Shown here in pieces: positions 1 through 64,000 of a DNA stretch of 64,000 nt (position 1 is the stretch's first letter; each line of letters starts with the position of its first letter). The position numbers and the translations under genes were made by a program. The DNA comes from Xanthomarina spongicola (GTDB lineage: Bacteria > Bacteroidota > Bacteroidia > Flavobacteriales > Flavobacteriaceae), in assembly GCF_003148645.1 (NCBI RefSeq), contig NZ_QGGP01000002.1:479525-543524 (forward strand). Direction: 5' to 3'. The notes beneath the pieces are model-generated. The model was not told where the DNA came from and searched no databases. It saw nothing but the letters and a program-made list of their open reading frames with translations.

Positions 1-553
1 TAGTAAGAATACTATTTATTCCTTTTTTATTTAGTCTTTTTCTGCAAGCTTTAGTTAAAAAAGGGTCGTCGTTAAATAATAAAGTATTTAAAGCGTATTC
101 TGGTTTACCTATTTCTTTAACCACTGGATGTATGTGTCTTAATTCTTTACTATGTGGATAAGATCCTGGAATAAATGTATAAAATGTATATTCTCCATTT
201 GCATCTGTTTTAATCCAGCCTCTATTATTTACATAACGTTTATCATTCTCAAATTTTAAATCGTACTCTCCATTGTCATTTGGTTGTTCAATATATAGAA
301 TCACGTCTTTAGCAGGAGTCACACCATCTGATAGAAAAATAGTACCAGTAATTTTAAGTTTATTTTCCAGAGTTTCAAATCCGGGAATGGTATCTGTATT
401 GTTTAAGTTTTTTTCAGCATAATCATATATAGGACTTCTGGTCATATAATCGAATGGAATTTCTTCTAAAACATTGGCTGAATCTTGTGCTTTTAGCTGT
501 ACAAATGAGCTAAAAAAACAAGAGATAGAAAAGATAATAATAAACTTTTTCAT
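1..553 (-). CDS. Secreted intradiol ring-cleavage dioxygenase-like protein (partial, C-terminus outside window)
   Basis: The reading frame starts at the ATG at 553-551 and is open to the window edge, so about 184 residues are visible and the C-terminus is missing. Residues 1-24 form a signal peptide ending in a typical KAQ-D cleavage region. Around residues 108-142 there is the intradiol dioxygenase signature: R-G-W, T-D-x-x-G-x-Y-x-F, then PGSYP and finally R-HIH at about 139-142. In protocatechuate 3,4-dioxygenases the tyrosine and two histidines of this block bind the catalytic non-haem iron. Secreted Bacteroidota members have no established substrate, so aromatic ring cleavage is an inference from the family. 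No catabolic neighbours are visible in the window. Confidence 0.72.
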   Translation of the reverse strand, partial: MKKFIIIFSISCFFSSFVQLKAQDSANVLEEIPFDYMTRSPIYDYAEKNLNNTDTIPGFETLENKLKITGTIFLSDGVTPAKDVILYIEQPNDNGEYDLKFENDKRYVNNRGWIKTDANGEYTFYTFIPGSYPHSKELRHIHPVVKEIGKPEYALNTLLFNDDPFLTKACRKRLNKKGINSILT

Positions 554-657
554 GAGGCTTAACTTATATAATTCGTTTAAAACTATATATTTAGACCTAT
601 TACTTCATAAAAAATCTTATGAACTATAAAATTTTACGATGAAATGAAAATAAGGTT

Positions 658-665
658 CAAAAGTA
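658..665 (-). promoter_or_regulatory. Candidate -7 element for the dioxygenase-like gene
   Basis: On the minus strand the sequence reads TACTTTTG, an exact match to the Bacteroidota -7 consensus TAnnTTTG. It lies about 105 bases upstream of the start codon at 553. No TTG -33 element is placed well, so the call rests on one short motif. Confidence 0.3.
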
Positions 666-702
666 TCGATGTAATACACTAATTAGATGTGATTCTTGAA
701 AA

Positions 703-1185
703 CTAAAGAAAGTCTATTTGCTCTATTTCCAATTTAAAGTTTTGAGCTTTCTTATTAGCTATTAAAAATCCAATTTCTTCAAGATATTTTCCTGGATATT
801 TAGAAAGTTGCAACTCTCTGCCACGATAGGTTGGATAGAATTCTGTAAGTGGAAACTCAATAGTTTGCCATTGGTCTGAAGTTTCAAAATAAGATATATA
901 AGAATGTCTATCTTCTTTTTTAGTTTTTATTCGTAATTGATATCTATGCGTATCTCCTTTTAGTTTAATTCTAATTTTTGTAAATGCATCTACATCTATC
1001 CGATCTAAACTATATTTAACACTAGAGAAACCACCATTATTTTCTAAAGACACTTGACCTGAAAACTCGCCATATCCTTCTTTATTTATAACAAATTTAG
1101 ATTGAGAGTTTCCTCCCATTACCACATCATTAGTAATCTGCCAATTAGATAATTCAGGGTGTGTTTTTGCGTGAAATACCATCAT
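703..1185 (-). CDS. CIA30 family protein
   Basis: This is a 160-residue cytosolic protein that corresponds to a single CIA30 domain (NADH:ubiquinone oxidoreductase complex I intermediate-associated protein 30), a beta-sandwich of galactose-binding-like fold. The family hallmark is seen near the N-terminus: NW-x-I-x-ND-x-VMGG, then G-x-F-x-G-x-V and GGFSSV. In mitochondria CIA30 assists complex I assembly, but bacterial single-domain members have no proven role. It is the last gene of a four-gene minus-strand operon with an 18-base gap to the SRPBCC gene. Two adjacent ATG codons are possible starts. Confidence 0.85.
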   Translation of the reverse strand: MMVFHAKTHPELSNWQITNDVVMGGNSQSKFVINKEGYGEFSGQVSLENNGGFSSVKYSLDRIDVDAFTKIRIKLKGDTHRYQLRIKTKKEDRHSYISYFETSDQWQTIEFPLTEFYPTYRGRELQLSKYPGKYLEEIGFLIANKKAQNFKLEIEQIDFL

Positions 1186-1203
1186 AATAAAACCTCTAAG
1201 TAT

Positions 1204-1686
1204 TTAATTAAAGTTACCAAATAGTTCATTTAATTTTTGAGTACGATGATTAAAAATTTCAGTTAGTTTAGGCTTTACTAAAACAGGATGTAACAACCTA
1301 CCCAAAAAACCAAATGGTATTTTATAATCTATTATATCTTCCATCTCTACTCCTCCTTCAATTTCTTTTAAAAAATGTTTGTGATGCCACAAAGCATAAG
1401 GCCCAAATCGTTGTTCATCAACAAAATAGTGCCTGTCCTCGACATGTGTTATTTCAGTAACCCAATGTGTTTTTATTCCTAAAACAGGTGTCACAATATA
1501 TTGAATAATTTGGCCTGCAAACATCGGTTTTTCAGCACCTGAAATAATATCAAAACTCATGTATCCAGGTGTAATCGTTTTTAAATTTTTTGGGCTAGAT
1601 AGAAATTGCCATGCTTCTTCTAATGTAATTGGTAAATTTTGTTTGGATGACAATCTATAAACCTTGCCTTTTGTAGAGAAGTCCAT
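1204..1686 (-). CDS. SRPBCC family (START-like) protein
   Basis: The 160-residue protein has the layout of the SRPBCC/polyketide cyclase ligand-binding fold: an N-terminal strand followed by L-E-E-A-W-x-F-L-S-S-P-x-N, a hydrophobic beta-sheet core (T-H-W-V-T-E-I, D-E-Q-R-F-G-P-Y) and a long C-terminal helix rich in Lys and Asn. Members bind hydrophobic ligands in a deep cavity, and no specific ligand can be named here. The WHH motif after R-F-G-P-Y-x-L is typical of the subgroup often mislabelled as cell division inhibitor. It lies 9 bases downstream of tspO in the same operon. Confidence 0.85.
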   Translation of the reverse strand: MDFSTKGKVYRLSSKQNLPITLEEAWQFLSSPKNLKTITPGYMSFDIISGAEKPMFAGQIIQYIVTPVLGIKTHWVTEITHVEDRHYFVDEQRFGPYALWHHKHFLKEIEGGVEMEDIIDYKIPFGFLGRLLHPVLVKPKLTEIFNHRTQKLNELFGNFN

Positions 1687-1695
1687 GTGGTATAA

Positions 1696-2157
1696 TTAAT
1701 TATTAAATAATATATAAGCATTTAAACTACTAGCTATTATTAACCAACCAAAATATAGTACAATCAACCAAGTTTTAGTCTTTAAAGCAGGCATGTATTT
1801 AAACAAAAATGTACCAACTACAATAGTTAAAAAGAGTATGATTATAAGGCCAAAACCAACTAAATGCTGATTGAAGAAAATATAATTCCAAGACACATTT
1901 AATACAAACTGAATAGCAAACAAACTAACTACAAAAGTATTGGGCACTAACTTTATTAAACTTGCCATATAAAACGAAAAACAAATCATAATAGTTGTCC
2001 AAGCAACACCAAACAACCAACCAGGTGGAGTCCAAGGCGCTTGATTTAGGCTCATGTACCATTCAGTCATTGGACCATTATCCATTAGCCAACTTCCAAT
2101 TCCTAGAGCAGCAAAATTTATTATTAGAAATAAAATGACTAATTGATACTTTTTCAT
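1696..2157 (-). CDS. tspO: TspO/MBR family tryptophan-rich sensory protein
   Basis: The 153-residue protein has five predicted membrane helices and the tryptophan/proline-rich loop typical of TspO: W-Y-x-S-L-x-x-A-P-W-T-P-P-G-W-L-F-G, then V-W-T and later S-W-N-Y-I-F-F. TspO/MBR proteins bind tetrapyrroles and cholesterol-like ligands and are linked to oxidative-stress responses in bacteria. The start codon overlaps the stop of the glutathione peroxidase gene by four bases, which implies translational coupling and agrees with a stress-response role. Confidence 0.95.
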   Translation of the reverse strand: MKKYQLVILFLIINFAALGIGSWLMDNGPMTEWYMSLNQAPWTPPGWLFGVAWTTIMICFSFYMASLIKLVPNTFVVSLFAIQFVLNVSWNYIFFNQHLVGFGLIIILFLTIVVGTFLFKYMPALKTKTWLIVLYFGWLIIASSLNAYILFNN

Positions 2158-2714
2158 TTCAAATGATCTGTAATTTTAGAACTTAAAGGCTTGGTTATTG
2201 AATAATAATAATCTACAAAATGACCCTCTTCGTCTAATAAATATTTTTGAAAATTCCATTTTACTGTAGAACTACTTACTCCATTTAACTCTTTGTTTGT
2301 TAACCAAGTATAAAGCTCATGCTGATTATCTCCTTTAACATCAACTTTTTCTGTCATTAGAAAAGTTACGCCATAATTTACTTGACAAAAAGATTCAATT
2401 TCTTTTGCAGATCCAGGCTCTTGACCACCAAATTGGTTGCATGGTACACCTATAACTACTAACTTATCTTTATAAGTATCATATAATTCTTGCAAGCCTT
2501 CGTATTGACCAGTAAAACCACATTCTGAAGCCGTATTTACAATAAGGATTTTCTTTCCTTTAAACTGACTTAAATCTATGGGTTCACCAGTTAAACTATT
2601 AATCGATATGTTATAAATACTCGCTGTTTCTTGCATAAGTTTCGCTGGTTTATTTCTATTAATAAAATAGAAGATGATTCCTAATGGGATTAATACGTAA
2701 AGAATTTTTATCAT
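2154..2714 (-). CDS. Glutathione peroxidase family protein, membrane-anchored
   Basis: The 186-residue protein is a Cys-type glutathione peroxidase. The peroxidatic cysteine is C65 in N-T-A-S-E-C-G-F-T, and the other members of the catalytic tetrad are visible as Q98 in the NQFGGQ block and W153-N154 in K-W-N-F. A second cysteine, C92, lies in P-C-N-Q-F and a third at about 110. Bacterial enzymes of this type normally use thioredoxin rather than glutathione. Residues 2-18 form a hydrophobic helix, so the enzyme is probably anchored with its catalytic domain outside the cytoplasm. It is the first gene of the gpx-tspO-SRPBCC-CIA30 operon. Confidence 0.93.
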   Translation of the reverse strand: MIKILYVLIPLGIIFYFINRNKPAKLMQETASIYNISINSLTGEPIDLSQFKGKKILIVNTASECGFTGQYEGLQELYDTYKDKLVVIGVPCNQFGGQEPGSAKEIESFCQVNYGVTFLMTEKVDVKGDNQHELYTWLTNKELNGVSSSTVKWNFQKYLLDEEGHFVDYYYSITKPLSSKITDHLK

Positions 2715-2765
2715 TTTATATATTTTTATGAGTTGTTAGTTTTTTTTGTTTAACATTTATCGTTG

Positions 2766-2773
2766 CAAAGTTA
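2766..2773 (-). promoter_or_regulatory. Candidate -7 element of the gpx-tspO operon
   Basis: The minus strand reads TAACTTTG followed by C, an exact TAnnTTTG match, 51 bases upstream of the gpx start codon at 2714. No clear TTG lies at the expected -33 distance. Confidence 0.45.
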
Positions 2774-2855
2774 GACAAAATATTTAAATTAATTATATAA
2801 ATAATCATAAAATATTATAATTGTCGGGGAAACTATATATCACAAACAGTAAATA

Positions 2856-3809
2856 TTACTTATTTCTAAACCTGTTAAATATGGCAATTTTTTTCTTTGT
2901 ATTAATAAAATAAACACCAATTAGTAAAATAAATGCAGCAATAAGGGACTGTTTTGAGATGTGTTCATCTAAAACATACCAGCCTAGCAATAAAGCTATT
3001 ACTGGGTTTACATAAGCAGAAGTAGATACTTTCTCTGTAGAAACCACTTTAAGTAGGTAGTTAAAAGCTGTAAAAGCAACAATACTTCCAAAAATAATTA
3101 ACAAGACCATAGATACTTGTGCCTTAGCACTCCAATTAATTGGAGATAACCAAGGTTCGTTTAATACAAGACTAAAAATAATTAGCAAAAATCCTGCTGC
3201 CAACATTTGATATCCTGTACTAACAAAAAAGCTACTAGGCAAATTTGCTTTAGACACAAATATACTAGCATAACTCCAGCATAGAACACAACTAAAGATC
3301 ATAAAAATGCCTATAATGCTTTTGTTATTCAAAACTAAGCTGTCTTGACTAACCAATAAATACATTCCTATAATTCCTAAAACAACGCCAAGAATAGATT
3401 TCACCTGAATTTTACTACCATAAAGAATTCGCATGAGAAAAATTACAAATAAAGGTTGTGTAGCAGCTATAAGTGCAGCAAAACCACTATCTACATATTT
3501 TAATGCCCAAACAAAGACACCATTTCCATAAACTAAGAATAAGAAACCTGCAATAACACAGTTAATAAGCTGTTTCCTGGTGATTTTTAACGAAATTTTT
3601 AGCAAAAGTGATATACAAATAATAATTGCTCCTGCTATAAAAAAACGAATTGCAGCTAATAACAAAGGCGCTACTTCTGCTACTACTATTTTATTTAACA
3701 AATAGGTAGAACCCCAAATAACATAAATAGAAAAAAATGAAAGAATAATTAATAGGCCTTTTTGAGGTTTACTCATTTTTACATAGTTAAGATTGGCAAT
3801 ATTTTGCAC
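2856..3809 (-). CDS. EamA family (DMT superfamily) transporter
   Basis: The 317-residue protein has about ten membrane helices arranged as two EamA repeats, roughly residues 20-155 and 165-305. The N-terminal S-I-Y-V-I-W-G-S-T-Y-L signature and the internal Q-P-L-F and N-P-V-I-A-L-L-L-G motifs are typical. Family members export amino acids, purines or metabolites across the inner membrane, and the substrate cannot be read from the sequence. A methionine at residue 12 (Y-V-K-M-S-K) is an alternative start. The gene stands alone and is divergent from the small protein gene at 4070. Confidence 0.92.
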   Translation of the reverse strand: MQNIANLNYVKMSKPQKGLLIILSFFSIYVIWGSTYLLNKIVVAEVAPLLLAAIRFFIAGAIIICISLLLKISLKITRKQLINCVIAGFLFLVYGNGVFVWALKYVDSGFAALIAATQPLFVIFLMRILYGSKIQVKSILGVVLGIIGMYLLVSQDSLVLNNKSIIGIFMIFSCVLCWSYASIFVSKANLPSSFFVSTGYQMLAAGFLLIIFSLVLNEPWLSPINWSAKAQVSMVLLIIFGSIVAFTAFNYLLKVVSTEKVSTSAYVNPVIALLLGWYVLDEHISKQSLIAAFILLIGVYFINTKKKIAIFNRFRNK

Positions 3810-3850
3810 CTCAATATTAAGAAAACTAATTAGTATATTATTATTTCAAG

Positions 3851-3858
3851 CAAATATA
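3851..3858 (-). promoter_or_regulatory. Candidate -7 element of the EamA gene
   Basis: The minus strand reads TATATTTG followed by C, an exact TAnnTTTG match, 41 bases upstream of the start codon at 3809. The 260-base divergent spacer 3810-4069 holds no other recognisable feature. Confidence 0.4.
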
Positions 3859-4069
3859 ATTAACCATATAATAGTTAAAATTGTCTATTTACAAGATTCT
3901 TTAAACGGATACTTTTCTTTTGGAAAACAATATGTTAGGTGATAATTCTGAAAAATAGTTGTACCTTAGTAATATATAAATCATCGGCTTTCCCCAAATA
4001 ATTTTATCGTTTTTTCTCTAAGTAATTGATAATAGCACTAATTATTAATCAACCAATAACATTACAATT

Positions 4070-4453
4070 ATGAGCAAAGCAGTTGAAATTACAGTTATTT
4101 TGGCAGATTCTAGAAGCAATCCTCCAAAAATTAAATTAAGAGATTCAGAAGGACACTCCTCAAAAGGTGACGACTTGACTACAAATGTCGATCCAGGAGC
4201 AACGGTTACATGGATTCCAGATTACAGTAGTGGTATATCGGAATTAACAGGGATAACCAAAAACGCCAAAATTACTAAAGACAATTACAATTTATTAAAT
4301 GATGACATTAAACCAGAAGGTGGAAAACTAGTTGGGACTATTGTAACAAAATCTCCTGGAAAAGGAAAAAAAGAATATTACACTATTGGTTTTAAAATAG
4401 ATGGAGATAATTCTCCATATTCTGATGATCCAAAACTTCAAATTAAAAAATAA
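4070..4453 (+). CDS. Small unknown protein paired with an adenylate cyclase
   Basis: I do not recognise the family. The 127-residue product has no signal peptide or membrane segment. It is rich in Lys, Asp, Gly and Pro and alternates short hydrophobic strands with turns (V-E-I-T-V-I-L at residues 5-11, A-T-V-T-W-I-P at about 44-50, Y-Y-T-I-G-F-K near 103), which suggests an all-beta domain. D-P occurs at about residues 41 and 120. Only a few bases separate it from the TPR-adenylate cyclase gene downstream, so the two are almost certainly cotranscribed. A role as a ligand or sensor subunit for the cyclase would be speculation. Confidence 0.7.
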   Translation: MSKAVEITVILADSRSNPPKIKLRDSEGHSSKGDDLTTNVDPGATVTWIPDYSSGISELTGITKNAKITKDNYNLLNDDIKPEGGKLVGTIVTKSPGKGKKEYYTIGFKIDGDNSPYSDDPKLQIKK

Positions 4454-4465
4454 TAATTTGTGACC

Positions 4466-6319
4466 ATGTGTATAAAACATTTTAAAGCCTATTACTTGTT
4501 AATAGGCTGTTTTTATTTTTTTATTCAAGCTGCTTACTCTCAAGAACAAAAACAGGCAGATAGTTTAAAAACACTTTATAATACTGGAGACTATAAAGAA
4601 AGTGAATTAGAAATACTAAGTAGTATTTTAATGTCTGAAATCAATCCAGATACATTGTTACATTATTCTGATTTATTAATTGATAAAGCTACACCAGATT
4701 CAATTAACCATTTAAAAAGAGGCTATTTAAATAAAGGATATGCTTTATCAAACAAAGGTAATAATGTTGAAGCATTACAATATTTCTTAAAATGTTTAGA
4801 ATTAAACTATCAGTTAAAAGATGAACAAGGAATTGGGGCTGTATTAATTTCTATTGCAGATACGTATTCCATTATGGAAAATAAAGAAAATGCAACTGAA
4901 TATTACAATAAAGGGATTCAAATTATAAGAAAATTAAACGATTCTATACCTTTAGGTTCAGCCCTTTTAAATTCAGGTGATAATTATTTTCACATAAAAA
5001 AATATGAAGAAGCCTTATCAAATTTTAAAGAATCTGGCACGATTTTTAAAAACATAAATTTTGAAAGAGGAACAGCTTATAATACGGGAAATATAGGCAT
5101 GGTTTATACAGAACAAGGAAAATATGACCTAGCTAAAACATATTTAAATGAAGCAATATCAAGTCTTGAACCTTTTGATGACTACTATGCTATTTCTGTG
5201 TATCTTTTATATTTATCAGATATTTATGCAGAAGAGGGTAATCTAACTGAAGCTTTTAACAACGCTAAAAGAAGTTTAGAGCTTTCTTCTTCTCTTGGTT
5301 TAAAAGATCAAATTAGTGATGCAAACTTGAAGCTATCTAGACTCTATGAAGACTCAGGAAATATCGAAGATTCTTATACTTATTTTAAAAACCACATTAT
5401 TTATAGAGACAGTGTTAATAACATTCATTCTGTACAGGCAATGGCAGATTTGCGCACCAATTTTGAAGTGTCTCAAAAACAAATTCAAGTTGACCTTCTT
5501 AATCAGCAAAAAAAGAATCAACGAATTATAGTATATTCAACCTTTGCAGCCCTTTTAGCCCTTATTCTATTTGCTTTTGGTCTATACAGACGTTTTATAT
5601 ATGTTCGATCCACCAAAAAGATTATAGAACAAGAAAAAGAACGTTCAGATAACTTATTGTTGAATATTTTACCAGAAGAAACAGCACAAGAACTCAAACT
5701 GAATGGAAAAGTACAAGCCAAAAAATTCGAATCAGTAACTGTATTATTTACAGATTTTAAAGATTTTACCCACTATGCAGAAAATTTATCTCCAGAAAAA
5801 TTAGTAGAAAGTATTGATTTCTATTTTTCAAAATTTGATGCTATTATTGAAAAACATGGCTTAGAAAAGATTAAAACCATTGGAGATGCCTATATGTGTG
5901 CAGGTGGCTTGCATAATTTATCGCATACTCATGCTAATACCATGATATTAGCAGCATTTGAAATATTAGAATTTGTCTCCAAATCAAAATTAAATAATCC
6001 TGAAAATTTAACTCGCTATGATATTCGAATAGGTATACATACAGGTCCTGTAGTAGCTGGTATTGTAGGTACTAAGAAATTTTCGTACGATATTTGGGGA
6101 GATACTGTAAATATTGCATCCAGAATGGAAACTAATTCAGAACCTGGTAAAATAAACATATCAGAAAATACTTATTCACTAATAAAAGACTCTTTTGCTT
6201 GTGAATATCGTGGAAAAATGAAAGTAAAAAACAGAGGCTTATTAAATATGTATTTTGTTTATGGAATGAAGGATGGTAATGAATTTTCTAAACTTCAAAC
6301 AAGTCATCTTACTAATTAA
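4466..6319 (+). CDS. TPR-transmembrane class III adenylate cyclase
   Basis: The 617-residue protein has a signal-type hydrophobic N-terminus, about six TPR-like helical repeats to residue 320, one membrane helix near 352-374, a short coiled coil and a class III cyclase domain near 420-600. Metal-binding aspartates are visible in F-T-D-F (about 428) and I-G-D-A-Y. The base-selecting residues are the adenylate type: Lys in E-K-I-K-T-I-G-D-A-Y and Asp in S-Y-D-I-W-G-D-T. The transition-state Asn and Arg occur in N-I-A-S-R-M-E. The TPR part is therefore predicted periplasmic and the cyclase cytosolic, making cAMP in response to an external signal. I chose the ATG at 4466; a GTG at 4460 would add two residues. 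Confidence 0.92.
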   Translation: MCIKHFKAYYLLIGCFYFFIQAAYSQEQKQADSLKTLYNTGDYKESELEILSSILMSEINPDTLLHYSDLLIDKATPDSINHLKRGYLNKGYALSNKGNNVEALQYFLKCLELNYQLKDEQGIGAVLISIADTYSIMENKENATEYYNKGIQIIRKLNDSIPLGSALLNSGDNYFHIKKYEEALSNFKESGTIFKNINFERGTAYNTGNIGMVYTEQGKYDLAKTYLNEAISSLEPFDDYYAISVYLLYLSDIYAEEGNLTEAFNNAKRSLELSSSLGLKDQISDANLKLSRLYEDSGNIEDSYTYFKNHIIYRDSVNNIHSVQAMADLRTNFEVSQKQIQVDLLNQQKKNQRIIVYSTFAALLALILFAFGLYRRFIYVRSTKKIIEQEKERSDNLLLNILPEETAQELKLNGKVQAKKFESVTVLFTDFKDFTHYAENLSPEKLVESIDFYFSKFDAIIEKHGLEKIKTIGDAYMCAGGLHNLSHTHANTMILAAFEILEFVSKSKLNNPENLTRYDIRIGIHTGPVVAGIVGTKKFSYDIWGDTVNIASRMETNSEPGKINISENTYSLIKDSFACEYRGKMKVKNRGLLNMYFVYGMKDGNEFSKLQTSHLTN

Positions 6320-6430
6320 TAAAGGTACACAAAAATGTTATTTTTTGTTAAATTTTTCATCACTTCTAAAACTGTAACACGCTGATTATCTATTTATTAT
6401 AATATATATGATATTGTAAAATGTTAAATG

Positions 6431-6457
6431 TTATCATAAATTGGCATCAAATGATAA
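6431..6457. repeat. Inverted repeat in the cyclase/M23 spacer
   Basis: TTATCAT (6431-6437) and ATGATAA (6451-6457) form a perfect 7-base inverted repeat with a 13-base loop in the 246-base spacer 6320-6565. It lies about 110 bases upstream of the M23 peptidase gene, just before a near-match to the -7 element (TGTATTTG, 6465-6472). It could be an operator or an mRNA hairpin. Nothing else is recognisable in the spacer. Confidence 0.3.
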
Positions 6458-6565
6458 TGTTTTGTGTATTTGAACGTTCTTTTTACTATTTTCGTCGAGT
6501 TTAACAATTTAATCGAAGCCAAATCATTCTTAATAACGCTTGAATGTTTTGAAAGTAAATAGTAT

Positions 6566-7465
6566 ATGAAGTCATTTATTGCCTTAGTTTTTTTGTGTAC
6601 AACCTACACTACTTTTTCTCAGAATATGTCACCTGAAGTCAATTCTATTGAATCTACTATATTTATAGATAGCTTAAGTCAGTATCTAACAGATTTGAAT
6701 ATTAAAGAACACACTGTAGATATTACAGCCGACTTTTGGGATACCAGCAAAGTAAAAATAGATTATAATACAGAAGTTACATATCCATTGCACATTCAGT
6801 TTAAAGACTCAAACTATATCTCTCCTATTTCAAAAAACAAAGTAATAACCTCACGTTATGGCTGGAGAAAAGGTAGAGCTCACAAAGGTATAGATATCGA
6901 TCTGGTAACAGGAGATAGTTTGTATGCCATGTTTGATGGTGTGGTTAGATTTGCAGATTATAGTTCTGGGCATGGAAGAACTGTTGTAGTTAGGCATTTT
7001 AACGGATTAGAGACAACTTATGCACATTTATCTAGATATGGTGTTAAGGAAAATGATTCTGTTGTAGCAGGATCTTATTTAGGTAAAGGTGGAACGTCTG
7101 GAAATGCTAGAGGAAGTCATTTGCATTTAGAAATAACTTATAATGGCATTTATATACATCCAGAAAATCTATTATATTTTGATGAAACAAACCAAGTTCG
7201 AGCAAAAGATATCTGGATTACTAAAACATGGACGAGACCAGAATTACACAATAGCAAACGTCAAAGTAAACTAGAAATATTCTCAACTGAAGAAGAAGCT
7301 ATAGCTAGCATGAATAAGCCAGCACGAGTTTATATTGTTAAGAAAGGTGATACTTTATCTCGAATTTCTTCTAGAAATAATACAAGTATTAGTGCATTAT
7401 GTAAAAGCAATCATTTAAAATACAATAGTACTTTACGTATTGGACAGAAACTAATTATAGAATAA
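6566..7465 (+). CDS. M23 family metallopeptidase with LysM domain
   Basis: The 299-residue protein carries a signal peptide (residues 1-18, ending T-F-S-Q). A peptidase M23 (lysostaphin-like) domain spans about 92-200 and a C-terminal LysM domain about 254-298. Zinc ligands are visible as H106 and D110 in H-K-G-I-D and H187 in H-L-H, with H185 the probable catalytic base. The LysM (Y-I-V-K-K-G-D-T-L-S-R-I) binds peptidoglycan, so the enzyme probably cuts stem peptides or cross-links in the periplasm during cell wall growth. The gene stands alone and converges on the arsenic operon, with 10 bases between stop codons. Confidence 0.95.
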   Translation: MKSFIALVFLCTTYTTFSQNMSPEVNSIESTIFIDSLSQYLTDLNIKEHTVDITADFWDTSKVKIDYNTEVTYPLHIQFKDSNYISPISKNKVITSRYGWRKGRAHKGIDIDLVTGDSLYAMFDGVVRFADYSSGHGRTVVVRHFNGLETTYAHLSRYGVKENDSVVAGSYLGKGGTSGNARGSHLHLEITYNGIYIHPENLLYFDETNQVRAKDIWITKTWTRPELHNSKRQSKLEIFSTEEEAIASMNKPARVYIVKKGDTLSRISSRNNTSISALCKSNHLKYNSTLRIGQKLIIE

Positions 7466-7475
7466 ATAAGATTTA

Positions 7476-8513
7476 TTAAACGTAATACTTCTTTCTTAAC
7501 CAAAACGCCACTCTTACTAAGAGGATTAATGCAGGTACTTCTACCAAAGGACCAATAACGCCTGCAAAGGCTTGTCCAGAATTCAACCCAAAAACTGCAA
7601 TAGCAACAGCAATAGCTAATTCGAAGTTATTTCCTGCTGCAGTAAATGCAATGGCTGCATTTTTATCGTACGTAGCTCCAAGTGCTTTGCTAACAAAAAA
7701 GCCTATTAAGAACATGATGGCAAAGTAAATTAATAATGGAACTGCAATAATTAAAACATCCATTGGGATTTGAACAATTAATTCTCCTTTAAGCGAAAAC
7801 ATCACGACTATAGTAAACAATAAAGCTATTAAGGTGATTGGTGAAATTTTAGGAATAAAAACAGTGTTATACCAAGTTTCTCCTTTTAATTTCACTAAAA
7901 TCTTCCTGCTTAAAAAACCTAATAAAAACGGAATGCCTAAATAAATGGCAACACTTTCGGCTATTGTAGCTATAGAAATATCAACAATAGCGCCTTCAAA
8001 TCCAAAGTATGGTGGTAATATGGTTATAAAAATCCAGGCATAAAAACTATAGGCAAATACTTGAAAAATACTGTTTAATGCTACCAAACCTGCTCCATAT
8101 TCGCTACTACCTTCAGCTAGATCGTTCCAGACCAAAACCATGGCAATACATCTGGCAAGACCTATTAGAATCAAACCAACCATGTATTCGGGATAATCCT
8201 GTAGAAAAGTGATGGCAAGAATAAACATCAATATTGGACCAATAACCCAATTTAGAACCAAGGAAATAGAAAGGATTTTAACGTCCTTAAAAATCTTTGG
8301 CAATAAGGCGTAATTTACTTTTGCAAGTGGTGGATACATCATTAAAATTAATCCAATAGCAATAGGAATATTAGTCGATCCACTACTAAACGTATTGATA
8401 TAACTAGGAATTGAAGGAAAAAGATAACCAACACCTACTCCAATGGCCATGGCAATAAAAATCCAAAGTGTTAAATAACTATCTAGAAAACTTAATTTTT
8501 TTGTTGAAGCCAT
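7476..8513 (-). CDS. arsB: ACR3 family arsenite efflux transporter
   Basis: The 345-residue inner-membrane protein has about ten helices and the ACR3 signature [12 protein letters not shown] with the conserved cysteine C122, which is essential for arsenite transport in characterised ACR3 proteins. A second family block, [15 protein letters not shown], is near residue 290. It pumps arsenite (and sometimes antimonite) out using the proton motive force. It lies two bases downstream of the arsenate reductase gene as the last gene of the arsR operon. The name ACR3 is equally appropriate. Confidence 0.95.
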
Positions 8514-8515
8514 TA

Positions 8516-9127
8516 TTATTTTTTGATTTGTGAAAAAACATAATACATTTCGGTTGCTATTTGCAAACTTCGGTTTGTATATACTTTAGTTTGCTTTGAA
8601 GTATTATCTGAAATTTTTGGATCTTCATAGGTTATTGGAATCCGTTTTTCTGCTCCAATAATATAAGGACATCCTGCATCAGCCTGCGAACAAGTCATGA
8701 TAGCAGCAAAATTTGATTCTGGATTAAAAGCATCATCGAACGTTTTTGAAAAACCGATAATTGGAGATTCATTTTCTGAAAATTTGATATTATAAACCGG
8801 ATTTTTATTTTCAGATAACTTAGTGATTTGAAAACCCATTTGCTCTAAAGTTTTAGCAACCATAGGATATAAAGCTGTTGCTTCTGTTCCTCCAGAAAAA
8901 CAATTCACTTGATTTATTTGAAAATAATGAGCCATTGTTTGAGCCCAAACTTGAGATAAATGGCTACGTCTGGAATTATGAGTGCAGATGAAATTTAGAC
9001 GAACTTCTTCTTTATTTGAAACCTTTTCTTGAATGTAACCAACAAGTATATTTAATAAAGCTTGGCGTTCTTTTGGAATACTAGTAACATCCAAGGAGTT
9101 AATTATATCTGTAATTTTTTTATACAT
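8516..9127 (-). CDS. Arsenate reductase-like low-molecular-weight protein tyrosine phosphatase
   Basis: The protein has the LMW-phosphatase P-loop C-x5-R as C48-T-H-N-S-R-R54-S, the active-site signature shared by thioredoxin-linked ArsC enzymes. Later cysteines in [11 protein letters not shown] could relay the disulfide during arsenate reduction. I place the start at 9127 (M-Y-K-K-I-T), giving 204 residues. An upstream ATG at 9163 would overlap the end of arsR and add residues unlike the family. It is the middle gene of the arsenic operon and presumably supplies arsenite to the ACR3 pump. Confidence 0.88.
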
Positions 9128-9153
9128 CACAAACTTATATTCATTAAAATTAA

Positions 9154-9486
9154 TTAGCAACAATCACCATCTTTAATTGTTACCTGTTCTAAAAACTGCG
9201 TAAACAATATTCTAATATTTTGCCATTCATCTTGATTAATACAATAACAAACACTGGTTCCTTCTATGTTTCCTTTAATAATACCAAGATTTTTAAGTTC
9301 TTTTAAATGCTGAGAAATGGTTGGTTGTGCCAAGCCTATTTCGTTTACCAAATCGCCACAAACACAACTATTTATTTTAAAGAGATGTTGCAGAATGGCT
9401 ATTCTTGCTGGATGACCAAAAGCTTTAGCAATCAAAGCTATTTTATTTTGTTCATCGGTAAACATTTCAGATTTTGTTAATCCCAT
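9154..9486 (-). CDS. arsR: ArsR family metalloregulator
   Basis: The 110-residue protein is a winged-helix ArsR/SmtB repressor. C41 and C43 in S-C-V-C-G-D-L-V sit at the start of the recognition helix, as in the arsenite-sensing site of ArsR. The helix-turn-helix continues as L-A-Q-P-T-I-S-Q-H-L-K-E-L. The C-terminal D-C-C (residues 108-110) could contribute a further thiol ligand. It is the first gene of the operon and presumably represses arsR-arsC-acr3 until As(III) binds. Confidence 0.93.
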   Translation of the reverse strand: MGLTKSEMFTDEQNKIALIAKAFGHPARIAILQHLFKINSCVCGDLVNEIGLAQPTISQHLKELKNLGIIKGNIEGTSVCYCINQDEWQNIRILFTQFLEQVTIKDGDCC

Positions 9487-9508
9487 AACTCTAATTATTT
9501 ATCCATTA

Positions 9509-9543
9509 ATTGCAATATTACGATTAAGAGATATATAACACAA
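9509..9543 (-). promoter_or_regulatory. Candidate ars promoter with overlapping palindrome
   Basis: On the minus strand TAATATTG (9513-9520, one mismatch to TAnnTTTG) is preceded by TTG (9541-9543) at a 20-base spacing, which fits a Bacteroidota promoter for arsR. The 8-base palindrome ATTGCAAT (9509-9516) overlaps the -7 element and could be part of an ArsR operator. Confidence 0.35.
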
Positions 9544-9635
9544 CTATTTTTAATAAAAAATGAAAATTGAGTTAATATTAGAGGTTTCCTTTTTATAAAA
9601 AAGATGTACTTTGCATGTCTATTAAAACAAATTAA

Positions 9636-11927
9636 ATGAAAGTATGTATTGCCGAAAAACCTAGTGTTGCTAGAGAAATTGCTTCTGTTCTTGGAGCAAC
9701 AAACAGACATGATGGATATTATGAAGGTAATGGTTATGCTGTAACATATACATTTGGGCATTTATGCACATTAATGGAACCAAATGACTATAAACCACAT
9801 TGGAAAAGTTGGGATTTAAACAATTTACCTATGCTTCCAGAGAAGTTTAAAACGAAAGTGGTTAGTAATTCTGGAATTCAAAAGCAATTTAAAATTGTCA
9901 AGAGTTTATTCGATAAAGCAGACGTGGTTATCAACTGTGGTGATGCTGGTCAAGAAGGAGAACTCATTCAACGTTGGGTTTTAGATCAGGCCAATTATAA
10001 AGGTAAAGTTGAACGACTTTGGATTTCTTCACTTACAACAGAAGCTATAAAAGAAGGATTTAACAATTTAAAGCCTTCTGAGAATTATGATAACCTCTAT
10101 TATGCAGGGTTTTCAAGAGCTATTGGAGATTGGCTATTAGGCATGAATGCAACAAGGCTATTTACTGTAAAACATGGTGGATACAAGCAAGTACTTTCTG
10201 TTGGTCGTGTGCAGACACCTACTCTAGCGATGGTTGTAAGTAGATTTAAAGAAATTGAAAATTTTAAACCACAAGCGTATTGGGAACTTCAAACCATGTA
10301 TCGAGATACTTTATTTTCTTATGAAGAAGGTCGGTTTACAAAGATGGAAGATGGTGAGGTTTTAGCCAATAAAGTAAAAGAACACGAATTTGAAATTGAA
10401 TCTGTAACCAAAAAGAAAGGAAAGGAATATGCGCCAAAACTCTTTGATTTAACGGGTTTACAAGTGTATTGTAATACGAAGTTCGGATTTTCGGCAGATG
10501 AGACGTTGAAGTTAGTTCAAAAGTTATATGAAATGAAAGTGGTTACGTATCCAAGAGTCGATACTACTTTTCTACCAAACGATGTGTATCCAAAAGTAGC
10601 TGGCATACTTCAAAAACTCACTAATTACGCTACTTTAACACAACCACTTTTAGGGAAGAAAATAAAGAAATCGTCTAAAGTTTTTAACGATAAAAAAGTA
10701 ACCGATCACCATGCAATAATTCCAACAGGCATTCAAACAAATTTGCAATACAATCAACAACAGGTTTATGATATTATCGTCAAGCGCTTTATTGCTGTTT
10801 TTTATGAAGATTGTTCTGTATCAAATACCACAGTAATTGGAAAAGCTGCTGATGTCAATTTTAAAACAACAGGTAAAGAAATCTTAAAGAAAGGTTGGCG
10901 AGTGGTTTTCGAATCAGACGAAAAAGAAAAGAAAGAAGCCAATATGCTTCCAACATTTGTTAAGGGTGAAAAAGGACCACATGAACCTAGTTTTTTAGAA
11001 AAACAAACTAAGCCACCAAATCAATTTACAGAAGCCTCTCTCCTACGCGCTATGGAAACAGCAGGCAAACAGGTAGACGATGATGAGTTAAGAGATTTAA
11101 TGAAAGAAAATGGAATTGGTAGACCATCGACTCGTGCTAATATTATTGAAACACTTTTTAAGCGTCAATATATAAAACGAAATAAAAAGCAAATATTACC
11201 TACAGTTACAGGAATTGCCTTAATTGATACTATACAAAATGAATTACTCAAATCTGCTGAATTAACTGGTTTGTGGGAAAAGCAATTAAAAGATATAGAA
11301 AAAGGAACATTTAGTGCGAGTCAGTTTATAATTAACATGAAAAAAATGGTTGATGAATTGGTTTACGAAGTTCGAAGTGAAACTACCAGAGCCAATATCT
11401 CTCAAGCTACAGTCGTTAAACAAAGACAAGCCAAAACAGAGCAAAAGCAAAAAGCTGGGATTACTGTAGAAACCTGCCCAAAATGTCAAAAAGAAACCCT
11501 AATCAAAGGAAAAAAAGCTTATGGTTGTTCTGCGTATAGTGATGGTTGTAAATTTATTTTACCATTTGAAATTTACGGCAAAAAGATTTCAGAAAAACAA
11601 TACATCAGACTCCTTCAAAAAGGCTCTACTGTTAATTTAAAAGGTTTTAAAACCGATTCCGGAACAACTGAAGGCCTATTGTGTTTAGACGATAATTTTC
11701 AACTTGTTTTAGAACCAAAGAAAGCCAAATTAAAATCTATTCCAGACACTTTAGCTTGTCCGAAATGTCAAAAAGGAACCGTCATCAAAGGCAAGACAGC
11801 TTATGGATGCTCTGCTTATAAAGAGGGTTGTGATTTTAGATTTTCTTTTGATGATTTAAAAAAACAGGCCGGAAACAAAGCTCTTACCAAAGAATTAGTA
11901 TACCATATTCTAACAAATTCTCATTAG
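9636..11927 (+). CDS. topB: DNA topoisomerase III (type IA)
   Basis: The 763-residue protein is a type IA topoisomerase of the TopB type. The Toprim domain starts at C-I-A-E-K-P-S-V-A and carries the acidic block G-D-A-G-Q-E-G-E-L near 105-115. The catalytic tyrosine is Y305 in V-T-Y-P-R-V-D-T, and G-I-G-R-P-S-T-R-A-N-I-I lies near 490. Two C-terminal zinc-finger-like repeats (C-P-K-C-Q-K, then G-C-S-A-Y) occur near 613 and 705. It nicks and passes single strands and decatenates replication and recombination intermediates. It is monocistronic and divergent from the ars operon. Mobile-element topB relatives exist, but I see no transfer genes here. Confidence 0.95.
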   Translation: MKVCIAEKPSVAREIASVLGATNRHDGYYEGNGYAVTYTFGHLCTLMEPNDYKPHWKSWDLNNLPMLPEKFKTKVVSNSGIQKQFKIVKSLFDKADVVINCGDAGQEGELIQRWVLDQANYKGKVERLWISSLTTEAIKEGFNNLKPSENYDNLYYAGFSRAIGDWLLGMNATRLFTVKHGGYKQVLSVGRVQTPTLAMVVSRFKEIENFKPQAYWELQTMYRDTLFSYEEGRFTKMEDGEVLANKVKEHEFEIESVTKKKGKEYAPKLFDLTGLQVYCNTKFGFSADETLKLVQKLYEMKVVTYPRVDTTFLPNDVYPKVAGILQKLTNYATLTQPLLGKKIKKSSKVFNDKKVTDHHAIIPTGIQTNLQYNQQQVYDIIVKRFIAVFYEDCSVSNTTVIGKAADVNFKTTGKEILKKGWRVVFESDEKEKKEANMLPTFVKGEKGPHEPSFLEKQTKPPNQFTEASLLRAMETAGKQVDDDELRDLMKENGIGRPSTRANIIETLFKRQYIKRNKKQILPTVTGIALIDTIQNELLKSAELTGLWEKQLKDIEKGTFSASQFIINMKKMVDELVYEVRSETTRANISQATVVKQRQAKTEQKQKAGITVETCPKCQKETLIKGKKAYGCSAYSDGCKFILPFEIYGKKISEKQYIRLLQKGSTVNLKGFKTDSGTTEGLLCLDDNFQLVLEPKKAKLKSIPDTLACPKCQKGTVIKGKTAYGCSAYKEGCDFRFSFDDLKKQAGNKALTKELVYHILTNSH

Positions 11928-11985
11928 ATTACCACCTACCAATTAAATTATTCTATTCATTTTTAGTGCAATTGAAATATTTTAG

Positions 11986-11993
11986 TATCTTTG
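11986..11993 (+). promoter_or_regulatory. Candidate -7 element of the TetR/exporter operon
   Basis: TATCTTTG matches TAnnTTTG exactly, 29 bases upstream of the tetR start codon at 12023. It is immediately followed by the palindrome at 11994-12009. Confidence 0.5.
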
Positions 11994-12009
11994 TTAACCA
12001 AATGGTTAA
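11994..12009. promoter_or_regulatory. Probable TetR operator (16-bp palindrome)
   Basis: TTAACCAAATGGTTAA is an inverted repeat with perfect 7-base arms (TTAACCA/TGGTTAA) and a 2-base centre. It starts one base after the -7 element and ends 13 bases before the tetR start codon, so a bound dimer would cover the transcription start. Position, symmetry and length match TetR-family autoregulatory operators. Confidence 0.6.
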
Positions 12010-12022
12010 ACTATACAGTTAA

Positions 12023-12637
12023 ATGGCAAGAACTAAAGACGAAAATACGGAAGAACAAATCCTTGAAGCTGCAAAAAATGTCTTTCAGACAAAAGGTATG
12101 GATGGAGCAAGAATGCAAGAGATTGCAGATAATGCAGGTATAAATAAAGCGATGCTTCATTATTACTATAGAAATAAACAGTTACTATTTGAAGCTGTTT
12201 TTAAAAGTGCTTTTTCCTTATTAGCTCCACAATTAAACAAAATTTTAAATGATGATTCTTCAATAGAAGATAAAATTAGAAACTTCACAACTAATTATAT
12301 CTCTTTTATTATGAAGCATCCTTATTTACCAAACTTCATCATACAAGAACTAAATAGAAACCCAGATTTTATTATTACCATTCAAAAAAACAACACGTTA
12401 CTTAATATTGAAAAATTTAAAGCTCAAGTGGATTTAGAAGTAAGTCAAGGGAATTTAAAACCAACCAAAGGAGATCAGCTATTCATTAATATTTTATCGT
12501 TAAATATTTTTCCATTTGTTGCAAAACCACTTATAAAAGCATTTACTAAAGAAGATGACAAAGGTTTTGAGCGACTTATAGAACAAAGAAAAACTGAAGT
12601 TTCAGAATTTATTATCAATTCAATAAAACAGCATTAA
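12023..12637 (+). CDS. TetR/AcrR family transcriptional regulator
   Basis: The 204-residue protein has an N-terminal TetR helix-turn-helix (M-Q-E-I-A-D-N-A-G-I-N-K-A-M-L-H-Y-Y-Y-R-N-K, about residues 33-55) and an all-helical C-terminal ligand/dimerisation domain. It is the first gene of the exporter gene train, with one base between its stop and the TolC gene. It therefore most likely represses its own operon through the palindrome at 11994-12009 and responds to a substrate of the exporter. The ligand is unknown. Confidence 0.93.
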   Translation: MARTKDENTEEQILEAAKNVFQTKGMDGARMQEIADNAGINKAMLHYYYRNKQLLFEAVFKSAFSLLAPQLNKILNDDSSIEDKIRNFTTNYISFIMKHPYLPNFIIQELNRNPDFIITIQKNNTLLNIEKFKAQVDLEVSQGNLKPTKGDQLFINILSLNIFPFVAKPLIKAFTKEDDKGFERLIEQRKTEVSEFIINSIKQH

Positions 12638-12638
12638 A

Positions 12639-13892
12639 ATGAAAACAACTTTTAGCATATTGGTTTTCTTTTTATTAATCTTACAAAGTAACGCGCAGCA
12701 GCAAATTACGTTGGAAGCCTGCTATCAGTTGGTTTCTGAAAACTATCCATTAGTTAAACAAAGAGCGTTATTAGATAATAAAAATGCATTAGAATTAGAT
12801 GCTTTAAACACTGCAAAACTACCTCAATTGAATTTTAATGCAGAAGCTTGGTATCAGTCTGATGTTACCCAAATTCCAATTCCAAATTCAGGAGTGGAAC
12901 CACCAAATAACGATCAATATCGTGCAACACTTTCCGTTAATCAGTTAATATATCATGGTGGTTCTATTGATGCTTCATCTAAAGTAAAATCGGCACAATT
13001 AAAAACACAACAAAAGCAATTAGAAGTAAGTCTTTACCAATTAAAACAACGTATCAATCAGTTATATTTTTCCATTTTACTTTCAAATGAATCTTTTAGC
13101 TTATTAAAGGCAAAGGAAATCCAGTTAGAAACTAAACTTAAAGAAGTAAAATCTGGTATTCAATATGGAACAATATTACCATCATCAGACAAAATGATTG
13201 AAGCTGAATTGTTAAGAATCAAACAGCAGTTTTTAGAAATCAATAATAATAAAAAGGTGTTGATTGAGACATTGTCTTCTATAATTGGTAAACCTTTAAG
13301 TATATCAACCATATTTCAAGAACCAAATATCTCAACAAGCCTCACTCCTACAGCTCAACGTCCAGAGATGGAATTGTTTCAATTAAAAAAAGAGGAAATT
13401 GAAAGTCAAGAACTGCTTATTCAAAAAGACAATATTCCAAAATTAGTTGGCTTTGCTTCTGGTGGTATTGGAAATCCTGGCTTAAATATGTTAGACAATA
13501 CATTTGAACCATTTTATATTGTTGGTATGAAATTGAACTGGAATGTGTTTGATTGGAATGCTAATAAAAAGAAACGCGAATCCTTAATCATTAATAAAGA
13601 TATTGTTAATAATGAAACTGAAATTTTTCAATTAAACACCAATATTGAACTTAATCAATATCAAACAGAAATTGATAAAATTTCTAAAAATATAGTCATA
13701 GATTCAGAAATTATCCAACTTAGAAAAGACGTATTGTTGGCCACAGAATCTCAACTAAAGAATGGCGTAATAACCACTTCAACTTATATTACTGAATTGA
13801 CCAATTTATTTGAAGCTGAAAATATGTTGGTAACCCACAATATTCAATTGGAATTAGCTAAAGCAAATTATAACATCACTCAAGGACACTAA
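12639..13892 (+). CDS. TolC family outer-membrane efflux protein
   Basis: The 417-residue protein has a signal peptide (to about residue 20, S-N-A-Q) and the two long helical hairpin repeats of TolC-like proteins. Examples are T-L-E-A-C-Y-Q-L-V-x-E-N-Y-P-L near the N-terminus and the repeated Gln/Lys/Glu-rich helices around 110-210 and 310-410. It should trimerise into an outer-membrane channel with a periplasmic tunnel. It is the outer-membrane partner of the HlyD-like lipoprotein and the two-ATPase/two-permease transporter encoded downstream. Confidence 0.92.
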   Translation: MKTTFSILVFFLLILQSNAQQQITLEACYQLVSENYPLVKQRALLDNKNALELDALNTAKLPQLNFNAEAWYQSDVTQIPIPNSGVEPPNNDQYRATLSVNQLIYHGGSIDASSKVKSAQLKTQQKQLEVSLYQLKQRINQLYFSILLSNESFSLLKAKEIQLETKLKEVKSGIQYGTILPSSDKMIEAELLRIKQQFLEINNNKKVLIETLSSIIGKPLSISTIFQEPNISTSLTPTAQRPEMELFQLKKEEIESQELLIQKDNIPKLVGFASGGIGNPGLNMLDNTFEPFYIVGMKLNWNVFDWNANKKKRESLIINKDIVNNETEIFQLNTNIELNQYQTEIDKISKNIVIDSEIIQLRKDVLLATESQLKNGVITTSTYITELTNLFEAENMLVTHNIQLELAKANYNITQGH

Positions 13893-13894
13893 AT

Positions 13895-14788
13895 ATGAAA
13901 CAAATACACACATATTATATAGCAGTTAGCTTAGGCATTTTAAGTATGGCATCTTGCAGCGACTCTAATGGGAAAGCTGATGGTTATGGTAATTTTGAAG
14001 CCACAGAGATAACCGTTTCAGCTGAAAATAATGGTAAACTCATGACATTTCAAGTAAATGAAGGCGATGAGCTTAAAAAAGAAACTTTTATAGGATATAT
14101 AGACACTATACCATTGTCTTTAAAACGCGAACAACTTTTAGTCTCGAAAGAAGTTATTAGGTCTAAATCACAAGGAGTTTTATCTCAAATTGATGTATTG
14201 CATGCTAAGCTAAAAACAGCCAATACCAATAAAACCAGAACAAAAAATTTAATAAAAGATAATGCAGGAACACAAAAACAATTAGATGATGTTTTAGGTG
14301 AGATTGATGTTATTAAACAACAGATACGAAGTGTAGAAATCCAGAATGCTCCAGTAGTAAACGAACTTAAAAGTATAGATATCCAGTTAAAACAAATTGA
14401 TGACCAAATTAAAAAATGTAAAATAATTAATCCGATAAACGGAACTGTTTTAACTAAATATACTGAACCTGGTGAGATTACGGCTTTTGGAAAACCACTT
14501 TACAAAATAGCCGATTTAAACACCATGGAATTACGTGTTTTTATAAGTGAAACACAATTAGCAAATATAAAAATTGGTGAAAATGTTAATGTAAAAATTG
14601 ACAATCAAGATACCATGAAAGATTACGAAGGAACTGTTACATGGATTGCCTCGGAGGCTGAGTTCACTCCAAAAATTATTCAAACAAAAGAAGAACGAGT
14701 AGCCTTGGTTTATGCAGTAAAAATAGCAGTTATAAACGATGGTAGTTTAAAAATTGGTATGCCAGCCGAAATGTGGCTAAAAAAATAA
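13895..14788 (+). CDS. HlyD/YbhG-like membrane fusion lipoprotein
   Basis: The 297-residue protein carries a lipoprotein signal with lipobox M-A-S-C near residue 20, so it is probably lipid-anchored in the periplasm. It then has a split biotinyl-lipoyl-like domain (F-E-A-T-E-I-T-V-S-A, later I-I-N-P-I-N-G-T-V-L-T), a long alpha-helical hairpin at about 85-165, and a beta-barrel domain. It resembles YbhG-type periplasmic adaptors that join ABC-2 exporters to TolC. It is two bases downstream of the TolC gene. Confidence 0.9.
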   Translation: MKQIHTYYIAVSLGILSMASCSDSNGKADGYGNFEATEITVSAENNGKLMTFQVNEGDELKKETFIGYIDTIPLSLKREQLLVSKEVIRSKSQGVLSQIDVLHAKLKTANTNKTRTKNLIKDNAGTQKQLDDVLGEIDVIKQQIRSVEIQNAPVVNELKSIDIQLKQIDDQIKKCKIINPINGTVLTKYTEPGEITAFGKPLYKIADLNTMELRVFISETQLANIKIGENVNVKIDNQDTMKDYEGTVTWIASEAEFTPKIIQTKEERVALVYAVKIAVINDGSLKIGMPAEMWLKK

Positions 14789-14812
14789 AATCAACCCTTA
14801 AAATTATATATT

Positions 14813-15316
14813 ATGAAAAAAACACTTTTATCAATCGCAATGATGGCATTTATCCTTTCAAGTTGTAATAACAGCAAAAAAGAAGCACATGCTACAGAAC
14901 AAAACACGAAAGTAGAACTTGAAGAAGTTTCTCATCAAAATCATGACGCACCTTCTGAAGGTAATGTATTAAACAACAACTGGATGAATGAGATTCAATT
15001 AGATAATGGATCTCAATGGTTAGCAAATATTGAAACAAACGAAGGTGTTCAAAAAATGAAAGAAATGTTAAAATCTATAGACACCAATACCTTAGAAGAA
15101 TATCACAACCTTGCTGCAGAATTAACTCATGCAAAAAATTATGTTATAAAGGAATGTACCATGAAAGGGCCTTCTCATGATAATTTACATGTATGGTTAC
15201 TTCCATTAATGGAAAAAATTGATGCACTTGCAGAAACTAATAATTTAGAAGAAGCAGCAAAAATAAAACAAAGTATTACAGAGAATGTAAATGCTTATGA
15301 CAATTATTTCAAATAA
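14813..15316 (+). CDS. Unknown lipoprotein in the exporter operon
   Basis: The 167-residue product has a signal sequence with lipobox L-S-S-C (cysteine near residue 18) and is predicted to be a lipoprotein. The region after the anchor is rich in His, Glu and Asn (S-H-Q-N-H-D). The C-terminal part is helical, with one Cys-Thr-Met and several His residues (C-T-M-K-G-P-S-H-D-N-L-H). Metal binding is conceivable but unproven. I do not recognise a family. It lies between the adaptor and OsmC genes, 24 and 19 bases from them, so it is probably cotranscribed with the exporter. Confidence 0.75.
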   Translation: MKKTLLSIAMMAFILSSCNNSKKEAHATEQNTKVELEEVSHQNHDAPSEGNVLNNNWMNEIQLDNGSQWLANIETNEGVQKMKEMLKSIDTNTLEEYHNLAAELTHAKNYVIKECTMKGPSHDNLHVWLLPLMEKIDALAETNNLEEAAKIKQSITENVNAYDNYFK

Positions 15317-15335
15317 TCTCTAAATATAAATCATC

Positions 15336-15794
15336 ATGGAAAAACATGTTTATAATGTAGATGTTACTTGGACGCAAGATAGAAAAGGTATCATGTGTTC
15401 TCCAGAATTAAACAATGCAGAAACTCAAGAGACCAACTGTTTAGAAGTTGCAACACCTCCTGAATTTCCTAATGGTATGCCACATATTTGGTCTCCAGAA
15501 CATTTGTTTACTGCAGCAGTTAGCAGTTGTTTAATGACGACCTTTTTGGCAATCTCTGGATATTCAAAATTAGAGTTTATCAGTTTTAAATGTCCATCGA
15601 AAGGTATTTTGGAGAAAGTAGATGGCAAGTTTGTTATGAGTGAAATTCAATTGTTCCCTGAAGTAGTTATAGCAGATAAAAAACAACGTGATCGTGCAGA
15701 ACGTATTATAGAGAAATCGGAAAAAGCGTGCTTAATCTCTAATTCCATTACATCTAAAGTTACCTTAAAATCAACAATAATTGTACAAAATTAG
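15336..15794 (+). CDS. OsmC family peroxiredoxin-like protein
   Basis: The 152-residue protein is an OsmC/Ohr-fold protein. The two reactive cysteines are visible in A-A-V-S-S-C-L-M-T-T-F and E-K-A-C-L-I-S-N-S-I, spaced as in OsmC. Family members reduce organic hydroperoxides as intertwined dimers. Its position inside an exporter operon suggests protection against the same toxic or oxidising compounds, which is an inference. Only six bases separate its stop from the TTG start of the next gene. Confidence 0.92.
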   Translation: MEKHVYNVDVTWTQDRKGIMCSPELNNAETQETNCLEVATPPEFPNGMPHIWSPEHLFTAAVSSCLMTTFLAISGYSKLEFISFKCPSKGILEKVDGKFVMSEIQLFPEVVIADKKQRDRAERIIEKSEKACLISNSITSKVTLKSTIIVQN

Positions 15795-15800
15795 ATAGTC

Positions 15801-16703
15801 TTGGGAATTTCAGTTTCAAACATATCAAAATCTTATAAAGATGTAAAAGCCTTACAGAATATATCATTTGAAGTCAAACCCAATGAGCTTTTTGGGCTCA
15901 TTGGGCCAGATGGAGCAGGAAAAACCACGCTTTTTAGAATCTTAACCACTTTGTTAATTGCTAATGAAGGTGAAGCTACAGTTGCAGGATTAGATGTGTT
16001 AAAAGACTTTAAGGAAATTAGAAAACATGTGGGTTATATGCCTGGAAGATTCTCTTTATATCAGGATTTAACCATTGAGGAAAACCTAAACTTCTTTGCT
16101 ACCATTTTTGGAACCAGCATAGAAGAAAACTACGATCTTATAAAAGATATTTACGTTCAAATAGAACCTTTTAAAGACCGAAGAGCTGGAAAATTGTCTG
16201 GTGGCATGAAACAAAAACTTGCCTTAAGTTGTGCTTTAATTCATAAACCAAAAGTCTTGTTTCTAGATGAACCAACAACTGGAGTAGATCCTGTTTCAAG
16301 AAAAGAATTTTGGGAGATGCTAAAGCGCTTACAACAAAAAGGCATTACCATTTTGGTGTCCACACCTTATATGGATGAAGCTGCTTTATGTGATAGAATT
16401 GCACTTATTCAAGATGGAGAAATATTACAGATTGATACTCCTGAAAATATTGTGAAACAGTATCCTAAAACCATTTACGATGTAAGTGCCAATAACATGT
16501 ATCAATTAATTAATAGTCTAAAGGCCTACCAACATAAACATAGTGTGTATCCCTTTGGGGAATTTGTGCATTATACTGATACACGTTCAGATTTTAATCC
16601 TAAAGAATTAAAAACATATTTAGAAGCGCAAAATCTATCTAATATAAGTATAGAAAGAACCCAAGCAACCATAGAGGATAGCTTTATGGAATTGGCAAAA
16701 TAA
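15801..16703 (+). CDS. ABC transporter ATP-binding protein (YbhF N-half-like)
   Basis: The 300-residue ATPase has Walker A G-P-D-G-A-G-K-T-T, signature L-S-G-G-M-K-Q and Walker B V-L-F-L-D-E-P-T-T-G-V-D-P. The H-loop position reads S-T-P-Y-M-D-E-A, with Pro instead of His. The D-G-A-G-K-T-T loop and the P-Y-M-D-E-A motif resemble the first half of Escherichia coli YbhF. I use the TTG at 15801, because no ATG or GTG lies between the in-frame OsmC stop (15792-15794) and the conserved N-terminus. It should pair with the next ATPase gene. Confidence 0.9.
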   Translation: MGISVSNISKSYKDVKALQNISFEVKPNELFGLIGPDGAGKTTLFRILTTLLIANEGEATVAGLDVLKDFKEIRKHVGYMPGRFSLYQDLTIEENLNFFATIFGTSIEENYDLIKDIYVQIEPFKDRRAGKLSGGMKQKLALSCALIHKPKVLFLDEPTTGVDPVSRKEFWEMLKRLQQKGITILVSTPYMDEAALCDRIALIQDGEILQIDTPENIVKQYPKTIYDVSANNMYQLINSLKAYQHKHSVYPFGEFVHYTDTRSDFNPKELKTYLEAQNLSNISIERTQATIEDSFMELAK

Positions 16704-16719
16704 CAACCTTCAAAGTCTC

Positions 16720-16736
16720 AAAACCTTGTAGGTTTT
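16720..16736 (+). repeat. Hairpin directly before the second ATPase gene
   Basis: AAAACCT-TGT-AGGTTTT is a perfect 7-base inverted repeat with a 3-base loop. It ends one base before the ATG at 16738. In mRNA it would lie in the ribosome loading region. It may tune translation of the second ATPase, or be a remnant of a dispersed intergenic repeat. Confidence 0.45.
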
Positions 16737-16737
16737 A

Positions 16738-17475
16738 ATGAAAAACATGAACAATACCAACGTCATTCAAGCAGAAGGCTTAACCAAAATGTTTGGGGAT
16801 TTTACAGCTGTAAATGCCATTACTTTTGAAGTTAAAAAAGGAGAGATTTTTGGATTTCTTGGAGCCAATGGTGCAGGAAAAACTACAGCTATAAAAATGC
16901 TTATTGGCATTTCTAATCCAACATCTGGGCAAGCACATGTAGCAGGTTTTGATGTTTCTACTCAAGCTGAAGACATTAAGAAAAACATTGGTTATATGAG
17001 TCAGAAGTTTGCTTTGTACGACGATTTAACTGTTAAAGAAAATATTACTTTTTTTGGTGGCATTTACGGACTTACTAAAATAAAGATTAAAGAAAAAACC
17101 AAAGAGCTTATTGAAGACTTAGGCTTGGAGGAAGTTGCCAATCAATTAGTTGGTTCTCTGCCATTAGGCTGGAAACAGAAAATTTCGTTTTCAGTTGCCT
17201 TATTGCACGAACCAAAAATTGTGTTTTTAGATGAACCAACAGGAGGTGTCGATCCAATAACCAGACGTCAGTTCTGGGAAATGATTTACAGAGCAGCACA
17301 CCAAGGTACCACCATTTTTGTTACTACTCACTATATGGATGAAGCTGAGTACTGCGATCGTGTTTCGATAATGGTAAATGGTAAAATTGAAGCGTTAGAT
17401 ACTCCAAAGGAATTAAAGAAACAATTTCAAGTTGATAGTATGAATGATGTGTTTTTAAAATTGGCCAGAGGATGA
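16738..17475 (+). CDS. ABC transporter ATP-binding protein (YbhF C-half-like)
   Basis: The 245-residue ATPase has Walker A G-A-N-G-A-G-K-T-T, Walker B I-V-F-L-D-E-P-T-G-G-V-D-P and a normal H-loop T-T-H-Y-M-D-E-A-E. Its signature motif is degenerate, L-P-L-G-W-K-Q in place of LSGGQ. The same substitution is typical of the second half of YbhF-type fused ATPases, so the two genes look like a split YbhF. Its end overlaps the first permease start by four bases (ATGA). A second in-frame ATG at 16747 is an alternative start. Confidence 0.92.
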   Translation: MKNMNNTNVIQAEGLTKMFGDFTAVNAITFEVKKGEIFGFLGANGAGKTTAIKMLIGISNPTSGQAHVAGFDVSTQAEDIKKNIGYMSQKFALYDDLTVKENITFFGGIYGLTKIKIKEKTKELIEDLGLEEVANQLVGSLPLGWKQKISFSVALLHEPKIVFLDEPTGGVDPITRRQFWEMIYRAAHQGTTIFVTTHYMDEAEYCDRVSIMVNGKIEALDTPKELKKQFQVDSMNDVFLKLARG

Positions 17476-18578
17476 AACGATTTATAGGCTTTATTACCAA
17501 AGAATTTTATCATATTTTTAGAGATAGACGCTCATTGTTTATACTTTTTGGAATGCCTATTGTTCAAATTTTACTTTTTGGTTTTGCTATTACAAATGAA
17601 ATTAACAATGTGGATATTGCCATTTTAGATCATTCTAAAGATGCCACTACCAAAGAGATTATTAATAAAATTTCTGCCTCTAAATATTTCAGCATCAAAC
17701 AACTTATTGAACGTGAAGACGATATTGAAGCTGTTTTCAAAAAAGGAAAAGTAAAGGCAGTTTTAAACTTTGAAAAAGATTTCAGTAAAAACCTAGTCAA
17801 AGATCATAAAGCTACAGTTCAAATAATTACAGATGCCACTGACCCTAACACAGCAAATACCATAAGTAATTATGTAAGTTCAATTTTGCAAAAATACCAA
17901 CAAGAACAAAACAAAGCTATTAAGATTAACTATATAATAGTTCCACAACCAAGAATGGTTTATAATCCAGAACTAAAAAGTGTCTATATGTTTGTTCCTG
18001 GCGTTATGACCATTATTTTAATGTTGGTGTCTGCCATGATGACTTCCATTTCCATAACAAGAGAAAAAGAACTTGGTACTATGGAAATTTTATTAGTATC
18101 TCCTATTAAACCTTTTCAAGTCATTATTGGCAAGGTGTTTCCTTATATTTTCCTCTCTATAATCAATGCCATTGTTATTGTTTTATTAAGCATATTCATT
18201 TTTAAAATGCCAGTTCAAGGAAGTCTGTTCTTATTAGGTGTTGAGAGTGTGTTGTTTATTATTTCGGCTTTAGCTTTAGGTATTTTAATTTCAACCATTT
18301 CTGCAACACAGCAAACAGCCATGATGATTTCCTTAATGGGACTAATGCTTCCAGTAATTTTGCTATCTGGCTTTATTTTTCCTATTTCAAGTATGCCTCT
18401 ACCATTACAGATTATAAGTAACGCCATTCCAGCAAAATGGTTTATCATTATTTTAAAAGGGATTATGTTAAAAGGTGTTGGTTTACAATTTATATGGAAA
18501 GAAACATTGATTTTATTGGGAATGACAGTGTTTTTTATTGGGTTAAGTGTGAAAAAGTATAAAATTAGATTGGAATAA
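17472..18578 (+). CDS. ABC-2 type permease (YbhS/YbhR-like), first
   Basis: The 368-residue permease has an N-terminal helix (F-I-G-F-I-T-K-E-F-Y-H-I-F-R-D), a large extracytoplasmic domain of about 140 residues, and five more helices from about residue 170. It carries the ABC-2 motif R-E-K-E-L-G-T-M-E-I-L-L-V-S-P. This architecture is that of ABC-2 exporters joined to HlyD/TolC proteins. The substrate is unknown; in Escherichia coli YbhFSR is linked to export of drugs and cations. One base separates it from the second permease. Confidence 0.92.
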   Translation: MKRFIGFITKEFYHIFRDRRSLFILFGMPIVQILLFGFAITNEINNVDIAILDHSKDATTKEIINKISASKYFSIKQLIEREDDIEAVFKKGKVKAVLNFEKDFSKNLVKDHKATVQIITDATDPNTANTISNYVSSILQKYQQEQNKAIKINYIIVPQPRMVYNPELKSVYMFVPGVMTIILMLVSAMMTSISITREKELGTMEILLVSPIKPFQVIIGKVFPYIFLSIINAIVIVLLSIFIFKMPVQGSLFLLGVESVLFIISALALGILISTISATQQTAMMISLMGLMLPVILLSGFIFPISSMPLPLQIISNAIPAKWFIIILKGIMLKGVGLQFIWKETLILLGMTVFFIGLSVKKYKIRLE

Positions 18579-18579
18579 T

Positions 18580-19701
18580 ATGAAGATAATTTTCTACATC
18601 ATACAAAAGGAGTTCAAGCAAATTTTTAGAAATAAAGGCATGCTTCCTATTATTTTCGTGTTACCACTACTCCAATTGGTTATTCTATCTAATGCTGCAA
18701 CTTTTGAAGTAAAAAACATCAAATTTGCTTATATAGACAACGATCGTAGTTCTTCGTCTAGAGCCTTAATAGAAAAATTCGAGGCATCAACTTATTTTAA
18801 TGTCCTAACCAATTTTCCATCAGAAGCCATTGCAAGTTCAGCGATGTTAAAAGGAGAAGTGGATGTTGTTTTAGAAATACCTTCACATTTTGAACGTAAT
18901 TTGCAAAAAGAGAAAAGGTCAAATCTTGGAATTACTATAAATGCCATAGATGGCGCAGCTGCTGGTGTAGAAAACGTTTATGTTACACAAATAATACAAA
19001 GCTATAACAAGCATATTAAAACGGATTTGATGCAAATTTCAGATACACAAATTCGACCCGTTAACATAGATACAATACCTTTATTTTGGTATAACGAAAC
19101 TCTTAACTATAAAACCTATATGGTTCCAGGAATTCTCGTGCTGTTAGTGACCATGATTACTTTATTTCTTGCAGGAATGAATATTGTTCGTGAAAAAGAA
19201 ATTGGCACCTTAGAGCAAATAAACGTAACACCTATTAAGAAAAGTCAGTTTATTATTGGAAAACTCTTTCCGTTCTGGATTATTGGTATGGGCTTATTAA
19301 CCATAGGATTACTATTAGCAAGGTTGATTTTTGATGTTCCAATGGTAGGGAGTTTGTTATTAATGTATGCTTACACTTCTATTTATATTTTAGTGATACT
19401 AGGTATGGGATTATTTATCTCCAATTTTACTGATACTCAACAACAAGCCATGTTTATAGCTTGGTTTTTTATGGTCATTTTTATATTAATGAGTGGTTTG
19501 TTTACACCTATAGAGAGCATGCCAGAATGGGCTCAAATACTAACAGAATTTAACCCAATTAAATACTTTGTTGAGGTGATGCGTATGGTTATGCTAAAAG
19601 GTTCTGGCTTAATGGACATATTACCACAACTTATCAAGACAATTGTTTATGCTCTTATAATGAATGGCTTAGCTGTTTGGAGTTATAAGAAGACCTCTTA
19701 A
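18580..19701 (+). CDS. ABC-2 type permease (YbhS/YbhR-like), second
   Basis: The 373-residue protein has the same architecture as its upstream neighbour: one N-terminal helix (Q-K-E-F-K-Q-I-F-R-N), a periplasmic domain, then a C-terminal bundle with R-E-K-E-I-G-T-L-E-Q-I-N-V-T-P. The two permeases are similar in layout but clearly diverged, so the membrane part is probably a heterodimer. It is the last core exporter gene and is followed 11 bases later by the LOG-family gene. Confidence 0.92.
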   Translation: MKIIFYIIQKEFKQIFRNKGMLPIIFVLPLLQLVILSNAATFEVKNIKFAYIDNDRSSSSRALIEKFEASTYFNVLTNFPSEAIASSAMLKGEVDVVLEIPSHFERNLQKEKRSNLGITINAIDGAAAGVENVYVTQIIQSYNKHIKTDLMQISDTQIRPVNIDTIPLFWYNETLNYKTYMVPGILVLLVTMITLFLAGMNIVREKEIGTLEQINVTPIKKSQFIIGKLFPFWIIGMGLLTIGLLLARLIFDVPMVGSLLLMYAYTSIYILVILGMGLFISNFTDTQQQAMFIAWFFMVIFILMSGLFTPIESMPEWAQILTEFNPIKYFVEVMRMVMLKGSGLMDILPQLIKTIVYALIMNGLAVWSYKKTS

Positions 19702-19712
19702 ATCACACTACT

Positions 19713-20477
19713 ATGGAAACAAAAAAAAACCATAAACTTTCAACAGACGAATCCTTGTTTGTTAGAGGACCATTATCTCGTTTCAAAGAATTAACCTTTG
19801 CATTTAAAGTGTTTTTTAATTTTATTAACGCATTTAGGAAGATGCATTTTATCGGTCCTTGTGTTACTGTTTTTGGCTCTGCAAGATTTACACAAAACTC
19901 TGAACATTATAAAAATGCTGAAAAAATTGGAGCAGAATTAGCAAAAATAGGATTTACAGTAATGACAGGTGGAGGTCCAGGTATTATGGAGGCAGCTAAC
20001 AAAGGCGCTTTTGAAGCTGGAGGATATTCTGTTGGATGTAATATTATCTTACCCTTTGAACAGAAACCAAATCCCTATCTCCATAAATGGATAAATATTC
20101 CATACTTCTTTGTACGAAAAGTTGTTCTTGTAAAATACTCCTACGCCTTTGTAGTTATGCCAGGAGGTATTGGAACTTTAGATGAACTTTTTGAAGCATT
20201 AACACTTATCCAAACCAAAATAATACAAGATTTTCCTGTGGTTATTTTTGATTCAGAATATCATAAAGAATTATGCCAACACATTGAATTAATGGCAAAA
20301 AATGAGAGTATAAGTCCTGAAGATATGGAATTATTATTTGTAACCGATTCTGTTGAGGAGTTAATTGCTCATATTAGATCTCATTCCATAAAGAAATTTG
20401 GATTGATTAACAAACAAGATAGGCCAAAATGGTGGCTTGGTGAACAAAGAAATAAGACAATTACTCATGAAAAATAA
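19713..20477 (+). CDS. LOG family (TIGR00730) protein
   Basis: The 254-residue Rossmann-fold protein contains both LOG signatures: G-G-G-P-G-I-M-E-A-A-N-K-G-A near residue 90 and P-G-G-I-G-T-L-D-E-L-F-E near 150. Characterised LOG proteins are nucleoside 5-prime-monophosphate phosphoribohydrolases (cytokinin-activating in plants), and many bacterial members act on AMP or other nucleotides. The N-terminal extension of about 45 residues before the Rossmann core is seen in many Bacteroidota homologues. Its gene overlaps the next start by 11 bases, indicating a common transcript. Confidence 0.9.
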   Translation: METKKNHKLSTDESLFVRGPLSRFKELTFAFKVFFNFINAFRKMHFIGPCVTVFGSARFTQNSEHYKNAEKIGAELAKIGFTVMTGGGPGIMEAANKGAFEAGGYSVGCNIILPFEQKPNPYLHKWINIPYFFVRKVVLVKYSYAFVVMPGGIGTLDELFEALTLIQTKIIQDFPVVIFDSEYHKELCQHIELMAKNESISPEDMELLFVTDSVEELIAHIRSHSIKKFGLINKQDRPKWWLGEQRNKTITHEK

Positions 20478-20880
20478 AAAGGTTATACATATAATTAGTG
20501 CAATTGTTCTATTGTTGTTTGCTATACTTACTTTGTTTATGAGTAGCTCGGTAATTTTTGATTGGTTTGATATTAGAGTCAAAGAAGGTAACTATGTCCT
20601 TTTTATTGTTTGGGCAAATTTTATTTGCAGTCTATTATATTTTCTTGCTGCTTATGGTTTTATTAAAGGCCAAAAGTGGACTTTTTCGGTGTTAATATCA
20701 GCTTTAATAATTCTAATCATCAGTTTTATTGCGTTACAATTTTACATTAATAGTGGTGGGATTTATGAAACAAAAACCATAAAAGCCATGATCTTTAGAA
20801 TATTACTAACGTTCACTTTTTCATTAATTGCATTCTTTATGTTTCGTAAAACACTATTAAAAAAAGTAATAAATATGTAA
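20467..20880 (+). CDS. Small four-helix membrane protein, unknown
   Basis: I start it at the ATG at 20467 (M-K-N-K-K-V-I-H-I-I-S), inside the end of the LOG gene. The upstream start at 20437 would need 40 bases of overlap and adds charged residues. The 137-residue product has four hydrophobic segments at about 7-27, 42-62, 70-90 and 105-125 and a basic C-terminus. I recognise no family. Its position between LOG and the outer-membrane barrel gene, with a two-base gap downstream, suggests membership of the same transcription unit. Confidence 0.75.
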   Translation: MKNKKVIHIISAIVLLLFAILTLFMSSSVIFDWFDIRVKEGNYVLFIVWANFICSLLYFLAAYGFIKGQKWTFSVLISALIILIISFIALQFYINSGGIYETKTIKAMIFRILLTFTFSLIAFFMFRKTLLKKVINM

Positions 20881-20882
20881 AA

Positions 20883-21779
20883 ATGAATTTTAGAATAATC
20901 ATTTTGATTCTTGTTTTGAATTCTACCTCTTATTTAATGGCACAGGATTCAGACTCACTTTTACCTAAACTTTCATTAGAAAAAATAGCATTAATCAATC
21001 AAAGTGATAGTTACATTACCTTTCCTACAGATATTGGAAACATAGAACCTTTAATATTTGAAGCCAATATTAACCCTTCATTTGTAATAAGAAAACGAAA
21101 GGATTCTAAACTTATAGCAATATTAACGCCTCAGATTATTATTAGAATGTACAATGAGGACTCCTATCCTATTCGAACACCTAGTTATATTCCTCAAATT
21201 TCTGCTTTTTATCTCTTGAATAATAAAAGTGTGTTAGAATACTCTGTTTTATTTGGACGATTAGCACATCATTCTAATGGCCAAGATGGTGCGTTTTATT
21301 TGGAAGATGGTTCCATAAATTTAGAATCAGGTAATTTTTCAACAAATTTTATTGAATTAGGTTTTATTCAAACTGATTACAGCAATAGATTAAAAGCCAT
21401 TAAAACCTTAAAAAGCTCTATTGAAATTCATCCAAAGTACTGGATGCAAGACGAGTTACAAGGCCTATATAGTGGTTTAAGATGGAACAATGCATTTACT
21501 TCATTTAAGTTTCCTCTAAACAAACCAAAAATACAAGATAGAGCAAAGTTTTCACTAAAGGCTGAAACCATCTTTATGCTAGATAATTATAACGATTTAA
21601 AGATGTTTGACCTAGATAGACTTAACGCCAAGCTTACTTTCTATTACCATCCCAAGTTTTTTGAAGACATCGGTTTCTTTATGCAGCTTTATCATGGTAT
21701 GGATTATTACAATATTTATTTTCAACACCAAATATCTGTCATTAGGTTTGGAATAATGACAGAGATTCTAAGATTTTAA
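20883..21779 (+). CDS. Putative outer-membrane beta-barrel lipid hydrolase (PldA/PagL-like)
   Basis: The 298-residue protein has a signal peptide (residues 1-20, ending L-M-A-Q) and amphipathic strand-like segments ending in Phe, as in outer-membrane barrels. H129/H130-S131-N132-G133 (A-H-H-S-N-G) matches the His-x-Ser or His-Ser active-site motif of outer-membrane phospholipase A and lipid A deacylases. Possible third residues are N or E in N-F-S-T-N-F-I-E-L-G. Either phospholipid or lipid A deacylation is possible, and the assignment rests mainly on this motif and topology. It follows the small membrane protein by two bases. Confidence 0.55.
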   Translation: MNFRIIILILVLNSTSYLMAQDSDSLLPKLSLEKIALINQSDSYITFPTDIGNIEPLIFEANINPSFVIRKRKDSKLIAILTPQIIIRMYNEDSYPIRTPSYIPQISAFYLLNNKSVLEYSVLFGRLAHHSNGQDGAFYLEDGSINLESGNFSTNFIELGFIQTDYSNRLKAIKTLKSSIEIHPKYWMQDELQGLYSGLRWNNAFTSFKFPLNKPKIQDRAKFSLKAETIFMLDNYNDLKMFDLDRLNAKLTFYYHPKFFEDIGFFMQLYHGMDYYNIYFQHQISVIRFGIMTEILRF

Positions 21780-21790
21780 AACTATATATT

Positions 21791-22630
21791 ATGATGAAAA
21801 AACAAGTTTATATTAAAAAAAGTAATGATGAGGTTGAACTTTTTTCGTTTGAAAAGTTAAGACAATCTCTTCTAAATACAGGAGCATGTTTAGAAGTGGT
21901 TGAAACTATAGTGAGTAAAATACAATTGGAGGTTTATGATGGCATATCATCTAATGACATCTATAAAAAAGCTTTTGCTTTATTGAAAAAACATAACAGA
22001 ATCTCAGCTTCTAGATACAGTTTAAAACGGGCTATTTTCGATTTGGGACCTACGGGTTTCCCTTTTGAGAGATTGATTAGTGCACTCTTAAAAGAAAAAG
22101 GATTTAATACAAAAGTAAGTGTTATATTGGATGGAGAATGTGTTACTCATGAAATTGATGTATTAGCAGAAAAGGATGGCAATGTGTATGCTATTGAATG
22201 TAAATTTCATTCGGATGCTAAAGGGTCAAGTAATGTTAGAGTGCCTTTATATATTAATTCCAGATTCTTGGATGTACAAAAACAATGGAATACCAATTCA
22301 AAAAATAAAACACACTTAAAACAAGGTTGGCTGGTAACTAATACCAGATTTACTAAAGATGCTATAGATTATGGGAAATGTATAGGTTTGACTTTGTTAA
22401 GTTGGGACTATCCGAAAAACAATGGTTTAAAAGCAAATATAGACAGCTTGGCTTTATATCCTGTAACTGCTTTAACAACTTTAACGAAGAAAGAAAAACA
22501 CCAACTAATTGATAAAAATATTGTTTTAATTAAAGAATTAGCTAATGCTACTAAAACAATGAAAAGTATTGGAATCTCTGATCTTAGAATACGAAGAATT
22601 CTAAATGAAGTAGAGAAACTTTGTCTTTAA
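21791..22630 (+). CDS. ATP-cone domain fused to Mrr-like restriction endonuclease domain
   Basis: The 279-residue protein starts with an ATP-cone domain (about residues 3-90: V-Y-I-K-K-S-x-D-E-V-E-L-F-S-F-E-K-L-R, later Y-K-K-A-F-x-L-L), the nucleotide-sensing module of NrdR and ribonucleotide reductases. A PD-(D/E)XK nuclease fold follows, with D123, E136 and K138 visible in E-I-D-V-L-A and A-I-E-C-K-F-H. F-E-R-L-I-S-A-L-L-K-E-K-G-F just before it is typical of Mrr_cat-type domains. Nuclease activity gated by ATP/dATP is an inference. It is the last gene of the exporter train, closed by a terminator. Confidence 0.85.
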   Translation: MMKKQVYIKKSNDEVELFSFEKLRQSLLNTGACLEVVETIVSKIQLEVYDGISSNDIYKKAFALLKKHNRISASRYSLKRAIFDLGPTGFPFERLISALLKEKGFNTKVSVILDGECVTHEIDVLAEKDGNVYAIECKFHSDAKGSSNVRVPLYINSRFLDVQKQWNTNSKNKTHLKQGWLVTNTRFTKDAIDYGKCIGLTLLSWDYPKNNGLKANIDSLALYPVTALTTLTKKEKHQLIDKNIVLIKELANATKTMKSIGISDLRIRRILNEVEKLCL

Positions 22631-22635
22631 TAATA

Positions 22636-22672
22636 AAAAAATCCCATCAAAATGAATTGATAGGATTATATA
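22636..22672. terminator. Bidirectional intrinsic terminator
   Basis: The arms 22640-22650 and 22657-22667 (AATCCCATCAA and TTGATAGGATT) pair with one mismatch around a 6-base loop. An A-run lies on the left and an AT-rich tract on the right. It sits between the convergent nuclease and cold-shock genes. Confidence 0.65.
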
Positions 22673-22689
22673 TTATAAGTAATTTGATT

Positions 22690-23151
22690 TTAATCAACAA
22701 TTTTCACACGAACAGCATTCATTCCTTTCATACCTTTTTCAAGTTCGAAAGATACTTTATCGTTTTCTTGAATTTCATCAATTAATCCACTAACGTGGCA
22801 GAAATATTTTTCTTGATTTTCTGAATCTATTATAAATCCAAAACCTTTTGACGAATCGAAAAATGACACTTTTCCTTTTCTAACTGGATCGAATTCTTCT
22901 ATATCGCTATCGTCACGTTTTGGAATACTAACTTCTATACTTTCTGCATCTACCTTTACTTTTAAAGAAGGGTCTGGAGGCGTATCAGTTAAGTTTCCAT
23001 TAAAATCAACATAAGCAAATTGGATACCTTCACTTCCACCAGCTTCTTTTTCTAGCTTTCGAGCTTCCATTTTTTTACGTTTATCTTCGCGTTTTTTTAA
23101 ACGTTTTTTTTCCTTTTCACTTTTATTAAATGTCTGTTGCGATTTTGCCAT
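22690..23151 (-). CDS. Cold-shock domain protein with basic N-terminal extension
   Basis: The 153-residue protein has a highly charged, Lys/Glu-rich helical N-terminus (about residues 1-40), a linker, and a C-terminal cold-shock domain at about 88-153. The RNP1-like motif K-G-F-G-F-I appears, while the RNP2 region is Y-F-C-H-V-S. It should bind single-stranded nucleic acid and act as an RNA chaperone. The extension is typical of Bacteroidota CSD proteins encoded near DEAD-box helicases, as here. A 154-base leader lies between a candidate promoter and the start codon. Confidence 0.88.
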   Translation of the reverse strand: MAKSQQTFNKSEKEKKRLKKREDKRKKMEARKLEKEAGGSEGIQFAYVDFNGNLTDTPPDPSLKVKVDAESIEVSIPKRDDSDIEEFDPVRKGKVSFFDSSKGFGFIIDSENQEKYFCHVSGLIDEIQENDKVSFELEKGMKGMNAVRVKIVD

Positions 23152-23305
23152 TCGTTATTTTAAAATTAATTGATAATGTATTGCTTAAGAAGAAGTTAAA
23201 ATACTAAACGAATGTTTCGATAAGAACCATGTATATTATTAATGAACCTAAAGATATGACTTGCAAAAAAATATTGCTAACTAGGTATATCTCCTTTAAG
23301 TCCTA

Positions 23306-23313
23306 CAAAGATA
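23306..23313 (-). promoter_or_regulatory. Candidate -7 element giving a long cold-shock leader
   Basis: The minus strand reads TATCTTTG, an exact TAnnTTTG match, 154 bases upstream of the cold-shock gene start at 23151. If used, it gives a 5-prime leader of about 145 bases, as in cspA-type genes where the leader controls translation. Confidence 0.4.
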
Positions 23314-23400
23314 AGGGATTCATTTTAATTTATTTAGAGAATTGACTGTATTTTTTTTAAAGACGTAATAAATTATAGCCTTAAAAATATTTCCTAAAAA

Positions 23401-24519
23401 TTACATAACAATCTCTCTAAATGTAATTCCTAATTCTTTTTGCAGATCATGAACTCGTTGTAATTCTCCAGGAATAATTAATGCAATAGAATGTCCTGTT
23501 TTTCCAGCTCTTGCAGTTCTACCACTTCTATGTGTATAATACTCTAGTTGTTCAGGAAGTTGATGATGGATTACAAAAGCTAAATTATTAACATCAATGC
23601 CACGTGCAGAGACATCTGTTGAAATAAGTACTCTAAGAGATTCGTTTTTAAAGGCACGCATCACTTTATCACGCTCCTTTTGTTGCATGTCTCCTTCTAG
23701 TGCTCCAACCGAATATCCTTCGTTTTTAAGGTTTTCAACCAAATTTTGTGTTCCTGCTTTAGTTCTGCAAAAGATAATACCTCTTTCTCCTTTTCTTCTA
23801 TCTAAAATTCGAGTGATGATATTTTCTTTATCTTTTATAGTCGTGCTAATGTATTGATGCGTAATGTTTTCATTAACCAAGCTATCTTTGTTAACTTCAA
23901 TACGAATAGCCTTTTCAGACATATACGTTTTAATAATTTGTTTAATCTCTTCAGGCATAGTTGCAGAAAACAACCAAGTATGTCTATTACCAGTAGTAAA
24001 TTTTAATATATTATTTAATTCATCTTTAAAACCCATACTAAGCATTTCATCAGCTTCATCTAGCACTAAGGTTTTTATATTTTTAATGTCAATCGATTTT
24101 CGCTCAATTAAATCAATTAAACGTCCTGGAGTTGCTACCACAATATGTGTAGGACGCTTTAATGCACTTATTTGTCTATCTATTTTTTCGCCTCCATAAA
24201 CACCTTCAACAAAAATTTTAGAATCTGTGTATTTAGTAAACTTAAATAATTGTTTTTTTATTTGCTGAACCAATTCTCTTGTTGGAGCAAGTATTAAAGC
24301 CTGAATTTGATTTGATGTAGAATCTATTTGATGCAAAATTGGTAATCCAAAAGCAGCTGTTTTTCCTGTTCCAGTTTGTGCTAGTCCAATAAAATCTGTT
24401 TGTGAATTTAGTAAAATAGGAATCGTTTGCTCTTGTATATGCGTAGGTGTTTTAATTCCTAGCTCTTTTAAAGCTTTAACATATTCTTTTTGAATTCCTA
24501 TATCTAAAAAAGTTGCCAT
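23401..24519 (-). CDS. DEAD-box ATP-dependent RNA helicase
   Basis: The 372-residue protein consists of just the two RecA-like domains. Motifs in order: A-Q-T-G-T-G-K-T (I), P-T-R-E-L (Ia), T-P-G-R (Ib), D-E-A-D (II), S-A-T (III), then R-G-I-D and H-R-S-G-R-T-A-R-A-G (V, VI). It lacks the long basic C-terminal tail usual in RhlE or CsdA, so it is a minimal helicase that may rely on partners such as the adjacent cold-shock protein. It unwinds RNA duplexes during ribosome assembly or mRNA turnover. Confidence 0.93.
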   Translation of the reverse strand: MATFLDIGIQKEYVKALKELGIKTPTHIQEQTIPILLNSQTDFIGLAQTGTGKTAAFGLPILHQIDSTSNQIQALILAPTRELVQQIKKQLFKFTKYTDSKIFVEGVYGGEKIDRQISALKRPTHIVVATPGRLIDLIERKSIDIKNIKTLVLDEADEMLSMGFKDELNNILKFTTGNRHTWLFSATMPEEIKQIIKTYMSEKAIRIEVNKDSLVNENITHQYISTTIKDKENIITRILDRRKGERGIIFCRTKAGTQNLVENLKNEGYSVGALEGDMQQKERDKVMRAFKNESLRVLISTDVSARGIDVNNLAFVIHHQLPEQLEYYTHRSGRTARAGKTGHSIALIIPGELQRVHDLQKELGITFREIVM

Positions 24520-24536
24520 ATTATTTAATTAAGTGG

Positions 24537-24544
24537 CAAAGGTA
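24537..24544 (-). promoter_or_regulatory. Candidate -7 element of the DEAD-box helicase gene
   Basis: The minus strand reads TACCTTTG followed by C, an exact TAnnTTTG match, 17 bases upstream of the start codon at 24519. It would give a short leader. Confidence 0.45.
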
Positions 24545-24604
24545 ATGCTATTTACTCTTGTTGGATTAGTTTAATTATAAACTCTTTTAGATATTTAATA
24601 AGTT

Positions 24605-24612
24605 TATCTTTG
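24605..24612 (+). promoter_or_regulatory. Candidate -7 element of rlmF
   Basis: TATCTTTG matches TAnnTTTG exactly and lies 25 bases before the rlmF start codon at 24638, back to back with the helicase promoter in the 118-base divergent spacer. Confidence 0.45.
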
Positions 24613-24637
24613 GCTTATAAGAGTTAAATCAAATAAA

Positions 24638-25501
24638 ATGCATCTTAGAAACATACATCGTAAAGGATATAATTTTGATGAGTTAGTTGAAAATCATAAT
24701 CCATTAGAACGTTTTGTGTTTACTAATGAATACAAAACCAAAACCATTGATTTTAATAAACCAGACGCTGTATTTCATTTAAATAAAGCCTTATTAAAAA
24801 CATATTATCAGATTACAGATTGGCGTATACCAAAGGGTTATTTATGTTCTCCAATTCCTGGAAGAGCAGATTATATACACCAAATAGCAGACTTACTTCA
24901 GGTGCAAGACTCTAAGGACTATATTACTGGTCTTGATATTGGTGTTGGTGCCAATTGTATTTATCCTATTTTAGGTAGTAAAATTTATGGATGGAAAATG
25001 GTTGGATCTGACATACAATTAGAAGCTGTTGAAGCTGCAAAAAACAATATTAGCTTAACCAATAACCTAAAAGATTCCATAGAAATAAGGCATCAATCTA
25101 ATCCAGCTAATATTTTTGAAGGGATAATCCAACCCAATGAACATTATCATTTTACGATGTGTAATCCTCCATTCCATGCATCTAAAGAAGAAGCTTTAAA
25201 AGGCACAAAGTTAAAATTGAAGAATCTTAAAAAGGATGGAGCTACATCACTTAATTTTGGTGGTCAAGCCAATGAACTGTGGTGTAATGGTGGCGAAGCC
25301 TTATTTATAAAACGAATGATTAAACAAAGTAAGGATTTTAAAAATCAAGTAGATTGGTTTACAAGTTTGGTTTCAAAAAAAGAGCATTTACCTAAATTAC
25401 AGAAACAGTTAGTAAAGCTAAATTCAACTTATAAAATAATTGAAATGTTTCAAGGAAACAAGAAAAGTCGCATTCTAGCTTGGTCTTTTAAAGATAATTA
25501 A
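24638..25501 (+). CDS. rlmF: 23S rRNA (adenine(1618)-N(6))-methyltransferase
   Basis: The 287-residue protein begins with the RlmF signature (H-x-R-N-x-H-R-x-G-Y-N-F-D-E-L, then W-x-I-P-K-G-Y-L-C-S-P-I-P-G-R-A-D-Y). It has the SAM-binding G-L-D-I-G-V-G-A-N-C-I-Y-P block near residue 106. The catalytic N6-adenine methyltransferase motif reads C-N-P-P-F-H-A-S at about 176. It methylates A1618 of 23S rRNA (Escherichia coli numbering). It is monocistronic and converges with the leucine-rich T9SS gene, with ten bases between stop codons. Confidence 0.95.
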   Translation: MHLRNIHRKGYNFDELVENHNPLERFVFTNEYKTKTIDFNKPDAVFHLNKALLKTYYQITDWRIPKGYLCSPIPGRADYIHQIADLLQVQDSKDYITGLDIGVGANCIYPILGSKIYGWKMVGSDIQLEAVEAAKNNISLTNNLKDSIEIRHQSNPANIFEGIIQPNEHYHFTMCNPPFHASKEEALKGTKLKLKNLKKDGATSLNFGGQANELWCNGGEALFIKRMIKQSKDFKNQVDWFTSLVSKKEHLPKLQKQLVKLNSTYKIIEMFQGNKKSRILAWSFKDN

Positions 25502-25511
25502 TAAGAAAGGC

Positions 25512-26855
25512 TTAGTGAATAAGCAATTTATTTGTTTCACTTTGATTAGCTGAAGTTATTTTAACCAAATACATTCCAGAGCTAAGAGCTTCTAATTGAA
25601 TATTGTTTTTTCCAAAAGAAAGTGGTTGACTAATAATAACTTGCCCTTTAATTGAATAAATATCTAAACTTGCTAGTTGCGTATCTATGGTTACAGAAAC
25701 CATATTTGTTGCAGGGTTTGGAAACATATTAAATCCAAATTTAGGCTCTTCTTCTACTGTCAAAGCTTCACAATCAGATTCATTTTCAACAAATGCACTA
25801 GCATCATCAATTAACCATGTTTCTAAATAACTTGCTTCTGCATCATCAACAAAAATACAGTTTAGATTTGAGTTTTCTGTCATTGTAAATTCAGAAATAT
25901 GACTGTTGTTTCCATTTCTAAAATCTACACTAGATAAATTATTTTTATCAAATTTTATCCATCTTAAATCTAAATTATTTGATATATCTAAAGTTGATAT
26001 ATTGTTATCGCTAGCAAAAATCAATAACAAATCTGAAAGATTGGTTAAGTCTATTTCTGTTAAATGATTGTTACTAAAAAACAATCGTTTTAAATTTGAA
26101 TTATTACTTAAATCTAAATCTGTAAGATTATTATCCCTGCAATCAAAATAATTCAAATCAGAATTGTTTAGAAGGTTTAATTCCGTAAAGTTATTTGAAC
26201 TACAGGACAAAGTTCTCAATATCGTATTTTGACTAAGATCTAAATTGCTTAAATTATTAAAATTTATAAAAACATGTTTTAACAGTGTATTATTAGTTAA
26301 GTCTATTACACTTAAGTTATTAGAGTAACAACCTAAATATTCTAACTGTAAATTATTTGTTACATCTAATGAAATTAAGTTATTTAAATCAACTGATAAA
26401 TTTTCTAAATATGGATTATTGTATAGATTGATAGTGGTGAGTTGATTTGAACTCAAACTCAATAATTCCAACTTAACATTAGATGAAACATTTATCGTAT
26501 TTAGTTGATTATCGTTTGCATTTAATTCCTCTAATTGAATATTATTTGATATATCTATTGAGTTTAGATTATTCTTAGAACAATCAAGTGTTTTCAAATT
26601 CGAAAAAGCTTCAATACCTGTAAGATTTTGAATAAAATTTTCGCTAACATCTAAATTAAGTACTGAATCAGCGTCACTATTTAGTATATTACCATTTAAA
26701 CCGTTAGTATCTATATTTAAATTTACAAGTGCTTGTTCAAAATTAGAATCTAGAATATTTGTTGTTTGAGAGTAACTTTGGCAATGAAAAAAAACACTTA
26801 TAAAAAGTGTTAATATAAAGATACGTTTATATATGCTTTTTGATGTAGGTTGCAT
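25512..26855 (-). CDS. Leucine-rich repeat protein with T9SS type A sorting domain
   Basis: The 447-residue protein has a signal peptide (to about residue 30), roughly 12-13 leucine-rich repeats of about 21 residues between about 65 and 335, and a C-terminal T9SS type A sorting domain at about 373-447. The repeat has the form L-x-x-L-D-(L/V/I)-S-x-N-x-x-L-x-x-L. The sorting domain shows F-N-M-F-P-N-P-A-T-N, then L-D-I-Y-S-I-K-G-Q-V, S-S-G-M-Y-L-V-K-I. It should be exported by SprA-type T9SS and attached to or released from the cell surface. The repeats suggest protein or glycan binding; the target is unknown. Confidence 0.92.
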   Translation of the reverse strand: MQPTSKSIYKRIFILTLFISVFFHCQSYSQTTNILDSNFEQALVNLNIDTNGLNGNILNSDADSVLNLDVSENFIQNLTGIEAFSNLKTLDCSKNNLNSIDISNNIQLEELNANDNQLNTINVSSNVKLELLSLSSNQLTTINLYNNPYLENLSVDLNNLISLDVTNNLQLEYLGCYSNNLSVIDLTNNTLLKHVFINFNNLSNLDLSQNTILRTLSCSSNNFTELNLLNNSDLNYFDCRDNNLTDLDLSNNSNLKRLFFSNNHLTEIDLTNLSDLLLIFASDNNISTLDISNNLDLRWIKFDKNNLSSVDFRNGNNSHISEFTMTENSNLNCIFVDDAEASYLETWLIDDASAFVENESDCEALTVEEEPKFGFNMFPNPATNMVSVTIDTQLASLDIYSIKGQVIISQPLSFGKNNIQLEALSSGMYLVKITSANQSETNKLLIH

Positions 26856-27054
26856 ATTTTGGTTTGTTTTTGGTTTTAATAATAGCTTACTGATTATAAA
26901 TGTATTGTTTTATTAAAAGGCAATTACATTTTATCGTTATTGGTTTAATTTATTCGATAACTTGTTGTTTTTTACTTTAATATAAATTTTCAATGCATGA
27001 TATTTAATTAGTTAAAAACATTTAAAAAATGCTCTTAATTAACTTATTGAATTG

Positions 27055-27062
27055 TATTTTTG
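27055..27062 (+). promoter_or_regulatory. Candidate -7 element of the DUF3817/MscS operon
   Basis: TATTTTTG matches TAnnTTTG exactly, 17 bases before the start codon at 27080. The rest of the 224-base divergent spacer 26856-27079 is featureless AT-rich DNA. Confidence 0.4.
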
Positions 27063-27079
27063 CTCCTTAAATAAACTTT

Positions 27080-27370
27080 ATGCTTACATTATTAAACCTC
27101 TTCAGAATTATTGCCTTTTTAGAAGGTGTTTCTTATATTTTATTATTATTTATTGCCACTCCAATTAAATATTTTGGAAACGATCCTCAATATGTAAAGT
27201 TGTTAGGTATGCCACATGGATTGCTTTTTATAGCTTATATTATTTTAGCCATAATACTTGGGTCTAAATTAAAATGGAAAACTAAAACCTTATTGTTTAT
27301 TTTAGCAGCTTCTATTATTCCTTTTGGAACTTTTTATATTGAAAAAGTATATTTAAAACAAGCTTCATAA
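27080..27370 (+). CDS. DUF3817 domain-containing membrane protein
   Basis: The 96-residue protein has three membrane helices and the DUF3817 pattern: F-R-x-I-A-F-L-E-G-V-S-Y-I-L-L-L-F near the N-terminus, P-x-K-Y, then G-M-P-H-G-L-L-F-I-A-Y near 55 and F-G-T-F-Y-x-E at the end. The family has no established function. Its TAA stop and the ATG of the channel gene share one base (TAATG), so the two are translationally coupled. Confidence 0.9.
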   Translation: MLTLLNLFRIIAFLEGVSYILLLFIATPIKYFGNDPQYVKLLGMPHGLLFIAYIILAIILGSKLKWKTKTLLFILAASIIPFGTFYIEKVYLKQAS

Positions 27371-28617
27371 TGCAAGAGTTTCAGTGTTATTTTCATGATT
27401 ATTTTGTGTCTTTCGGTATTTCTGAAATTGCTGCAAAATATTTAAACATGTTATGTTTGTTACTAATCTTATTGGTGATAATTTACATAACCGATTTTAT
27501 AACTAGAAAATTATTAGTAAATGCATTTATTAGTTTTTCAAAAAAATCTAAAAATAGTTTAGATGATTTATTAGTCAATCATAAAGCACCAAGAAACTTA
27601 GCACATATAGTTCCATTAATTATTACCATTAAAGTATTTCCTATTGTTTTCTACGATTTTCCTCATTTTGAAGGTTACATTGTTGTCTTACTAAAAGTTT
27701 ATGGAATTATTCTATCTGTATGGATTATACGTAGTATTTTAAAAACATTTGAATCTTATTTTAAAACCTTACCAAGATTAAAAGACAAGCCAATTGACAG
27801 CTATATACAAGTAGCTATGTTATTTATATGGATTATTGGTGTTGCTGCCTGTTTAGCAGTTGTTATTGATTTATCTTTTATAAAATTCTTTACGACTCTT
27901 GGTGCAGCTTCTGCTGTATTATTATTGATTTTTAAAGATACTATTTTAGGATTTGTAGCTAGTATTCAAGTGGCTGTTAATGACACTGTTAGAATTGGAG
28001 ATTGGATAACCATGGAAAAATATGGTGCAGATGGAGATGTTATTGAAATTAATCTGTCAACGGTTCAGGTACAAAATTTCGATATGACTATTACTAGCAT
28101 TCCAACATATGCTTTAATTTCAGATTCTTTTAAAAACTGGAGAGGCATGCAAGCTTCAGGAGGAAGACGTATTAAACGAGCAATTGTTTTGAAAGCCAAA
28201 AGTGTTCACTATTTATCTGATGAAAGTATTAATCAATTAATGAAAATTCAATTAATAACTGATTATTTAGAGCATCGTCAAAAAGATATTATCTCATTTA
28301 ACAAATCCAATAACATTGACAAATCTGTATTGATTAATGGAAGAAATATGACCAATTTAGGTGTGTTTAGAAAATACATGTTATCATATATTCAAAACCA
28401 TTCTGCTGTAAATAAAGATATGTCAATTATGGTAAGACAATTAGAGCCAACACCTCATGGGTTTCCTTTAGAAATCTATGCTTTTAGTAGTGATAAGCGT
28501 TGGGAAAATTACGAATATATTATGGCAGACATTTTCGATCATGCCATTGCTGCAGTATCTTATTTCGATTTAGAATTGTTTGAGTATCCTACAGAATATC
28601 CAAATCTAACTACGTAG
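27370..28617 (+). CDS. Mechanosensitive ion channel family protein (YbdG/MscS-like)
   Basis: The 415-residue protein has about five membrane helices in the first 190 residues, then an MscS beta domain starting at V-N-D-T-V-R-I-G-D-W-I-T and a C-terminal domain with R-R-I-K-R-A-I. The last helix before it (F-F-T-T-L-G-A-A-S-A-V-L-L-L-I-F-K-D-T-I-L-G-F) corresponds to the pore-lining TM3. Length and C-terminal features fit the YbdG/MscM-like subgroup, which responds to mild hypo-osmotic shock. It overlaps the convergent thioesterase gene by eight bases. Confidence 0.92.
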   Translation: MQEFQCYFHDYFVSFGISEIAAKYLNMLCLLLILLVIIYITDFITRKLLVNAFISFSKKSKNSLDDLLVNHKAPRNLAHIVPLIITIKVFPIVFYDFPHFEGYIVVLLKVYGIILSVWIIRSILKTFESYFKTLPRLKDKPIDSYIQVAMLFIWIIGVAACLAVVIDLSFIKFFTTLGAASAVLLLIFKDTILGFVASIQVAVNDTVRIGDWITMEKYGADGDVIEINLSTVQVQNFDMTITSIPTYALISDSFKNWRGMQASGGRRIKRAIVLKAKSVHYLSDESINQLMKIQLITDYLEHRQKDIISFNKSNNIDKSVLINGRNMTNLGVFRKYMLSYIQNHSAVNKDMSIMVRQLEPTPHGFPLEIYAFSSDKRWENYEYIMADIFDHAIAAVSYFDLELFEYPTEYPNLTT

Positions 28618-29008
28618 TTTTATTTAATCTATCTTTTACGTATTCCAGTCTTTTTTTACCATGAGGTGCTGGTTTTCCATCATCGTCTAGATTTACCATA
28701 ATAATTTTATCTACAGTTAAAATTGTTTCCCTAGTCATTTTATTTCTGGCTATACAATTAAGTGTAATAGAGGTTATTCCAAATTTTGTTACTTCCATTC
28801 CAAGTTCAACAATATCTCCTTGTTTAGCAGAACTGTTGAAATTTATTTCAGAAATAAACTTGGTAACTATTTTAGAATTTTCCAGTTGAATATTTGCATA
28901 TAAAGCAGCTTCTTCGTCAATCCAAGCTAATAAACGACCTCCAAATAAAGTACCATTTGGATTTAAATCTTCGGGTTTAACCCATTTTCGTGTGTGAAAT
29001 CTCATCAT
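28610..29008 (-). CDS. Acyl-CoA thioesterase (hotdog fold, YciA-like)
   Basis: The 132-residue protein is a single hotdog domain. The family motif is present near the N-terminus as N-P-N-G-T-L-F-G-G-R-L-L-A-W-I-D-E-E-A-A, in which Asn and the acidic residue shape the catalytic site. A C-terminal D-D-D-G-K-P-A-P-H is typical of the YciA/acyl-CoA hydrolase group. It hydrolyses acyl-CoA esters in the cytosol; chain-length preference is unknown. The 8-base overlap with the channel gene is the palindrome CTACGTAG, holding both stop codons. Confidence 0.9.
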   Translation of the reverse strand: MMRFHTRKWVKPEDLNPNGTLFGGRLLAWIDEEAALYANIQLENSKIVTKFISEINFNSSAKQGDIVELGMEVTKFGITSITLNCIARNKMTRETILTVDKIIMVNLDDDGKPAPHGKKRLEYVKDRLNKTT

Positions 29009-29190
29009 AATAACTTTATGTTTAGCTTTTATTCAAAGATACTTAATATTAAAACTAATCTTATAAAATCAGTATCTCTAAGTTAAATAAAGTCAATTTT
29101 CTCTTTATTGTTAATAACACTGTTAATATTGATTATGGTTCGAGTTCAAATACGAAGTCATTATTAATAAATTTAAACAAACTTACTAAA

Positions 29191-29592
29191 ATGAACAGAT
29201 CTAAAGACTTATTAGAGTGTCGGCCACAAATCTCATCAGCATTATTTTTTGATTCCATGAGCGATGATGAACGCTTTCAAAATGCCACATTAAGACCCGT
29301 AATTAAATTACAATCTAATTTATTTATTGAAGTTTTTAAAAACTATGTAAACAAGCATAAAAATGTCTTTTTAGATTTATCTATAGAAAAACAAATAGAT
29401 TATATTGAAAATGCTATTCATAAAGACATGAAATTTAGAAACTCTTTAAAAGGAATGGTTATTGGACAATTTACTGTTGAAGAATATCAAATTTATATTA
29501 CAAATTCTTCAGCTTTAAATAAACGAATGATGAACTTAGTAAAAGAAAAATTAATTAGTAATATTCAAGTTTTTCATTCTATCTTTGCATAA
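29191..29592 (+). CDS. Conserved Bacteroidota protein of unknown function
   Basis: The 133-residue soluble protein is mostly helical and has no catalytic motif I can identify. Conserved-looking segments are F-Q-N-A-T-L-R-P-V-I-K-L-Q, K-H-K-N-V-F-L-D-L-S and K-D-M-K-F-R-N-S-L-K-G-M-V-I-G-Q-F-T. I recall relatives being labelled glyoxalase in databases, but no metal-binding glyoxalase pattern is present, so that label should not be trusted. It lies three bases upstream of the GreA-like gene, suggesting a two-gene operon. Confidence 0.8.
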   Translation: MNRSKDLLECRPQISSALFFDSMSDDERFQNATLRPVIKLQSNLFIEVFKNYVNKHKNVFLDLSIEKQIDYIENAIHKDMKFRNSLKGMVIGQFTVEEYQIYITNSSALNKRMMNLVKEKLISNIQVFHSIFA

Positions 29593-29595
29593 GAT

Positions 29596-30042
29596 ATGAA
29601 CTTGAAAGAACAGTTGTTACAAGCTTGCTATAGCTATGTAAACAAACGCATTGCTAGCTATAAAGACGAATTAGAAACTATTAAAGAATCTATTGAGAGT
29701 AACGATAAAAGCAATGACGAAGGAGATGATTCTGGTAACGGAAAATTGTATAACGATTTAGAATTGAATGCGCAATATTTAAGTGATGCCACTAAAATGT
29801 TGGATACATTAAAACTTATAAATTCTAAAACGGTTAATACTCATGTTGCTTTAGGAAGTTTGGTAAGAACAACTTCTAATAATTATTATATCTCCATAAG
29901 TGTTGGGAAAATTGAAATAGATAATGAAATTTATTTTGGTATTTCCTTACTCTCACCTATAGGCCAATTACTTAAAAACAAAACAGTAGGAGAAAGTATT
30001 ATTTTTAATAATACTACAATAACAATTACTGAAATTATATAA
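29596..30042 (+). CDS. GreA/GreB C-terminal-like protein with coiled coil
   Basis: The 148-residue protein has an N-terminal helical region that may form a coiled coil (residues 1-75, interrupted by an acidic D-E-G-D-D-S-G stretch). A C-terminal beta domain resembles the FKBP-like domain of GreA/GreB/Rnk, with V-A-L-G-S-L-V near 90 and S-P-I-G-Q-L-L-K-N-K-T-V-G-E-S near the end. Related proteins are sometimes mislabelled 3-oxoacyl-ACP synthase. It may act at the RNA polymerase secondary channel, which is inferred from fold similarity only. Its stop codon overlaps the convergent DUF2461 gene. Confidence 0.75.
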   Translation: MNLKEQLLQACYSYVNKRIASYKDELETIKESIESNDKSNDEGDDSGNGKLYNDLELNAQYLSDATKMLDTLKLINSKTVNTHVALGSLVRTTSNNYYISISVGKIEIDNEIYFGISLLSPIGQLLKNKTVGESIIFNNTTITITEII

Positions 30043-30712
30043 TAGACTCTCCATTTAAATTAGTAGTAAGCACGTCGCTCATATAATTAAAAAACGGTCT
30101 AATTGCCTTAAAAGATTTATTTACATCTTCTAAAAACGTATCAGATAAAACCTCCTTATCTGTATATTTCTTAGTAAAAATGTATTGTTTTTTTCTAATT
30201 AAGTCTATTGCTGGATGATCTTTATCAAAATCTCTTGGAGCTGTTTTTAATTCATCTCCAACAAATTCTCCCCAAATATTTTTAAAAGATTTATTTGAAA
30301 CTATTTTTCTGATTTCAGAATCATCCATTTCAAATTCTTTTCGAATTCTGTATAAGTCGTCTTTATTTGGTTCCCAGAAACCAGTTGCAATAAAAGATTC
30401 GTTATTTGGCGCTATATGTAAATAATAACCACCTCTTAACTCAGGTTTCTTTCTATGAAAAGAACCTCCAAAATGCGTTTTGTATGGTAGTTTGTTTTTT
30501 GAAAACCTAACGTCTCGATAAATTCTGAATATTTTAAGCTTATCAACATCATCATGTGTTTTTAATAATTCAAAAAGTGAATTGTAACATGCTTTTGTCT
30601 GCATTTCTACTTCTTTAAATTCTGCTTTGTTTTCATTAAACCAATCGCGATTGTTATTTTTTTCTAACTTTTTAAGAAAATCTAATGTTTTGTTTGGTAT
30701 CGAGTAAGTCAT
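30035..30712 (-). CDS. DUF2461 domain-containing protein
   Basis: The 225-residue protein matches the DUF2461/TIGR02453 pattern: F-L-K-x-L-E-K-N-N-N-R-D-W-F-N-E-N-K near the N-terminus, then I-F-R-I-Y-R-D-V-R-F-S-K-N-K-L-P-Y-K, H-F-G-G-S-F and G-Y-Y-L-H-I-A-P near 95. The family is widespread and its biochemical role is unknown. It is monocistronic and shares the 8-base palindrome TTATATAA (both stop codons) with the convergent GreA-like gene. Confidence 0.92.
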   Translation of the reverse strand: MTYSIPNKTLDFLKKLEKNNNRDWFNENKAEFKEVEMQTKACYNSLFELLKTHDDVDKLKIFRIYRDVRFSKNKLPYKTHFGGSFHRKKPELRGGYYLHIAPNNESFIATGFWEPNKDDLYRIRKEFEMDDSEIRKIVSNKSFKNIWGEFVGDELKTAPRDFDKDHPAIDLIRKKQYIFTKKYTDKEVLSDTFLEDVNKSFKAIRPFFNYMSDVLTTNLNGESII

Positions 30713-30791
30713 TTATTTGATAAAGTTTAAATTTAAAAATACAAAGAACATATTAGTTTTCTACAAAATAAAAGTTAATTAAGGACTCTTA

Positions 30792-31580
30792 CTAGATATT
30801 TTCAAACTCAATTTTATTAAGAATTAATCCTGAAGCTGGAGCAATATAATCCATTACTTCAATGCTGTCTGACGCCAAAGAAGCCTCAATATATTCTAAT
30901 GTGATATCGCCTCTACCTAGTTTTATTAAAGCTCCCATCATTAATCGAATTTGGTTTCTCATAAAACCTTGACCTCTAACTCGAAGTAAATAAGAAGTCT
31001 CTGGGAAAAAATTGGCAGTAAAAATATTATTTTCAACAATTTCGCAAGTAAGAATTTCTCTTTCATAAATACCATTGTCTGTTGCTTTATAGCAATAGGT
31101 TTTAAAATTATGAAACCCTTCAAATAGCTTTGCTCCTTGCTTCATTAGTTTAATATCTAATTCTTCCAGAATGGTTGTCATTATTGGTGCACAAAACGGA
31201 TGATGCTTTTGTCCATGAGCAAAAACATAAAGGTATTCTTTAATTTTTGCGTGATTTATTATATTAAATACTTCATCTACTTCTACTACAGAAAGAGCAC
31301 GAATGTCTTGAGGTAGATTATGATTAAACAGTTCTAAGAATATTTTTAAATCCTCTATAGGTTCAAAAACAAACAACTCGAAAGCTGCTTCTTGTGCAGA
31401 TACCATAGCATCAGTTCTTCCTGAACCCAATGTTTTAAATCGTTTTCCTTCAAAAATATAATTTAAGGTTCTGTCTATCATTAAATGAACCGTTTTTAAA
31501 TTAGGCTGTTTTTGCCAACCATGAAAACGGTATCCTAAATATTGAACCTTTAAAACGTAGAAATGTTTTTTATTAAACAC
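30792..31580 (-). CDS. TruA-like tRNA pseudouridine synthase (divergent paralogue type)
   Basis: The 262-residue protein has the two-lobed TruA layout. The catalytic aspartate is in G-S-G-R-T-D-A-M-V-S-A, and G-Q-G-F-M-R-N-Q-I-R-L-M-M-G-A-L corresponds to the TruA F-L-x-x-M-V-R-x-x-x-G motif. Canonical TruA has R-T-D-x-G-V-H-A; here the His is replaced by Ser and the Gly by Met, and several aromatic residues differ. It probably makes pseudouridine in tRNA or another RNA, but it may be a lineage paralogue with a different target site. Confidence 0.8.
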   Translation of the reverse strand: MFNKKHFYVLKVQYLGYRFHGWQKQPNLKTVHLMIDRTLNYIFEGKRFKTLGSGRTDAMVSAQEAAFELFVFEPIEDLKIFLELFNHNLPQDIRALSVVEVDEVFNIINHAKIKEYLYVFAHGQKHHPFCAPIMTTILEELDIKLMKQGAKLFEGFHNFKTYCYKATDNGIYEREILTCEIVENNIFTANFFPETSYLLRVRGQGFMRNQIRLMMGALIKLGRGDITLEYIEASLASDSIEVMDYIAPASGLILNKIEFENI

Positions 31581-31678
31581 GAAGTTTTTATTTGAGGGTT
31601 GAAAAATAAGTCATTTTAAGCAACTGCCAAATTTTTTATACCTTGTAATTGTATTAACCACTAAAACATTAATTAATT

Positions 31679-32116
31679 ATGACTGACATTTCAACAAATA
31701 AACCACCTATTTGGTTTTGGGTAATAGCTGTTGTTGCATTAGTTTGGAATCTTATGGGAGTAATGGCCTATATTGGACAAGCTTATATGACAGAAGCTGA
31801 ATTGAATGCTTTACCTGAAGTAGAACAAGCATTATATGCTAATTATCCTGCTTGGGCAACTGCTGCTTTTGCAATAGCAGTTTTTGGAGGTGCAATAGCT
31901 TCTATAGCTTTGTTACTAAGAAAAAAATTAGCAAAAACACTTTTTTTAATTTCTTTAATTGGAATTATTGTTCAAATGATTTACAATTTCTTTATTAGTG
32001 AAGCCATGGATGTCTATGGTCCTGGTGGTATGATTATGCCAGTAATGATAATTATTATTGGTGTTTACCTTGTAATGTTAGCTAAAAAAAGTATTTCGAA
32101 TAATTGGATTTCATAA
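31679..32116 (+). CDS. Four-helix membrane protein, unknown
   Basis: The 145-residue protein has four hydrophobic segments (about residues 12-32, 62-80, 87-107 and 117-137) with a hydrophilic loop, E-L-N-A-L-P-E-V, between the first two. The N-terminal P-P-I-W-F-W-V-I-A-V-V-A-L-V-W-N-L-M-G is aromatic-rich. I recognise a widespread Bacteroidota pattern but no functional family. It is monocistronic and ends at a bidirectional terminator shared with the his operon. Confidence 0.8.
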   Translation: MTDISTNKPPIWFWVIAVVALVWNLMGVMAYIGQAYMTEAELNALPEVEQALYANYPAWATAAFAIAVFGGAIASIALLLRKKLAKTLFLISLIGIIVQMIYNFFISEAMDVYGPGGMIMPVMIIIIGVYLVMLAKKSISNNWIS

Positions 32117-32132
32117 ACAGTTTTTAAATGAT

Positions 32133-32169
32133 AAAAAAGGCATTAAAAGATATTTCTAATGCCTTTTTT
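32133..32169. terminator. Bidirectional intrinsic terminator (end of his operon)
   Basis: The arms 32133-32145 and 32157-32169 are a perfect 13-base inverted repeat (A-run plus GGCATTA against TAATGCC plus T-run). It serves both the plus-strand membrane gene and hisIE. Its right arm overlaps the last hisIE codons and stop. Confidence 0.85.
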
Positions 32170-32749
32170 TTAATTCATTTATAACATTTTGAAGTTTGAA
32201 TCCTTTTGCCTGGAGTAAAATTAAATAGTGAAACAGTAAATCTGCACATTCATTAATAAAAAAAGTATCATTATCATCTTTTGTTTCAATAACAACTTCT
32301 ACTGCCTCCTCTCCTACTTTTTGAGCTATTTTATTTATACCATCTTCAAACAAAGATGCCACATAAGAATCTTTTGAAGTAGAATTTTCTCTTCTATCTT
32401 TTATTATGTTTTCTAGCAGAAATAAAAAACCAAACGCTTCAATATTATTTTCATTCCAACAGGTGTCTGATCCTTTATGACAAATTGGTCCTTTTGGATT
32501 GACTTTAACAAGCAGTGTATCTTTATCACAATCTAATTTTATATCAACTAAAGTCAGATAATTTCCGCTTTCTTCCCCTTTTGTCCATAAACGTTGTTTA
32601 CTTCTGCTGTAAAAAGTTACTTTTTTAGTTTCATAGGTTTTGATTAATGCTGCCTCATTCATATAACCTAACATCAAAACATTTTTTGTTTGTGCATCTT
32701 GAATGATGGCTGGAACGAGTCCATTATTTTTTTTGTAGTCTATATTCAT
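32156..32749 (-). CDS. hisIE: Bifunctional phosphoribosyl-AMP cyclohydrolase / phosphoribosyl-ATP pyrophosphatase
   Basis: The 197-residue fused enzyme catalyses steps 2 and 3 of histidine synthesis. The N-terminal HisI domain shows M-L-G-Y-M-N-E-A-A-L, S-R-S-K-Q-R-L-W-T-K-G-E-E-S-G-N, and the zinc/magnesium cysteines in D-C-D-K-D-T and C-H-K-G-S-D-T-C-W. The C-terminal HisE domain (from about residue 108) has the acidic motif G-E-E-A-V-E-V-V-I-E. It is the last his gene, 46 bases after hisF. Confidence 0.96.
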   Translation of the reverse strand: MNIDYKKNNGLVPAIIQDAQTKNVLMLGYMNEAALIKTYETKKVTFYSRSKQRLWTKGEESGNYLTLVDIKLDCDKDTLLVKVNPKGPICHKGSDTCWNENNIEAFGFLFLLENIIKDRRENSTSKDSYVASLFEDGINKIAQKVGEEAVEVVIETKDDNDTFFINECADLLFHYLILLQAKGFKLQNVINELKKRH

Positions 32750-32795
32750 TTTTTTAATTATTATGTGAAGCTGAAATATGTTCAGAAAAACAACT

Positions 32796-33551
32796 TTAAA
32801 GTCGTACAGGAATATTTTTATTTTTTAGTTTATTCTTTACATCCTTAATTGTTATTTCACCAAAATGAAACACACTAGCAGCTAAGGCTGCATCAGATTT
32901 CCCTAAGGTAAAAGCATCTACAAAATGTTGAATTGTTCCTGCGCCACCTGAAGCAATAATTGGAATATTTAGTTCTTTGGAAAGTTTATTTAAGGCATGA
33001 TTGGCAAAGCCATTTTTAGTGCCATCATTATTCATTGATGTAAATAATATTTCTCCTGCACCACGTTTTTCAGCCTCTTTTGACCAATCGAATAAATCTA
33101 GTTCTGTTGGAATACTTCCTCCTGCAAGATGTACAATCCACCGACCATTTATAAGCTTTGCATCTATAGCTACTACAATACATTGACTGCCAAATTTACT
33201 AGATAATTCGTTAATTAAATCTGGCCGTTTTATTGCAGAAGAGTTAATGGATATTTTATCTGCACCACATTTTAAAAGTGCATCTACGTCTTCAATAGAT
33301 GTAATACCACCTCCAACAGTAAATGGAATATTTACTTGTTTAGCGACCTTCAAAACCATATCTAACATGGTTTTTCTACCTTCAAGTGTTGCTGAAATAT
33401 CTAAAAAAACAAGTTCGTCTGCGCCATTCTCAGCGTACATTTTAGCCAATTCTATTGGATTTCCGGCATCTCTTAAATCAATAAAATTTACTCCTTTTAC
33501 TGTCCGACCATCTTTAATATCTAAACATGGAATAATTCGTTTTGTAAGCAT
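32796..33551 (-). CDS. hisF: Imidazole glycerol phosphate synthase subunit HisF
   Basis: The 251-residue TIM barrel is the cyclase subunit of IGP synthase. The catalytic aspartates are visible in C-L-D-I-K-D-G-R (Asp11) and A-I-D-A-K (about 130). Phosphate-binding glycine loops appear as V-G-G-G-I and A-S-G-G-A-G. It uses ammonia delivered from HisH to form IGP and AICAR. Its start lies one base after the hisA stop on the minus strand. Confidence 0.97.
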
Positions 33552-33552
33552 T

Positions 33553-34284
33553 TTAAAAATGAGTTTCTAAATCCTTTAGTTTAATATTTCCTTCGTACAA
33601 AGCTTTTCCAATAATTACAGCTTCACAACCTATGTCTTCAAGCGAATTAATATCATCTATGCTAGAAACACCACCAGAAGCGATTAATTTAATTGATTGT
33701 CCGTTGCTATTAGAACAAGAATCAATAATGTTTTTATATAACTCGATTGAAGGACCTTCTAGCATTCCATCTTTAGAAATATCCGTACAAATAACATATT
33801 GAACACTCTTTTTTTGATAATTTTGGATAAATGGAATAACTTCTAGTGAGCTATATTCCTGCCAACCACTTATAGCTATTTTTCCATTCTTACAATCTGC
33901 TCCAAGAATTATTTTTGTTCCTCCATATTTTTCTAGCCAACCTACAAAAGTTTTTGAATTGCTAACAGCAGCACTACCTCCTGTAATTTGCTTGGCTCCA
34001 GAATTAAATGCAATATGCAGATCTTCGTCTTCTCTTATTCCACCGCCAAAATCAATTTTTAAATTGGTTTTTGAGGCTATTTGTTCCAACACTTTATAAT
34101 TAACAATTTTTTTTGCTTTTGCTCCATCTAAATCTACTAAATGTAAATACTGAATTCCAGCTGCTTCAAATTGTTTAGCCACTTCTATAGGACTTTCGTT
34201 ATATATTTTTTTTGTGCTGTAATCTCCTTTGGTTAGTCTAACGCACTTTCCGTCAATGATATCTATTGCTGGTATAATTCTCAT
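33553..34284 (-). CDS. hisA: Phosphoribosylformimino-5-aminoimidazole carboxamide ribotide isomerase
   Basis: The 243-residue TIM barrel performs the Amadori rearrangement of ProFAR to PRFAR. The general base Asp8 is in P-A-I-D-I-I-D-G-K, and the second aspartate is in [10 protein letters not shown]. Phosphate loops are D-F-G-G-G-I and A-S-G-G-V. It sits one base from hisH and hisF in the operon. Confidence 0.97.
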
Positions 34285-34285
34285 G

Positions 34286-34867
34286 TTATAATTCTAAAAA
34301 ATTCTTTAATAATTGCTCTCCAGCATAACTACTCTTTTCTGGATGAAATTGAACTCCATAAAAGTTGTTTTTTTGTAAAGCAGATGAATAGATTTGGTTG
34401 TAATTAGTAGTAGCTATTGCTTCTTTGCAGTTTTCTGCATAATAACTATGTACAAGATACATATATTCATTTTCAGAAATACCATTAAAAAGCTTAGATT
34501 TTAAATTAGTTATAGAATTCCATCCAATTTGTGGCACTTTTACCTGATTTGAAAATCGTTTTACAGAAACATTAAAGACTCCCAATCCATTTGTATTGCC
34601 TTCTTCAGTGTCGTTGCAAAGTAATTGCATTCCTAAACAAATTCCCAATACTGGTTGTGTAAGTTGTGGTATAATAATATCTAAACCACTTCCTTGAAGC
34701 ATTTTTATAGCGCTTTTTGCCTGACCTACTCCAGGAAAAATCACTTTATCTGCTTTTAATATTTCTTCTGGCTTATTAGATAAAATAGCATTCATACCTA
34801 AACGTTTAAATGCAAATTGAATGCTTTTAATGTTTCCTGCTCCATAATTTATAATTACAAGTTTCAT
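34286..34867 (-). CDS. hisH: Imidazole glycerol phosphate synthase subunit HisH (glutaminase)
   Basis: The 193-residue class I glutamine amidotransferase releases ammonia for HisF. The nucleophile is the Cys in V-L-G-I-C-L-G-M-Q, with His and Glu in V-Q-F-H-P-E-K-S. The N-terminal N-Y-G-A-G-N-I-K-S is the usual HisH start. A 57-base gap separates it from hisB, the largest gap among the first six genes of the operon. Confidence 0.97.
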
Positions 34868-34924
34868 ATATTTTTATTTTTGATACTCTCCTACAAACAC
34901 TAAGTGATATAATATTAATTGATT

Positions 34925-36058
34925 CTATAAAACACCTTTTGTTGATGGTAAAATCAATTTGTCCATATCGCGTTTTATTGCCATTTTAATAGCTTTTGCA
35001 AAAGCTTTAAAAATAGCTTCGATTTTATGGTGTTCATTAGTTCCTTCTGCTTTAATGTTTAAGTTGCATTTTGCGCCATCTGTAAAGGATTTAAAAAAGT
35101 GCATAAACATTTCAGTTGGCATTTTTCCTATCATTTCGCGATTAAATTCTGCATCCCAAACCAACCAGTTTCTGCCACCAAAATCAATGGCTACTTGTGC
35201 TAAACAATCGTCCATAGGTAAACTAAATCCATAGCGTTCAATACCTAATTTATCTCTTAATGTAGTTGCAAAAAGTTCACCTAAGGCAATCGCTGTATCT
35301 TCTATGGTATGGTGTTCATCCACTTCTAAATCACCAACAACTTTAATATCTAAATCTAATTGTCCGTGTCTAGCTATTTGATCTAACATATGATCGAAAA
35401 AGGCAATACCAGTATCTATGCTACTTTGTCCTTTTCCATCTAGGTTTAGATTGATTTTAATCTTAGTTTCATTAGTGTTTCTTTCAATTGAACCTGTTCT
35501 TACTTCTACTTTTAAAAAGGTATAAATCTTTTTCCAATCGTTGGTTTCTAAAGCAATAATACTATTTAACTCTTCGCGTTTAACGGTAATTTCATTTGTT
35601 CCTAGGTTGGTATTGTCATTAATAAAAATGCCCTTAGAACCTAAGTTTTTTGCTAATTCAACATCGGTTAATCGATCTCCTATAACGTATGAGTTTTTTA
35701 AATCATAATCTTCAGAAAAATATTGAATTAATAAACCTGTATTTGGTTTTCTAGTTGGAGCATTCTCATTAGCAAATGTTTTATCAATAAATTGCTCTTT
35801 AAACTCGATACCTTCTGCTTGAAATGTTTTAATGATAAAATTATGAACTGGCCAAAACGTGTTTTCAGGAAACGTATTTGTTCCTAAACCATCTTGATTG
35901 GTAACCATAACTATTTCGAAATCCAACTCTTTGGTTATCCTACTTAAATATTGAAATACATTTGGGTAAAACTCTACTTTATCGAATGAATCTATTTGCT
36001 CATCTGGTGTTTCTTTTATTAGTGTTCCATCTCTATCTATAAAAAGTACTTTCTTCAT
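34925..36058 (-). CDS. hisB: Bifunctional histidinol-phosphatase / imidazoleglycerol-phosphate dehydratase
   Basis: The 377-residue fusion has an N-terminal HAD phosphatase (nucleophile region F-I-D-R-D-G-T-L at residues 6-13) and a C-terminal dehydratase from about residue 188 with the metal-binding motifs F-F-D-H-M-L-D and D-E-H-H-T-I-E-D. The loop that in Escherichia coli HisB holds the zinc-binding Cys/His cluster reads [14 protein letters not shown] here and contains no cysteine. The phosphatase domain therefore appears to be a zinc-free variant. Start and stop overlap the neighbours by four bases on the hisC side. Confidence 0.96.
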
Positions 36059-37086
36059 TGTATGGCTTTTAAAGTGTTTATTAATCTTGTGTTTTCAGCT
36101 TTAGTTCCTAGGGTTAAACGCAAACAGTTTTTACAACCTAACTGATTGGTTCTATTGCGAATTACAATGCCTTTTTCTATGAATTGTTGATACCTAAAAT
36201 TTGCATCGTCTACTTTAACAAGTATGAAATTAGCATCTGAATGATAGATTTTAGATATAAAGGAAATGGCTTGTAATTCAATAATTAGATTCTCTCTTTC
36301 AGCTTTGATTTGTTGAATTTCAAAAGCTACTTCTTTTCTATTTTTTAATCTATCTAAAACCGACTGTTGTGTCAAACTATTCACATTATAAGGTGGTTTT
36401 ATTTTATTCAACACTGAAATAATTTCTGTTGATGCGTAACCAATTCCCAATCTAATTCCAGCCAGACCATAAGCCTTTGAAAAGGTTTGTGTAATGATTA
36501 GGTTTGGGAACTCATCTAACTTATTTAACCAGCTTTTCTGTTCCGAAAAATCTATATAGGCTTCATCTAAAACGACAATTCCTTGAAAATTTTTAAGTAA
36601 TTTTTCAACATCAGAAACTGCAAAACAATTACCAGACGGATTATTTGGTGAGCATAAAAACAAAATTTTTGCGTTTGTGACCTCCAATATTTTGTCTATT
36701 CGAGGCTGAAAAGTGTTAGATAAAGGCACTTCTACAACTTCAACAGCATTAATATTCGCTAACACTTGATACATACCATAAGTTGGTGGTAAGGTTATAA
36801 CCCTATCTTTATTTGGTTCGCAAAAAGCGCGAAATATTAAATCGAGTATTTCATCACTTCCATTCCCTAAAAGCATGTTATTAGTAGAGAGGTTTTTAAT
36901 TTTTGAAAGTTCAGATTTTACTTGAGATTGCTGAGGATCTGGATAACGATTCACACCATTATCAAACGGATTCTCATTGGCGTCTAAAAACAGCTTGTTG
37001 TTTAAACCATCCTGATATTCATCTCTTGCAGATGCATAAGGTTTCAATTCTTTTACGTTATTTCTTACTAGCTCTAAAATCTTCAT
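36055..37086 (-). CDS. hisC: Histidinol-phosphate aminotransferase
   Basis: The 343-residue class I/II PLP aminotransferase converts imidazole acetol phosphate to histidinol phosphate. The PLP lysine is in [14 protein letters not shown], with N-P-D/N-N-P-S-G-N and D-E-A-Y-I-D-F upstream. It overlaps hisD and hisB by four bases each (ATGA type), so the three are translationally coupled. Confidence 0.97.
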
Positions 37087-38369
37087 GATAACAAGTCTTT
37101 TAATCTTATTGAAACGGCATTTTTATGAGCTTGTAAGCCTTCAGCTTCTGCCATTAATTCAATTGTTTTGCCAATGTTTTTTAAACCTATCTTTGATATC
37201 TTTTGAAAGGTGATACTCTTAGTAAAACTATCTAGATTTACTCCTGAGTATGCTTTACTAAATCCGTTTGTTGGCAATGTGTGATTGGTTCCAGACGCAT
37301 AATCGCCAGCACTTTCTGGTGTGTAATTCCCAATAAAAACAGAGCCTGCATTTTTAAGATTATCCTTATAATAATCTTCGTTTTCTGTACTAATAATGAA
37401 GTGCTCTGGAGCATAATCGTTAATTAAATCCATAGCATCAGCCTTATCTTCTATAAAAATAAATTTGGAATTGGAAATGGCCTCTTCTGCAATCTCTTTC
37501 CTTGGCAACTCTTTAAGTTGTTTTACTATTTCAACCTCTACTTGGCTAATAAGGTTTTTTGAAGTTGACACCAAAATTACTTGACTATCTAAACCATGTT
37601 CAGCTTGACTTAACAAATCTGATGCTACATAGCTTGCATTAGCAGAATCATCTGCTACTACTAATAATTCGCTTGGTCCTGCAGGCATATCGATAGCTAC
37701 TCCAAATTTTGTGGCCAATTGCTTTGCTACAGTTACAAACTGGTTTCCTGGTCCAAATATTTTATAGACTTGAGGTATGGATTTAGTTCCAAAAGTTAAA
37801 CCTGCAATAGCTTGAATACCTCCTACTTTAAAAATCTTTGTTACACCACAAAGTTTGGCTGTGTATAGAATTTCGTTTGCAATCTTACCTTCATTATTTG
37901 GTGGCGTACATAACACGATTTCTTTGCAACCTGCAATTTTAGATGGAACTACCAACATTAATACAGTTGAAAACAAAGGAGCAGTACCTCCAGGAATATA
38001 CAACCCAATTTTTTCTATAGGTCTTTTTTCTTGCCAACAAATAACCCCTTTTGATGTTTCAACTTTTACTTTATCTGTTTTTTGAGCTTGGTGAAATTTT
38101 TCAATATTTGATTTAGCAAGTTTAATAGCACTTTTCAATTCATTTGAAACTAGATTTGAAGCCATTTCAATTTCTTCGGCAGAAACAATATTAGATTGCA
38201 AAGTTACACCATCAAAAAGTTCGGTGTATTTGCTAATAGCATCATTTCCATGTCGCTTTACATCTTCAAAAATTTGATTAACTGTAGACTCAATATTTTT
38301 AACTTTTTGTGTTGGCCTTTGCAATAAGGATGACCAATCTTCTCTTTTAGGATTTATAATTGTTTTCAT
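37083..38369 (-). CDS. hisD: Histidinol dehydrogenase
   Basis: The 428-residue enzyme performs the last two oxidations to histidine using NAD and zinc. Visible signatures are Y-I-P-G-G-T-A-P-L-F-S-T-V and G-P-G-N-Q-F-V-T-V-A-K. Zinc and catalytic residues appear in S-Q-A-E-H-G, A-P-E-H and G-D-Y-A-S-G-T-N-H. It overlaps hisG by four bases. Confidence 0.97.
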   Translation of the reverse strand: MKTIINPKREDWSSLLQRPTQKVKNIESTVNQIFEDVKRHGNDAISKYTELFDGVTLQSNIVSAEEIEMASNLVSNELKSAIKLAKSNIEKFHQAQKTDKVKVETSKGVICWQEKRPIEKIGLYIPGGTAPLFSTVLMLVVPSKIAGCKEIVLCTPPNNEGKIANEILYTAKLCGVTKIFKVGGIQAIAGLTFGTKSIPQVYKIFGPGNQFVTVAKQLATKFGVAIDMPAGPSELLVVADDSANASYVASDLLSQAEHGLDSQVILVSTSKNLISQVEVEIVKQLKELPRKEIAEEAISNSKFIFIEDKADAMDLINDYAPEHFIISTENEDYYKDNLKNAGSVFIGNYTPESAGDYASGTNHTLPTNGFSKAYSGVNLDSFTKSITFQKISKIGLKNIGKTIELMAEAEGLQAHKNAVSIRLKDLLS

Positions 38370-39223
38370 ATTACCATATTTTCAATTGGGCCCACTAGTA
38401 TTCCTTGGGCACCTTGTAGTTTTAATTCATCAATAATTTCCCAAAAATCGTTTTTGTTGATGACTGAATGTAAAGAACTCCAACCCTCTTCTGCTAGAGG
38501 TAAAATTGTTGGACTCTTCATTCCAGGGAGCACTTTAATAATATCTGGAATTCTATCATTAGGAGCATTTAAAAGAACATATTTTGATTGTCTTCCTTTT
38601 AAAACCGATTGAAACCGAAATTTCAATTTGCTCAATATAATCTGGTTTTTAGGAAAAATTAATGGTGACACGGCTAAAACAGCTTCGGAATGCAAAAGCA
38701 CTTCAACTTCTTTTAAGTTGTTTTTAAATAAGGTACTTCCACTAGATACAATGTCTACAATAGCATCTGCTAAACCAATATTTGGAGCAATTTCTACAGA
38801 ACCGTTTATGATATGAAGGTTCGCATCAATCTTATTTTCATCCAAAAACCGATTGACTGTATTTGGATATGACGTAGCAATGCGCTTACCTTGTAAATCC
38901 TGAATAGATTTATATTTTGTAGATTTTGGAACTGCTATTGAAACTTTACAGCTAGAGAAACCTAATTTTTCTGCAATTGAAATATCATTTCCTTTCTCAA
39001 TTAATACATTTTCTCCAATAATGGCAGCATCTACAACACCATCTCTTAGATATTGAGGAATGTCTCCATTTCGTAAATAGAAAACTTCAATAGGAAAATT
39101 TTTAGCTGAAGCTTTTAGTTGGCCTCTACCATTATCTATTGAAATTCCTACATCTTTTAGGAGTTTCATGGAGTCGTCGTGAAGACGACCAGATTTTTGA
39201 ACGGCAATTTTTAATTTACTCAT
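38366..39223 (-). CDS. hisG: ATP phosphoribosyltransferase (long form)
   Basis: The 285-residue protein is the long, hexameric HisG with a C-terminal ACT-like regulatory domain (about residues 215-285) for histidine feedback inhibition. The catalytic part shows K-L-K-I-A-V-Q-K-S-G-R-L, G-D-I-P-Q-Y-L-R-D-G and the PRPP loop I-V-D-I-V-S-S-G-S-T-L. It commits ATP and PRPP to the pathway and is the first structural gene after the attenuator at 39284-39401. Confidence 0.97.
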   Translation of the reverse strand: MSKLKIAVQKSGRLHDDSMKLLKDVGISIDNGRGQLKASAKNFPIEVFYLRNGDIPQYLRDGVVDAAIIGENVLIEKGNDISIAEKLGFSSCKVSIAVPKSTKYKSIQDLQGKRIATSYPNTVNRFLDENKIDANLHIINGSVEIAPNIGLADAIVDIVSSGSTLFKNNLKEVEVLLHSEAVLAVSPLIFPKNQIILSKLKFRFQSVLKGRQSKYVLLNAPNDRIPDIIKVLPGMKSPTILPLAEEGWSSLHSVINKNDFWEIIDELKLQGAQGILVGPIENMVI

Positions 39224-39283
39224 TATTTGATTAAATATGTTTGAGTAAATCCTTTGGATATAAATTTCTGTTTTTTAAAAACA

Positions 39284-39316
39284 AAAAACCCGTTTGATCT
39301 ACTCAAACGGGTTTTT
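39284..39316 (-). terminator. his operon attenuator terminator
   Basis: On the minus strand the arms 39316-39303 and 39297-39284 form a perfect 14-base stem (AAAAACCCGTTTGA and TCAAACGGGTTTTT) with a 5-base loop, followed by more T residues. It lies between the leader peptide and hisG, 60 bases before hisG, so it stops transcription before the operon. Its 5-prime arm overlaps the antiterminator partner (39309-39301). Confidence 0.9.
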
Positions 39317-39396
39317 AAATATGTTGATTTTATTCAATACATTTTCAGCTCGCTTGAGTGCCAGAATGAAAATGATGATGATGTAATTGAATAAAA
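39301..39396 (-). promoter_or_regulatory. his attenuator: competing RNA pairings
   Basis: Three pairings can be read. (1) The terminator stem at 39316-39284. (2) An antiterminator: ACTCAAGCG (39359-39351, exactly leader codons 15-17) pairs with CGTTTGAGT (39309-39301) over nine bases with one G-U, which destroys the terminator 5-prime arm. (3) A perfect 11-base pairing of 39396-39386 (leader codons 2-6) with 39338-39328 beyond the leader stop. A ribosome stalled on the His codons would leave (2) free and open (3). A ribosome reaching the stop codon would mask ACTCAAGCG and allow (1). Confidence 0.8.
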
Positions 39397-39401
39397 GCCA
39401 T
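39345..39401 (-). CDS. hisL: his operon leader peptide
   Basis: An ATG at 39401-39399 opens an 18-codon frame ending in TGA (39347-39345): MAFIQLHHHHFHSGTQAS. Five of its 18 codons are CAT, four of them consecutive (codons 7-10 and 12). It precedes the terminator by 28 bases and hisG by 121 bases. Such a run of His codons ahead of a his operon is the hallmark of ribosome-mediated attenuation. It is too short for ordinary gene finders. Confidence 0.9.
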   Translation of the reverse strand: MAFIQLHHHHFHSGTQAS

Positions 39402-39419
39402 GTTTCTATTTTGTGAGTA

Positions 39420-39445
39420 CAAATATTGTAAATAATTAATTACAA
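39420..39445 (-). promoter_or_regulatory. Weak candidate his promoter
   Basis: The minus strand has TTG (39445-39443) and AATATTTG (39427-39420, one mismatch to TAnnTTTG) separated by 15 bases, about 18 bases upstream of the leader peptide start. The spacing is shorter than usual, so this is tentative. Confidence 0.3.
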
Positions 39446-39466
39446 TTCCTAAATAAATATTATTTT

Positions 39467-40282
39467 TTATTGATTACCTAGTATTAAAGGCATTCCAGAG
39501 TCTCCAGAACCAATAACAATTACCTTAGTATTAGGAGATTCAGATAATTTAATGGTAGCGTCAATACCTTTATCTTGTAAGATTTTATCTGTAAGGGAAG
39601 CACTTAAAATTCTGTTTGATTCTGCTTTACCTTCAGCTTCTATAATTACTTTTTCAGCTTCTTTAGCTGCTGTAACTAGTCTAAACTCATATTCTAAAGA
39701 TTCCTGCTCTTGCTTTAACTTACGTTCAATTGCGTCTTTAATAGTTGGTGGTAACGTAACATCTCTAACTAAAACTTCGTTTAACTGAATGTATTGATCT
39801 TCAACAATATTTTTAGTTTCTTCAAAAATCTCTTGTTGTATTGCATCTCGTTTACTAGAATATAATTGCTCTGGTGTATAACGACCTACAACACTTCTAG
39901 CTGCAGAACGAATGGCTGGTAACAGAACACGCTCTTTATACATTTCACTTTTCTCTTGGTGCAATTTCCCTAAGCTATTAAAATCTGGCTGAAACCAAAT
40001 TGATGCTTCTAATTTAATATCTAAACCATTAGAAGATAATACATTCATTTTTTCAAGAATCTCTTGTTGTCTCACTTCGTATACAAACACTTTGTTCCAA
40101 GGAGCAACAATATGAAACCCCTCGCCTAATGGAGGCGCATCTGTAACCACACCATTATCGAAGGTTTTATATAATACACCAGCTTCTCCAGAGCCAATAG
40201 TTACAGCAGATTTTGCTAATAAAATAATTAGTACAATTGCAATTATAATTGTTGGCAATGCTATTTTAGGTAATTTTTCCAT
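39467..40282 (-). CDS. Prohibitin family (SPFH/Band 7) membrane protein
   Basis: The 271-residue protein has one N-terminal membrane helix (about residues 8-28) followed by an SPFH domain (G-E-A-G-V-L-Y-K-T-F-D-N-G-V, later R-S-A-A-R-S-V-V-G-R-Y-T-P-E-Q-L-Y) and a helical C-terminal part rich in Glu/Ala/Lys. Prohibitin-like proteins form large rings that organise membrane proteins and proteases such as FtsH. Its direct partner is unknown. It lies nine bases after the VWA-type gene on the minus strand and is followed by the his leader. Confidence 0.92.
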   Translation of the reverse strand: MEKLPKIALPTIIIAIVLIILLAKSAVTIGSGEAGVLYKTFDNGVVTDAPPLGEGFHIVAPWNKVFVYEVRQQEILEKMNVLSSNGLDIKLEASIWFQPDFNSLGKLHQEKSEMYKERVLLPAIRSAARSVVGRYTPEQLYSSKRDAIQQEIFEETKNIVEDQYIQLNEVLVRDVTLPPTIKDAIERKLKQEQESLEYEFRLVTAAKEAEKVIIEAEGKAESNRILSASLTDKILQDKGIDATIKLSESPNTKVIVIGSGDSGMPLILGNQ

Positions 40283-40291
40283 AGTTATTTT

Positions 40292-42328
40292 TTATATTAA
40301 TCCGTTATATTTTCTAATAAACCACTCAGCAGATAAGCACAAGACTATTAATGCTAGAAGGTATTTCCAATCTATCAAAGGTACGATATTTTTAATGCTT
40401 TTCTGGATTGGTTTATATCTCTTATCTTCTAATATTTCATTAATTAATTCATTACTATTAGCAGCAAAAAAACTATTTCCATTACTGTTAACAGCTATTT
40501 GCTGTAGTTTTTTATAATCTGCATTTAAAAACTGTTGTTCAATATTATAATCTAAGATTTTAAAACTACCAGATTTTGATAAATTTTCGGAAATAGATTT
40601 TACTAAAAAGTCAAATTCTGAAGCTGGTAAACTACTTAAATCAACTTGATAATAATTCCCTTTAAGTATTAAAGGAAATGTATTTGACTCCTTACTAACT
40701 CTATCTATTGTTGTTATGGAAAGTGTTTCGTTTGAATCAAATTCATAATTCTTATTAAAATATTGAGCTTTTAAAAATACATTCGTGTTTCCTTCATAAA
40801 CAGTTTCATATTCTAAACTTATTCTACTTTTCTGTTTGTTAGAAGCCAAATATTGAACCAACTTTCCAATAAAATTATCGAATTGATTAAACGATTTAGC
40901 ATTCAAATAGCTTTGTGCACGCCATTGCCAAATATTTTCTCCTAATAGGATAGCTTCTCTCCTATTATCTTTGTCAATGGTTGCCAATAAAGTGTTTTCA
41001 GTTGAAAGACTTCCTACTTTTTTATATAAAATTGAATTAAAAGGAACTTTAAATTTAATATCTCCAAAATTTGATTTTAAAGGAGGAAAAGATTCAAATT
41101 CTAAATTTTCAACAATAAAATCTGAAAAGCCAGTATTTAAAATAGGCTGATAATATTCAGTTTGATTATTTAAATCATGTGTGTAATTTAAATCTAAACT
41201 ATTAAGGAAATTCCAATTAGTATTAACTCCAGTTATTAAAAGACTATTTGCACCAGACGTTTTAATATAATCAAAAACACCCTTAAAGTTATTAGTTGGC
41301 TGATATAATATAACTAATTGAAAATCATTAGATTTGCTTAAATATTCAACTGGATTTAATATGCTAACCTGACGTTGTTCGTTAGCTTCAATACTCTTTT
41401 TTAAAGCTCCTAAATCTGGATGAATATAATCTGATATTAAAGCTACATTTGTTTTCTGATCGATTACTTCTACAGCAAATTCTTTAGAATTATTAATTGT
41501 ATTTTTCTCATTTTCAATAGGAACTAATGACGCTTTATAAGTACGAATACCAACTTGATTTGTTGGTAAATATAAATTTATAATTCTAGAGTTATTGTCT
41601 TTTGAAAAACTAACATTTTCTTTATAAACTACAGTGTTTCCAATACTTATATTAAATTCTGTTTGAATTGATTCCTCTTCTCCTTGATACACTAAAATAG
41701 CTTCAACTGGGAATTTATTTTTCAAATAAGCATATTTATTAACGTTTAGTTGCTGAATCTTTACGTCTGCATAAACCGTTGAATCGCCTAGAATAACAGA
41801 ATATATTGGCTGTTTATATTTTGAAGCAGCAAAATAATAATCACTACCAATGGTTTGATTACCATCTGAAATTAATATTGTTGGAGAAACTGTTTGTTTA
41901 TAGACTTGGTTTAATTCGCCAAACACTTTGTCTAAATTTGTTTGTTGTTCATTAAAACCTAAGGAATCGATAGGATTCAATTGATTTCCAAACGAGTATA
42001 CGTTAATATTAAACTTATCTGTTAATTGATTATTAGATTTTAATGAGTTTAATACAGAGAGCGCATTTTCTTTTTGATTTAAATATGTTATTGATCCTGA
42101 GTTATCTATAGCGATATTTAGATTAGGTTTTTCTGTATAAATTGTATGACTCTCAAGTTTAGGATTAACAAACAATAACAATATTGAGAATATAGAGACA
42201 AACCTTAAAAAAGCTAAAAACATATTAAGTCTGGACTTGCTTTTTGCTTTGTATAAATACTGAAAAAGCGCTAATAAAAGCGCTATGATTCCAGATAAAA
42301 TGATATATAAAAGAGTTTCAGAACTCAT
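40292..42328 (-). CDS. VWA-like membrane protein of unknown function
   Basis: The 678-residue protein has two N-terminal membrane helices (about residues 5-25 and 37-57), a von Willebrand A-type region with a MIDAS-like D-N-S-G-S near residue 80 and I-L-I-S-D-G-N-Q-T near 150, and a long extracytoplasmic beta-rich part. A final membrane helix is near 655-670, with a short cytosolic tail. The architecture resembles Bat/aerotolerance-type membrane proteins, and related Bacteroidota proteins have no assigned function. It probably forms an operon with the prohibitin-like gene. Confidence 0.8.
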   Translation of the reverse strand: MSSETLLYIILSGIIALLLALFQYLYKAKSKSRLNMFLAFLRFVSIFSILLLFVNPKLESHTIYTEKPNLNIAIDNSGSITYLNQKENALSVLNSLKSNNQLTDKFNINVYSFGNQLNPIDSLGFNEQQTNLDKVFGELNQVYKQTVSPTILISDGNQTIGSDYYFAASKYKQPIYSVILGDSTVYADVKIQQLNVNKYAYLKNKFPVEAILVYQGEEESIQTEFNISIGNTVVYKENVSFSKDNNSRIINLYLPTNQVGIRTYKASLVPIENEKNTINNSKEFAVEVIDQKTNVALISDYIHPDLGALKKSIEANEQRQVSILNPVEYLSKSNDFQLVILYQPTNNFKGVFDYIKTSGANSLLITGVNTNWNFLNSLDLNYTHDLNNQTEYYQPILNTGFSDFIVENLEFESFPPLKSNFGDIKFKVPFNSILYKKVGSLSTENTLLATIDKDNRREAILLGENIWQWRAQSYLNAKSFNQFDNFIGKLVQYLASNKQKSRISLEYETVYEGNTNVFLKAQYFNKNYEFDSNETLSITTIDRVSKESNTFPLILKGNYYQVDLSSLPASEFDFLVKSISENLSKSGSFKILDYNIEQQFLNADYKKLQQIAVNSNGNSFFAANSNELINEILEDKRYKPIQKSIKNIVPLIDWKYLLALIVLCLSAEWFIRKYNGLI

Positions 42329-42365
42329 TAATTAGTTTAAAATTATTTTTATTAATATGCTCTTT

Positions 42366-43112
42366 CTATGTTAGCATACCACCATCAACATTAATAGTTT
42401 GCCCTGTAACATAATCGCTCATATCGCTAGCTAAAAATACGCAAACATTGGCTATATCTTCAGGTGTCCCACCTCTTTTCAAAGGAATAGCATCTCTCCA
42501 TCCTTTAACTGTGTTTTCATCTAATTTAGCAGTCATTTCTGTTTCAATAAATCCAGGAGCAATTACATTACTTCTAATGTTTCTTGAACCCAACTCTAAT
42601 GCTACAGATTTAGAAAAACCAATAATTCCAGCTTTTGAAGCAGCATAGTTTGTTTGACCAGCATTTCCTTTTACACCAACTACAGAACTCATGTTAATGA
42701 TAGATCCTTTGCGTTGTTTCAACATAGTACGTTGTACGGCTTTAGTCATATTAAAAACAGATTTCAAATTAACCTCAATAACTTGGTCAAAATCCTCTTC
42801 AGTAATTCGCATTAACAAATTATCTTTTGTAATTCCAGCATTATTAACTAAAATATCTATGGTTCCAAATTCTTCTACAACAGCATCAGCAAGTACTTGA
42901 GCTTCATTAAAATTTGCTGCATTACTTTTATATCCTTTGGCTTTTACACCAAGAGCATTTAATTCGTTTTCTAATTCATTAGCTGCTTCTACAGAAGAAC
43001 TGTAAGTAAATGCTACATTAGCACCTTGTTGAGCAAAAACTTGTGCAATACCTTTACCTATTCCACGACTAGCTCCAGTTATAATAGCTGTTTTTCCTTC
43101 TAATAATTTCAT
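42366..43112 (-). CDS. fabG: 3-oxoacyl-[acyl-carrier-protein] reductase
   Basis: The 248-residue short-chain dehydrogenase has the NADPH loop T-G-A-S-R-G-I-G-K-G, N-N-A-G at about 90-93, and the catalytic Ser143, Tyr156 and Lys160 in N-M-S-S-V-V-G and Q-T-N-Y-A-A-S-K. Length and the C-terminal D-Y-V-T-G-Q-T-I-N-V-D-G-G-M match FabG of fatty acid synthesis. It reduces 3-oxoacyl-ACP to 3-hydroxyacyl-ACP. It is followed by the VWA-type gene after 37 bases. Confidence 0.95.
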   Translation of the reverse strand: MKLLEGKTAIITGASRGIGKGIAQVFAQQGANVAFTYSSSVEAANELENELNALGVKAKGYKSNAANFNEAQVLADAVVEEFGTIDILVNNAGITKDNLLMRITEEDFDQVIEVNLKSVFNMTKAVQRTMLKQRKGSIINMSSVVGVKGNAGQTNYAASKAGIIGFSKSVALELGSRNIRSNVIAPGFIETEMTAKLDENTVKGWRDAIPLKRGGTPEDIANVCVFLASDMSDYVTGQTINVDGGMLT

Positions 43113-43213
43113 ATGTATAATTTTTGTCGCTAATTTAGATATGCTTAGAATTCTACATTTCTAAATATTGGTTGATTTCTAATTCAAATATAATGATAAG
43201 AAGTTGTATGAAA

Positions 43214-43253
43214 TGAAAAAACCTCATAAAATTAAGATGAATTTATGAGGTTT
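43214..43253 (-). terminator. Intrinsic terminator after sucD
   Basis: The arms 43219-43230 and 43242-43253 are a perfect 12-base inverted repeat (AAACCTCATAAA and TTTATGAGGTTT). On the minus strand the stem is followed by a T-run, and it starts 21 bases after the sucD stop. Confidence 0.8.
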
Positions 43254-43273
43254 AATACTATGTTATAAGAAAT

Positions 43274-44146
43274 TTATCCTAAAACTTCTTTGACTTTTTT
43301 ACCAATTTCAGCTGGAGAATCTACAACATGAATTCCACAAGCTCTCATAATTTTCTTTTTAGCTTGAGCTGTATCATCACTTCCACCAACAATTGCACCA
43401 GCATGACCCATTGTACGTCCTGCAGGAGCTGTTTCGCCAGCTATAAACCCAACAATAGGTTTCTTACTACCACTTGCTTTATACCAGTTTGCAGCATCTG
43501 CTTCTAATTGACCTCCAATTTCACCAATCATTACAACAGCTTCAGTTTCTGGATCATTTATTAATAATTCTACGGCTTCCTTAGTTGTTGTTCCAATAAT
43601 TGGATCTCCACCAATACCAATAGCTGTAGTTATTCCTAATCCTTGTTTTACTACTTGATCAGCAGCTTCATAAGTTAAAGTTCCAGATTTAGAAACAATT
43701 CCTACTTTTCCTTTTTTGAAAACAAAACCTGGCATAATACCAACCTTAGCTTCACCTGGAGTAATAACTCCTGGACAGTTTGGACCAATTAACCTACAAT
43801 CTCTATTTTTAATATAGTTTGCAGCTTTAATCATATCTCCAACAGGAATTCCTTCTGTAATGGTAATAATAACCTTAATTCCAGCATCAGCAGCTTCCAT
43901 AATGGCATCTGCAGCAAAAGCTGGTGGTACAAAAATAATAGTTGTATCTGCTCCTGCTTTTTCTACTGCTTCTTGAACAGTATTAAAAACTGGTCTATCT
44001 AGATGTGTTTGTCCACCTTTTCCAGGTGTAACTCCACCAACTACATTTGTTCCATACTCTATCATTTGACTAGCATGAAATGTTCCTTCACTACCTGTAA
44101 AACCTTGAACAATTATTTTTGAATCTTTATTAACTAGAACGCTCAT
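43274..44146 (-). CDS. sucD: Succinate--CoA ligase [ADP-forming] subunit alpha
   Basis: The 290-residue protein has the CoA-binding domain ([20 protein letters not shown]) and the ligase domain with phosphorylated H248 in [11 protein letters not shown]. It performs the substrate-level phosphorylation step of the TCA cycle with SucC, whose gene is not in the window. It appears to have its own promoter (44180-44187) and terminator. Confidence 0.97.
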
Positions 44147-44179
44147 TGATGTTTAATTTTTTATGTTTTTAAAACGTGG

Positions 44180-44187
44180 CAAAAGTA
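44180..44187 (-). promoter_or_regulatory. Candidate -7 element of sucD
   Basis: The minus strand reads TACTTTTG followed by C, an exact TAnnTTTG match, 33 bases upstream of the sucD start at 44146. No good -33 TTG is seen. Confidence 0.4.
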
Positions 44188-44215
44188 AGTTTTTAACAGC
44201 TATTAATAAAGTTTT

Positions 44216-44623
44216 TTAAACTTTTATTTCTGAAAAAGAATTAGATTGAATAGCAGCATCATCTGCTGGAAGGCTTATTTGGTGTCCTTTAAACAGTTTT
44301 CCATCTTTAACTTGCCAAATACAAATGTAATGTGCTAAAGGAGTTTCTTCTTCTTCATTTTCGATAGTTCTCCCATAAACTGTATATCTAGTTGTTACAA
44401 AATCTGCTTCTTCTAAAAAATGACTATTTTCATACCTCAATGAGATATAATTTTCATTTATATTTTTAAAGAATGAATAAATATCTTCGAAATTCAATAT
44501 TTTAAATCCTCTACTACTATTCCAATGTAATTCACAATCTTTATGAAAAAACTGATTAACAACATCCAGATTATTAACTAAATCTGACTGATAAAATTTT
44601 TTTAAGACTTCTTTAGGGCTCAT
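44216..44623 (-). CDS. NTF2-like/SnoaL-type small protein
   Basis: The 135-residue protein fits the NTF2-like cone fold: two N-terminal helices (P-K-E-V-L-K-K-F-Y-Q-S-D-L-V), H-K-D-C-E-L-H-W, and a curved sheet with T-R-Y-T-V-Y-G-R-T-I and Y-I-C-I-W-Q-V-K-D-G-K. Such proteins bind small ligands or act as isomerases or hydrolases; no catalytic residue can be assigned. Its start immediately follows the LpxD-like stop, so the genes are coupled. Confidence 0.82.
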   Translation of the reverse strand: MSPKEVLKKFYQSDLVNNLDVVNQFFHKDCELHWNSSRGFKILNFEDIYSFFKNINENYISLRYENSHFLEEADFVTTRYTVYGRTIENEEEETPLAHYICIWQVKDGKLFKGHQISLPADDAAIQSNSFSEIKV

Positions 44624-45559
44624 TTATTTAATTTTTAATCTCTCTAATATTTCAGGAATCTTTCTAATTGCTGCAATTTCTTTATATTTTGATCTAAAAT
44701 CATCTGCTGGAGTTCCAAAATAGCTTTTATTTCCATCCAGAGATTTACTTACACCTGATTGAGCAGAAATTACAGCTTTTTCGCCAATTGTTATTCCACT
44801 TGTAATACCAACTTGACCCCAAATAGTTACTTCATCTTCAATAATTACACAACCAGCAATACCTACTTGAGATGCAATAAGACATTTTTTTCCTATTACT
44901 GTATCGTGTCCAACTTGAATTTGATTATCTAATTTTGATCCTTCTCCAATTGTAGTATCTGCAGTCACACCTCTATCAATGGTACACAAGGCTCCAATAT
45001 CTACGTAATCTTGTATAACAACACGTCCACCTGATTTTAATTGATCGAAGCCTTCAGGGCGTTTCTTATAATAAAATGCACTTGCTCCTAAAATTGAACC
45101 AGCATGTATAATGACATTATTACCAATAACAGTATCATCATAAATACTAACATTAGAATGAATGATGCAATTGTCTCCAATTACTACATTATTTCCAATA
45201 AAACAATTTGGTTGAATAATGGTGTCTTTACCAATTTTGGCTGATGGTGAAATGGCTGAATTTGATGAAACAAATGGTTTAAAATGTTGTGTAAGCTTAT
45301 TGAAATCCCGAAACGGATCGTTACTTATCAACAGAGCCTTACCTTCTGGACATGCTACTTCTTTATTAATTAACACTATTGTAGCTGCAGACTCTAATGC
45401 TTTATCGTAATATTTTGGATGGTCTACAAAAACAATATCTCCTGCTTCTACAACATGAATTTCGTTCATGCCTAGAACTTGAAAATTTGCATCGCCAATA
45501 AACTGACAATCAATTATTTCTGATATTTGCTTTAAAGTATGTGGATTAGGAAACTTCAT
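44624..45559 (-). CDS. LpxD-like acyltransferase paralogue
   Basis: The 311-residue protein has an LpxD-like N-terminal domain (residues 1-95) and a left-handed beta-helix made of hexapeptide repeats (about 100-290). The His equivalent to the LpxD catalytic base is present, H218 in [12 protein letters not shown]. It is clearly different from the LpxD at 48471. It may N-acylate another UDP-sugar, or provide a second acyl specificity for lipid A. A heptad-like repeat (45561-45588) separates it from efp. Confidence 0.85.
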
Positions 45560-45560
45560 A

Positions 45561-45605
45561 TTTTCAGTTTTCAGTTCCAGTTATCAGTCTATTCACCGAA
45601 AACTG
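45561..45605. repeat. TTNTCAG heptad repeats with inverted arm
   Basis: In the 64-base spacer between efp and the LpxD-like gene, TTTTCAG occurs twice in tandem (45561-45574), followed by the degenerate units TTCCAG and TTATCAG (45575-45587). CAGTTTTC (45565-45572) is repeated inverted as GAAAACTG (45598-45605). I have an impression of similar CAGTTTTCAGTT-type remnants in other Flavobacteriaceae spacers, but cannot confirm it here. Confidence 0.5.
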
Positions 45606-45623
45606 CTACTGATTTATTGTGGA

Positions 45624-46190
45624 TTACTCTTTAACTCTTTCCTTATAAGTTCCTTTATCTGTTTCAATTTTAATTTTGTCTCCTTCATTAATAAACAAAG
45701 GTACATTTACTTCAGCTCCAGTTTCAACTGTTGCAGGTTTTGTAGCATTTGTAGCTGTATTTCCTTTAACACCTGGTTCTGTATGAGTAACTTCAAGAAT
45801 AACACTTGCAGGCATTTCTACTGAAAGAGGCATGTTGTCTTCAGTATTAATAATTACTGTAACAACTTCTCCTTCTTTCATTAATTCTGGTCTATCAAGA
45901 GCAGCTTCAAGTAAACGAATTTGAGTATAATCTTCTGTATTCATAAAATGATAGAATTCGCCATCATGATATAAAAACTGAAATTTATGTGTTTCCACAC
46001 GAACATCTTCTAATTTGTGTCCAGCTGAAAATGTATTATCTAATACTTTTCCATTAGTTACACTTTTCATTTTAGTTCTTACAAAAGCAGGACCTTTACC
46101 TGGTTTTACATGTAAAAATTCAATTATTTTATATATATCGTTGTTATATCTTATACATAATCCGTTTCTAATATCGCTTGTTGTAGCCAT
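45624..46190 (-). CDS. efp: Elongation factor P
   Basis: The 188-residue protein has the three-domain EF-P layout. The loop normally carrying the modified lysine reads K-P-G-K-G-P-A-F, with the lysine at the usual position, so post-translational modification remains possible. The C-terminal G-D-K-I-K-I-E-T-D-K-G-T-Y-K-E-R-V is typical. It relieves ribosome stalling at polyproline. It lies within the lipid A gene string, a common arrangement in Bacteroidota. Confidence 0.97.
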   Translation of the reverse strand: MATTSDIRNGLCIRYNNDIYKIIEFLHVKPGKGPAFVRTKMKSVTNGKVLDNTFSAGHKLEDVRVETHKFQFLYHDGEFYHFMNTEDYTQIRLLEAALDRPELMKEGEVVTVIINTEDNMPLSVEMPASVILEVTHTEPGVKGNTATNATKPATVETGAEVNVPLFINEGDKIKIETDKGTYKERVKE

Positions 46191-46271
46191 TCTATTTTAT
46201 TGTCTTTTGTTATTAAGTTCCTCCTTAGTTTAAGCTTTGGATGGATAAATATTTAGTTTTGTGGTAATTTA

Positions 46272-47057
46272 TTAATTTGATTTAAAATATCCTTTCATAA
46301 TACCACGATGAGAATTCTTGATAAACTGAATAATTTCATCTCTTTCCGGAGTTGCTTCCCATTCTGCTTCAATAATTTCTGAAGCTTGTGTATTATTATA
46401 ATTTTTTTGATATAAAACTCTGTATATATCTTGAATTTCTCTAATTTTTTCTGTTGAAAATCCTCGTCTGCGTAAACCAACTGAATTAATACCAACATAT
46501 GATAAAGGCTCACGTCCAGCTTTAACAAATGGTGGTACATCTTTTCTTACTAAAGATCCTCCAGTTACAAAAGCATGATTGCCAATAGAACAAAACTGAT
46601 GAACTGCTGTCATTCCAGCTAATACAACATAATCTCCAACATTAATATGACCTGCGAGTGTTGAATTATTTGAAAAAATACAGTTGTTACCAACAATACA
46701 GTCGTGAGCAATATGACAATAAGCCATTATTAAACAGTTATCTCCAATAACAGTTTTCATTCTGTCTGTAGTTCCTCTATTTATAGTTACACACTCTCTA
46801 ATTGTAACATTGTTACCAATAATTGTCAAAGTGTCTTCGTCATCAAATTTTAAATCTTGTGGAACAGCAGAAATAACAGCTCCTGGAAAAATATTACAAT
46901 TTTTTCCAATACGAGCACCTTCCATAATGGTTACATTACTTCCAATCCAAGTTCCTTCTCCTATAATAACATTATTATGTATAGTTGTAAAAGGATCAAT
47001 AACTACATTCTTTGCAATTTTAGCTCCAGGATGGACGTATGCGAGTGGTTGATTCAT
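46272..47057 (-). CDS. lpxA: UDP-N-acetylglucosamine O-acyltransferase
   Basis: The 261-residue protein is a left-handed beta-helix with hexapeptide repeats from residue 5 to about 190 and a helical C-terminal domain. The catalytic His is in Y-C-H-I-A-H-D-C. It transfers a 3-hydroxyacyl chain from ACP to UDP-GlcNAc, the first step of lipid A synthesis. It lies 20 bases downstream of the lpxC-fabZ fusion gene in the operon. Confidence 0.96.
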   Translation of the reverse strand: MNQPLAYVHPGAKIAKNVVIDPFTTIHNNVIIGEGTWIGSNVTIMEGARIGKNCNIFPGAVISAVPQDLKFDDEDTLTIIGNNVTIRECVTINRGTTDRMKTVIGDNCLIMAYCHIAHDCIVGNNCIFSNNSTLAGHINVGDYVVLAGMTAVHQFCSIGNHAFVTGGSLVRKDVPPFVKAGREPLSYVGINSVGLRRRGFSTEKIREIQDIYRVLYQKNYNNTQASEIIEAEWEATPERDEIIQFIKNSHRGIMKGYFKSN

Positions 47058-47077
47058 CTATATATAGTTTTACTTCT

Positions 47078-48484
47078 TTATTTTACTTTTGATATTTGAG
47101 CCATAAGCTCAGCTTCTGCACATAATTTACCATTCGAATAAGCATATCCTTGCATATGGCAGATACCTCTACGAATAGGTGAAATTAAATCGCATTTAAA
47201 AATTAAGGTGTCTCCAGGAACAACTTTTTGTTTGAATTTAACGTTATCGATTTTCATGAAAAATGTTAAATAATTTTCAGGATCTGGAACAGTACTTAGA
47301 ACAAGAATACCACCTGTCTGTGCCATAGCTTCAACAATAAGAACTCCAGGCATTACAGGAGCTCCTGGAAAATGTCCAGCAAAGAATGGCTCATTCATTG
47401 TCACATTTTTCATTCCTATAACATGTGATTCTGACAACTCGAAAATTTTGTCAATCAACAAAAAAGGTTGTCTATGTGGCAACATCTCCATTATTTGATT
47501 TACATCCATTAATGGTTCTTGATATAAATCAATGTTAGGCACATTATTTCTACGCTCAATTTTTATAAGTTTAGACATTTTTTTTGCAAATTGAGTATTT
47601 ACAAAATGTCCAGGTTTATTGGCTATTACTTTTCCTCTTAAACGAATACCAATTAATGCTAAGTCTCCAATAACATCTAATAGCTTATGTCTAGCTGCTT
47701 CGTTTGGATAATGTAAAGTTAAGTTATCTAAAATGCCGTTTGGTTTTACTGCAATTGTATCTTTATTAAAAGCGATTTTTAATTTTTCAATTGTATCTGG
47801 AGAAATTTCTTTATCAACATAAACAATTGCATTATTTAAATCACCTCCTTTAATTAAACCATGTTCAAGAAGCATTTCTAGTTCGTGTAAAAAACTAAAA
47901 GTTCTAGAGTCTGATATTTCATCTTTAAAATCTGAAATATGCTTAAGGGTTGCATTTTGTGTGCCTAAAACTTTAGTGCCAAAATCTACCATAGTGGTTA
48001 CTTGGTATTCTGCAGCTGGCATAACTAATATTTCGCTTCCAGATTCTTCGTCTGTATAAGAGATAACATCTGTTACTACATATTCTTCCCTAAAAGCTTC
48101 TTGTTCATCTACTCCAGCCTTTTCTAATGCTTCAACAAAATATTTTGAGGATCCATCCATGATTGGAGGTTCAGACGCATTAAGTTCAATAATTACATTA
48201 TCTAAATCTAAACCTATTAAAGCTGCTAAAACATGCTCAGAAGTTTGAATTGTTACACCATTTTTCTCTAAACAGGTTCCTCTTTGAGTATTTGTTACAT
48301 AATTAGCATCTGCCTCAATATTAGGAGTACCTTCTAAATCGACTCTTTTAAATACATAACCTGTATTTTCAAGAGCAGGCTTAAAAGTTAAAGTTACATT
48401 TTTTCCAGTGTGTAATCCAACACCAGTTAAAGAAACTTCATTTTTAATGGTTTTTTGTTTAACCTCAGTATTAATTATTCCCAT
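47078..48484 (-). CDS. lpxC-fabZ: Bifunctional LpxC deacetylase / FabZ dehydratase
   Basis: The 468-residue fusion has an LpxC zinc deacetylase (about residues 1-310) with [12 protein letters not shown]84 and [13 protein letters not shown] FabZ hotdog dehydratase follows from about 325, with the active-site His in F-F-A-G-H-F-P-G and Glu in V-E-A-M-A-Q. The fusion is characteristic of Bacteroidota. It couples the committed lipid A step to 3-hydroxyacyl-ACP dehydration. It overlaps lpxD by 14 bases. Confidence 0.97.
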
Positions 48485-49499
48485 TTACTTTTTTTTCTAT
48501 ATCAGTTATATTTTTTACAATTTTCGGTAAATTTTTAAAATATACATAAGACTTATTCCAGTCACCATAACTAAAAGCTGGAGAGCCTTGTAAGGTTTCA
48601 TTGTCTTTAATACTTCTACCTATTCCTGATTGAGCCTGAATTTTAACATTATTACCAATGGTTAAATGTCCTGCAAAACCAACTTGTCCACCTATTTGAC
48701 AATTTTCGCCAATTTTAGTTGAACCAGCTATACCAGTTTGGGCAGCAATAACTGTATTTTTACCAATCTCTACATTATGAGCTATTTGAATTTGGTTGTC
48801 TAACTTAACACCTCTTCTAATAATAGTTGATCCCAAAGTTGCTCTATCTATAGTAGTAGCAGCTCCAATATCTACAAAGTCTTCAACAATAACATTTCCT
48901 GTTTGTGGTACTTTGTTATATTCTCCTTTTTCGTTTGGAACAAAACCAAAACCGTCTGCTCCTATAATAACTCCAGAATTAATAACACAATTTGAACCAA
49001 TAATAGTTTCAGAATAAATTTTTGCGCCTGCAAATATAATCGTATCACTACCAACTACTACATTATCTCCTAGGTATGAATTTGGAAATATTTTAACATT
49101 ATCACCTATTTTTACATTCTCACCTATATAAGTAAATGCTCCTACATAAATATTAGAACCATAAGTTGCTGTTTTTGAAATAAACGAAGGATCCTCAATT
49201 CCTTGCTTATTTAACTTTACCATATTATAATATTCCAGTAATTTAGAAAATGACTTGTAAGCATCTTCTACTTTAATAAGCGTTGTCTCTAAATTATTTT
49301 CTGGCACAAAAGTTTTATTAACTATTGTTATTGAGGCTTTTGTTGAATATATATATGATTGATATTTAGGATTAGCAAGAAAGGTTAAAGAACCTTCTGT
49401 TCCTTCTTCTATTTTGGAAAGCTTAGATACTTCAACATCTGGATTCCCTACAATGTCTCCTTCTAAAATTCCTGCTATTTGTTGTGCTGTAAATTTCAT
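48471..49499 (-). CDS. lpxD: UDP-3-O-(3-hydroxyacyl)glucosamine N-acyltransferase
   Basis: The 342-residue protein has the LpxD N-terminal uridine-binding domain (residues 1-100) and a hexapeptide beta-helix, with catalytic His H241 in [11 protein letters not shown]. The D-G-F-G-F block near 182-186 is conserved in LpxD. It adds the second 3-hydroxyacyl chain. It is the first gene of the lpxD-lpxC/fabZ-lpxA string, and a -7 element lies only six bases upstream of its start. Confidence 0.96.
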
Positions 49500-49504
49500 T
49501 CTAG

Positions 49505-49512
49505 CAAAAATA
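49505..49512 (-). promoter_or_regulatory. Candidate -7 element abutting the lpxD start
   Basis: The minus strand reads TATTTTTG followed by C, an exact TAnnTTTG match, ending six bases before the lpxD ATG. If functional, the transcript would be leaderless or nearly so. Confidence 0.3.
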
Positions 49513-49523
49513 GGAAAAAACTC

Positions 49524-50747
49524 CTAAAGTTTTTCTTTAGGGTAACAGATATAATATTTAGTTACTATTTTAGATAGTGCTTTTAGGTATAATTGGTCTG
49601 AAGCTTCAATTATATCTTGAACTTTACCGTTTTTATAAATTATATTTATTTGCTGATTCTTTATTTGGTAAGCTTGATTAGAAATCTCTCCTGTAAAAAC
49701 AAAATAATTGGCTTCATATTTACTTATATTATATGTATCCATTAACTTTTGAATATGAATTTGAAGCGTTTCTTTTTTAATTTTATTATCTTTTAATTTC
49801 ACTTTTAGCAAATCACGATTTATTAGCATATCGCATAAATTTTTTAATACAAAATCGTCATGAAACTGCCATTCTTTCATAGCTGAAACTATGTCGTAGT
49901 CATCTAGTCTAGCAAATATATTAAGAGTCTTATTATTAAAATTTTCTAATAAAATTTCATTAGATAAAAAATATTGTAAGGCTTCACTAGCATGTAATTT
50001 TACTCCATTACGAGTTAACTCTTTGGCTCGCTTTAATACACGAATTAAAAGCTGTTCGGCTACTAAACTTGTTTTATGTAAATACACTTGCCAATACATA
50101 AGTCTTCTAGCAACAAGAAATTTTTCGACACTATAAATGCCTTTTTCTTCAACTACTAATTCGTCTTCTACTACATTTAGCATGGAAATTAAACGTTCGC
50201 TATTAATATTGCCTTCTGCAACACCAGTATAAAAACTATCTCGCTTCAAATAATCTGCTCGATCCATATCTAATTGTCCAGAAATTAACTGACAAAGAAA
50301 TTTTCTAGGGTGTTCTCCTTTAAATATTTGGATAGCTAGCGTTAAACTTAAGTTAAAGTCTTTATTGAGTTGTTCCATAAAAAGCAATGAAATCTCCTCG
50401 TGAGAGACACCATTTACGATACTATGTTCCATAGCATGAGAGAATGGACCATGACCAATGTCGTGTAATAAAATGGCAACATAAAGAGCTTCTTCTTCCT
50501 TAACTGAAATGCTAACACCCTTAAAACGTAGTACATTAACAGCTTTTTGCATTAAATGCATACAACCAAGAGCATGATGAAATCTAGTATGATGTGCTCC
50601 TGGATAAACTAAATAAGACATTCCCATTTGCGAAATTCTTCGCAAGCGCTGAAAATATTTATGTTCAATTAAATCGTAGATTAACGAATTTGGAATAGTA
50701 ATAAATCCGTAAATTGGGTCGTTAAATATTTTAAGTTTGTTTTGCAC
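49524..50747 (-). CDS. HD domain phosphohydrolase (dNTPase-like)
   Basis: The protein has the HD-phosphohydrolase metal motif: H-H-T-R-F-H-H-A-L-G followed by L-L-H-D-I-G-H-G-P-F-S-H. R-R-I-S-Q-M-G and D-M-D-R-A-D-Y-L-K-R-D are also shared with dGTPase/SAMHD1-like enzymes. I start it at the GTG at 50747 ((M)-Q-N-K-L-K-I-F-N-D-P), giving 407 residues. The first ATG at 50798 lies upstream of the candidate promoter box (50781-50788) and inside porX. It probably hydrolyses nucleotides in the cytosol. Confidence 0.87.
   Translation of the reverse strand: MQNKLKIFNDPIYGFITIPNSLIYDLIEHKYFQRLRRISQMGMSYLVYPGAHHTRFHHALGCMHLMQKAVNVLRFKGVSISVKEEEALYVAILLHDIGHGPFSHAMEHSIVNGVSHEEISLLFMEQLNKDFNLSLTLAIQIFKGEHPRKFLCQLISGQLDMDRADYLKRDSFYTGVAEGNINSERLISMLNVVEDELVVEEKGIYSVEKFLVARRLMYWQVYLHKTSLVAEQLLIRVLKRAKELTRNGVKLHASEALQYFLSNEILLENFNNKTLNIFARLDDYDIVSAMKEWQFHDDFVLKNLCDMLINRDLLKVKLKDNKIKKETLQIHIQKLMDTYNISKYEANYFVFTGEISNQAYQIKNQQINIIYKNGKVQDIIEASDQLYLKALSKIVTKYYICYPKEKL
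50732..50739 (+). promoter_or_regulatory. Candidate -7 element of porX
   Basis: TAAGTTTG matches TAnnTTTG exactly, 50 bases before the porX start at 50790. A TTG is found at 50714-50716, at short spacing (15 bases). The element lies within the first codons of the divergent HD gene. Confidence 0.35.
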
Positions 50748-50780
50748 AATCAAGCTTATTCTTTTACTTAATAATTTAAA

Positions 50781-50788
50781 CAAATATA
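50781..50788 (-). promoter_or_regulatory. Candidate -7 element of the HD gene
   Basis: The minus strand reads TATATTTG, an exact TAnnTTTG match, 33 bases before the proposed GTG start (50747). It ends one base before the porX ATG on the other strand. Confidence 0.45.
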
Positions 50789-50789
50789 C

Positions 50790-52343
50790 ATGAACCATAT
50801 AAATATTCTTTGGGTTGACGATGAAATTGATTTACTTAAACCACATATCCTCTTTCTTGAAAAGAAAAATTATTTAGTAACTACTTGTCAAAGTGGTACT
50901 GAAGCTCTTGAGATATTAGACGATAAAAACTTCGACATTGTTTTTTTAGATGAAAACATGCCAGGATTAACAGGATTGGAAACTCTAAATGAAATTAAAG
51001 AAAAACGAGATACACTTCCTGTGGTTATGATAACCAAAAGTGAAGAAGAATATATTATGGAAGAAGCTATTGGTAATAAGATAGCAGACTACTTGATTAA
51101 ACCCGTAAACCCAAATCAGATTTTATTAAGTTTAAAGAAAAATCTAGATCATTCTAGATTAGTCTCAGAGAAAACCACATCTAATTATCAACAAGAATTT
51201 CGAAAAATTGCCATGGATCTTAGTATGGTTAATAGCTTTGAAGATTGGGTTAGTTTATATCAGAAACTTATTTATTGGGAAATACAACTTGAAAACATAG
51301 AAGATGCTGGTATGTTTGAAATATTAGAATCGCAAAAAAGTGAAGCTAATACGCAATTTGGGAAATTTATTGACAAGCATTATCCAACCTGGTTTGAACC
51401 ACATACAGATGCTCCTACTTTATCTCATACCTTATTTAAAAATAAAATTGTTCCAGAATTAAGTAAAGAACAACCTACTTTATTGGTAGTTATTGATAAT
51501 TTGAGATATGATCAATGGAAAGCTTTCGAGCCCATTGTAAATAATTATTATAAAAAAATGAGTGAATCTCCTTTTTATAGTATTCTCCCAACTGCTACTC
51601 AATATGCCAGAAATGCTATATTTTCAGGCCTAATGCCTAGCGATATGGAAAAACTACATCCAGATTTATGGAAAAACGACACAGATGATGGTGGAAAAAA
51701 TTTATATGAAAATGAATTTTTAGAAGCCCAATTAAAACGTCTAGGCCTTTCTCATTTAAAAACTGAATATCATAAAATAACTAATTTAAAAACAGGAAAA
51801 AAACTAGTTGAAAATTTTAGGTCTCTAAAAGATAACGACTTAAGTGTAATCGTGTATAATTTTGTAGATATGCTTTCGCATTCTAAAACTGAAATGGATG
51901 TGGTAAAAGAATTAGCTTCTAATGATAAAGCCTATCGTTCTTTAACACAGAGTTGGTTTAAAAATTCTCCATTGTTGGAAATGATCCAGCAAGCTCAACA
52001 ACTTGGTTTTAAATTGATTTTAACTACAGATCATGGTACTATTAATGTAAAAAACCCTTCGAAAGTGATTGGTGATAAAGACACTAGCTTGAATTTAAGA
52101 TACAAAACAGGACGAAGTTTAACTTATGAAGACAAGGATGTCCTGGTAGCAAAAGACCCAAAAAGCATCCACTTACCTTCTATTAGCATGAGTAGCTCTT
52201 TTATTTTTGCAAAAGGTGATTTGTTTTTTGCTTACCCAAATAACTACAATCATTATGTAAGTTACTTTAGAAATACTTATCAACATGGTGGCGTTTCGCT
52301 TGAAGAAATGATTATTCCATTTGTTGTTCTAAGTCCAAAATAA
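50790..52343 (+). CDS. porX: PorX, PglZ-domain response regulator of the type IX secretion system
   Basis: The 517-residue protein has an N-terminal receiver domain with D10-D11, phosphoacceptor D54 in V-F-L-D-E-N-M-P-G and K104 in L-I-K-P-V-N-P. A PglZ (alkaline phosphatase superfamily) domain follows from about residue 220 to the end, with L-V-V-I-D-N-L-R-Y-D-Q-W and T-T-D-H-G-T metal-binding motifs. This architecture defines PorX, which with the kinase PorY controls T9SS genes and has phosphodiesterase activity towards oligoadenylates. Two T9SS cargo genes lie in the same window. Confidence 0.95.
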   Translation: MNHINILWVDDEIDLLKPHILFLEKKNYLVTTCQSGTEALEILDDKNFDIVFLDENMPGLTGLETLNEIKEKRDTLPVVMITKSEEEYIMEEAIGNKIADYLIKPVNPNQILLSLKKNLDHSRLVSEKTTSNYQQEFRKIAMDLSMVNSFEDWVSLYQKLIYWEIQLENIEDAGMFEILESQKSEANTQFGKFIDKHYPTWFEPHTDAPTLSHTLFKNKIVPELSKEQPTLLVVIDNLRYDQWKAFEPIVNNYYKKMSESPFYSILPTATQYARNAIFSGLMPSDMEKLHPDLWKNDTDDGGKNLYENEFLEAQLKRLGLSHLKTEYHKITNLKTGKKLVENFRSLKDNDLSVIVYNFVDMLSHSKTEMDVVKELASNDKAYRSLTQSWFKNSPLLEMIQQAQQLGFKLILTTDHGTINVKNPSKVIGDKDTSLNLRYKTGRSLTYEDKDVLVAKDPKSIHLPSISMSSSFIFAKGDLFFAYPNNYNHYVSYFRNTYQHGGVSLEEMIIPFVVLSPK

Positions 52344-52417
52344 ATCTGTGTAATGCAAAAATATCCGACGAAATACACTTTTTATTAGTTTTTTTAAATA
52401 ATTCTTCATATTATTGT

Positions 52418-52840
52418 ATGCTTAATTCAAGTAATTTGAATATTAATTATAGTTTAAAAGAGTTACAAACTGTTGCTAAACAACTTATAAAGAACCTGAA
52501 AAGTAAAACTATTTTACTTGAAGGAGATATGGGAGTTGGAAAAACAACTTTAATAAAAGAACTTGTAAAAGCACTTGGAAGTGCAGACGAAGTTAGTAGT
52601 CCAACCTTTTCTATAGTTAATGAATATGAATTGAAAAATGATAAAATTTATCATTTCGATTTTTATAGAATAAAAGATATCGAAGAAGCCTATAATTTTG
52701 GCATTGAAGATTATTTAGATTCTAATAATTGGATTATTATTGAATGGCCTGAATTAATTGAAGAATTAATTACAGATAAATATAATCGTATAATTTTATC
52801 ATTAAATGATGATAATACTAGAAAAATAGTTTTAAAATAA
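52418..52840 (+). CDS. tsaE: tRNA threonylcarbamoyladenosine biosynthesis ATPase TsaE
   Basis: The 140-residue ATPase has a P-loop G-D-M-G-V-G-K-T-T (residues 36-44), S-S-P-T-F-S-I-V-N-E-Y, H-F-D-F-Y-R and I-I-E-W-P-E, all conserved in TsaE. It drives turnover of the TsaB-TsaD complex in t6A37 tRNA modification. It lies 74 bases after porX and may be transcribed with it. Confidence 0.95.
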   Translation: MLNSSNLNINYSLKELQTVAKQLIKNLKSKTILLEGDMGVGKTTLIKELVKALGSADEVSSPTFSIVNEYELKNDKIYHFDFYRIKDIEEAYNFGIEDYLDSNNWIIIEWPELIEELITDKYNRIILSLNDDNTRKIVLK

Positions 52841-52900
52841 TTGTTAAACGAGTTAAAATAAACAACAAAAACAACCAAATCTGCCTGAAATTTGAACCGA

Positions 52901-52917
52901 TTACGGAAAAACCGTAA
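52901..52917. repeat. Short inverted repeat in the tsaE/small-peptide spacer
   Basis: TTACGG-AAAAA-CCGTAA is a perfect 6-base inverted repeat with a 5-base loop. It lies about 85 bases before the -7 element of the small peptide gene. It could be an operator or a weak terminator for tsaE. The right side lacks a T-run. Confidence 0.3.
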
Positions 52918-52989
52918 CGGAAAATTTAAAATTCCCTGTTTTTAACATAATTTTAACATTTAAGCAAATAGGTGATGCATGTTCTTAGT

Positions 52990-52997
52990 TACATTTG
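52990..52997 (+). promoter_or_regulatory. Candidate -7 element of the small secreted peptide gene
   Basis: TACATTTG matches TAnnTTTG exactly, 29 bases before the ATG at 53027. This supports independent transcription of the small peptide gene. Confidence 0.45.
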
Positions 52998-53026
52998 AGG
53001 TATTAATTAATTAAATCCCTTAAATT

Positions 53027-53167
53027 ATGAAAACTAAAAAGTATGTAATTGCAATTGCAATTTTCGGTGGAATGTTGTTTACAGCACAAGCAACAAATTT
53101 ATTTCAAGCAAATGAAGACGCACCAAAAATTGAAAGAAGAGCTTACCCAATTCCGTCACACGGATAA
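53027..53167 (+). CDS. Small secreted peptide (46 residues)
   Basis: The ATG at 53027 opens a 46-codon frame ending in TAA at 53165-53167. Residues 1-22 form a clear signal sequence (M-K-T-K-K then a hydrophobic core, ending F-T-A-Q-A). The mature part would be about 24 residues and ends I-E-R-R-A-Y-P-I-P-S-H-G. It has its own -7 element. Its 3-prime 56 bases overlap, in another frame, the start of the membrane protein gene at 53112. I know no family. It may be a secreted factor, or a leader that couples translation of the next gene. Confidence 0.6.
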   Translation: MKTKKYVIAIAIFGGMLFTAQATNLFQANEDAPKIERRAYPIPSHG

Positions 53168-53651
53168 GAAAAGCCTTATTATAGGGAGTATAGTAGCTAC
53201 ATTATTAGCTATTACTCCGTATTTATTTTATTTATACGAAAGTGTTCCAAGCACACAAGTTTGGGACACTTTTTTATTTTCGTTTGATGCTGGAAAATTA
53301 GAAAACGCAAACTATGTGATGTGGCTGATTACTGGAAAAGCATTGCCTTTAATGTTTTTATTAATCTGGTTTTTTACTTGTAGACATTGGTGGTATCATG
53401 TTATTTTGGTACCTACTGTTATGTACGCTTTTCAAATTTCAGCTATTTTTTATGATACTACATCTCCTGTTGATGAATTACAACTCATGTATTATTTTCC
53501 ATTAATGGCTATAGTTATTCCAACTATATACCTTATTAGAGCTAAAATGTTTGATAGAATTAATACAGCTAATAAATCTATGGAAGAACTGGAAGAAGAG
53601 TTTATGATCAAGCCAAAAAACGTTTGGGAGAAAGTTAAGCAGTATTTTTAA
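53112..53651 (+). CDS. Four-helix membrane protein, unknown
   Basis: I choose the ATG at 53112 (M-K-T-H-Q-K-L-K-E-E-L), giving 179 residues. An earlier ATG at 53049 in the same frame lies inside the signal-peptide region of the small gene and adds Cys/Gln-rich residues unlike a real N-terminus. The protein has four hydrophobic segments (near 24-43, 68-88, 94-112 and 124-142), a conserved-looking C-R-H-W-W-Y-H between the second and third, and a charged C-terminal tail. I assign no function. It is followed 61 bases later by alanine dehydrogenase. Confidence 0.78.
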   Translation: MKTHQKLKEELTQFRHTDKKSLIIGSIVATLLAITPYLFYLYESVPSTQVWDTFLFSFDAGKLENANYVMWLITGKALPLMFLLIWFFTCRHWWYHVILVPTVMYAFQISAIFYDTTSPVDELQLMYYFPLMAIVIPTIYLIRAKMFDRINTANKSMEELEEEFMIKPKNVWEKVKQYF

Positions 53652-53712
53652 ATTACACTCTAAACATTTAAAAATTTATTCGTAATTTGACTCATATTAT
53701 AATGAGCAACTT

Positions 53713-54912
53713 ATGTCTAAATCTTTATCTCCTTTTACCAAACAACAATTACTTCCTCAAGAAGAAACTTTAGAAATTTTAAAACGTAAGGGAGAACTAT
53801 TTATTGGTATTCCAAAAGAAACTGCATATCAAGAGAAACGTGTTTGCCTTACTCCAGACGCAGTTTCTGCTTTAATTAACAATGGACATCGAGTATTGCT
53901 AGAATCAGGAGCTGGTGAAGGAGCACATTTTAGTGATAAAGAATACAGTGAAGCTGGAGCAGAAATAACCAAAGACACTGCTAAGGTTTATTCCTGTCCT
54001 ATGATTTTGAAAGTAGAACCTCCTACTCTAGACCAATTAAAACTTATAAATCCGCAAACCATATTAATTTCTGCTGTTCAGCTTAAGACTCAAACTAAGA
54101 AATATTTTGAAACTCTAGCATCTAAAAGAATTACAGCATTAGCTTTCGAATTTATTAGAGATGAAACCGGAGCTTATCCAGCAGTTCGTTCTTTAAGTGA
54201 AATTGCAGGAATATCTTCTGTACTAATTGCTTCAGAATTACTAAGCAATGTAAATGATGGTAATGGGCTTATGTTTGGAAACATATGTGGTGTACCACCA
54301 TTAGAAGTAGTAATTTTAGGAGCAGGAACTGTAGGGGAATTTGCAGCAAGAAGTGCCTTAGGTCTTGGTGCCAATGTAAAAGTATTTGATAATTCGATTA
54401 CTAAACTAAGAGCAATTCAAATAAATTTAGGACAAACTATTTACACTTCTACATTACAGCCAAAAAACCTGACTAAAGCTTTAAAACGTTGTGATGTGGC
54501 TATTGCAGCTGTTAGAGGGAAAAATAGATCGCCAATTTTAGTAACAGAACCTATGGTTGCAAATATGAAAAATGGCTCTGTAATTATAGATGTTAGCATA
54601 GATATGGGAGGATGTTTTGAAACCAGTGAAGTAACTTCTCATAAAACACCAACGTTTACAAAACATGGTGTTATTCATTATTGTGTACCTAATATTCCTG
54701 CTAGATATTCTAGAACTGCCTCTATATCAATAAGTAATATTTTTACTCCTTATCTTTTGAAGATTGCTGAAGATGGAGGTTTAGAAAATTCTCTAAGATT
54801 TGATAAGGGTTTAAAAAATGGGTTGTATTTTTACCACGGAATTTTAACTAGCAAATCTGTTGGTGAATGGTTTGACTTAAAGCATAGTGATATAAATTTA
54901 CTTATTTTTTAA
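53713..54912 (+). CDS. ald: Alanine dehydrogenase
   Basis: The 399-residue protein matches the AlaDH/PNT family: G-I-P-K-E-T-A-Y-Q-E-K-R-V near residue 35, A-L-A-F-E-F-I-R near 146, and the NAD-binding V-I-L-G-A-G-T-V-G-E-F-A-A-R near 195. R-T-A-S-I-S-I-S-N near 340 belongs to the C-terminal block. The N-terminal extension of about 30 residues is common in Bacteroidota members. It interconverts alanine and pyruvate plus ammonia. It is probably monocistronic. Confidence 0.93.
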   Translation: MSKSLSPFTKQQLLPQEETLEILKRKGELFIGIPKETAYQEKRVCLTPDAVSALINNGHRVLLESGAGEGAHFSDKEYSEAGAEITKDTAKVYSCPMILKVEPPTLDQLKLINPQTILISAVQLKTQTKKYFETLASKRITALAFEFIRDETGAYPAVRSLSEIAGISSVLIASELLSNVNDGNGLMFGNICGVPPLEVVILGAGTVGEFAARSALGLGANVKVFDNSITKLRAIQINLGQTIYTSTLQPKNLTKALKRCDVAIAAVRGKNRSPILVTEPMVANMKNGSVIIDVSIDMGGCFETSEVTSHKTPTFTKHGVIHYCVPNIPARYSRTASISISNIFTPYLLKIAEDGGLENSLRFDKGLKNGLYFYHGILTSKSVGEWFDLKHSDINLLIF

Positions 54913-54967
54913 TTTCCTTTTACTTATAAACCTTTTTAAAATTTCATGTTATATTAAATTTAACTGA

Positions 54968-55339
54968 ATGAAATTATTACATAGAGTTGGCTATTATTTA
55001 GGTGGATTTTCTATTGGATTAATAGTATTAGCCTTTTTTTTAAATGGCAAAAAAGTGTCTTGTGATTATGGTCCTGAAGCTAGAGTATTGAAAAATATTA
55101 ATTTAAAACAAATTAATTATTCTAATACTATTGATTCGGCTATAATTAATAATGAAATAGACTCTTTAGAAATTAGAAACATATTAATACAAGGAGATAT
55201 TAATTTCTCTAAAAGTGAAACTCGTAAAGAACCTTGTGCTATTTACGCTATTGAAGGAGAATTAGATAAAAAAGAACTTGTTTTATTAGTTGAAAATTGC
55301 GACAGTATTGCTACTATTCAAGAAATAAAATGGGAATAA
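54968..55339 (+). CDS. Small membrane-anchored protein, DUF4258-like
   Basis: The 123-residue protein begins with one membrane helix (G-Y-Y-L-G-G-F-S-I-G-L-I-V-L-A-F-F-L, about residues 8-26) and continues as a soluble domain with three Cys residues: C-D-Y-G-P-E-A-R-V-L near 32, E-P-C-A-I-Y near 85 and E-N-C-D-S near 110. I recall relatives being placed in DUF4258. The function is unknown. It ends at a bidirectional terminator shared with the convergent T9SS gene. Confidence 0.75.
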   Translation: MKLLHRVGYYLGGFSIGLIVLAFFLNGKKVSCDYGPEARVLKNINLKQINYSNTIDSAIINNEIDSLEIRNILIQGDINFSKSETRKEPCAIYAIEGELDKKELVLLVENCDSIATIQEIKWE

Positions 55340-55341
55340 AA

Positions 55342-55368
55342 AAAGCCTGAAATAATATTTCAGGCTTT
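55342..55368. terminator. Bidirectional intrinsic terminator
   Basis: The arms AAAGCCTGAAA (55342-55352) and TTTCAGGCTTT (55358-55368) form a perfect 11-base stem with a 5-base loop. It lies between the convergent DUF4258-like and T9SS cargo genes. Confidence 0.8.
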
Positions 55369-55394
55369 AGTTTATAATTTTATTGAATATTTCC

Positions 55395-56906
55395 CTAATT
55401 CAAAATAATTCGTTTTGTTACTGAACCGTTATTTTCAGTTTGAAATGATAACAAATAGACTCCTTGTGGTAAAGTTGAAAGATTCAAACTTTTCTCATTA
55501 GTATCCATTTCTTCAGTTCTAATTGCCCTTCCAAGCATATCAAATAATTGTATAGATTTTACAGCAATATTTCCATTAAGTTTAATATTTACCAATCCGT
55601 CTCTAGATGGATTTGGATAAACTTTAATTTGATTTTCATTTATGCTTTCGTTTTCAACACTTAAACTACTATTTGGTGCTTGTACAATAAATGCTGGTGC
55701 GTAATCTCCTGTGAACGTATCATCATAATTACTGGCAAACATAACTTTAGATCCATCTCTATTAGGAACTGCATGAGCTTCATGACCATAGCCTGAGTCT
55801 TCGTTTGTATGATGTATGGTAAATCTTTCAATCATATCTGAACCATCTAATTTTATTGCGAAAACTTCTCTTTTACCAACAGTCTCACAACATCCTTCAC
55901 TTACATAAGCCCAACCAGGTCTGCTATTATTTCTACAAGATATATGTCCTGACCAAACACCTGTATCTTCAGGATAGTAAAATATTGGTGTTACCAAGCC
56001 ATCTCTTAAACGAACCGTTTTCATATAATAGTCGTTTGGTCTAGTAGTTTCATCTCCAAAAGCAACATAAACATCTTCTCCATCTTCATTTAGACCTAAA
56101 TCTGCATGAGATGTATAGTCGTTTAAATGTCTGTAATTAGTTAAATCAATGTCATAAACTTTTATACCTTGTTCTTCGCCACTTCCATTTGGTGCATAAT
56201 GTTCAACTGCATATAAACCCGTTGGGCTTACTGTAAACCACATCATATTTCTTGTACCTATAAAATGAGTACCAACAACTACATCTTCTTCTATATCATA
56301 TACAATTAATGTTTGATCATCACCATTTCTACCAATAACTCCCATATACTTATCATCAAAAGATGTATTTCCTTTTCCATAACCATATTTAATATATGAG
56401 AATTCACTAAATGTATGTAATGTTTCTCTACTATTGGTTGTTACATTATAACTTACAATACTGTTTCCAGAAACTCCATACATAGTATTTGGGTCGGAAT
56501 TAGACCATAATGCAGAACTAGGTATATTTGCCCAATACAAAAATTCATTTGTCTCACCATCTAAAATTGCAGCTGGATAACCTGCTAATTTAATTAATGA
56601 TCCATCTGAATTCCATGGTTGGTCTAAAGAATAACGATGTCTTAAATTTTGCCAATCTGTACCAAAAGCATCTACATCGCTAATTCTAATAACTTCATTA
56701 CCAAACTGATTAGTGTTTACTTCCAAATAACCTGGAGCTTGACCTGTAAAAGTTTGATAAGGCTCATAATTAACTGATGATAATGATTCTTGCATTGGAT
56801 AATTTTGAGCAATCACATACAAATTTGAAAATAAAATAAAAACTAAAAGAACTCTTTGAATATTCCCAATTAAAGATGAGAATTTTCTAACATATAAATG
56901 TTTCAT
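55395..56906 (-). CDS. Secreted beta-propeller-like protein with T9SS type A sorting domain
   Basis: The 503-residue protein has a signal peptide (to about residue 34, V-I-A-Q-N), a region of about 370 residues with repeated W/Y-rich beta strands that suggests a beta-propeller, and a T9SS type A sorting domain at about 425-503. Propeller examples are R-H-R-Y-S-L-D-Q-P-W-N-S-D-G-S and G-H-E-A-H-A-V-P-N-R-D-G-S-K-V-M-F-A-S. The sorting domain shows V-Y-P-N-P-S-R-D-G, then L-F-D-M-L-G-R, L-P-Q-G-V-Y-L-L-S. The propeller block weakly resembles oligogalacturonate lyase-type folds; catalytic function is not established. Two adjacent Cys (E-G-C-C-E-T) are notable. Confidence 0.88.
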   Translation of the reverse strand: MKHLYVRKFSSLIGNIQRVLLVFILFSNLYVIAQNYPMQESLSSVNYEPYQTFTGQAPGYLEVNTNQFGNEVIRISDVDAFGTDWQNLRHRYSLDQPWNSDGSLIKLAGYPAAILDGETNEFLYWANIPSSALWSNSDPNTMYGVSGNSIVSYNVTTNSRETLHTFSEFSYIKYGYGKGNTSFDDKYMGVIGRNGDDQTLIVYDIEEDVVVGTHFIGTRNMMWFTVSPTGLYAVEHYAPNGSGEEQGIKVYDIDLTNYRHLNDYTSHADLGLNEDGEDVYVAFGDETTRPNDYYMKTVRLRDGLVTPIFYYPEDTGVWSGHISCRNNSRPGWAYVSEGCCETVGKREVFAIKLDGSDMIERFTIHHTNEDSGYGHEAHAVPNRDGSKVMFASNYDDTFTGDYAPAFIVQAPNSSLSVENESINENQIKVYPNPSRDGLVNIKLNGNIAVKSIQLFDMLGRAIRTEEMDTNEKSLNLSTLPQGVYLLSFQTENNGSVTKRIILN

Positions 56907-57340
56907 AATAAGGGGGTTTTGCTATTAATCTTTTGCTAATCTATTGAAATACATTTCATGTAACCATAAAAAATAATTTAAATTCGATAAAATACATCAT
57001 ATTTGTAATACTTTTACTACAATAAATGTGTTTTGTAGTATTTTTTCGACTTTTAAACGATACTGCTGTCGACAAACTGCACTTCAATAGACAACAGGTT
57101 TATATACGGACAGAATATAGTTTTGGATTTTTTATATTTTTAAAAGTAATTAACAGGTTATGAACAATTTATAAAGTGTCAAACTTATCTTACACATCTT
57201 TTTGTTGCATTTTAAATTATAAATTGGTTATTTCATCTAATTAATTATGGAGAAGTATTTTTAGAATAAAAAAATACATATTTTTAATAACTCTAATAAT
57301 AGCTATTAATCTATATTTCTTTGCCTAACACTTTTTAAAA
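56907..57340. other. 434-base gene-free spacer
   Basis: This is the longest gene-free stretch. It separates the divergent T9SS cargo gene and polysaccharide cluster, so it should hold promoters for both, but I find no exact TAnnTTTG element with a good -33 box. It contains the inverted repeat 57015-57040. At its right end (57256-57328) a reading frame without a standard start codon would encode a short hydrophobic peptide ending Y-F-F-A. That may be a decayed gene or chance. Confidence 0.6.
57015..57040. repeat. Inverted repeat in the polysaccharide-cluster spacer
   Basis: TACTACAA (57015-57022) and TTGTAGTA (57033-57040) form a perfect 8-base inverted repeat with a 10-base loop, followed by six T. 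It could be an operator or a weak terminator. Confidence 0.35.
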
Positions 57341-58447
57341 TTGAAAAAATCAATTGCTTTTGTATTACCAAACTTAAATGCTGGTGGAGCTCAACGTGTT
57401 GTTAGCTCTCTGGCCAACTCATTGATTAAGGAATATGATGTATGTATAATAGTTTTATATAATTGTGATCCATTCTATAAATTACATCCAGATATAAGTA
57501 TAAGATTTTGTCTTCCAGAATATAATTCAAATCCAAATACTTTTCAATCTATAATTAACATATTTAAATTAGTAAATAGTCTGATTAAAATACTTAAAAA
57601 TAATAATACAAGTATTGCTATTGGGTTTATGCCAGTTACAAACATATATACCATATTAGCAACTAGATTTATAAATATTCCAAATATTATTAGCGAAAGA
57701 GCAAATCCAAAATATAGCTCTATGAATAAATTTTGGACATATTTTAGAAAAATCGCTTATCCATTTGCAAATTGTCTTGTAGTGCAAACTAAGGCAAATA
57801 AAGATTTTTTTAAAACTTATGTTAGAACTGAAATTGAAGTGATTAATAACCCCGTTGATAGAGAATTATTAGAAAAAAGAAATTTTCAATTTCCAAAAGA
57901 AAACATCATTTTAAATGTAGGCAGATTAGATGAACCTAAGAATCAAGATTTATTAATTTGTGCATTTTCGAATATAAATAATTCTAAATGGAAATTAATT
58001 TTAGTTGGTGATGGTAATAATTACAATGAATATAAAAACTTAATTGCCTCATTAAAAATGCAAGACAAAATAATATTAGCAGGCAACATTACAGATGTTT
58101 CTAAATATTATAATATGTCTAAAATTTTTGCATTTACTTCTAAATGTGAAGGATTTCCAAATGCTTTAATTGAAGCTATGTCTTTTGGTTTAGCATGTAT
58201 TTCTACAGATTGTCCACATGGACCTTCAGAAATAATAAATAACAATCATAATGGAATTTTAATACCAGTTGGAGATCAAAAGGCATTAGAAGAAAACTTA
58301 GTTAAGTTAATGAATGATGAGGTTCTACAGGAAGAATTTAGATTGAAAGCTGTTCAATCAACTTTGGCTTATCAACCAAATGATATAGCCTCTGAGTGGT
58401 CAAAAATAATTAACAATTTAATACTGAAAGAAATTTTTGAAAGTTAA
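57341..58447 (+). CDS. Glycosyltransferase family 4 protein
   Basis: The 368-residue protein is a GT-B glycosyltransferase of the GT4 type. The N-terminal loop reads P-N-L-N-A-G-G-A-Q-R-V-V, and the C-terminal domain has V-G-R-L-D-E-P-K-N-Q-D and the E-x7-E motif E-G-F-P-N-A-L-I-E-A. The start is TTG at 57341, as the conserved N-terminus K-K-S-I-A-F-V-L-P follows directly. It transfers a sugar from a nucleotide donor to a growing polysaccharide on the cytosolic face. It is the first visible gene of the cluster. Confidence 0.92.
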   Translation: MKKSIAFVLPNLNAGGAQRVVSSLANSLIKEYDVCIIVLYNCDPFYKLHPDISIRFCLPEYNSNPNTFQSIINIFKLVNSLIKILKNNNTSIAIGFMPVTNIYTILATRFINIPNIISERANPKYSSMNKFWTYFRKIAYPFANCLVVQTKANKDFFKTYVRTEIEVINNPVDRELLEKRNFQFPKENIILNVGRLDEPKNQDLLICAFSNINNSKWKLILVGDGNNYNEYKNLIASLKMQDKIILAGNITDVSKYYNMSKIFAFTSKCEGFPNALIEAMSFGLACISTDCPHGPSEIINNNHNGILIPVGDQKALEENLVKLMNDEVLQEEFRLKAVQSTLAYQPNDIASEWSKIINNLILKEIFES

Positions 58448-59768
58448 AAAATATATCGCCTCTTTAATTCACTCACTTAGAAAAAACCCAACTGTAATTA
58501 ATATTGTTGCAGTAGCATCTATTACTTTTATAGTAAAGGGATTTGGTTTCTATAAAGAAATAGTGGTTGCGAGTAATTTTGGTTTGTCAGAATTATTAGA
58601 TACTTTTTTAATTGCAACATTAGTTCCAGGCTTTATCTATCAAGTATTTCTGGGTGCATTTAAATCTGTTTTTATTCCTAATTATATTATCGAACAGAAA
58701 TCCGGCAGACCTATAAGTTCTTTCCAATCCACAAGTTTTATAATTACTATTGGCACCACTATTTTTTTTATGATTCTGGCGTATTTATTTACAAATACCT
58801 TTCTAGAATTATTTTTCCCAAACCATTCAGAAAGTTACTATAATCTAATAAAAGTTCAATTTTTCTATTTATTACCTTGTATTTTATTTTGGGGACTTTC
58901 ATCTTTAATAAGTGGTCTTTTAAACATACATGATGAATTTAGGTATTCAACTATTTACCCCGTATTTACGTCTATTGCCATTTTAGTTTTATTATTGTTT
59001 TTTAAAAATATATTTCAAGAAAAAGTATTAGCAGTTGCTATGCTAATTGGTAGTATTCTTGAATTTTCATTTTTAATTATTGTAGCAAAATCTAAAAAGA
59101 TCATTAAACTTACAAAGCCTGATTTCAGAGCAGATGGAACTAAAATGTTGTTCAATCAGTTGCCTGCAAAAGTGAGTTCTGGGTTTTTAACTGGTTTAAT
59201 ACCTATAACCGACCAATATTTTGCAGCTCAGTTAATAGTTGGTTCAATTGCTGCCTTAAATTATGCATTAAAAATTCCTGCATTTTTTACTGGCATTGCC
59301 GTTTTAGCATTAGCTAGAGTCCTACTCCCACACTTTTCTAAGTTAACTAATAATGACAGAAAGTCTGCTTTTAAACAGCTTAATAAGATTTTAAAATTTG
59401 TTTTCATTTCATTAATTTTAATCATTATCCCAATAATTCTATTTTCAGATAATATTATTGAATTAGTTTTTGAACGTAATGAATTTACCTCTGAAGACAC
59501 AATAATAGTATCAGGATTACAAATAGTCTTATTAATAGGAGCACCATTTTATATCTGTGGAAATATTTTAGTTCAATTTTTAACAAGTATCAATAAAAAT
59601 AAATTTATGGCCTATGTGTCTTTTGGCAGTATGACTTTAAATATTATTCTAGATTATATTTTCTTGAAAATATATGGAATTTATGGCATTGTATTGTGTA
59701 CAACTACTATATACGTAGTTAGAAGTTTAGTGCTATTTATCTATGCCAACAAACAAAAGAATTTATAA
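58437..59768 (+). CDS. MurJ/Wzx-like polysaccharide flippase
   Basis: The 443-residue protein has about 12-14 membrane helices and belongs to the MOP superfamily. The N-terminal T-F-I-V-K-G-F-G-F-Y-K-E-I and V-A-S-N-F-G-L-S resemble MurJ/MviN. Position within a glycosyltransferase cluster suggests it flips a lipid-linked oligosaccharide repeat unit rather than lipid II. The start is a TTG at 58437, overlapping the end of the preceding gene by 11 bases. Confidence 0.88.
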   Translation: MKVKKYIASLIHSLRKNPTVINIVAVASITFIVKGFGFYKEIVVASNFGLSELLDTFLIATLVPGFIYQVFLGAFKSVFIPNYIIEQKSGRPISSFQSTSFIITIGTTIFFMILAYLFTNTFLELFFPNHSESYYNLIKVQFFYLLPCILFWGLSSLISGLLNIHDEFRYSTIYPVFTSIAILVLLLFFKNIFQEKVLAVAMLIGSILEFSFLIIVAKSKKIIKLTKPDFRADGTKMLFNQLPAKVSSGFLTGLIPITDQYFAAQLIVGSIAALNYALKIPAFFTGIAVLALARVLLPHFSKLTNNDRKSAFKQLNKILKFVFISLILIIIPIILFSDNIIELVFERNEFTSEDTIIVSGLQIVLLIGAPFYICGNILVQFLTSINKNKFMAYVSFGSMTLNIILDYIFLKIYGIYGIVLCTTTIYVVRSLVLFIYANKQKNL

Positions 59769-59843
59769 ACCATTATATTGCAAGTACTTAAATTATCATT
59801 TTGTTCTTAAGTAGTATTAAATAAACGAATAAAAAAGTAAAAA

Positions 59844-60809
59844 ATGAAATTAAACGAATTATTACCAACCTATACACCATTAGAAAAACCATCTAATTTC
59901 GACTATAAATTTACTTTGTTTACACCAGTATATAATCGTGCTGATACCATACATAGAGTGTTTGATTCACTAGAAAAACAAACATTTAAGGATTTTGAAT
60001 TCTTAATTATAAACGATGGTTCTAAAGATAATTCACATGAAGTTATACAAGAACTTATTAATAAATCTAATTTAAATATTAGATATATAAATAATGAAGT
60101 AAATAGACATAAGATGGCTTGTATAATACAAGGAGTTGAATTAGCAAATGGTGAATTTTTTCTACCATTAGATTCAGATGATGAATGTGTAGAAAATGCT
60201 CTTGAAATATTCTTAGAAAGATATAATAGTATTCCTAAAGAAAAGCTATCCAATATAAGTGGTGTAACCTGTTTATGTGTAGATCAAAATGGAAATTTAG
60301 TAGATGATAAATTTAAAGTCGACCCCCTTTATAGTACTTCGTTCGAAAACAGACTAAACGAATTAAGCTTATCAGAAAAATGGGGTTTTATAAAAACAGA
60401 TATTTTAAGAGGTATTTATGTAAATCCTGAAGTTTATTCAAAAGGATATATTCCAGAAGGTATTTTATGGAATTTAATTGCAAAACACAAATATCAAACC
60501 ATGTATACTAACGATGTTTTAAGAATATATTATTTAGATACTGGAAATAGAATATCTAATCAAGACCACGCAAAAGATGCTTTTGGTATGGCTGTATTTT
60601 CATTATGTATCCTTAATTGGTTTTATAAAGATTATTTTTGGAAAAATCCAAAAGTGTTTTTAATTCGAGTATATTCATTAATTCGAGCAGCTATCTTTTT
60701 AGATTTTAAAAAACAAGATTATCTAAATGCTATAGAATCTAAAGGAATTAAGTTTTTAGTTAATTTATGCTGGCCTTTTAAAAGATTATTTTTAAAAATA
60801 ATTGGTTAA
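59844..60809 (+). CDS. Glycosyltransferase family 2 protein
   Basis: The 321-residue protein is a GT-A enzyme. The nucleotide-binding start is F-T-P-V-Y-N-R-A-D-T-I, then F-L-I-I-N-D-G-S-K-D-N-S, with the metal-binding D-x-D in L-D-S-D-D-E near residue 113. A C-terminal stretch near 290-320 is basic and hydrophobic and may be membrane-associated. It adds one sugar of the surface polysaccharide. It is preceded by 75 bases with no exact promoter element. Confidence 0.92.
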   Translation: MKLNELLPTYTPLEKPSNFDYKFTLFTPVYNRADTIHRVFDSLEKQTFKDFEFLIINDGSKDNSHEVIQELINKSNLNIRYINNEVNRHKMACIIQGVELANGEFFLPLDSDDECVENALEIFLERYNSIPKEKLSNISGVTCLCVDQNGNLVDDKFKVDPLYSTSFENRLNELSLSEKWGFIKTDILRGIYVNPEVYSKGYIPEGILWNLIAKHKYQTMYTNDVLRIYYLDTGNRISNQDHAKDAFGMAVFSLCILNWFYKDYFWKNPKVFLIRVYSLIRAAIFLDFKKQDYLNAIESKGIKFLVNLCWPFKRLFLKIIG

Positions 60810-60852
60810 GCACATTTATTATCAATAAAATATAGCATCTAAAACTAATACC

Positions 60853-61971
60853 ATGAAACTATTAAAGTACTTTTTACTGACTTTAATTTTATTAAACATG
60901 ACATCCTTTAGTTTAACCGTATTAGGCTCTGGAGGAGGTAGTCTTTTTAGCGCTTTATTATTTGGTTGCATCATACTCTTTTACTTTCTAAATCCGAAAC
61001 CTAAAATTCAAATTATATTCGTTGTTCTTGGACTTACGTATTTTTTTATTTCCGGTATAAATTATACTGGCCCAATTAGAGATTTTTTTATCGATGTCAT
61101 TAAGTATTTTATATTTATTATTGGTGCTGTTTCTTTAGCTAAAGAAACAAATCAAAAAGAAATTGGCTGGTTCATGTTTATTGGCGCTATGAGTGTTTTA
61201 ATAAATGCAGTTGTGTTTTCCAGTGCTTATGGTAGGTATGGAGGATTTTATATTAATCCAAACAGAGCTGGAGTTGCCTGTTTAATAGCATTTTCTCTTA
61301 CATTCTATCTTAAAAACAAATATTACAAATTATTTTTACAACTATTAATTGTAATAGCAGGAATAATGACTCTTTCAAGAACTTTTATTGTTGTTCTTTT
61401 AGCTATAAATATTATAGCCATTATTGCAAATAAAAAGAATAGCATCAGTTTGGTTGCTGGGTCTGTAGCTATTGTTTTAGTTTTAACAGTTTCGTCATTA
61501 TTTAATCTAAACACGGTAAGATTTTCTGCTTTTCAAAGCATTTTCGATAGCCAAGAAGTTGAAACAAAAACCATTACTAGAGGTTCTAGAAATGAAACTT
61601 GGGCATTATATACAGATATTATTTTAAATAATGCTGTAACAGGAATTGGTTATAATGCACTACATGGAAATCGATCAAATGTTGATATAAAATCTGGAGT
61701 CCATAATACATTTCTAATGGCAATAGGAGAATCTGGCATCATACCTTTTTTATTATTTATTATTCTTTATTTAGCACTCTTTTTTAGAAGTTTAAGACAT
61801 TTAAAAACTAACCCAGAATATACTTGTATTGCAACTATATTAATATCTTTTTTATTAGTATCTCATAACTATTTTGATAATTATTTAATTCTTTTTATAT
61901 CTATTTGGCTTTATGATAAAGTAAAAAGTAAAACCAAGTTTGAAATTTCAGAGATACCAGTTAATCTTTAA
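60853..61971 (+). CDS. O-antigen polymerase/ligase family protein (Wzy/WaaL-like)
   Basis: The 372-residue protein has about 10-12 membrane helices and the Wzy_C signature region: N-P-N-R-A-G-V-A near 136, L-S-R-T-F near 177, and a periplasmic loop with T-G-I-G-Y-N-A-L-H-G-N and V-H-N-T-F-L-M near 270-295. It polymerises repeat units or ligates them to lipid A core. Which of the two cannot be told from sequence. It is located between GT2 and GT4 genes. Confidence 0.88.
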   Translation: MKLLKYFLLTLILLNMTSFSLTVLGSGGGSLFSALLFGCIILFYFLNPKPKIQIIFVVLGLTYFFISGINYTGPIRDFFIDVIKYFIFIIGAVSLAKETNQKEIGWFMFIGAMSVLINAVVFSSAYGRYGGFYINPNRAGVACLIAFSLTFYLKNKYYKLFLQLLIVIAGIMTLSRTFIVVLLAINIIAIIANKKNSISLVAGSVAIVLVLTVSSLFNLNTVRFSAFQSIFDSQEVETKTITRGSRNETWALYTDIILNNAVTGIGYNALHGNRSNVDIKSGVHNTFLMAIGESGIIPFLLFIILYLALFFRSLRHLKTNPEYTCIATILISFLLVSHNYFDNYLILFISIWLYDKVKSKTKFEISEIPVNL

Positions 61972-61982
61972 AAGAATTTTAA

Positions 61983-63065
61983 ATGAGTAAAAAACAAATA
62001 AAAATATTATTTATATTACCTTCATTAGCTGCAGGTGGTGCCGAAAGAATAATGTCTTTTATTGCTAGTAAAATTAGTAAAACACAATTTAATACCAAAC
62101 TAGTAATTACTGGTTTTAAAAACAAGACCGTATACCAAACAGAAGGTTTAGAGGTTATTTATTTAAATAAGTCTCGTGTTTTAAAGTCTGGCATTAGTTT
62201 GTATAAATTAATTAAAAAGGAAAATCCAGAGATTGTTATTAGCTCTATTGTGCATTTAAATACCTTTTCAGCATTTTTCTCATTATTTTTTCCTAATATC
62301 AAATTCATTGCTAGAGAGGCTAATGTATTATCTGTTTTAAATAAACATAACCCAACTAAAAATTTGCTTTTTTCAAAAAATATGGTGGTGTTTGCTTATA
62401 AACTTGTTGATAAAATAATTTGTCAATCTAGAGACATGCAAAAAGATGTTGTAACTAATTATGGTGTTCCACTAGAAAAAACGGTTCTTATCAACAATCC
62501 AATCACTAATTCTTTCCAAACTAAAAAATTATCTAGAAATTTATTGACCCCAATAAAGTTTATAACTGTTACAAGACTAAGTAAACATAAAGGCCATGAA
62601 AGAATTATTAATGCTTTAGCTAAGCTAAATTTTCCTTTTCATTATACAATTATTGGAAAAGGTCTAGAAAAAGATAATATTTTGAATCTAATTAATAAAT
62701 ATAATTTAAATGAAAAAGTAGAATATATTGAATACACTCATGAGGTTAGCAAATATCTCTCTGAAAGTGATTTATATTTACAAGGATCATTTGTAGAAGG
62801 TTTTCCAAATATATTAATTGAAAGTTGTGTTGTTGGAACACCTATTTTAGCTTTTAATGCTCCTGGTGGTTTAGATGAAATTATTGAAAGTGGAATAAAT
62901 GGGTATATTGTTAACTCAATAGATGAATTTGTTACTTATTTGAATAATATAAATTCTACATACAGTTTTAATCCAGAAAAAGTAAGCAATGTGGTAAAAG
63001 AGCGTTTTGGAGAAGATAAGATTATTAATGAATATGAAAATTTATTTTTAAACTTAGTAAACTAA
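61983..63065 (+). CDS. Glycosyltransferase family 4 protein
   Basis: The 360-residue GT-B protein has the N-terminal L-P-S-L-A-A-G-G-A-E-R-I-M loop and the C-terminal V-T-R-L-S-K-H-K-G-H-E-R block. E-x7-E is V-E-G-F-P-N-I-L-I-E-S followed by A-P-G-G-L-D-E-I-I. It begins 11 bases after the Wzy-like gene. The acceptor sugar is unknown. Confidence 0.92.
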   Translation: MSKKQIKILFILPSLAAGGAERIMSFIASKISKTQFNTKLVITGFKNKTVYQTEGLEVIYLNKSRVLKSGISLYKLIKKENPEIVISSIVHLNTFSAFFSLFFPNIKFIAREANVLSVLNKHNPTKNLLFSKNMVVFAYKLVDKIICQSRDMQKDVVTNYGVPLEKTVLINNPITNSFQTKKLSRNLLTPIKFITVTRLSKHKGHERIINALAKLNFPFHYTIIGKGLEKDNILNLINKYNLNEKVEYIEYTHEVSKYLSESDLYLQGSFVEGFPNILIESCVVGTPILAFNAPGGLDEIIESGINGYIVNSIDEFVTYLNNINSTYSFNPEKVSNVVKERFGEDKIINEYENLFLNLVN

Positions 63066-63069
63066 TAAA

Positions 63070-64000
63070 ATGACAAGAAAGAAAAAAATAGCCTTATTTG
63101 TTCCTGGAATTGGGTTTGGTGGTGCAGAAAAAGTTGTTAGTTTACTTACATTCGAACTAACTAAATATTATGATGTTACATTAATATTATTATTTAATAT
63201 TATAGATCTACCTATTTCAAATAAAGTAAAAGTAATTACTTTATCTGATAAAGAAACATTCAAAACTTCAATAATTAATCATTATTTTAATTATTTAAAA
63301 TTTATTTTTAAATACAACAAGGTATTAAGAAATGAAGATATAGAAGTTACCTTATCATTTATGATTCGTCAGAATATTATGACTGGTATTGCAAAAATGT
63401 TCAATAAAAATTTAAAATCAATTATTAGTGAAAGATGCTTTCCTTCTAAAAGATATAGAAACAATTTTATAACTTCAATAATAACGAGTATAGCCATACC
63501 TTTTTTTTATAACAAAAACAATAAGCTTTTTTCAAACTCAATTCATATTAATAAAGATTTAAAGGAGAATTTTAATATTAAGATTGATACAAGTGTCATC
63601 TATAATCCAATATATTTAAATACTGAAAAATTAAACATTAACAATTATAATAATCCACAAGACAATTTTAAAGTTGTTACTGTTGGCAGATTAATCCCAG
63701 TTAAAAATCAGAAACACATTATAAATAGTATCAGTAAATTACCTGATATAGTAAATTTAGATATATATGGCGAGGGTGAATTAGAAACGGAATTACAATT
63801 ATTAACTGAAAAATTAGGAGTTAAAAATAGAATTAATTTTAAAGGAACAGTTTTAAATGTTCATTCTAATATCATCCAGAATCATTGTTTTATTTTAAGT
63901 TCTCTCACTGAAGGGTTTCCAAATGTTTTACTTGAGGCCATGTCTGTTGGCTTGCCAGTTATTGCTACAAATTGTATGTCTGGACCATTAGAATTATTAA
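63070..64000 (+). CDS. Glycosyltransferase family 4 protein (partial, C-terminus outside window)
   Basis: The frame opens at ATG 63070, four bases after the previous stop, and runs to the window end (310 codons seen). It carries F-V-P-G-I-G-F-G-G-A-E-K-V-V at the N-terminus, V-G-R-L-I-P-V-K-N-Q-K-H near 210 and E-x7-E as T-E-G-F-P-N-V-L-L-E-A-M near 285. The cluster therefore continues beyond the window. Confidence 0.9.
   Translation, partial: MTRKKKIALFVPGIGFGGAEKVVSLLTFELTKYYDVTLILLFNIIDLPISNKVKVITLSDKETFKTSIINHYFNYLKFIFKYNKVLRNEDIEVTLSFMIRQNIMTGIAKMFNKNLKSIISERCFPSKRYRNNFITSIITSIAIPFFYNKNNKLFSNSIHINKDLKENFNIKIDTSVIYNPIYLNTEKLNINNYNNPQDNFKVVTVGRLIPVKNQKHIINSISKLPDIVNLDIYGEGELETELQLLTEKLGVKNRINFKGTVLNVHSNIIQNHCFILSSLTEGFPNVLLEAMSVGLPVIATNCMSGPLELL

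Follow-up and report, generated by a model that had tools for sequence, protein, structure and literature searches.

We conclude with high confidence that the element in front of hisG in Xanthomarina spongicola is a ribosome-mediated attenuator of his operon transcription. It lies in a stretch of 64,000 nucleotides of genomic DNA, referred to throughout as the window. Its parts are conserved and covary among related genomes, and in a folding model the choice between alternative structures depends on where the ribosome stands; leader translation, ribosome stalling, termination and control by histidine are what the sequence predicts. Three features that mark an attenuator are found at the locus, namely a short open reading frame (ORF) rich in codons for the end product, a terminator, as recognised from sequence only, between this leader and the first structural gene, and an antiterminator that excludes the terminator.

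Anatomy and predicted action of the his leader

Leader and terminator sit between the end of the upstream gene (39467) and hisG (Table 1), and the remainder of the operon continues downstream of hisG on the same strand over 32156-38369 in the order hisD-hisC-hisB-hisH-hisA-hisF-hisIE. The initial annotation had described a His-rich leader with five His codons before hisG, a perfect 11-base pairing of leader codons 2-6 with a segment past the leader stop, and a perfect 14-base terminator with a T-run, and all three were borne out on direct reading of the sequence. The His codons are codons 7-10 (39383-39372) and codon 12 (39368-39366). It had also paired codons 15-17 over nine bases with the terminator 5′ arm; the nine pairs are there, one of them G-U, but the last two bases of the partner lie in the terminator loop. 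Beyond the helices of that first reading we see two more in the protector, P1b and P1c, the latter tying up part of the antiterminator strand (4/6 P1c positions are paired in the window). The leader RNA as a whole (135 nt) gives a folding energy of −39.6 kcal/mol, compared to −18.1 ± 3.3 kcal/mol in shuffled sequences (z −6.6).

Table 1 Features of the his leader and its surroundings in the window.
Feature	Position	Strand	Details	Basis
Upstream gene	39467-40282	minus	same strand as leader	weak HflK/HflC-like matches below cut-off
Candidate promoter	39420-39449	minus	GGAATTGTAA 39449-39440 and CAATATTTG 39428-39420	sequence
Leader ORF	39401-39345	minus	MAFIQLHHHHFHSGTQAS*; 18 codons	sequence read directly
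Protector P1a, 5′ strand	39386-39396	minus	TTTTATTCAAT, codons 2-6	11/11 pairs with 39338-39328
Protector P1b, 5′ strand	39367-39374	minus	end of His run, Phe and His codons (codons 10-12)	pairs with 39347-39340
Protector apical helix P1c	39348-39365	minus	codons 13-14 with 17-18	overlaps antiterminator strand
Antiterminator, 5′ strand	39351-39359	minus	ACTCAAGCG, codons 15-17	pairs with 39309-39301
Protector P1b, 3′ strand	39340-39347	minus	TGAAAATG, includes leader stop codon	pairs with 39374-39367
Protector P1a, 3′ strand	39328-39338	minus	ATTGAATAAAA, beyond leader stop	pairs 11/11 with 39396-39386
Intrinsic terminator	39316-39284	minus	14 pairs (5 G-C), 5-base loop; T-rich tail to 39277	terminator scan and sequence
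Antiterminator, 3′ strand	39301-39309	minus	CGTTTGAGT	common to terminator 5′ arm and loop
hisG, first structural gene	38366-39223	minus		TIGR00070 match over cut-off
hisD	37083-38369	minus		over cut-off of its NCBIfam model
hisC	36055-37086	minus		over cut-off of its NCBIfam model
hisB (bifunctional)	34925-36058	minus		over cut-off of its NCBIfam model
hisH	34286-34867	minus		over cut-off of its NCBIfam model
hisA	33553-34284	minus		over cut-off of its NCBIfam model
hisF	32796-33551	minus		over cut-off of its NCBIfam model
hisIE	32156-32749	minus		over cut-off of its NCBIfam model

With this anatomy, RNA polymerase would transcribe a short A-rich 5′ UTR and then the 18-codon His-rich leader. 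When histidyl-tRNA is scarce, a ribosome would stall at His codons 7-10, where it covers the 5′ strand of the protector and leaves codons 15-17 free; these could pair with the emerging 5′ arm of the terminator before the 3′ arm is made, and polymerase would continue into hisG. When histidyl-tRNA is ample, the ribosome would reach the stop codon and cover codons 15-17, allowing the terminator to form and transcription to stop. If no ribosome is present, the protector hairpin would tie up codons 15-17 and termination would be the default. As a duplex the terminator is calculated to be the more stable of the two (−18.2 vs −10.6 kcal/mol for the antiterminator), so antitermination must be kinetic, that is, determined by the order of synthesis, and needs the polymerase and the ribosome to be paced. 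Classical attenuators act by order of synthesis.

Folding with ribosome masks, which the initial annotation had put forward as a check, was performed on the transcript exposed up to the terminator loop, with the ribosome footprint masked at each codon in turn. For the window sequence, the model gives the antiterminator core a probability of 1.00 when any of His codons 7-10 occupies the A site. The value is 0.01 when His 12 is there, and 0.00 both at the stop codon and in the absence of a ribosome. Across the family, the modelled antiterminator exceeds a probability of 0.5 in 80/80 sequences when the first His of the run is in the A site, and in 0/80 at the stop codon, a zero that, like the value for the window, follows from masking the arm. 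The result for the first His stays at 80/80 for footprint edges from +11 to +17, while the effect of a stall at His 12 hinges on the edge (0.96-1.00 at +11 and +13, 0.01-0.15 at +15). With no ribosome, 26/80 sequences are above 0.5, which indicates that default termination in the absence of translation is, in this model, not universal among the relatives.

The 5′ UTR of the leader is short and A-rich, without a Shine-Dalgarno sequence, and an AGGA/GGAG/GAGG motif occurs at −20 to −4 in just 1/80 leaders. For the leader, this agrees with the remark in the initial annotation that the group mostly starts translation without Shine-Dalgarno sequences, and with the accessible part of a published account of Bacteroidetes members that lack them (PMC6847099). 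Upstream, a block resembling TTTGGAWTTGTAA..AAT[AC]TTTGT recurs, as judged by eye, in most of 30 upstream regions inspected out of 80, L027 being one of those that lack it. As exact TAnnTTTG is present in only 9/80 upstream regions, the promoter is listed as a candidate. A sigma-70 scan returned 34 promoter-like sites compared to 40.8 in shuffles, which is fewer than expected by chance.

Conservation and covariation within the family

A set of 80 hisG loci was fetched by protein similarity, from Flavobacteriaceae genera or from Bacteroidetes/Flavobacteriaceae isolates; L052 has no upstream sequence and was left out of the family counts, leaving 79 related loci. A His-rich leader precedes hisG in 79/79 of these, compared to a mean of 0.98 and a maximum of 4/79 in 40 dinucleotide shuffles of the upstream regions, and this excludes a chance pattern. 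The reverse strand of the same regions holds no His-rich leader. All 79 leaders have an ATG start, 15-18 codons and clustered His codons, and are followed by the terminator arm CCGTTTGA. His is the only one of the 20 amino acids to be clearly enriched in mini-ORFs before hisG. L003 departs from the common form: TAA replaces a CAA codon, so the leader ends three codons early, inside the antiterminator strand, and the pairing is kept there as G-U. In two relatives, L092 and L161, the RNA parts upstream of hisG are kept and most His codons are lost, one and two being left in MTFIQNYHRFYNCSQAI and MINSSAHHRFYTIAQAR, respectively; with these two, nature itself has varied the number of His codons and so tests the number required.

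Structure statistics were taken from an alignment of 80 leaders, and co-steps were counted on a tree of hisG DNA from one FastTree run, which carries no support values. Applied to the whole set of 80, RNAalifold returned the terminator only, and the other helices were seen by naming them and counting pairs. Of the alignment cells counted, 99.5% (of 880) are paired for the terminator core, 94.7% (of 720) for the antiterminator and 86.5% (of 2000) for the protector (P1a, P1b and P1c together). All three are above their shuffled and slid controls, the shuffled protector reaching 82.2%; the comparison with slid versions is tilted towards these helices, which were derived from the window. The protector has a covariation score of 0.151; the shuffled value is 0.081, and no slid version exceeds 0.083. 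Columns 41/56 of P1c are CG in 38 leaders, UA in 38, UG in three and AU in one, with 0 of 80 unpaired and 5 co-steps on the tree; columns 36/61 of P1b, which join the third base of the Phe codon to the stop codon, are UA in 66, CG in six, UG in one and unpaired in seven, again with 5 co-steps. There are 4 co-steps each at columns 37/59 and at the terminator columns 103/126. The protector has weak spots, in that 9/79 is unpaired in 38 of 80 leaders, 19/68 in 25, and 40/57, the outermost P1c pair, in 72. Overall, covariation within the family supports the predicted protector and terminator.

These pairings also bear on whether the ORF is there for its product, a genuine small protein rich in His (a metal-binding one, for example), with an ordinary terminator behind it. 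The ORF is indeed conserved in the family, down to a C-terminal QA motif. However, the QA codons are themselves the antiterminator strand. Covariation links the stop codon to a synonymous base of the Phe codon, amino-acid exchanges in the peptide (Thr/Ile and Ser/Lys/Asn) track the base pairing, and in loci beyond the family a different terminator sequence goes with a different C-terminus. We therefore regard a small protein as extremely unlikely, and an attenuator leader as the reading that these patterns fit.

Within the family the antiterminator core is nearly invariant and so says little, except through an asymmetry between the two arms of the terminator. The terminator 5′ arm CCGTTTGA is the same in 80/80 leaders while its partner in the terminator varies; at column 107 the 5′ arm base takes 0 steps on the hisG tree and its 3′ terminator partner 22, as expected of a strand that has two partners. 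Only 2 co-steps fall on each of the two antiterminator pairs that vary most, and the outer pair 46/113 is unpaired in 27/80. Between families there is more to compare. The arm CGTCTG occurs only with the leader core CAG (6/6 loci), and CGTTTG occurs with CAA in 77 loci and with CAG in 21. The non-pairing combination of CAA with CGTCTG was not seen in an inter-family search able to find it, a search that knew this sequence type alone and gave no result for 135/239 loci, 10 of them family loci. These data support compensation of the predicted antiterminator core between families.

The terminator itself could merely end the gene upstream, with no regulation and with the leader incidental. That gene does end on the same strand, and from there to the leader a consensus scan finds nothing else that looks like a terminator. 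Against this, the leader is accompanied by the terminator in front of hisG in 79 related loci, the linkage extends to other orders with other terminator sequences, and a promoter-like block, seen by eye, lies between the gene and the leader; an unregulated terminator is very unlikely. The stems of two family terminators, in L034 and L056, are interrupted, and for this reason the scan missed both.

The alignment upstream of hisG across Flavobacteriaceae that the initial annotation had suggested shows both a conserved His-rich leader and covarying helices. The mutually exclusive switch described there, here read as a three-state attenuator, is supported by parts conserved in 80 leaders, by covariation and, in the model, by the mask folds.

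Range across order, class and phylum

A covariance model (CM) was built from the leader and searched in the same genome and in genomes of the order. In its own genome, the window leader is the sole match below 1e-4 (E 3e-26). The other six matches are weak: L083 comes from the his leader read on its opposite strand, L082 is next to an ORF resembling ribosomal protein L21, and L084-L087 are without hisG. In the order, 123/296 genomes have matches at E <= 0.01, which is not a count of his leaders, since the weak matches are not all his leaders, as seen from L165, one of 20 order-level CM loci, where there is no hisG match. His leaders were found in 28/29 and 18/19 of the order loci, which were chosen by CM score. 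As these were picked in that way and the family loci by hisG similarity, a test of conservation in which the leader had no part in the choice is provided by the class and phylum sets alone.

In the class, hisG is over cut-off in 86/198 genomes, and 70 of the 80 hisG loci from genomes of the same class and other orders, sampled by hisG alone, were read. An ATG-initiated His-rich mini-ORF lies within 260 bases before hisG in 58/70 of these loci outside the order, compared to 0.8 in shuffles and 4 on the reverse strand. Of the 12 misses, two (L134 and L137) have a His-rich mini-ORF with a GTG start, and in three (L124, L169 and L196) hisG seems to follow a coding sequence directly. A terminator was detected for 42/58 leaders, the scan detecting none for 16. 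These 42 terminators differ in sequence from the family type, with GGCTT[AG]CC in 21, and L167, L170 and L200 are close to the Flavobacteriaceae type. The leader end is complementary to the terminator 5′ arm at z < −1.5 in 32/42 loci vs a nominal 2.8. Leaders without a detected terminator were dropped from the pairing counts (2 family, 8 order, 16 class and 14 phylum), and these counts do not take in the set L088-L116. The putative his attenuator is widespread in Bacteroidia, a class of elements rather than an isolated case.

The phylum set comprises 28 loci from the search and 20 picked by hand. Six loci with no usable hisG start (L236, L237, L239, L240, L241 and L253) were dropped before leaders were counted, as was L165. 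Among the 42 usable loci, two of which belong to the same class (L232, without a leader, and L233, with one), a His-rich leader is found in 22 and is lacking in 20, including the sole usable locus of family f87. A terminator was detected behind 8/22 leaders, and 7 of those 8 show pairing with the leader end. Judged by these sequences, the His-leader principle is widespread in Bacteroidota and not universal. We lean towards His-leader attenuation as the ancestral mode of his control in Bacteroidota as a whole, lost or lacking in some lineages, and as having evolved under a design rule of its own, with an antiterminator strand in the last leader codons that is re-matched as the terminator changes. 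If this is true, there would be a functional coupling of RNA polymerase to ribosomes in a phylum whose translation begins without Shine-Dalgarno pairing. As a conserved and testable reporter, the leader, itself to be translated without Shine-Dalgarno, could show how transcription is coupled to translation and how amino acids are sensed in Bacteroidota, and it is a candidate explanation of his operon control in a phylum that is major among gut and marine bacteria.

A leader very like the Flavobacteriaceae type, MNLLQLHHHRHHHTCSQARW, precedes hisG at L254, in a distant family of another class of the same phylum. It is perhaps a case of transfer or convergence.

Relation to known systems and other candidate attenuators

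Ribosome-mediated his attenuation is textbook knowledge for Proteobacteria. The leader described here resembles the proteobacterial his leader (RF00514) in having a leader peptide with His codons, a terminator and an antiterminator, and in preceding the same operon. It differs in that there is a single antiterminator helix, with its 5′ strand inside the last leader codons and enclosed by the protector, where the proteobacterial leader has more alternating segments. With the three-state attenuator of the E. coli trp type it shares the protector, antiterminator and terminator, and the block of the antiterminator by a ribosome at the stop codon; the blocked strand lies just beyond the stop codon in the trp type and is coding sequence (codons 15-17) here. 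A 2010 comparative study of attenuation in bacteria by Lopatovskaya and colleagues may cover Bacteroidetes.

Neither a T-box nor any other Rfam family attains its gathering score in the window, and no leader family does so in 20 further loci. The best sub-threshold Rfam match of the region is RF00514 His_leader, at 32.3 bits vs a gathering score of 49 (E 0.0008); this is weak evidence, because the same stretch gives 24-30 bits with other families that contain a terminator. The leader would supply a family that is absent from Rfam. Control through translation of hisG, or through another ligand sensed by a T-box or a protein with the leader as a helper only, would be a further way to read the element, with nothing specific in its favour. 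The lack of any such Rfam match speaks against it, as does the hairpin, which is shaped like a terminator and whose end lies some 60 bases ahead of the hisG start, and we consider it exceedingly improbable compared to attenuation by a translating ribosome.

A 2021 transcriptome study of Flavobacterium psychrophilum reports, in its accessible part, a structured 5′ element at hisG that is present in other Flavobacteriaceae genera and has no Rfam hit, and strong clues for leader-peptide attenuation of amino-acid operons (PMC9723704). That element has the gene, the family and the lack of an Rfam hit in common with ours and, going by what is accessible of the account, is very probably the same; the anatomy, covariation and range given here go beyond that part of it. 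Bacteroid-trp RNA (RF01692), described in the accessible text as a candidate cis-regulatory RNA in Bacteroidetes (PMC2864571), differs, as judged by its name, in belonging to another operon, and has no match at gathering score in the window or at the trpE locus L255 of the same genome. In Bacteroides thetaiotaomicron, leader-peptide-like sORFs are reported in long 5′ UTRs generally, as far as the accessible text goes (PMC7366714). Our literature search, with most subscription papers outside its reach, found no account of this leader anatomy. In short, his attenuation is known as a principle, has been partly noticed in print for this family, and is poorly documented in the phylum, through which it is traced here.

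Other biosynthetic loci in the same genome carry leaders of a similar kind. At L259:4156-4479, on the minus strand, three leader modules lie in a row before an ilvE-type gene (L259:3171-4127) and ilvD, with the Ile-rich ORFs MKSFTIIPSIIIADVIITSAEGVV, MTTNIIIISIIICFTE and MTTHTNIIIISIIICPSG. The first is followed by a GCCTCC..GGAGGC hairpin with a T-run, as seen by eye, and each of the last two by a near-identical terminator, aagcctttctca..tgagaaaggctt; the modules are a candidate for a tandem Ile attenuator acting in series. The aspartokinase locus L260 has no such amino-acid-rich leader with a terminator. Before a trpE-like gene, the Trp leader MKLNLNHTWWWCFRNSNS and a terminator form a candidate attenuator at L255:1327-1445 (G000:C5), where Rfam calls none of its families. 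The leader MKATSNFAYYNWYYFFFNRRNETLYM, with runs of Tyr and Phe and a strong terminator, precedes a prephenate dehydratase gene at L258:1317-1465 (G000:C1) and is likely a Phe/Tyr attenuator. With candidate Trp, Phe/Tyr and triple Ile attenuators in the same genome, leader-peptide control looks general in this organism.
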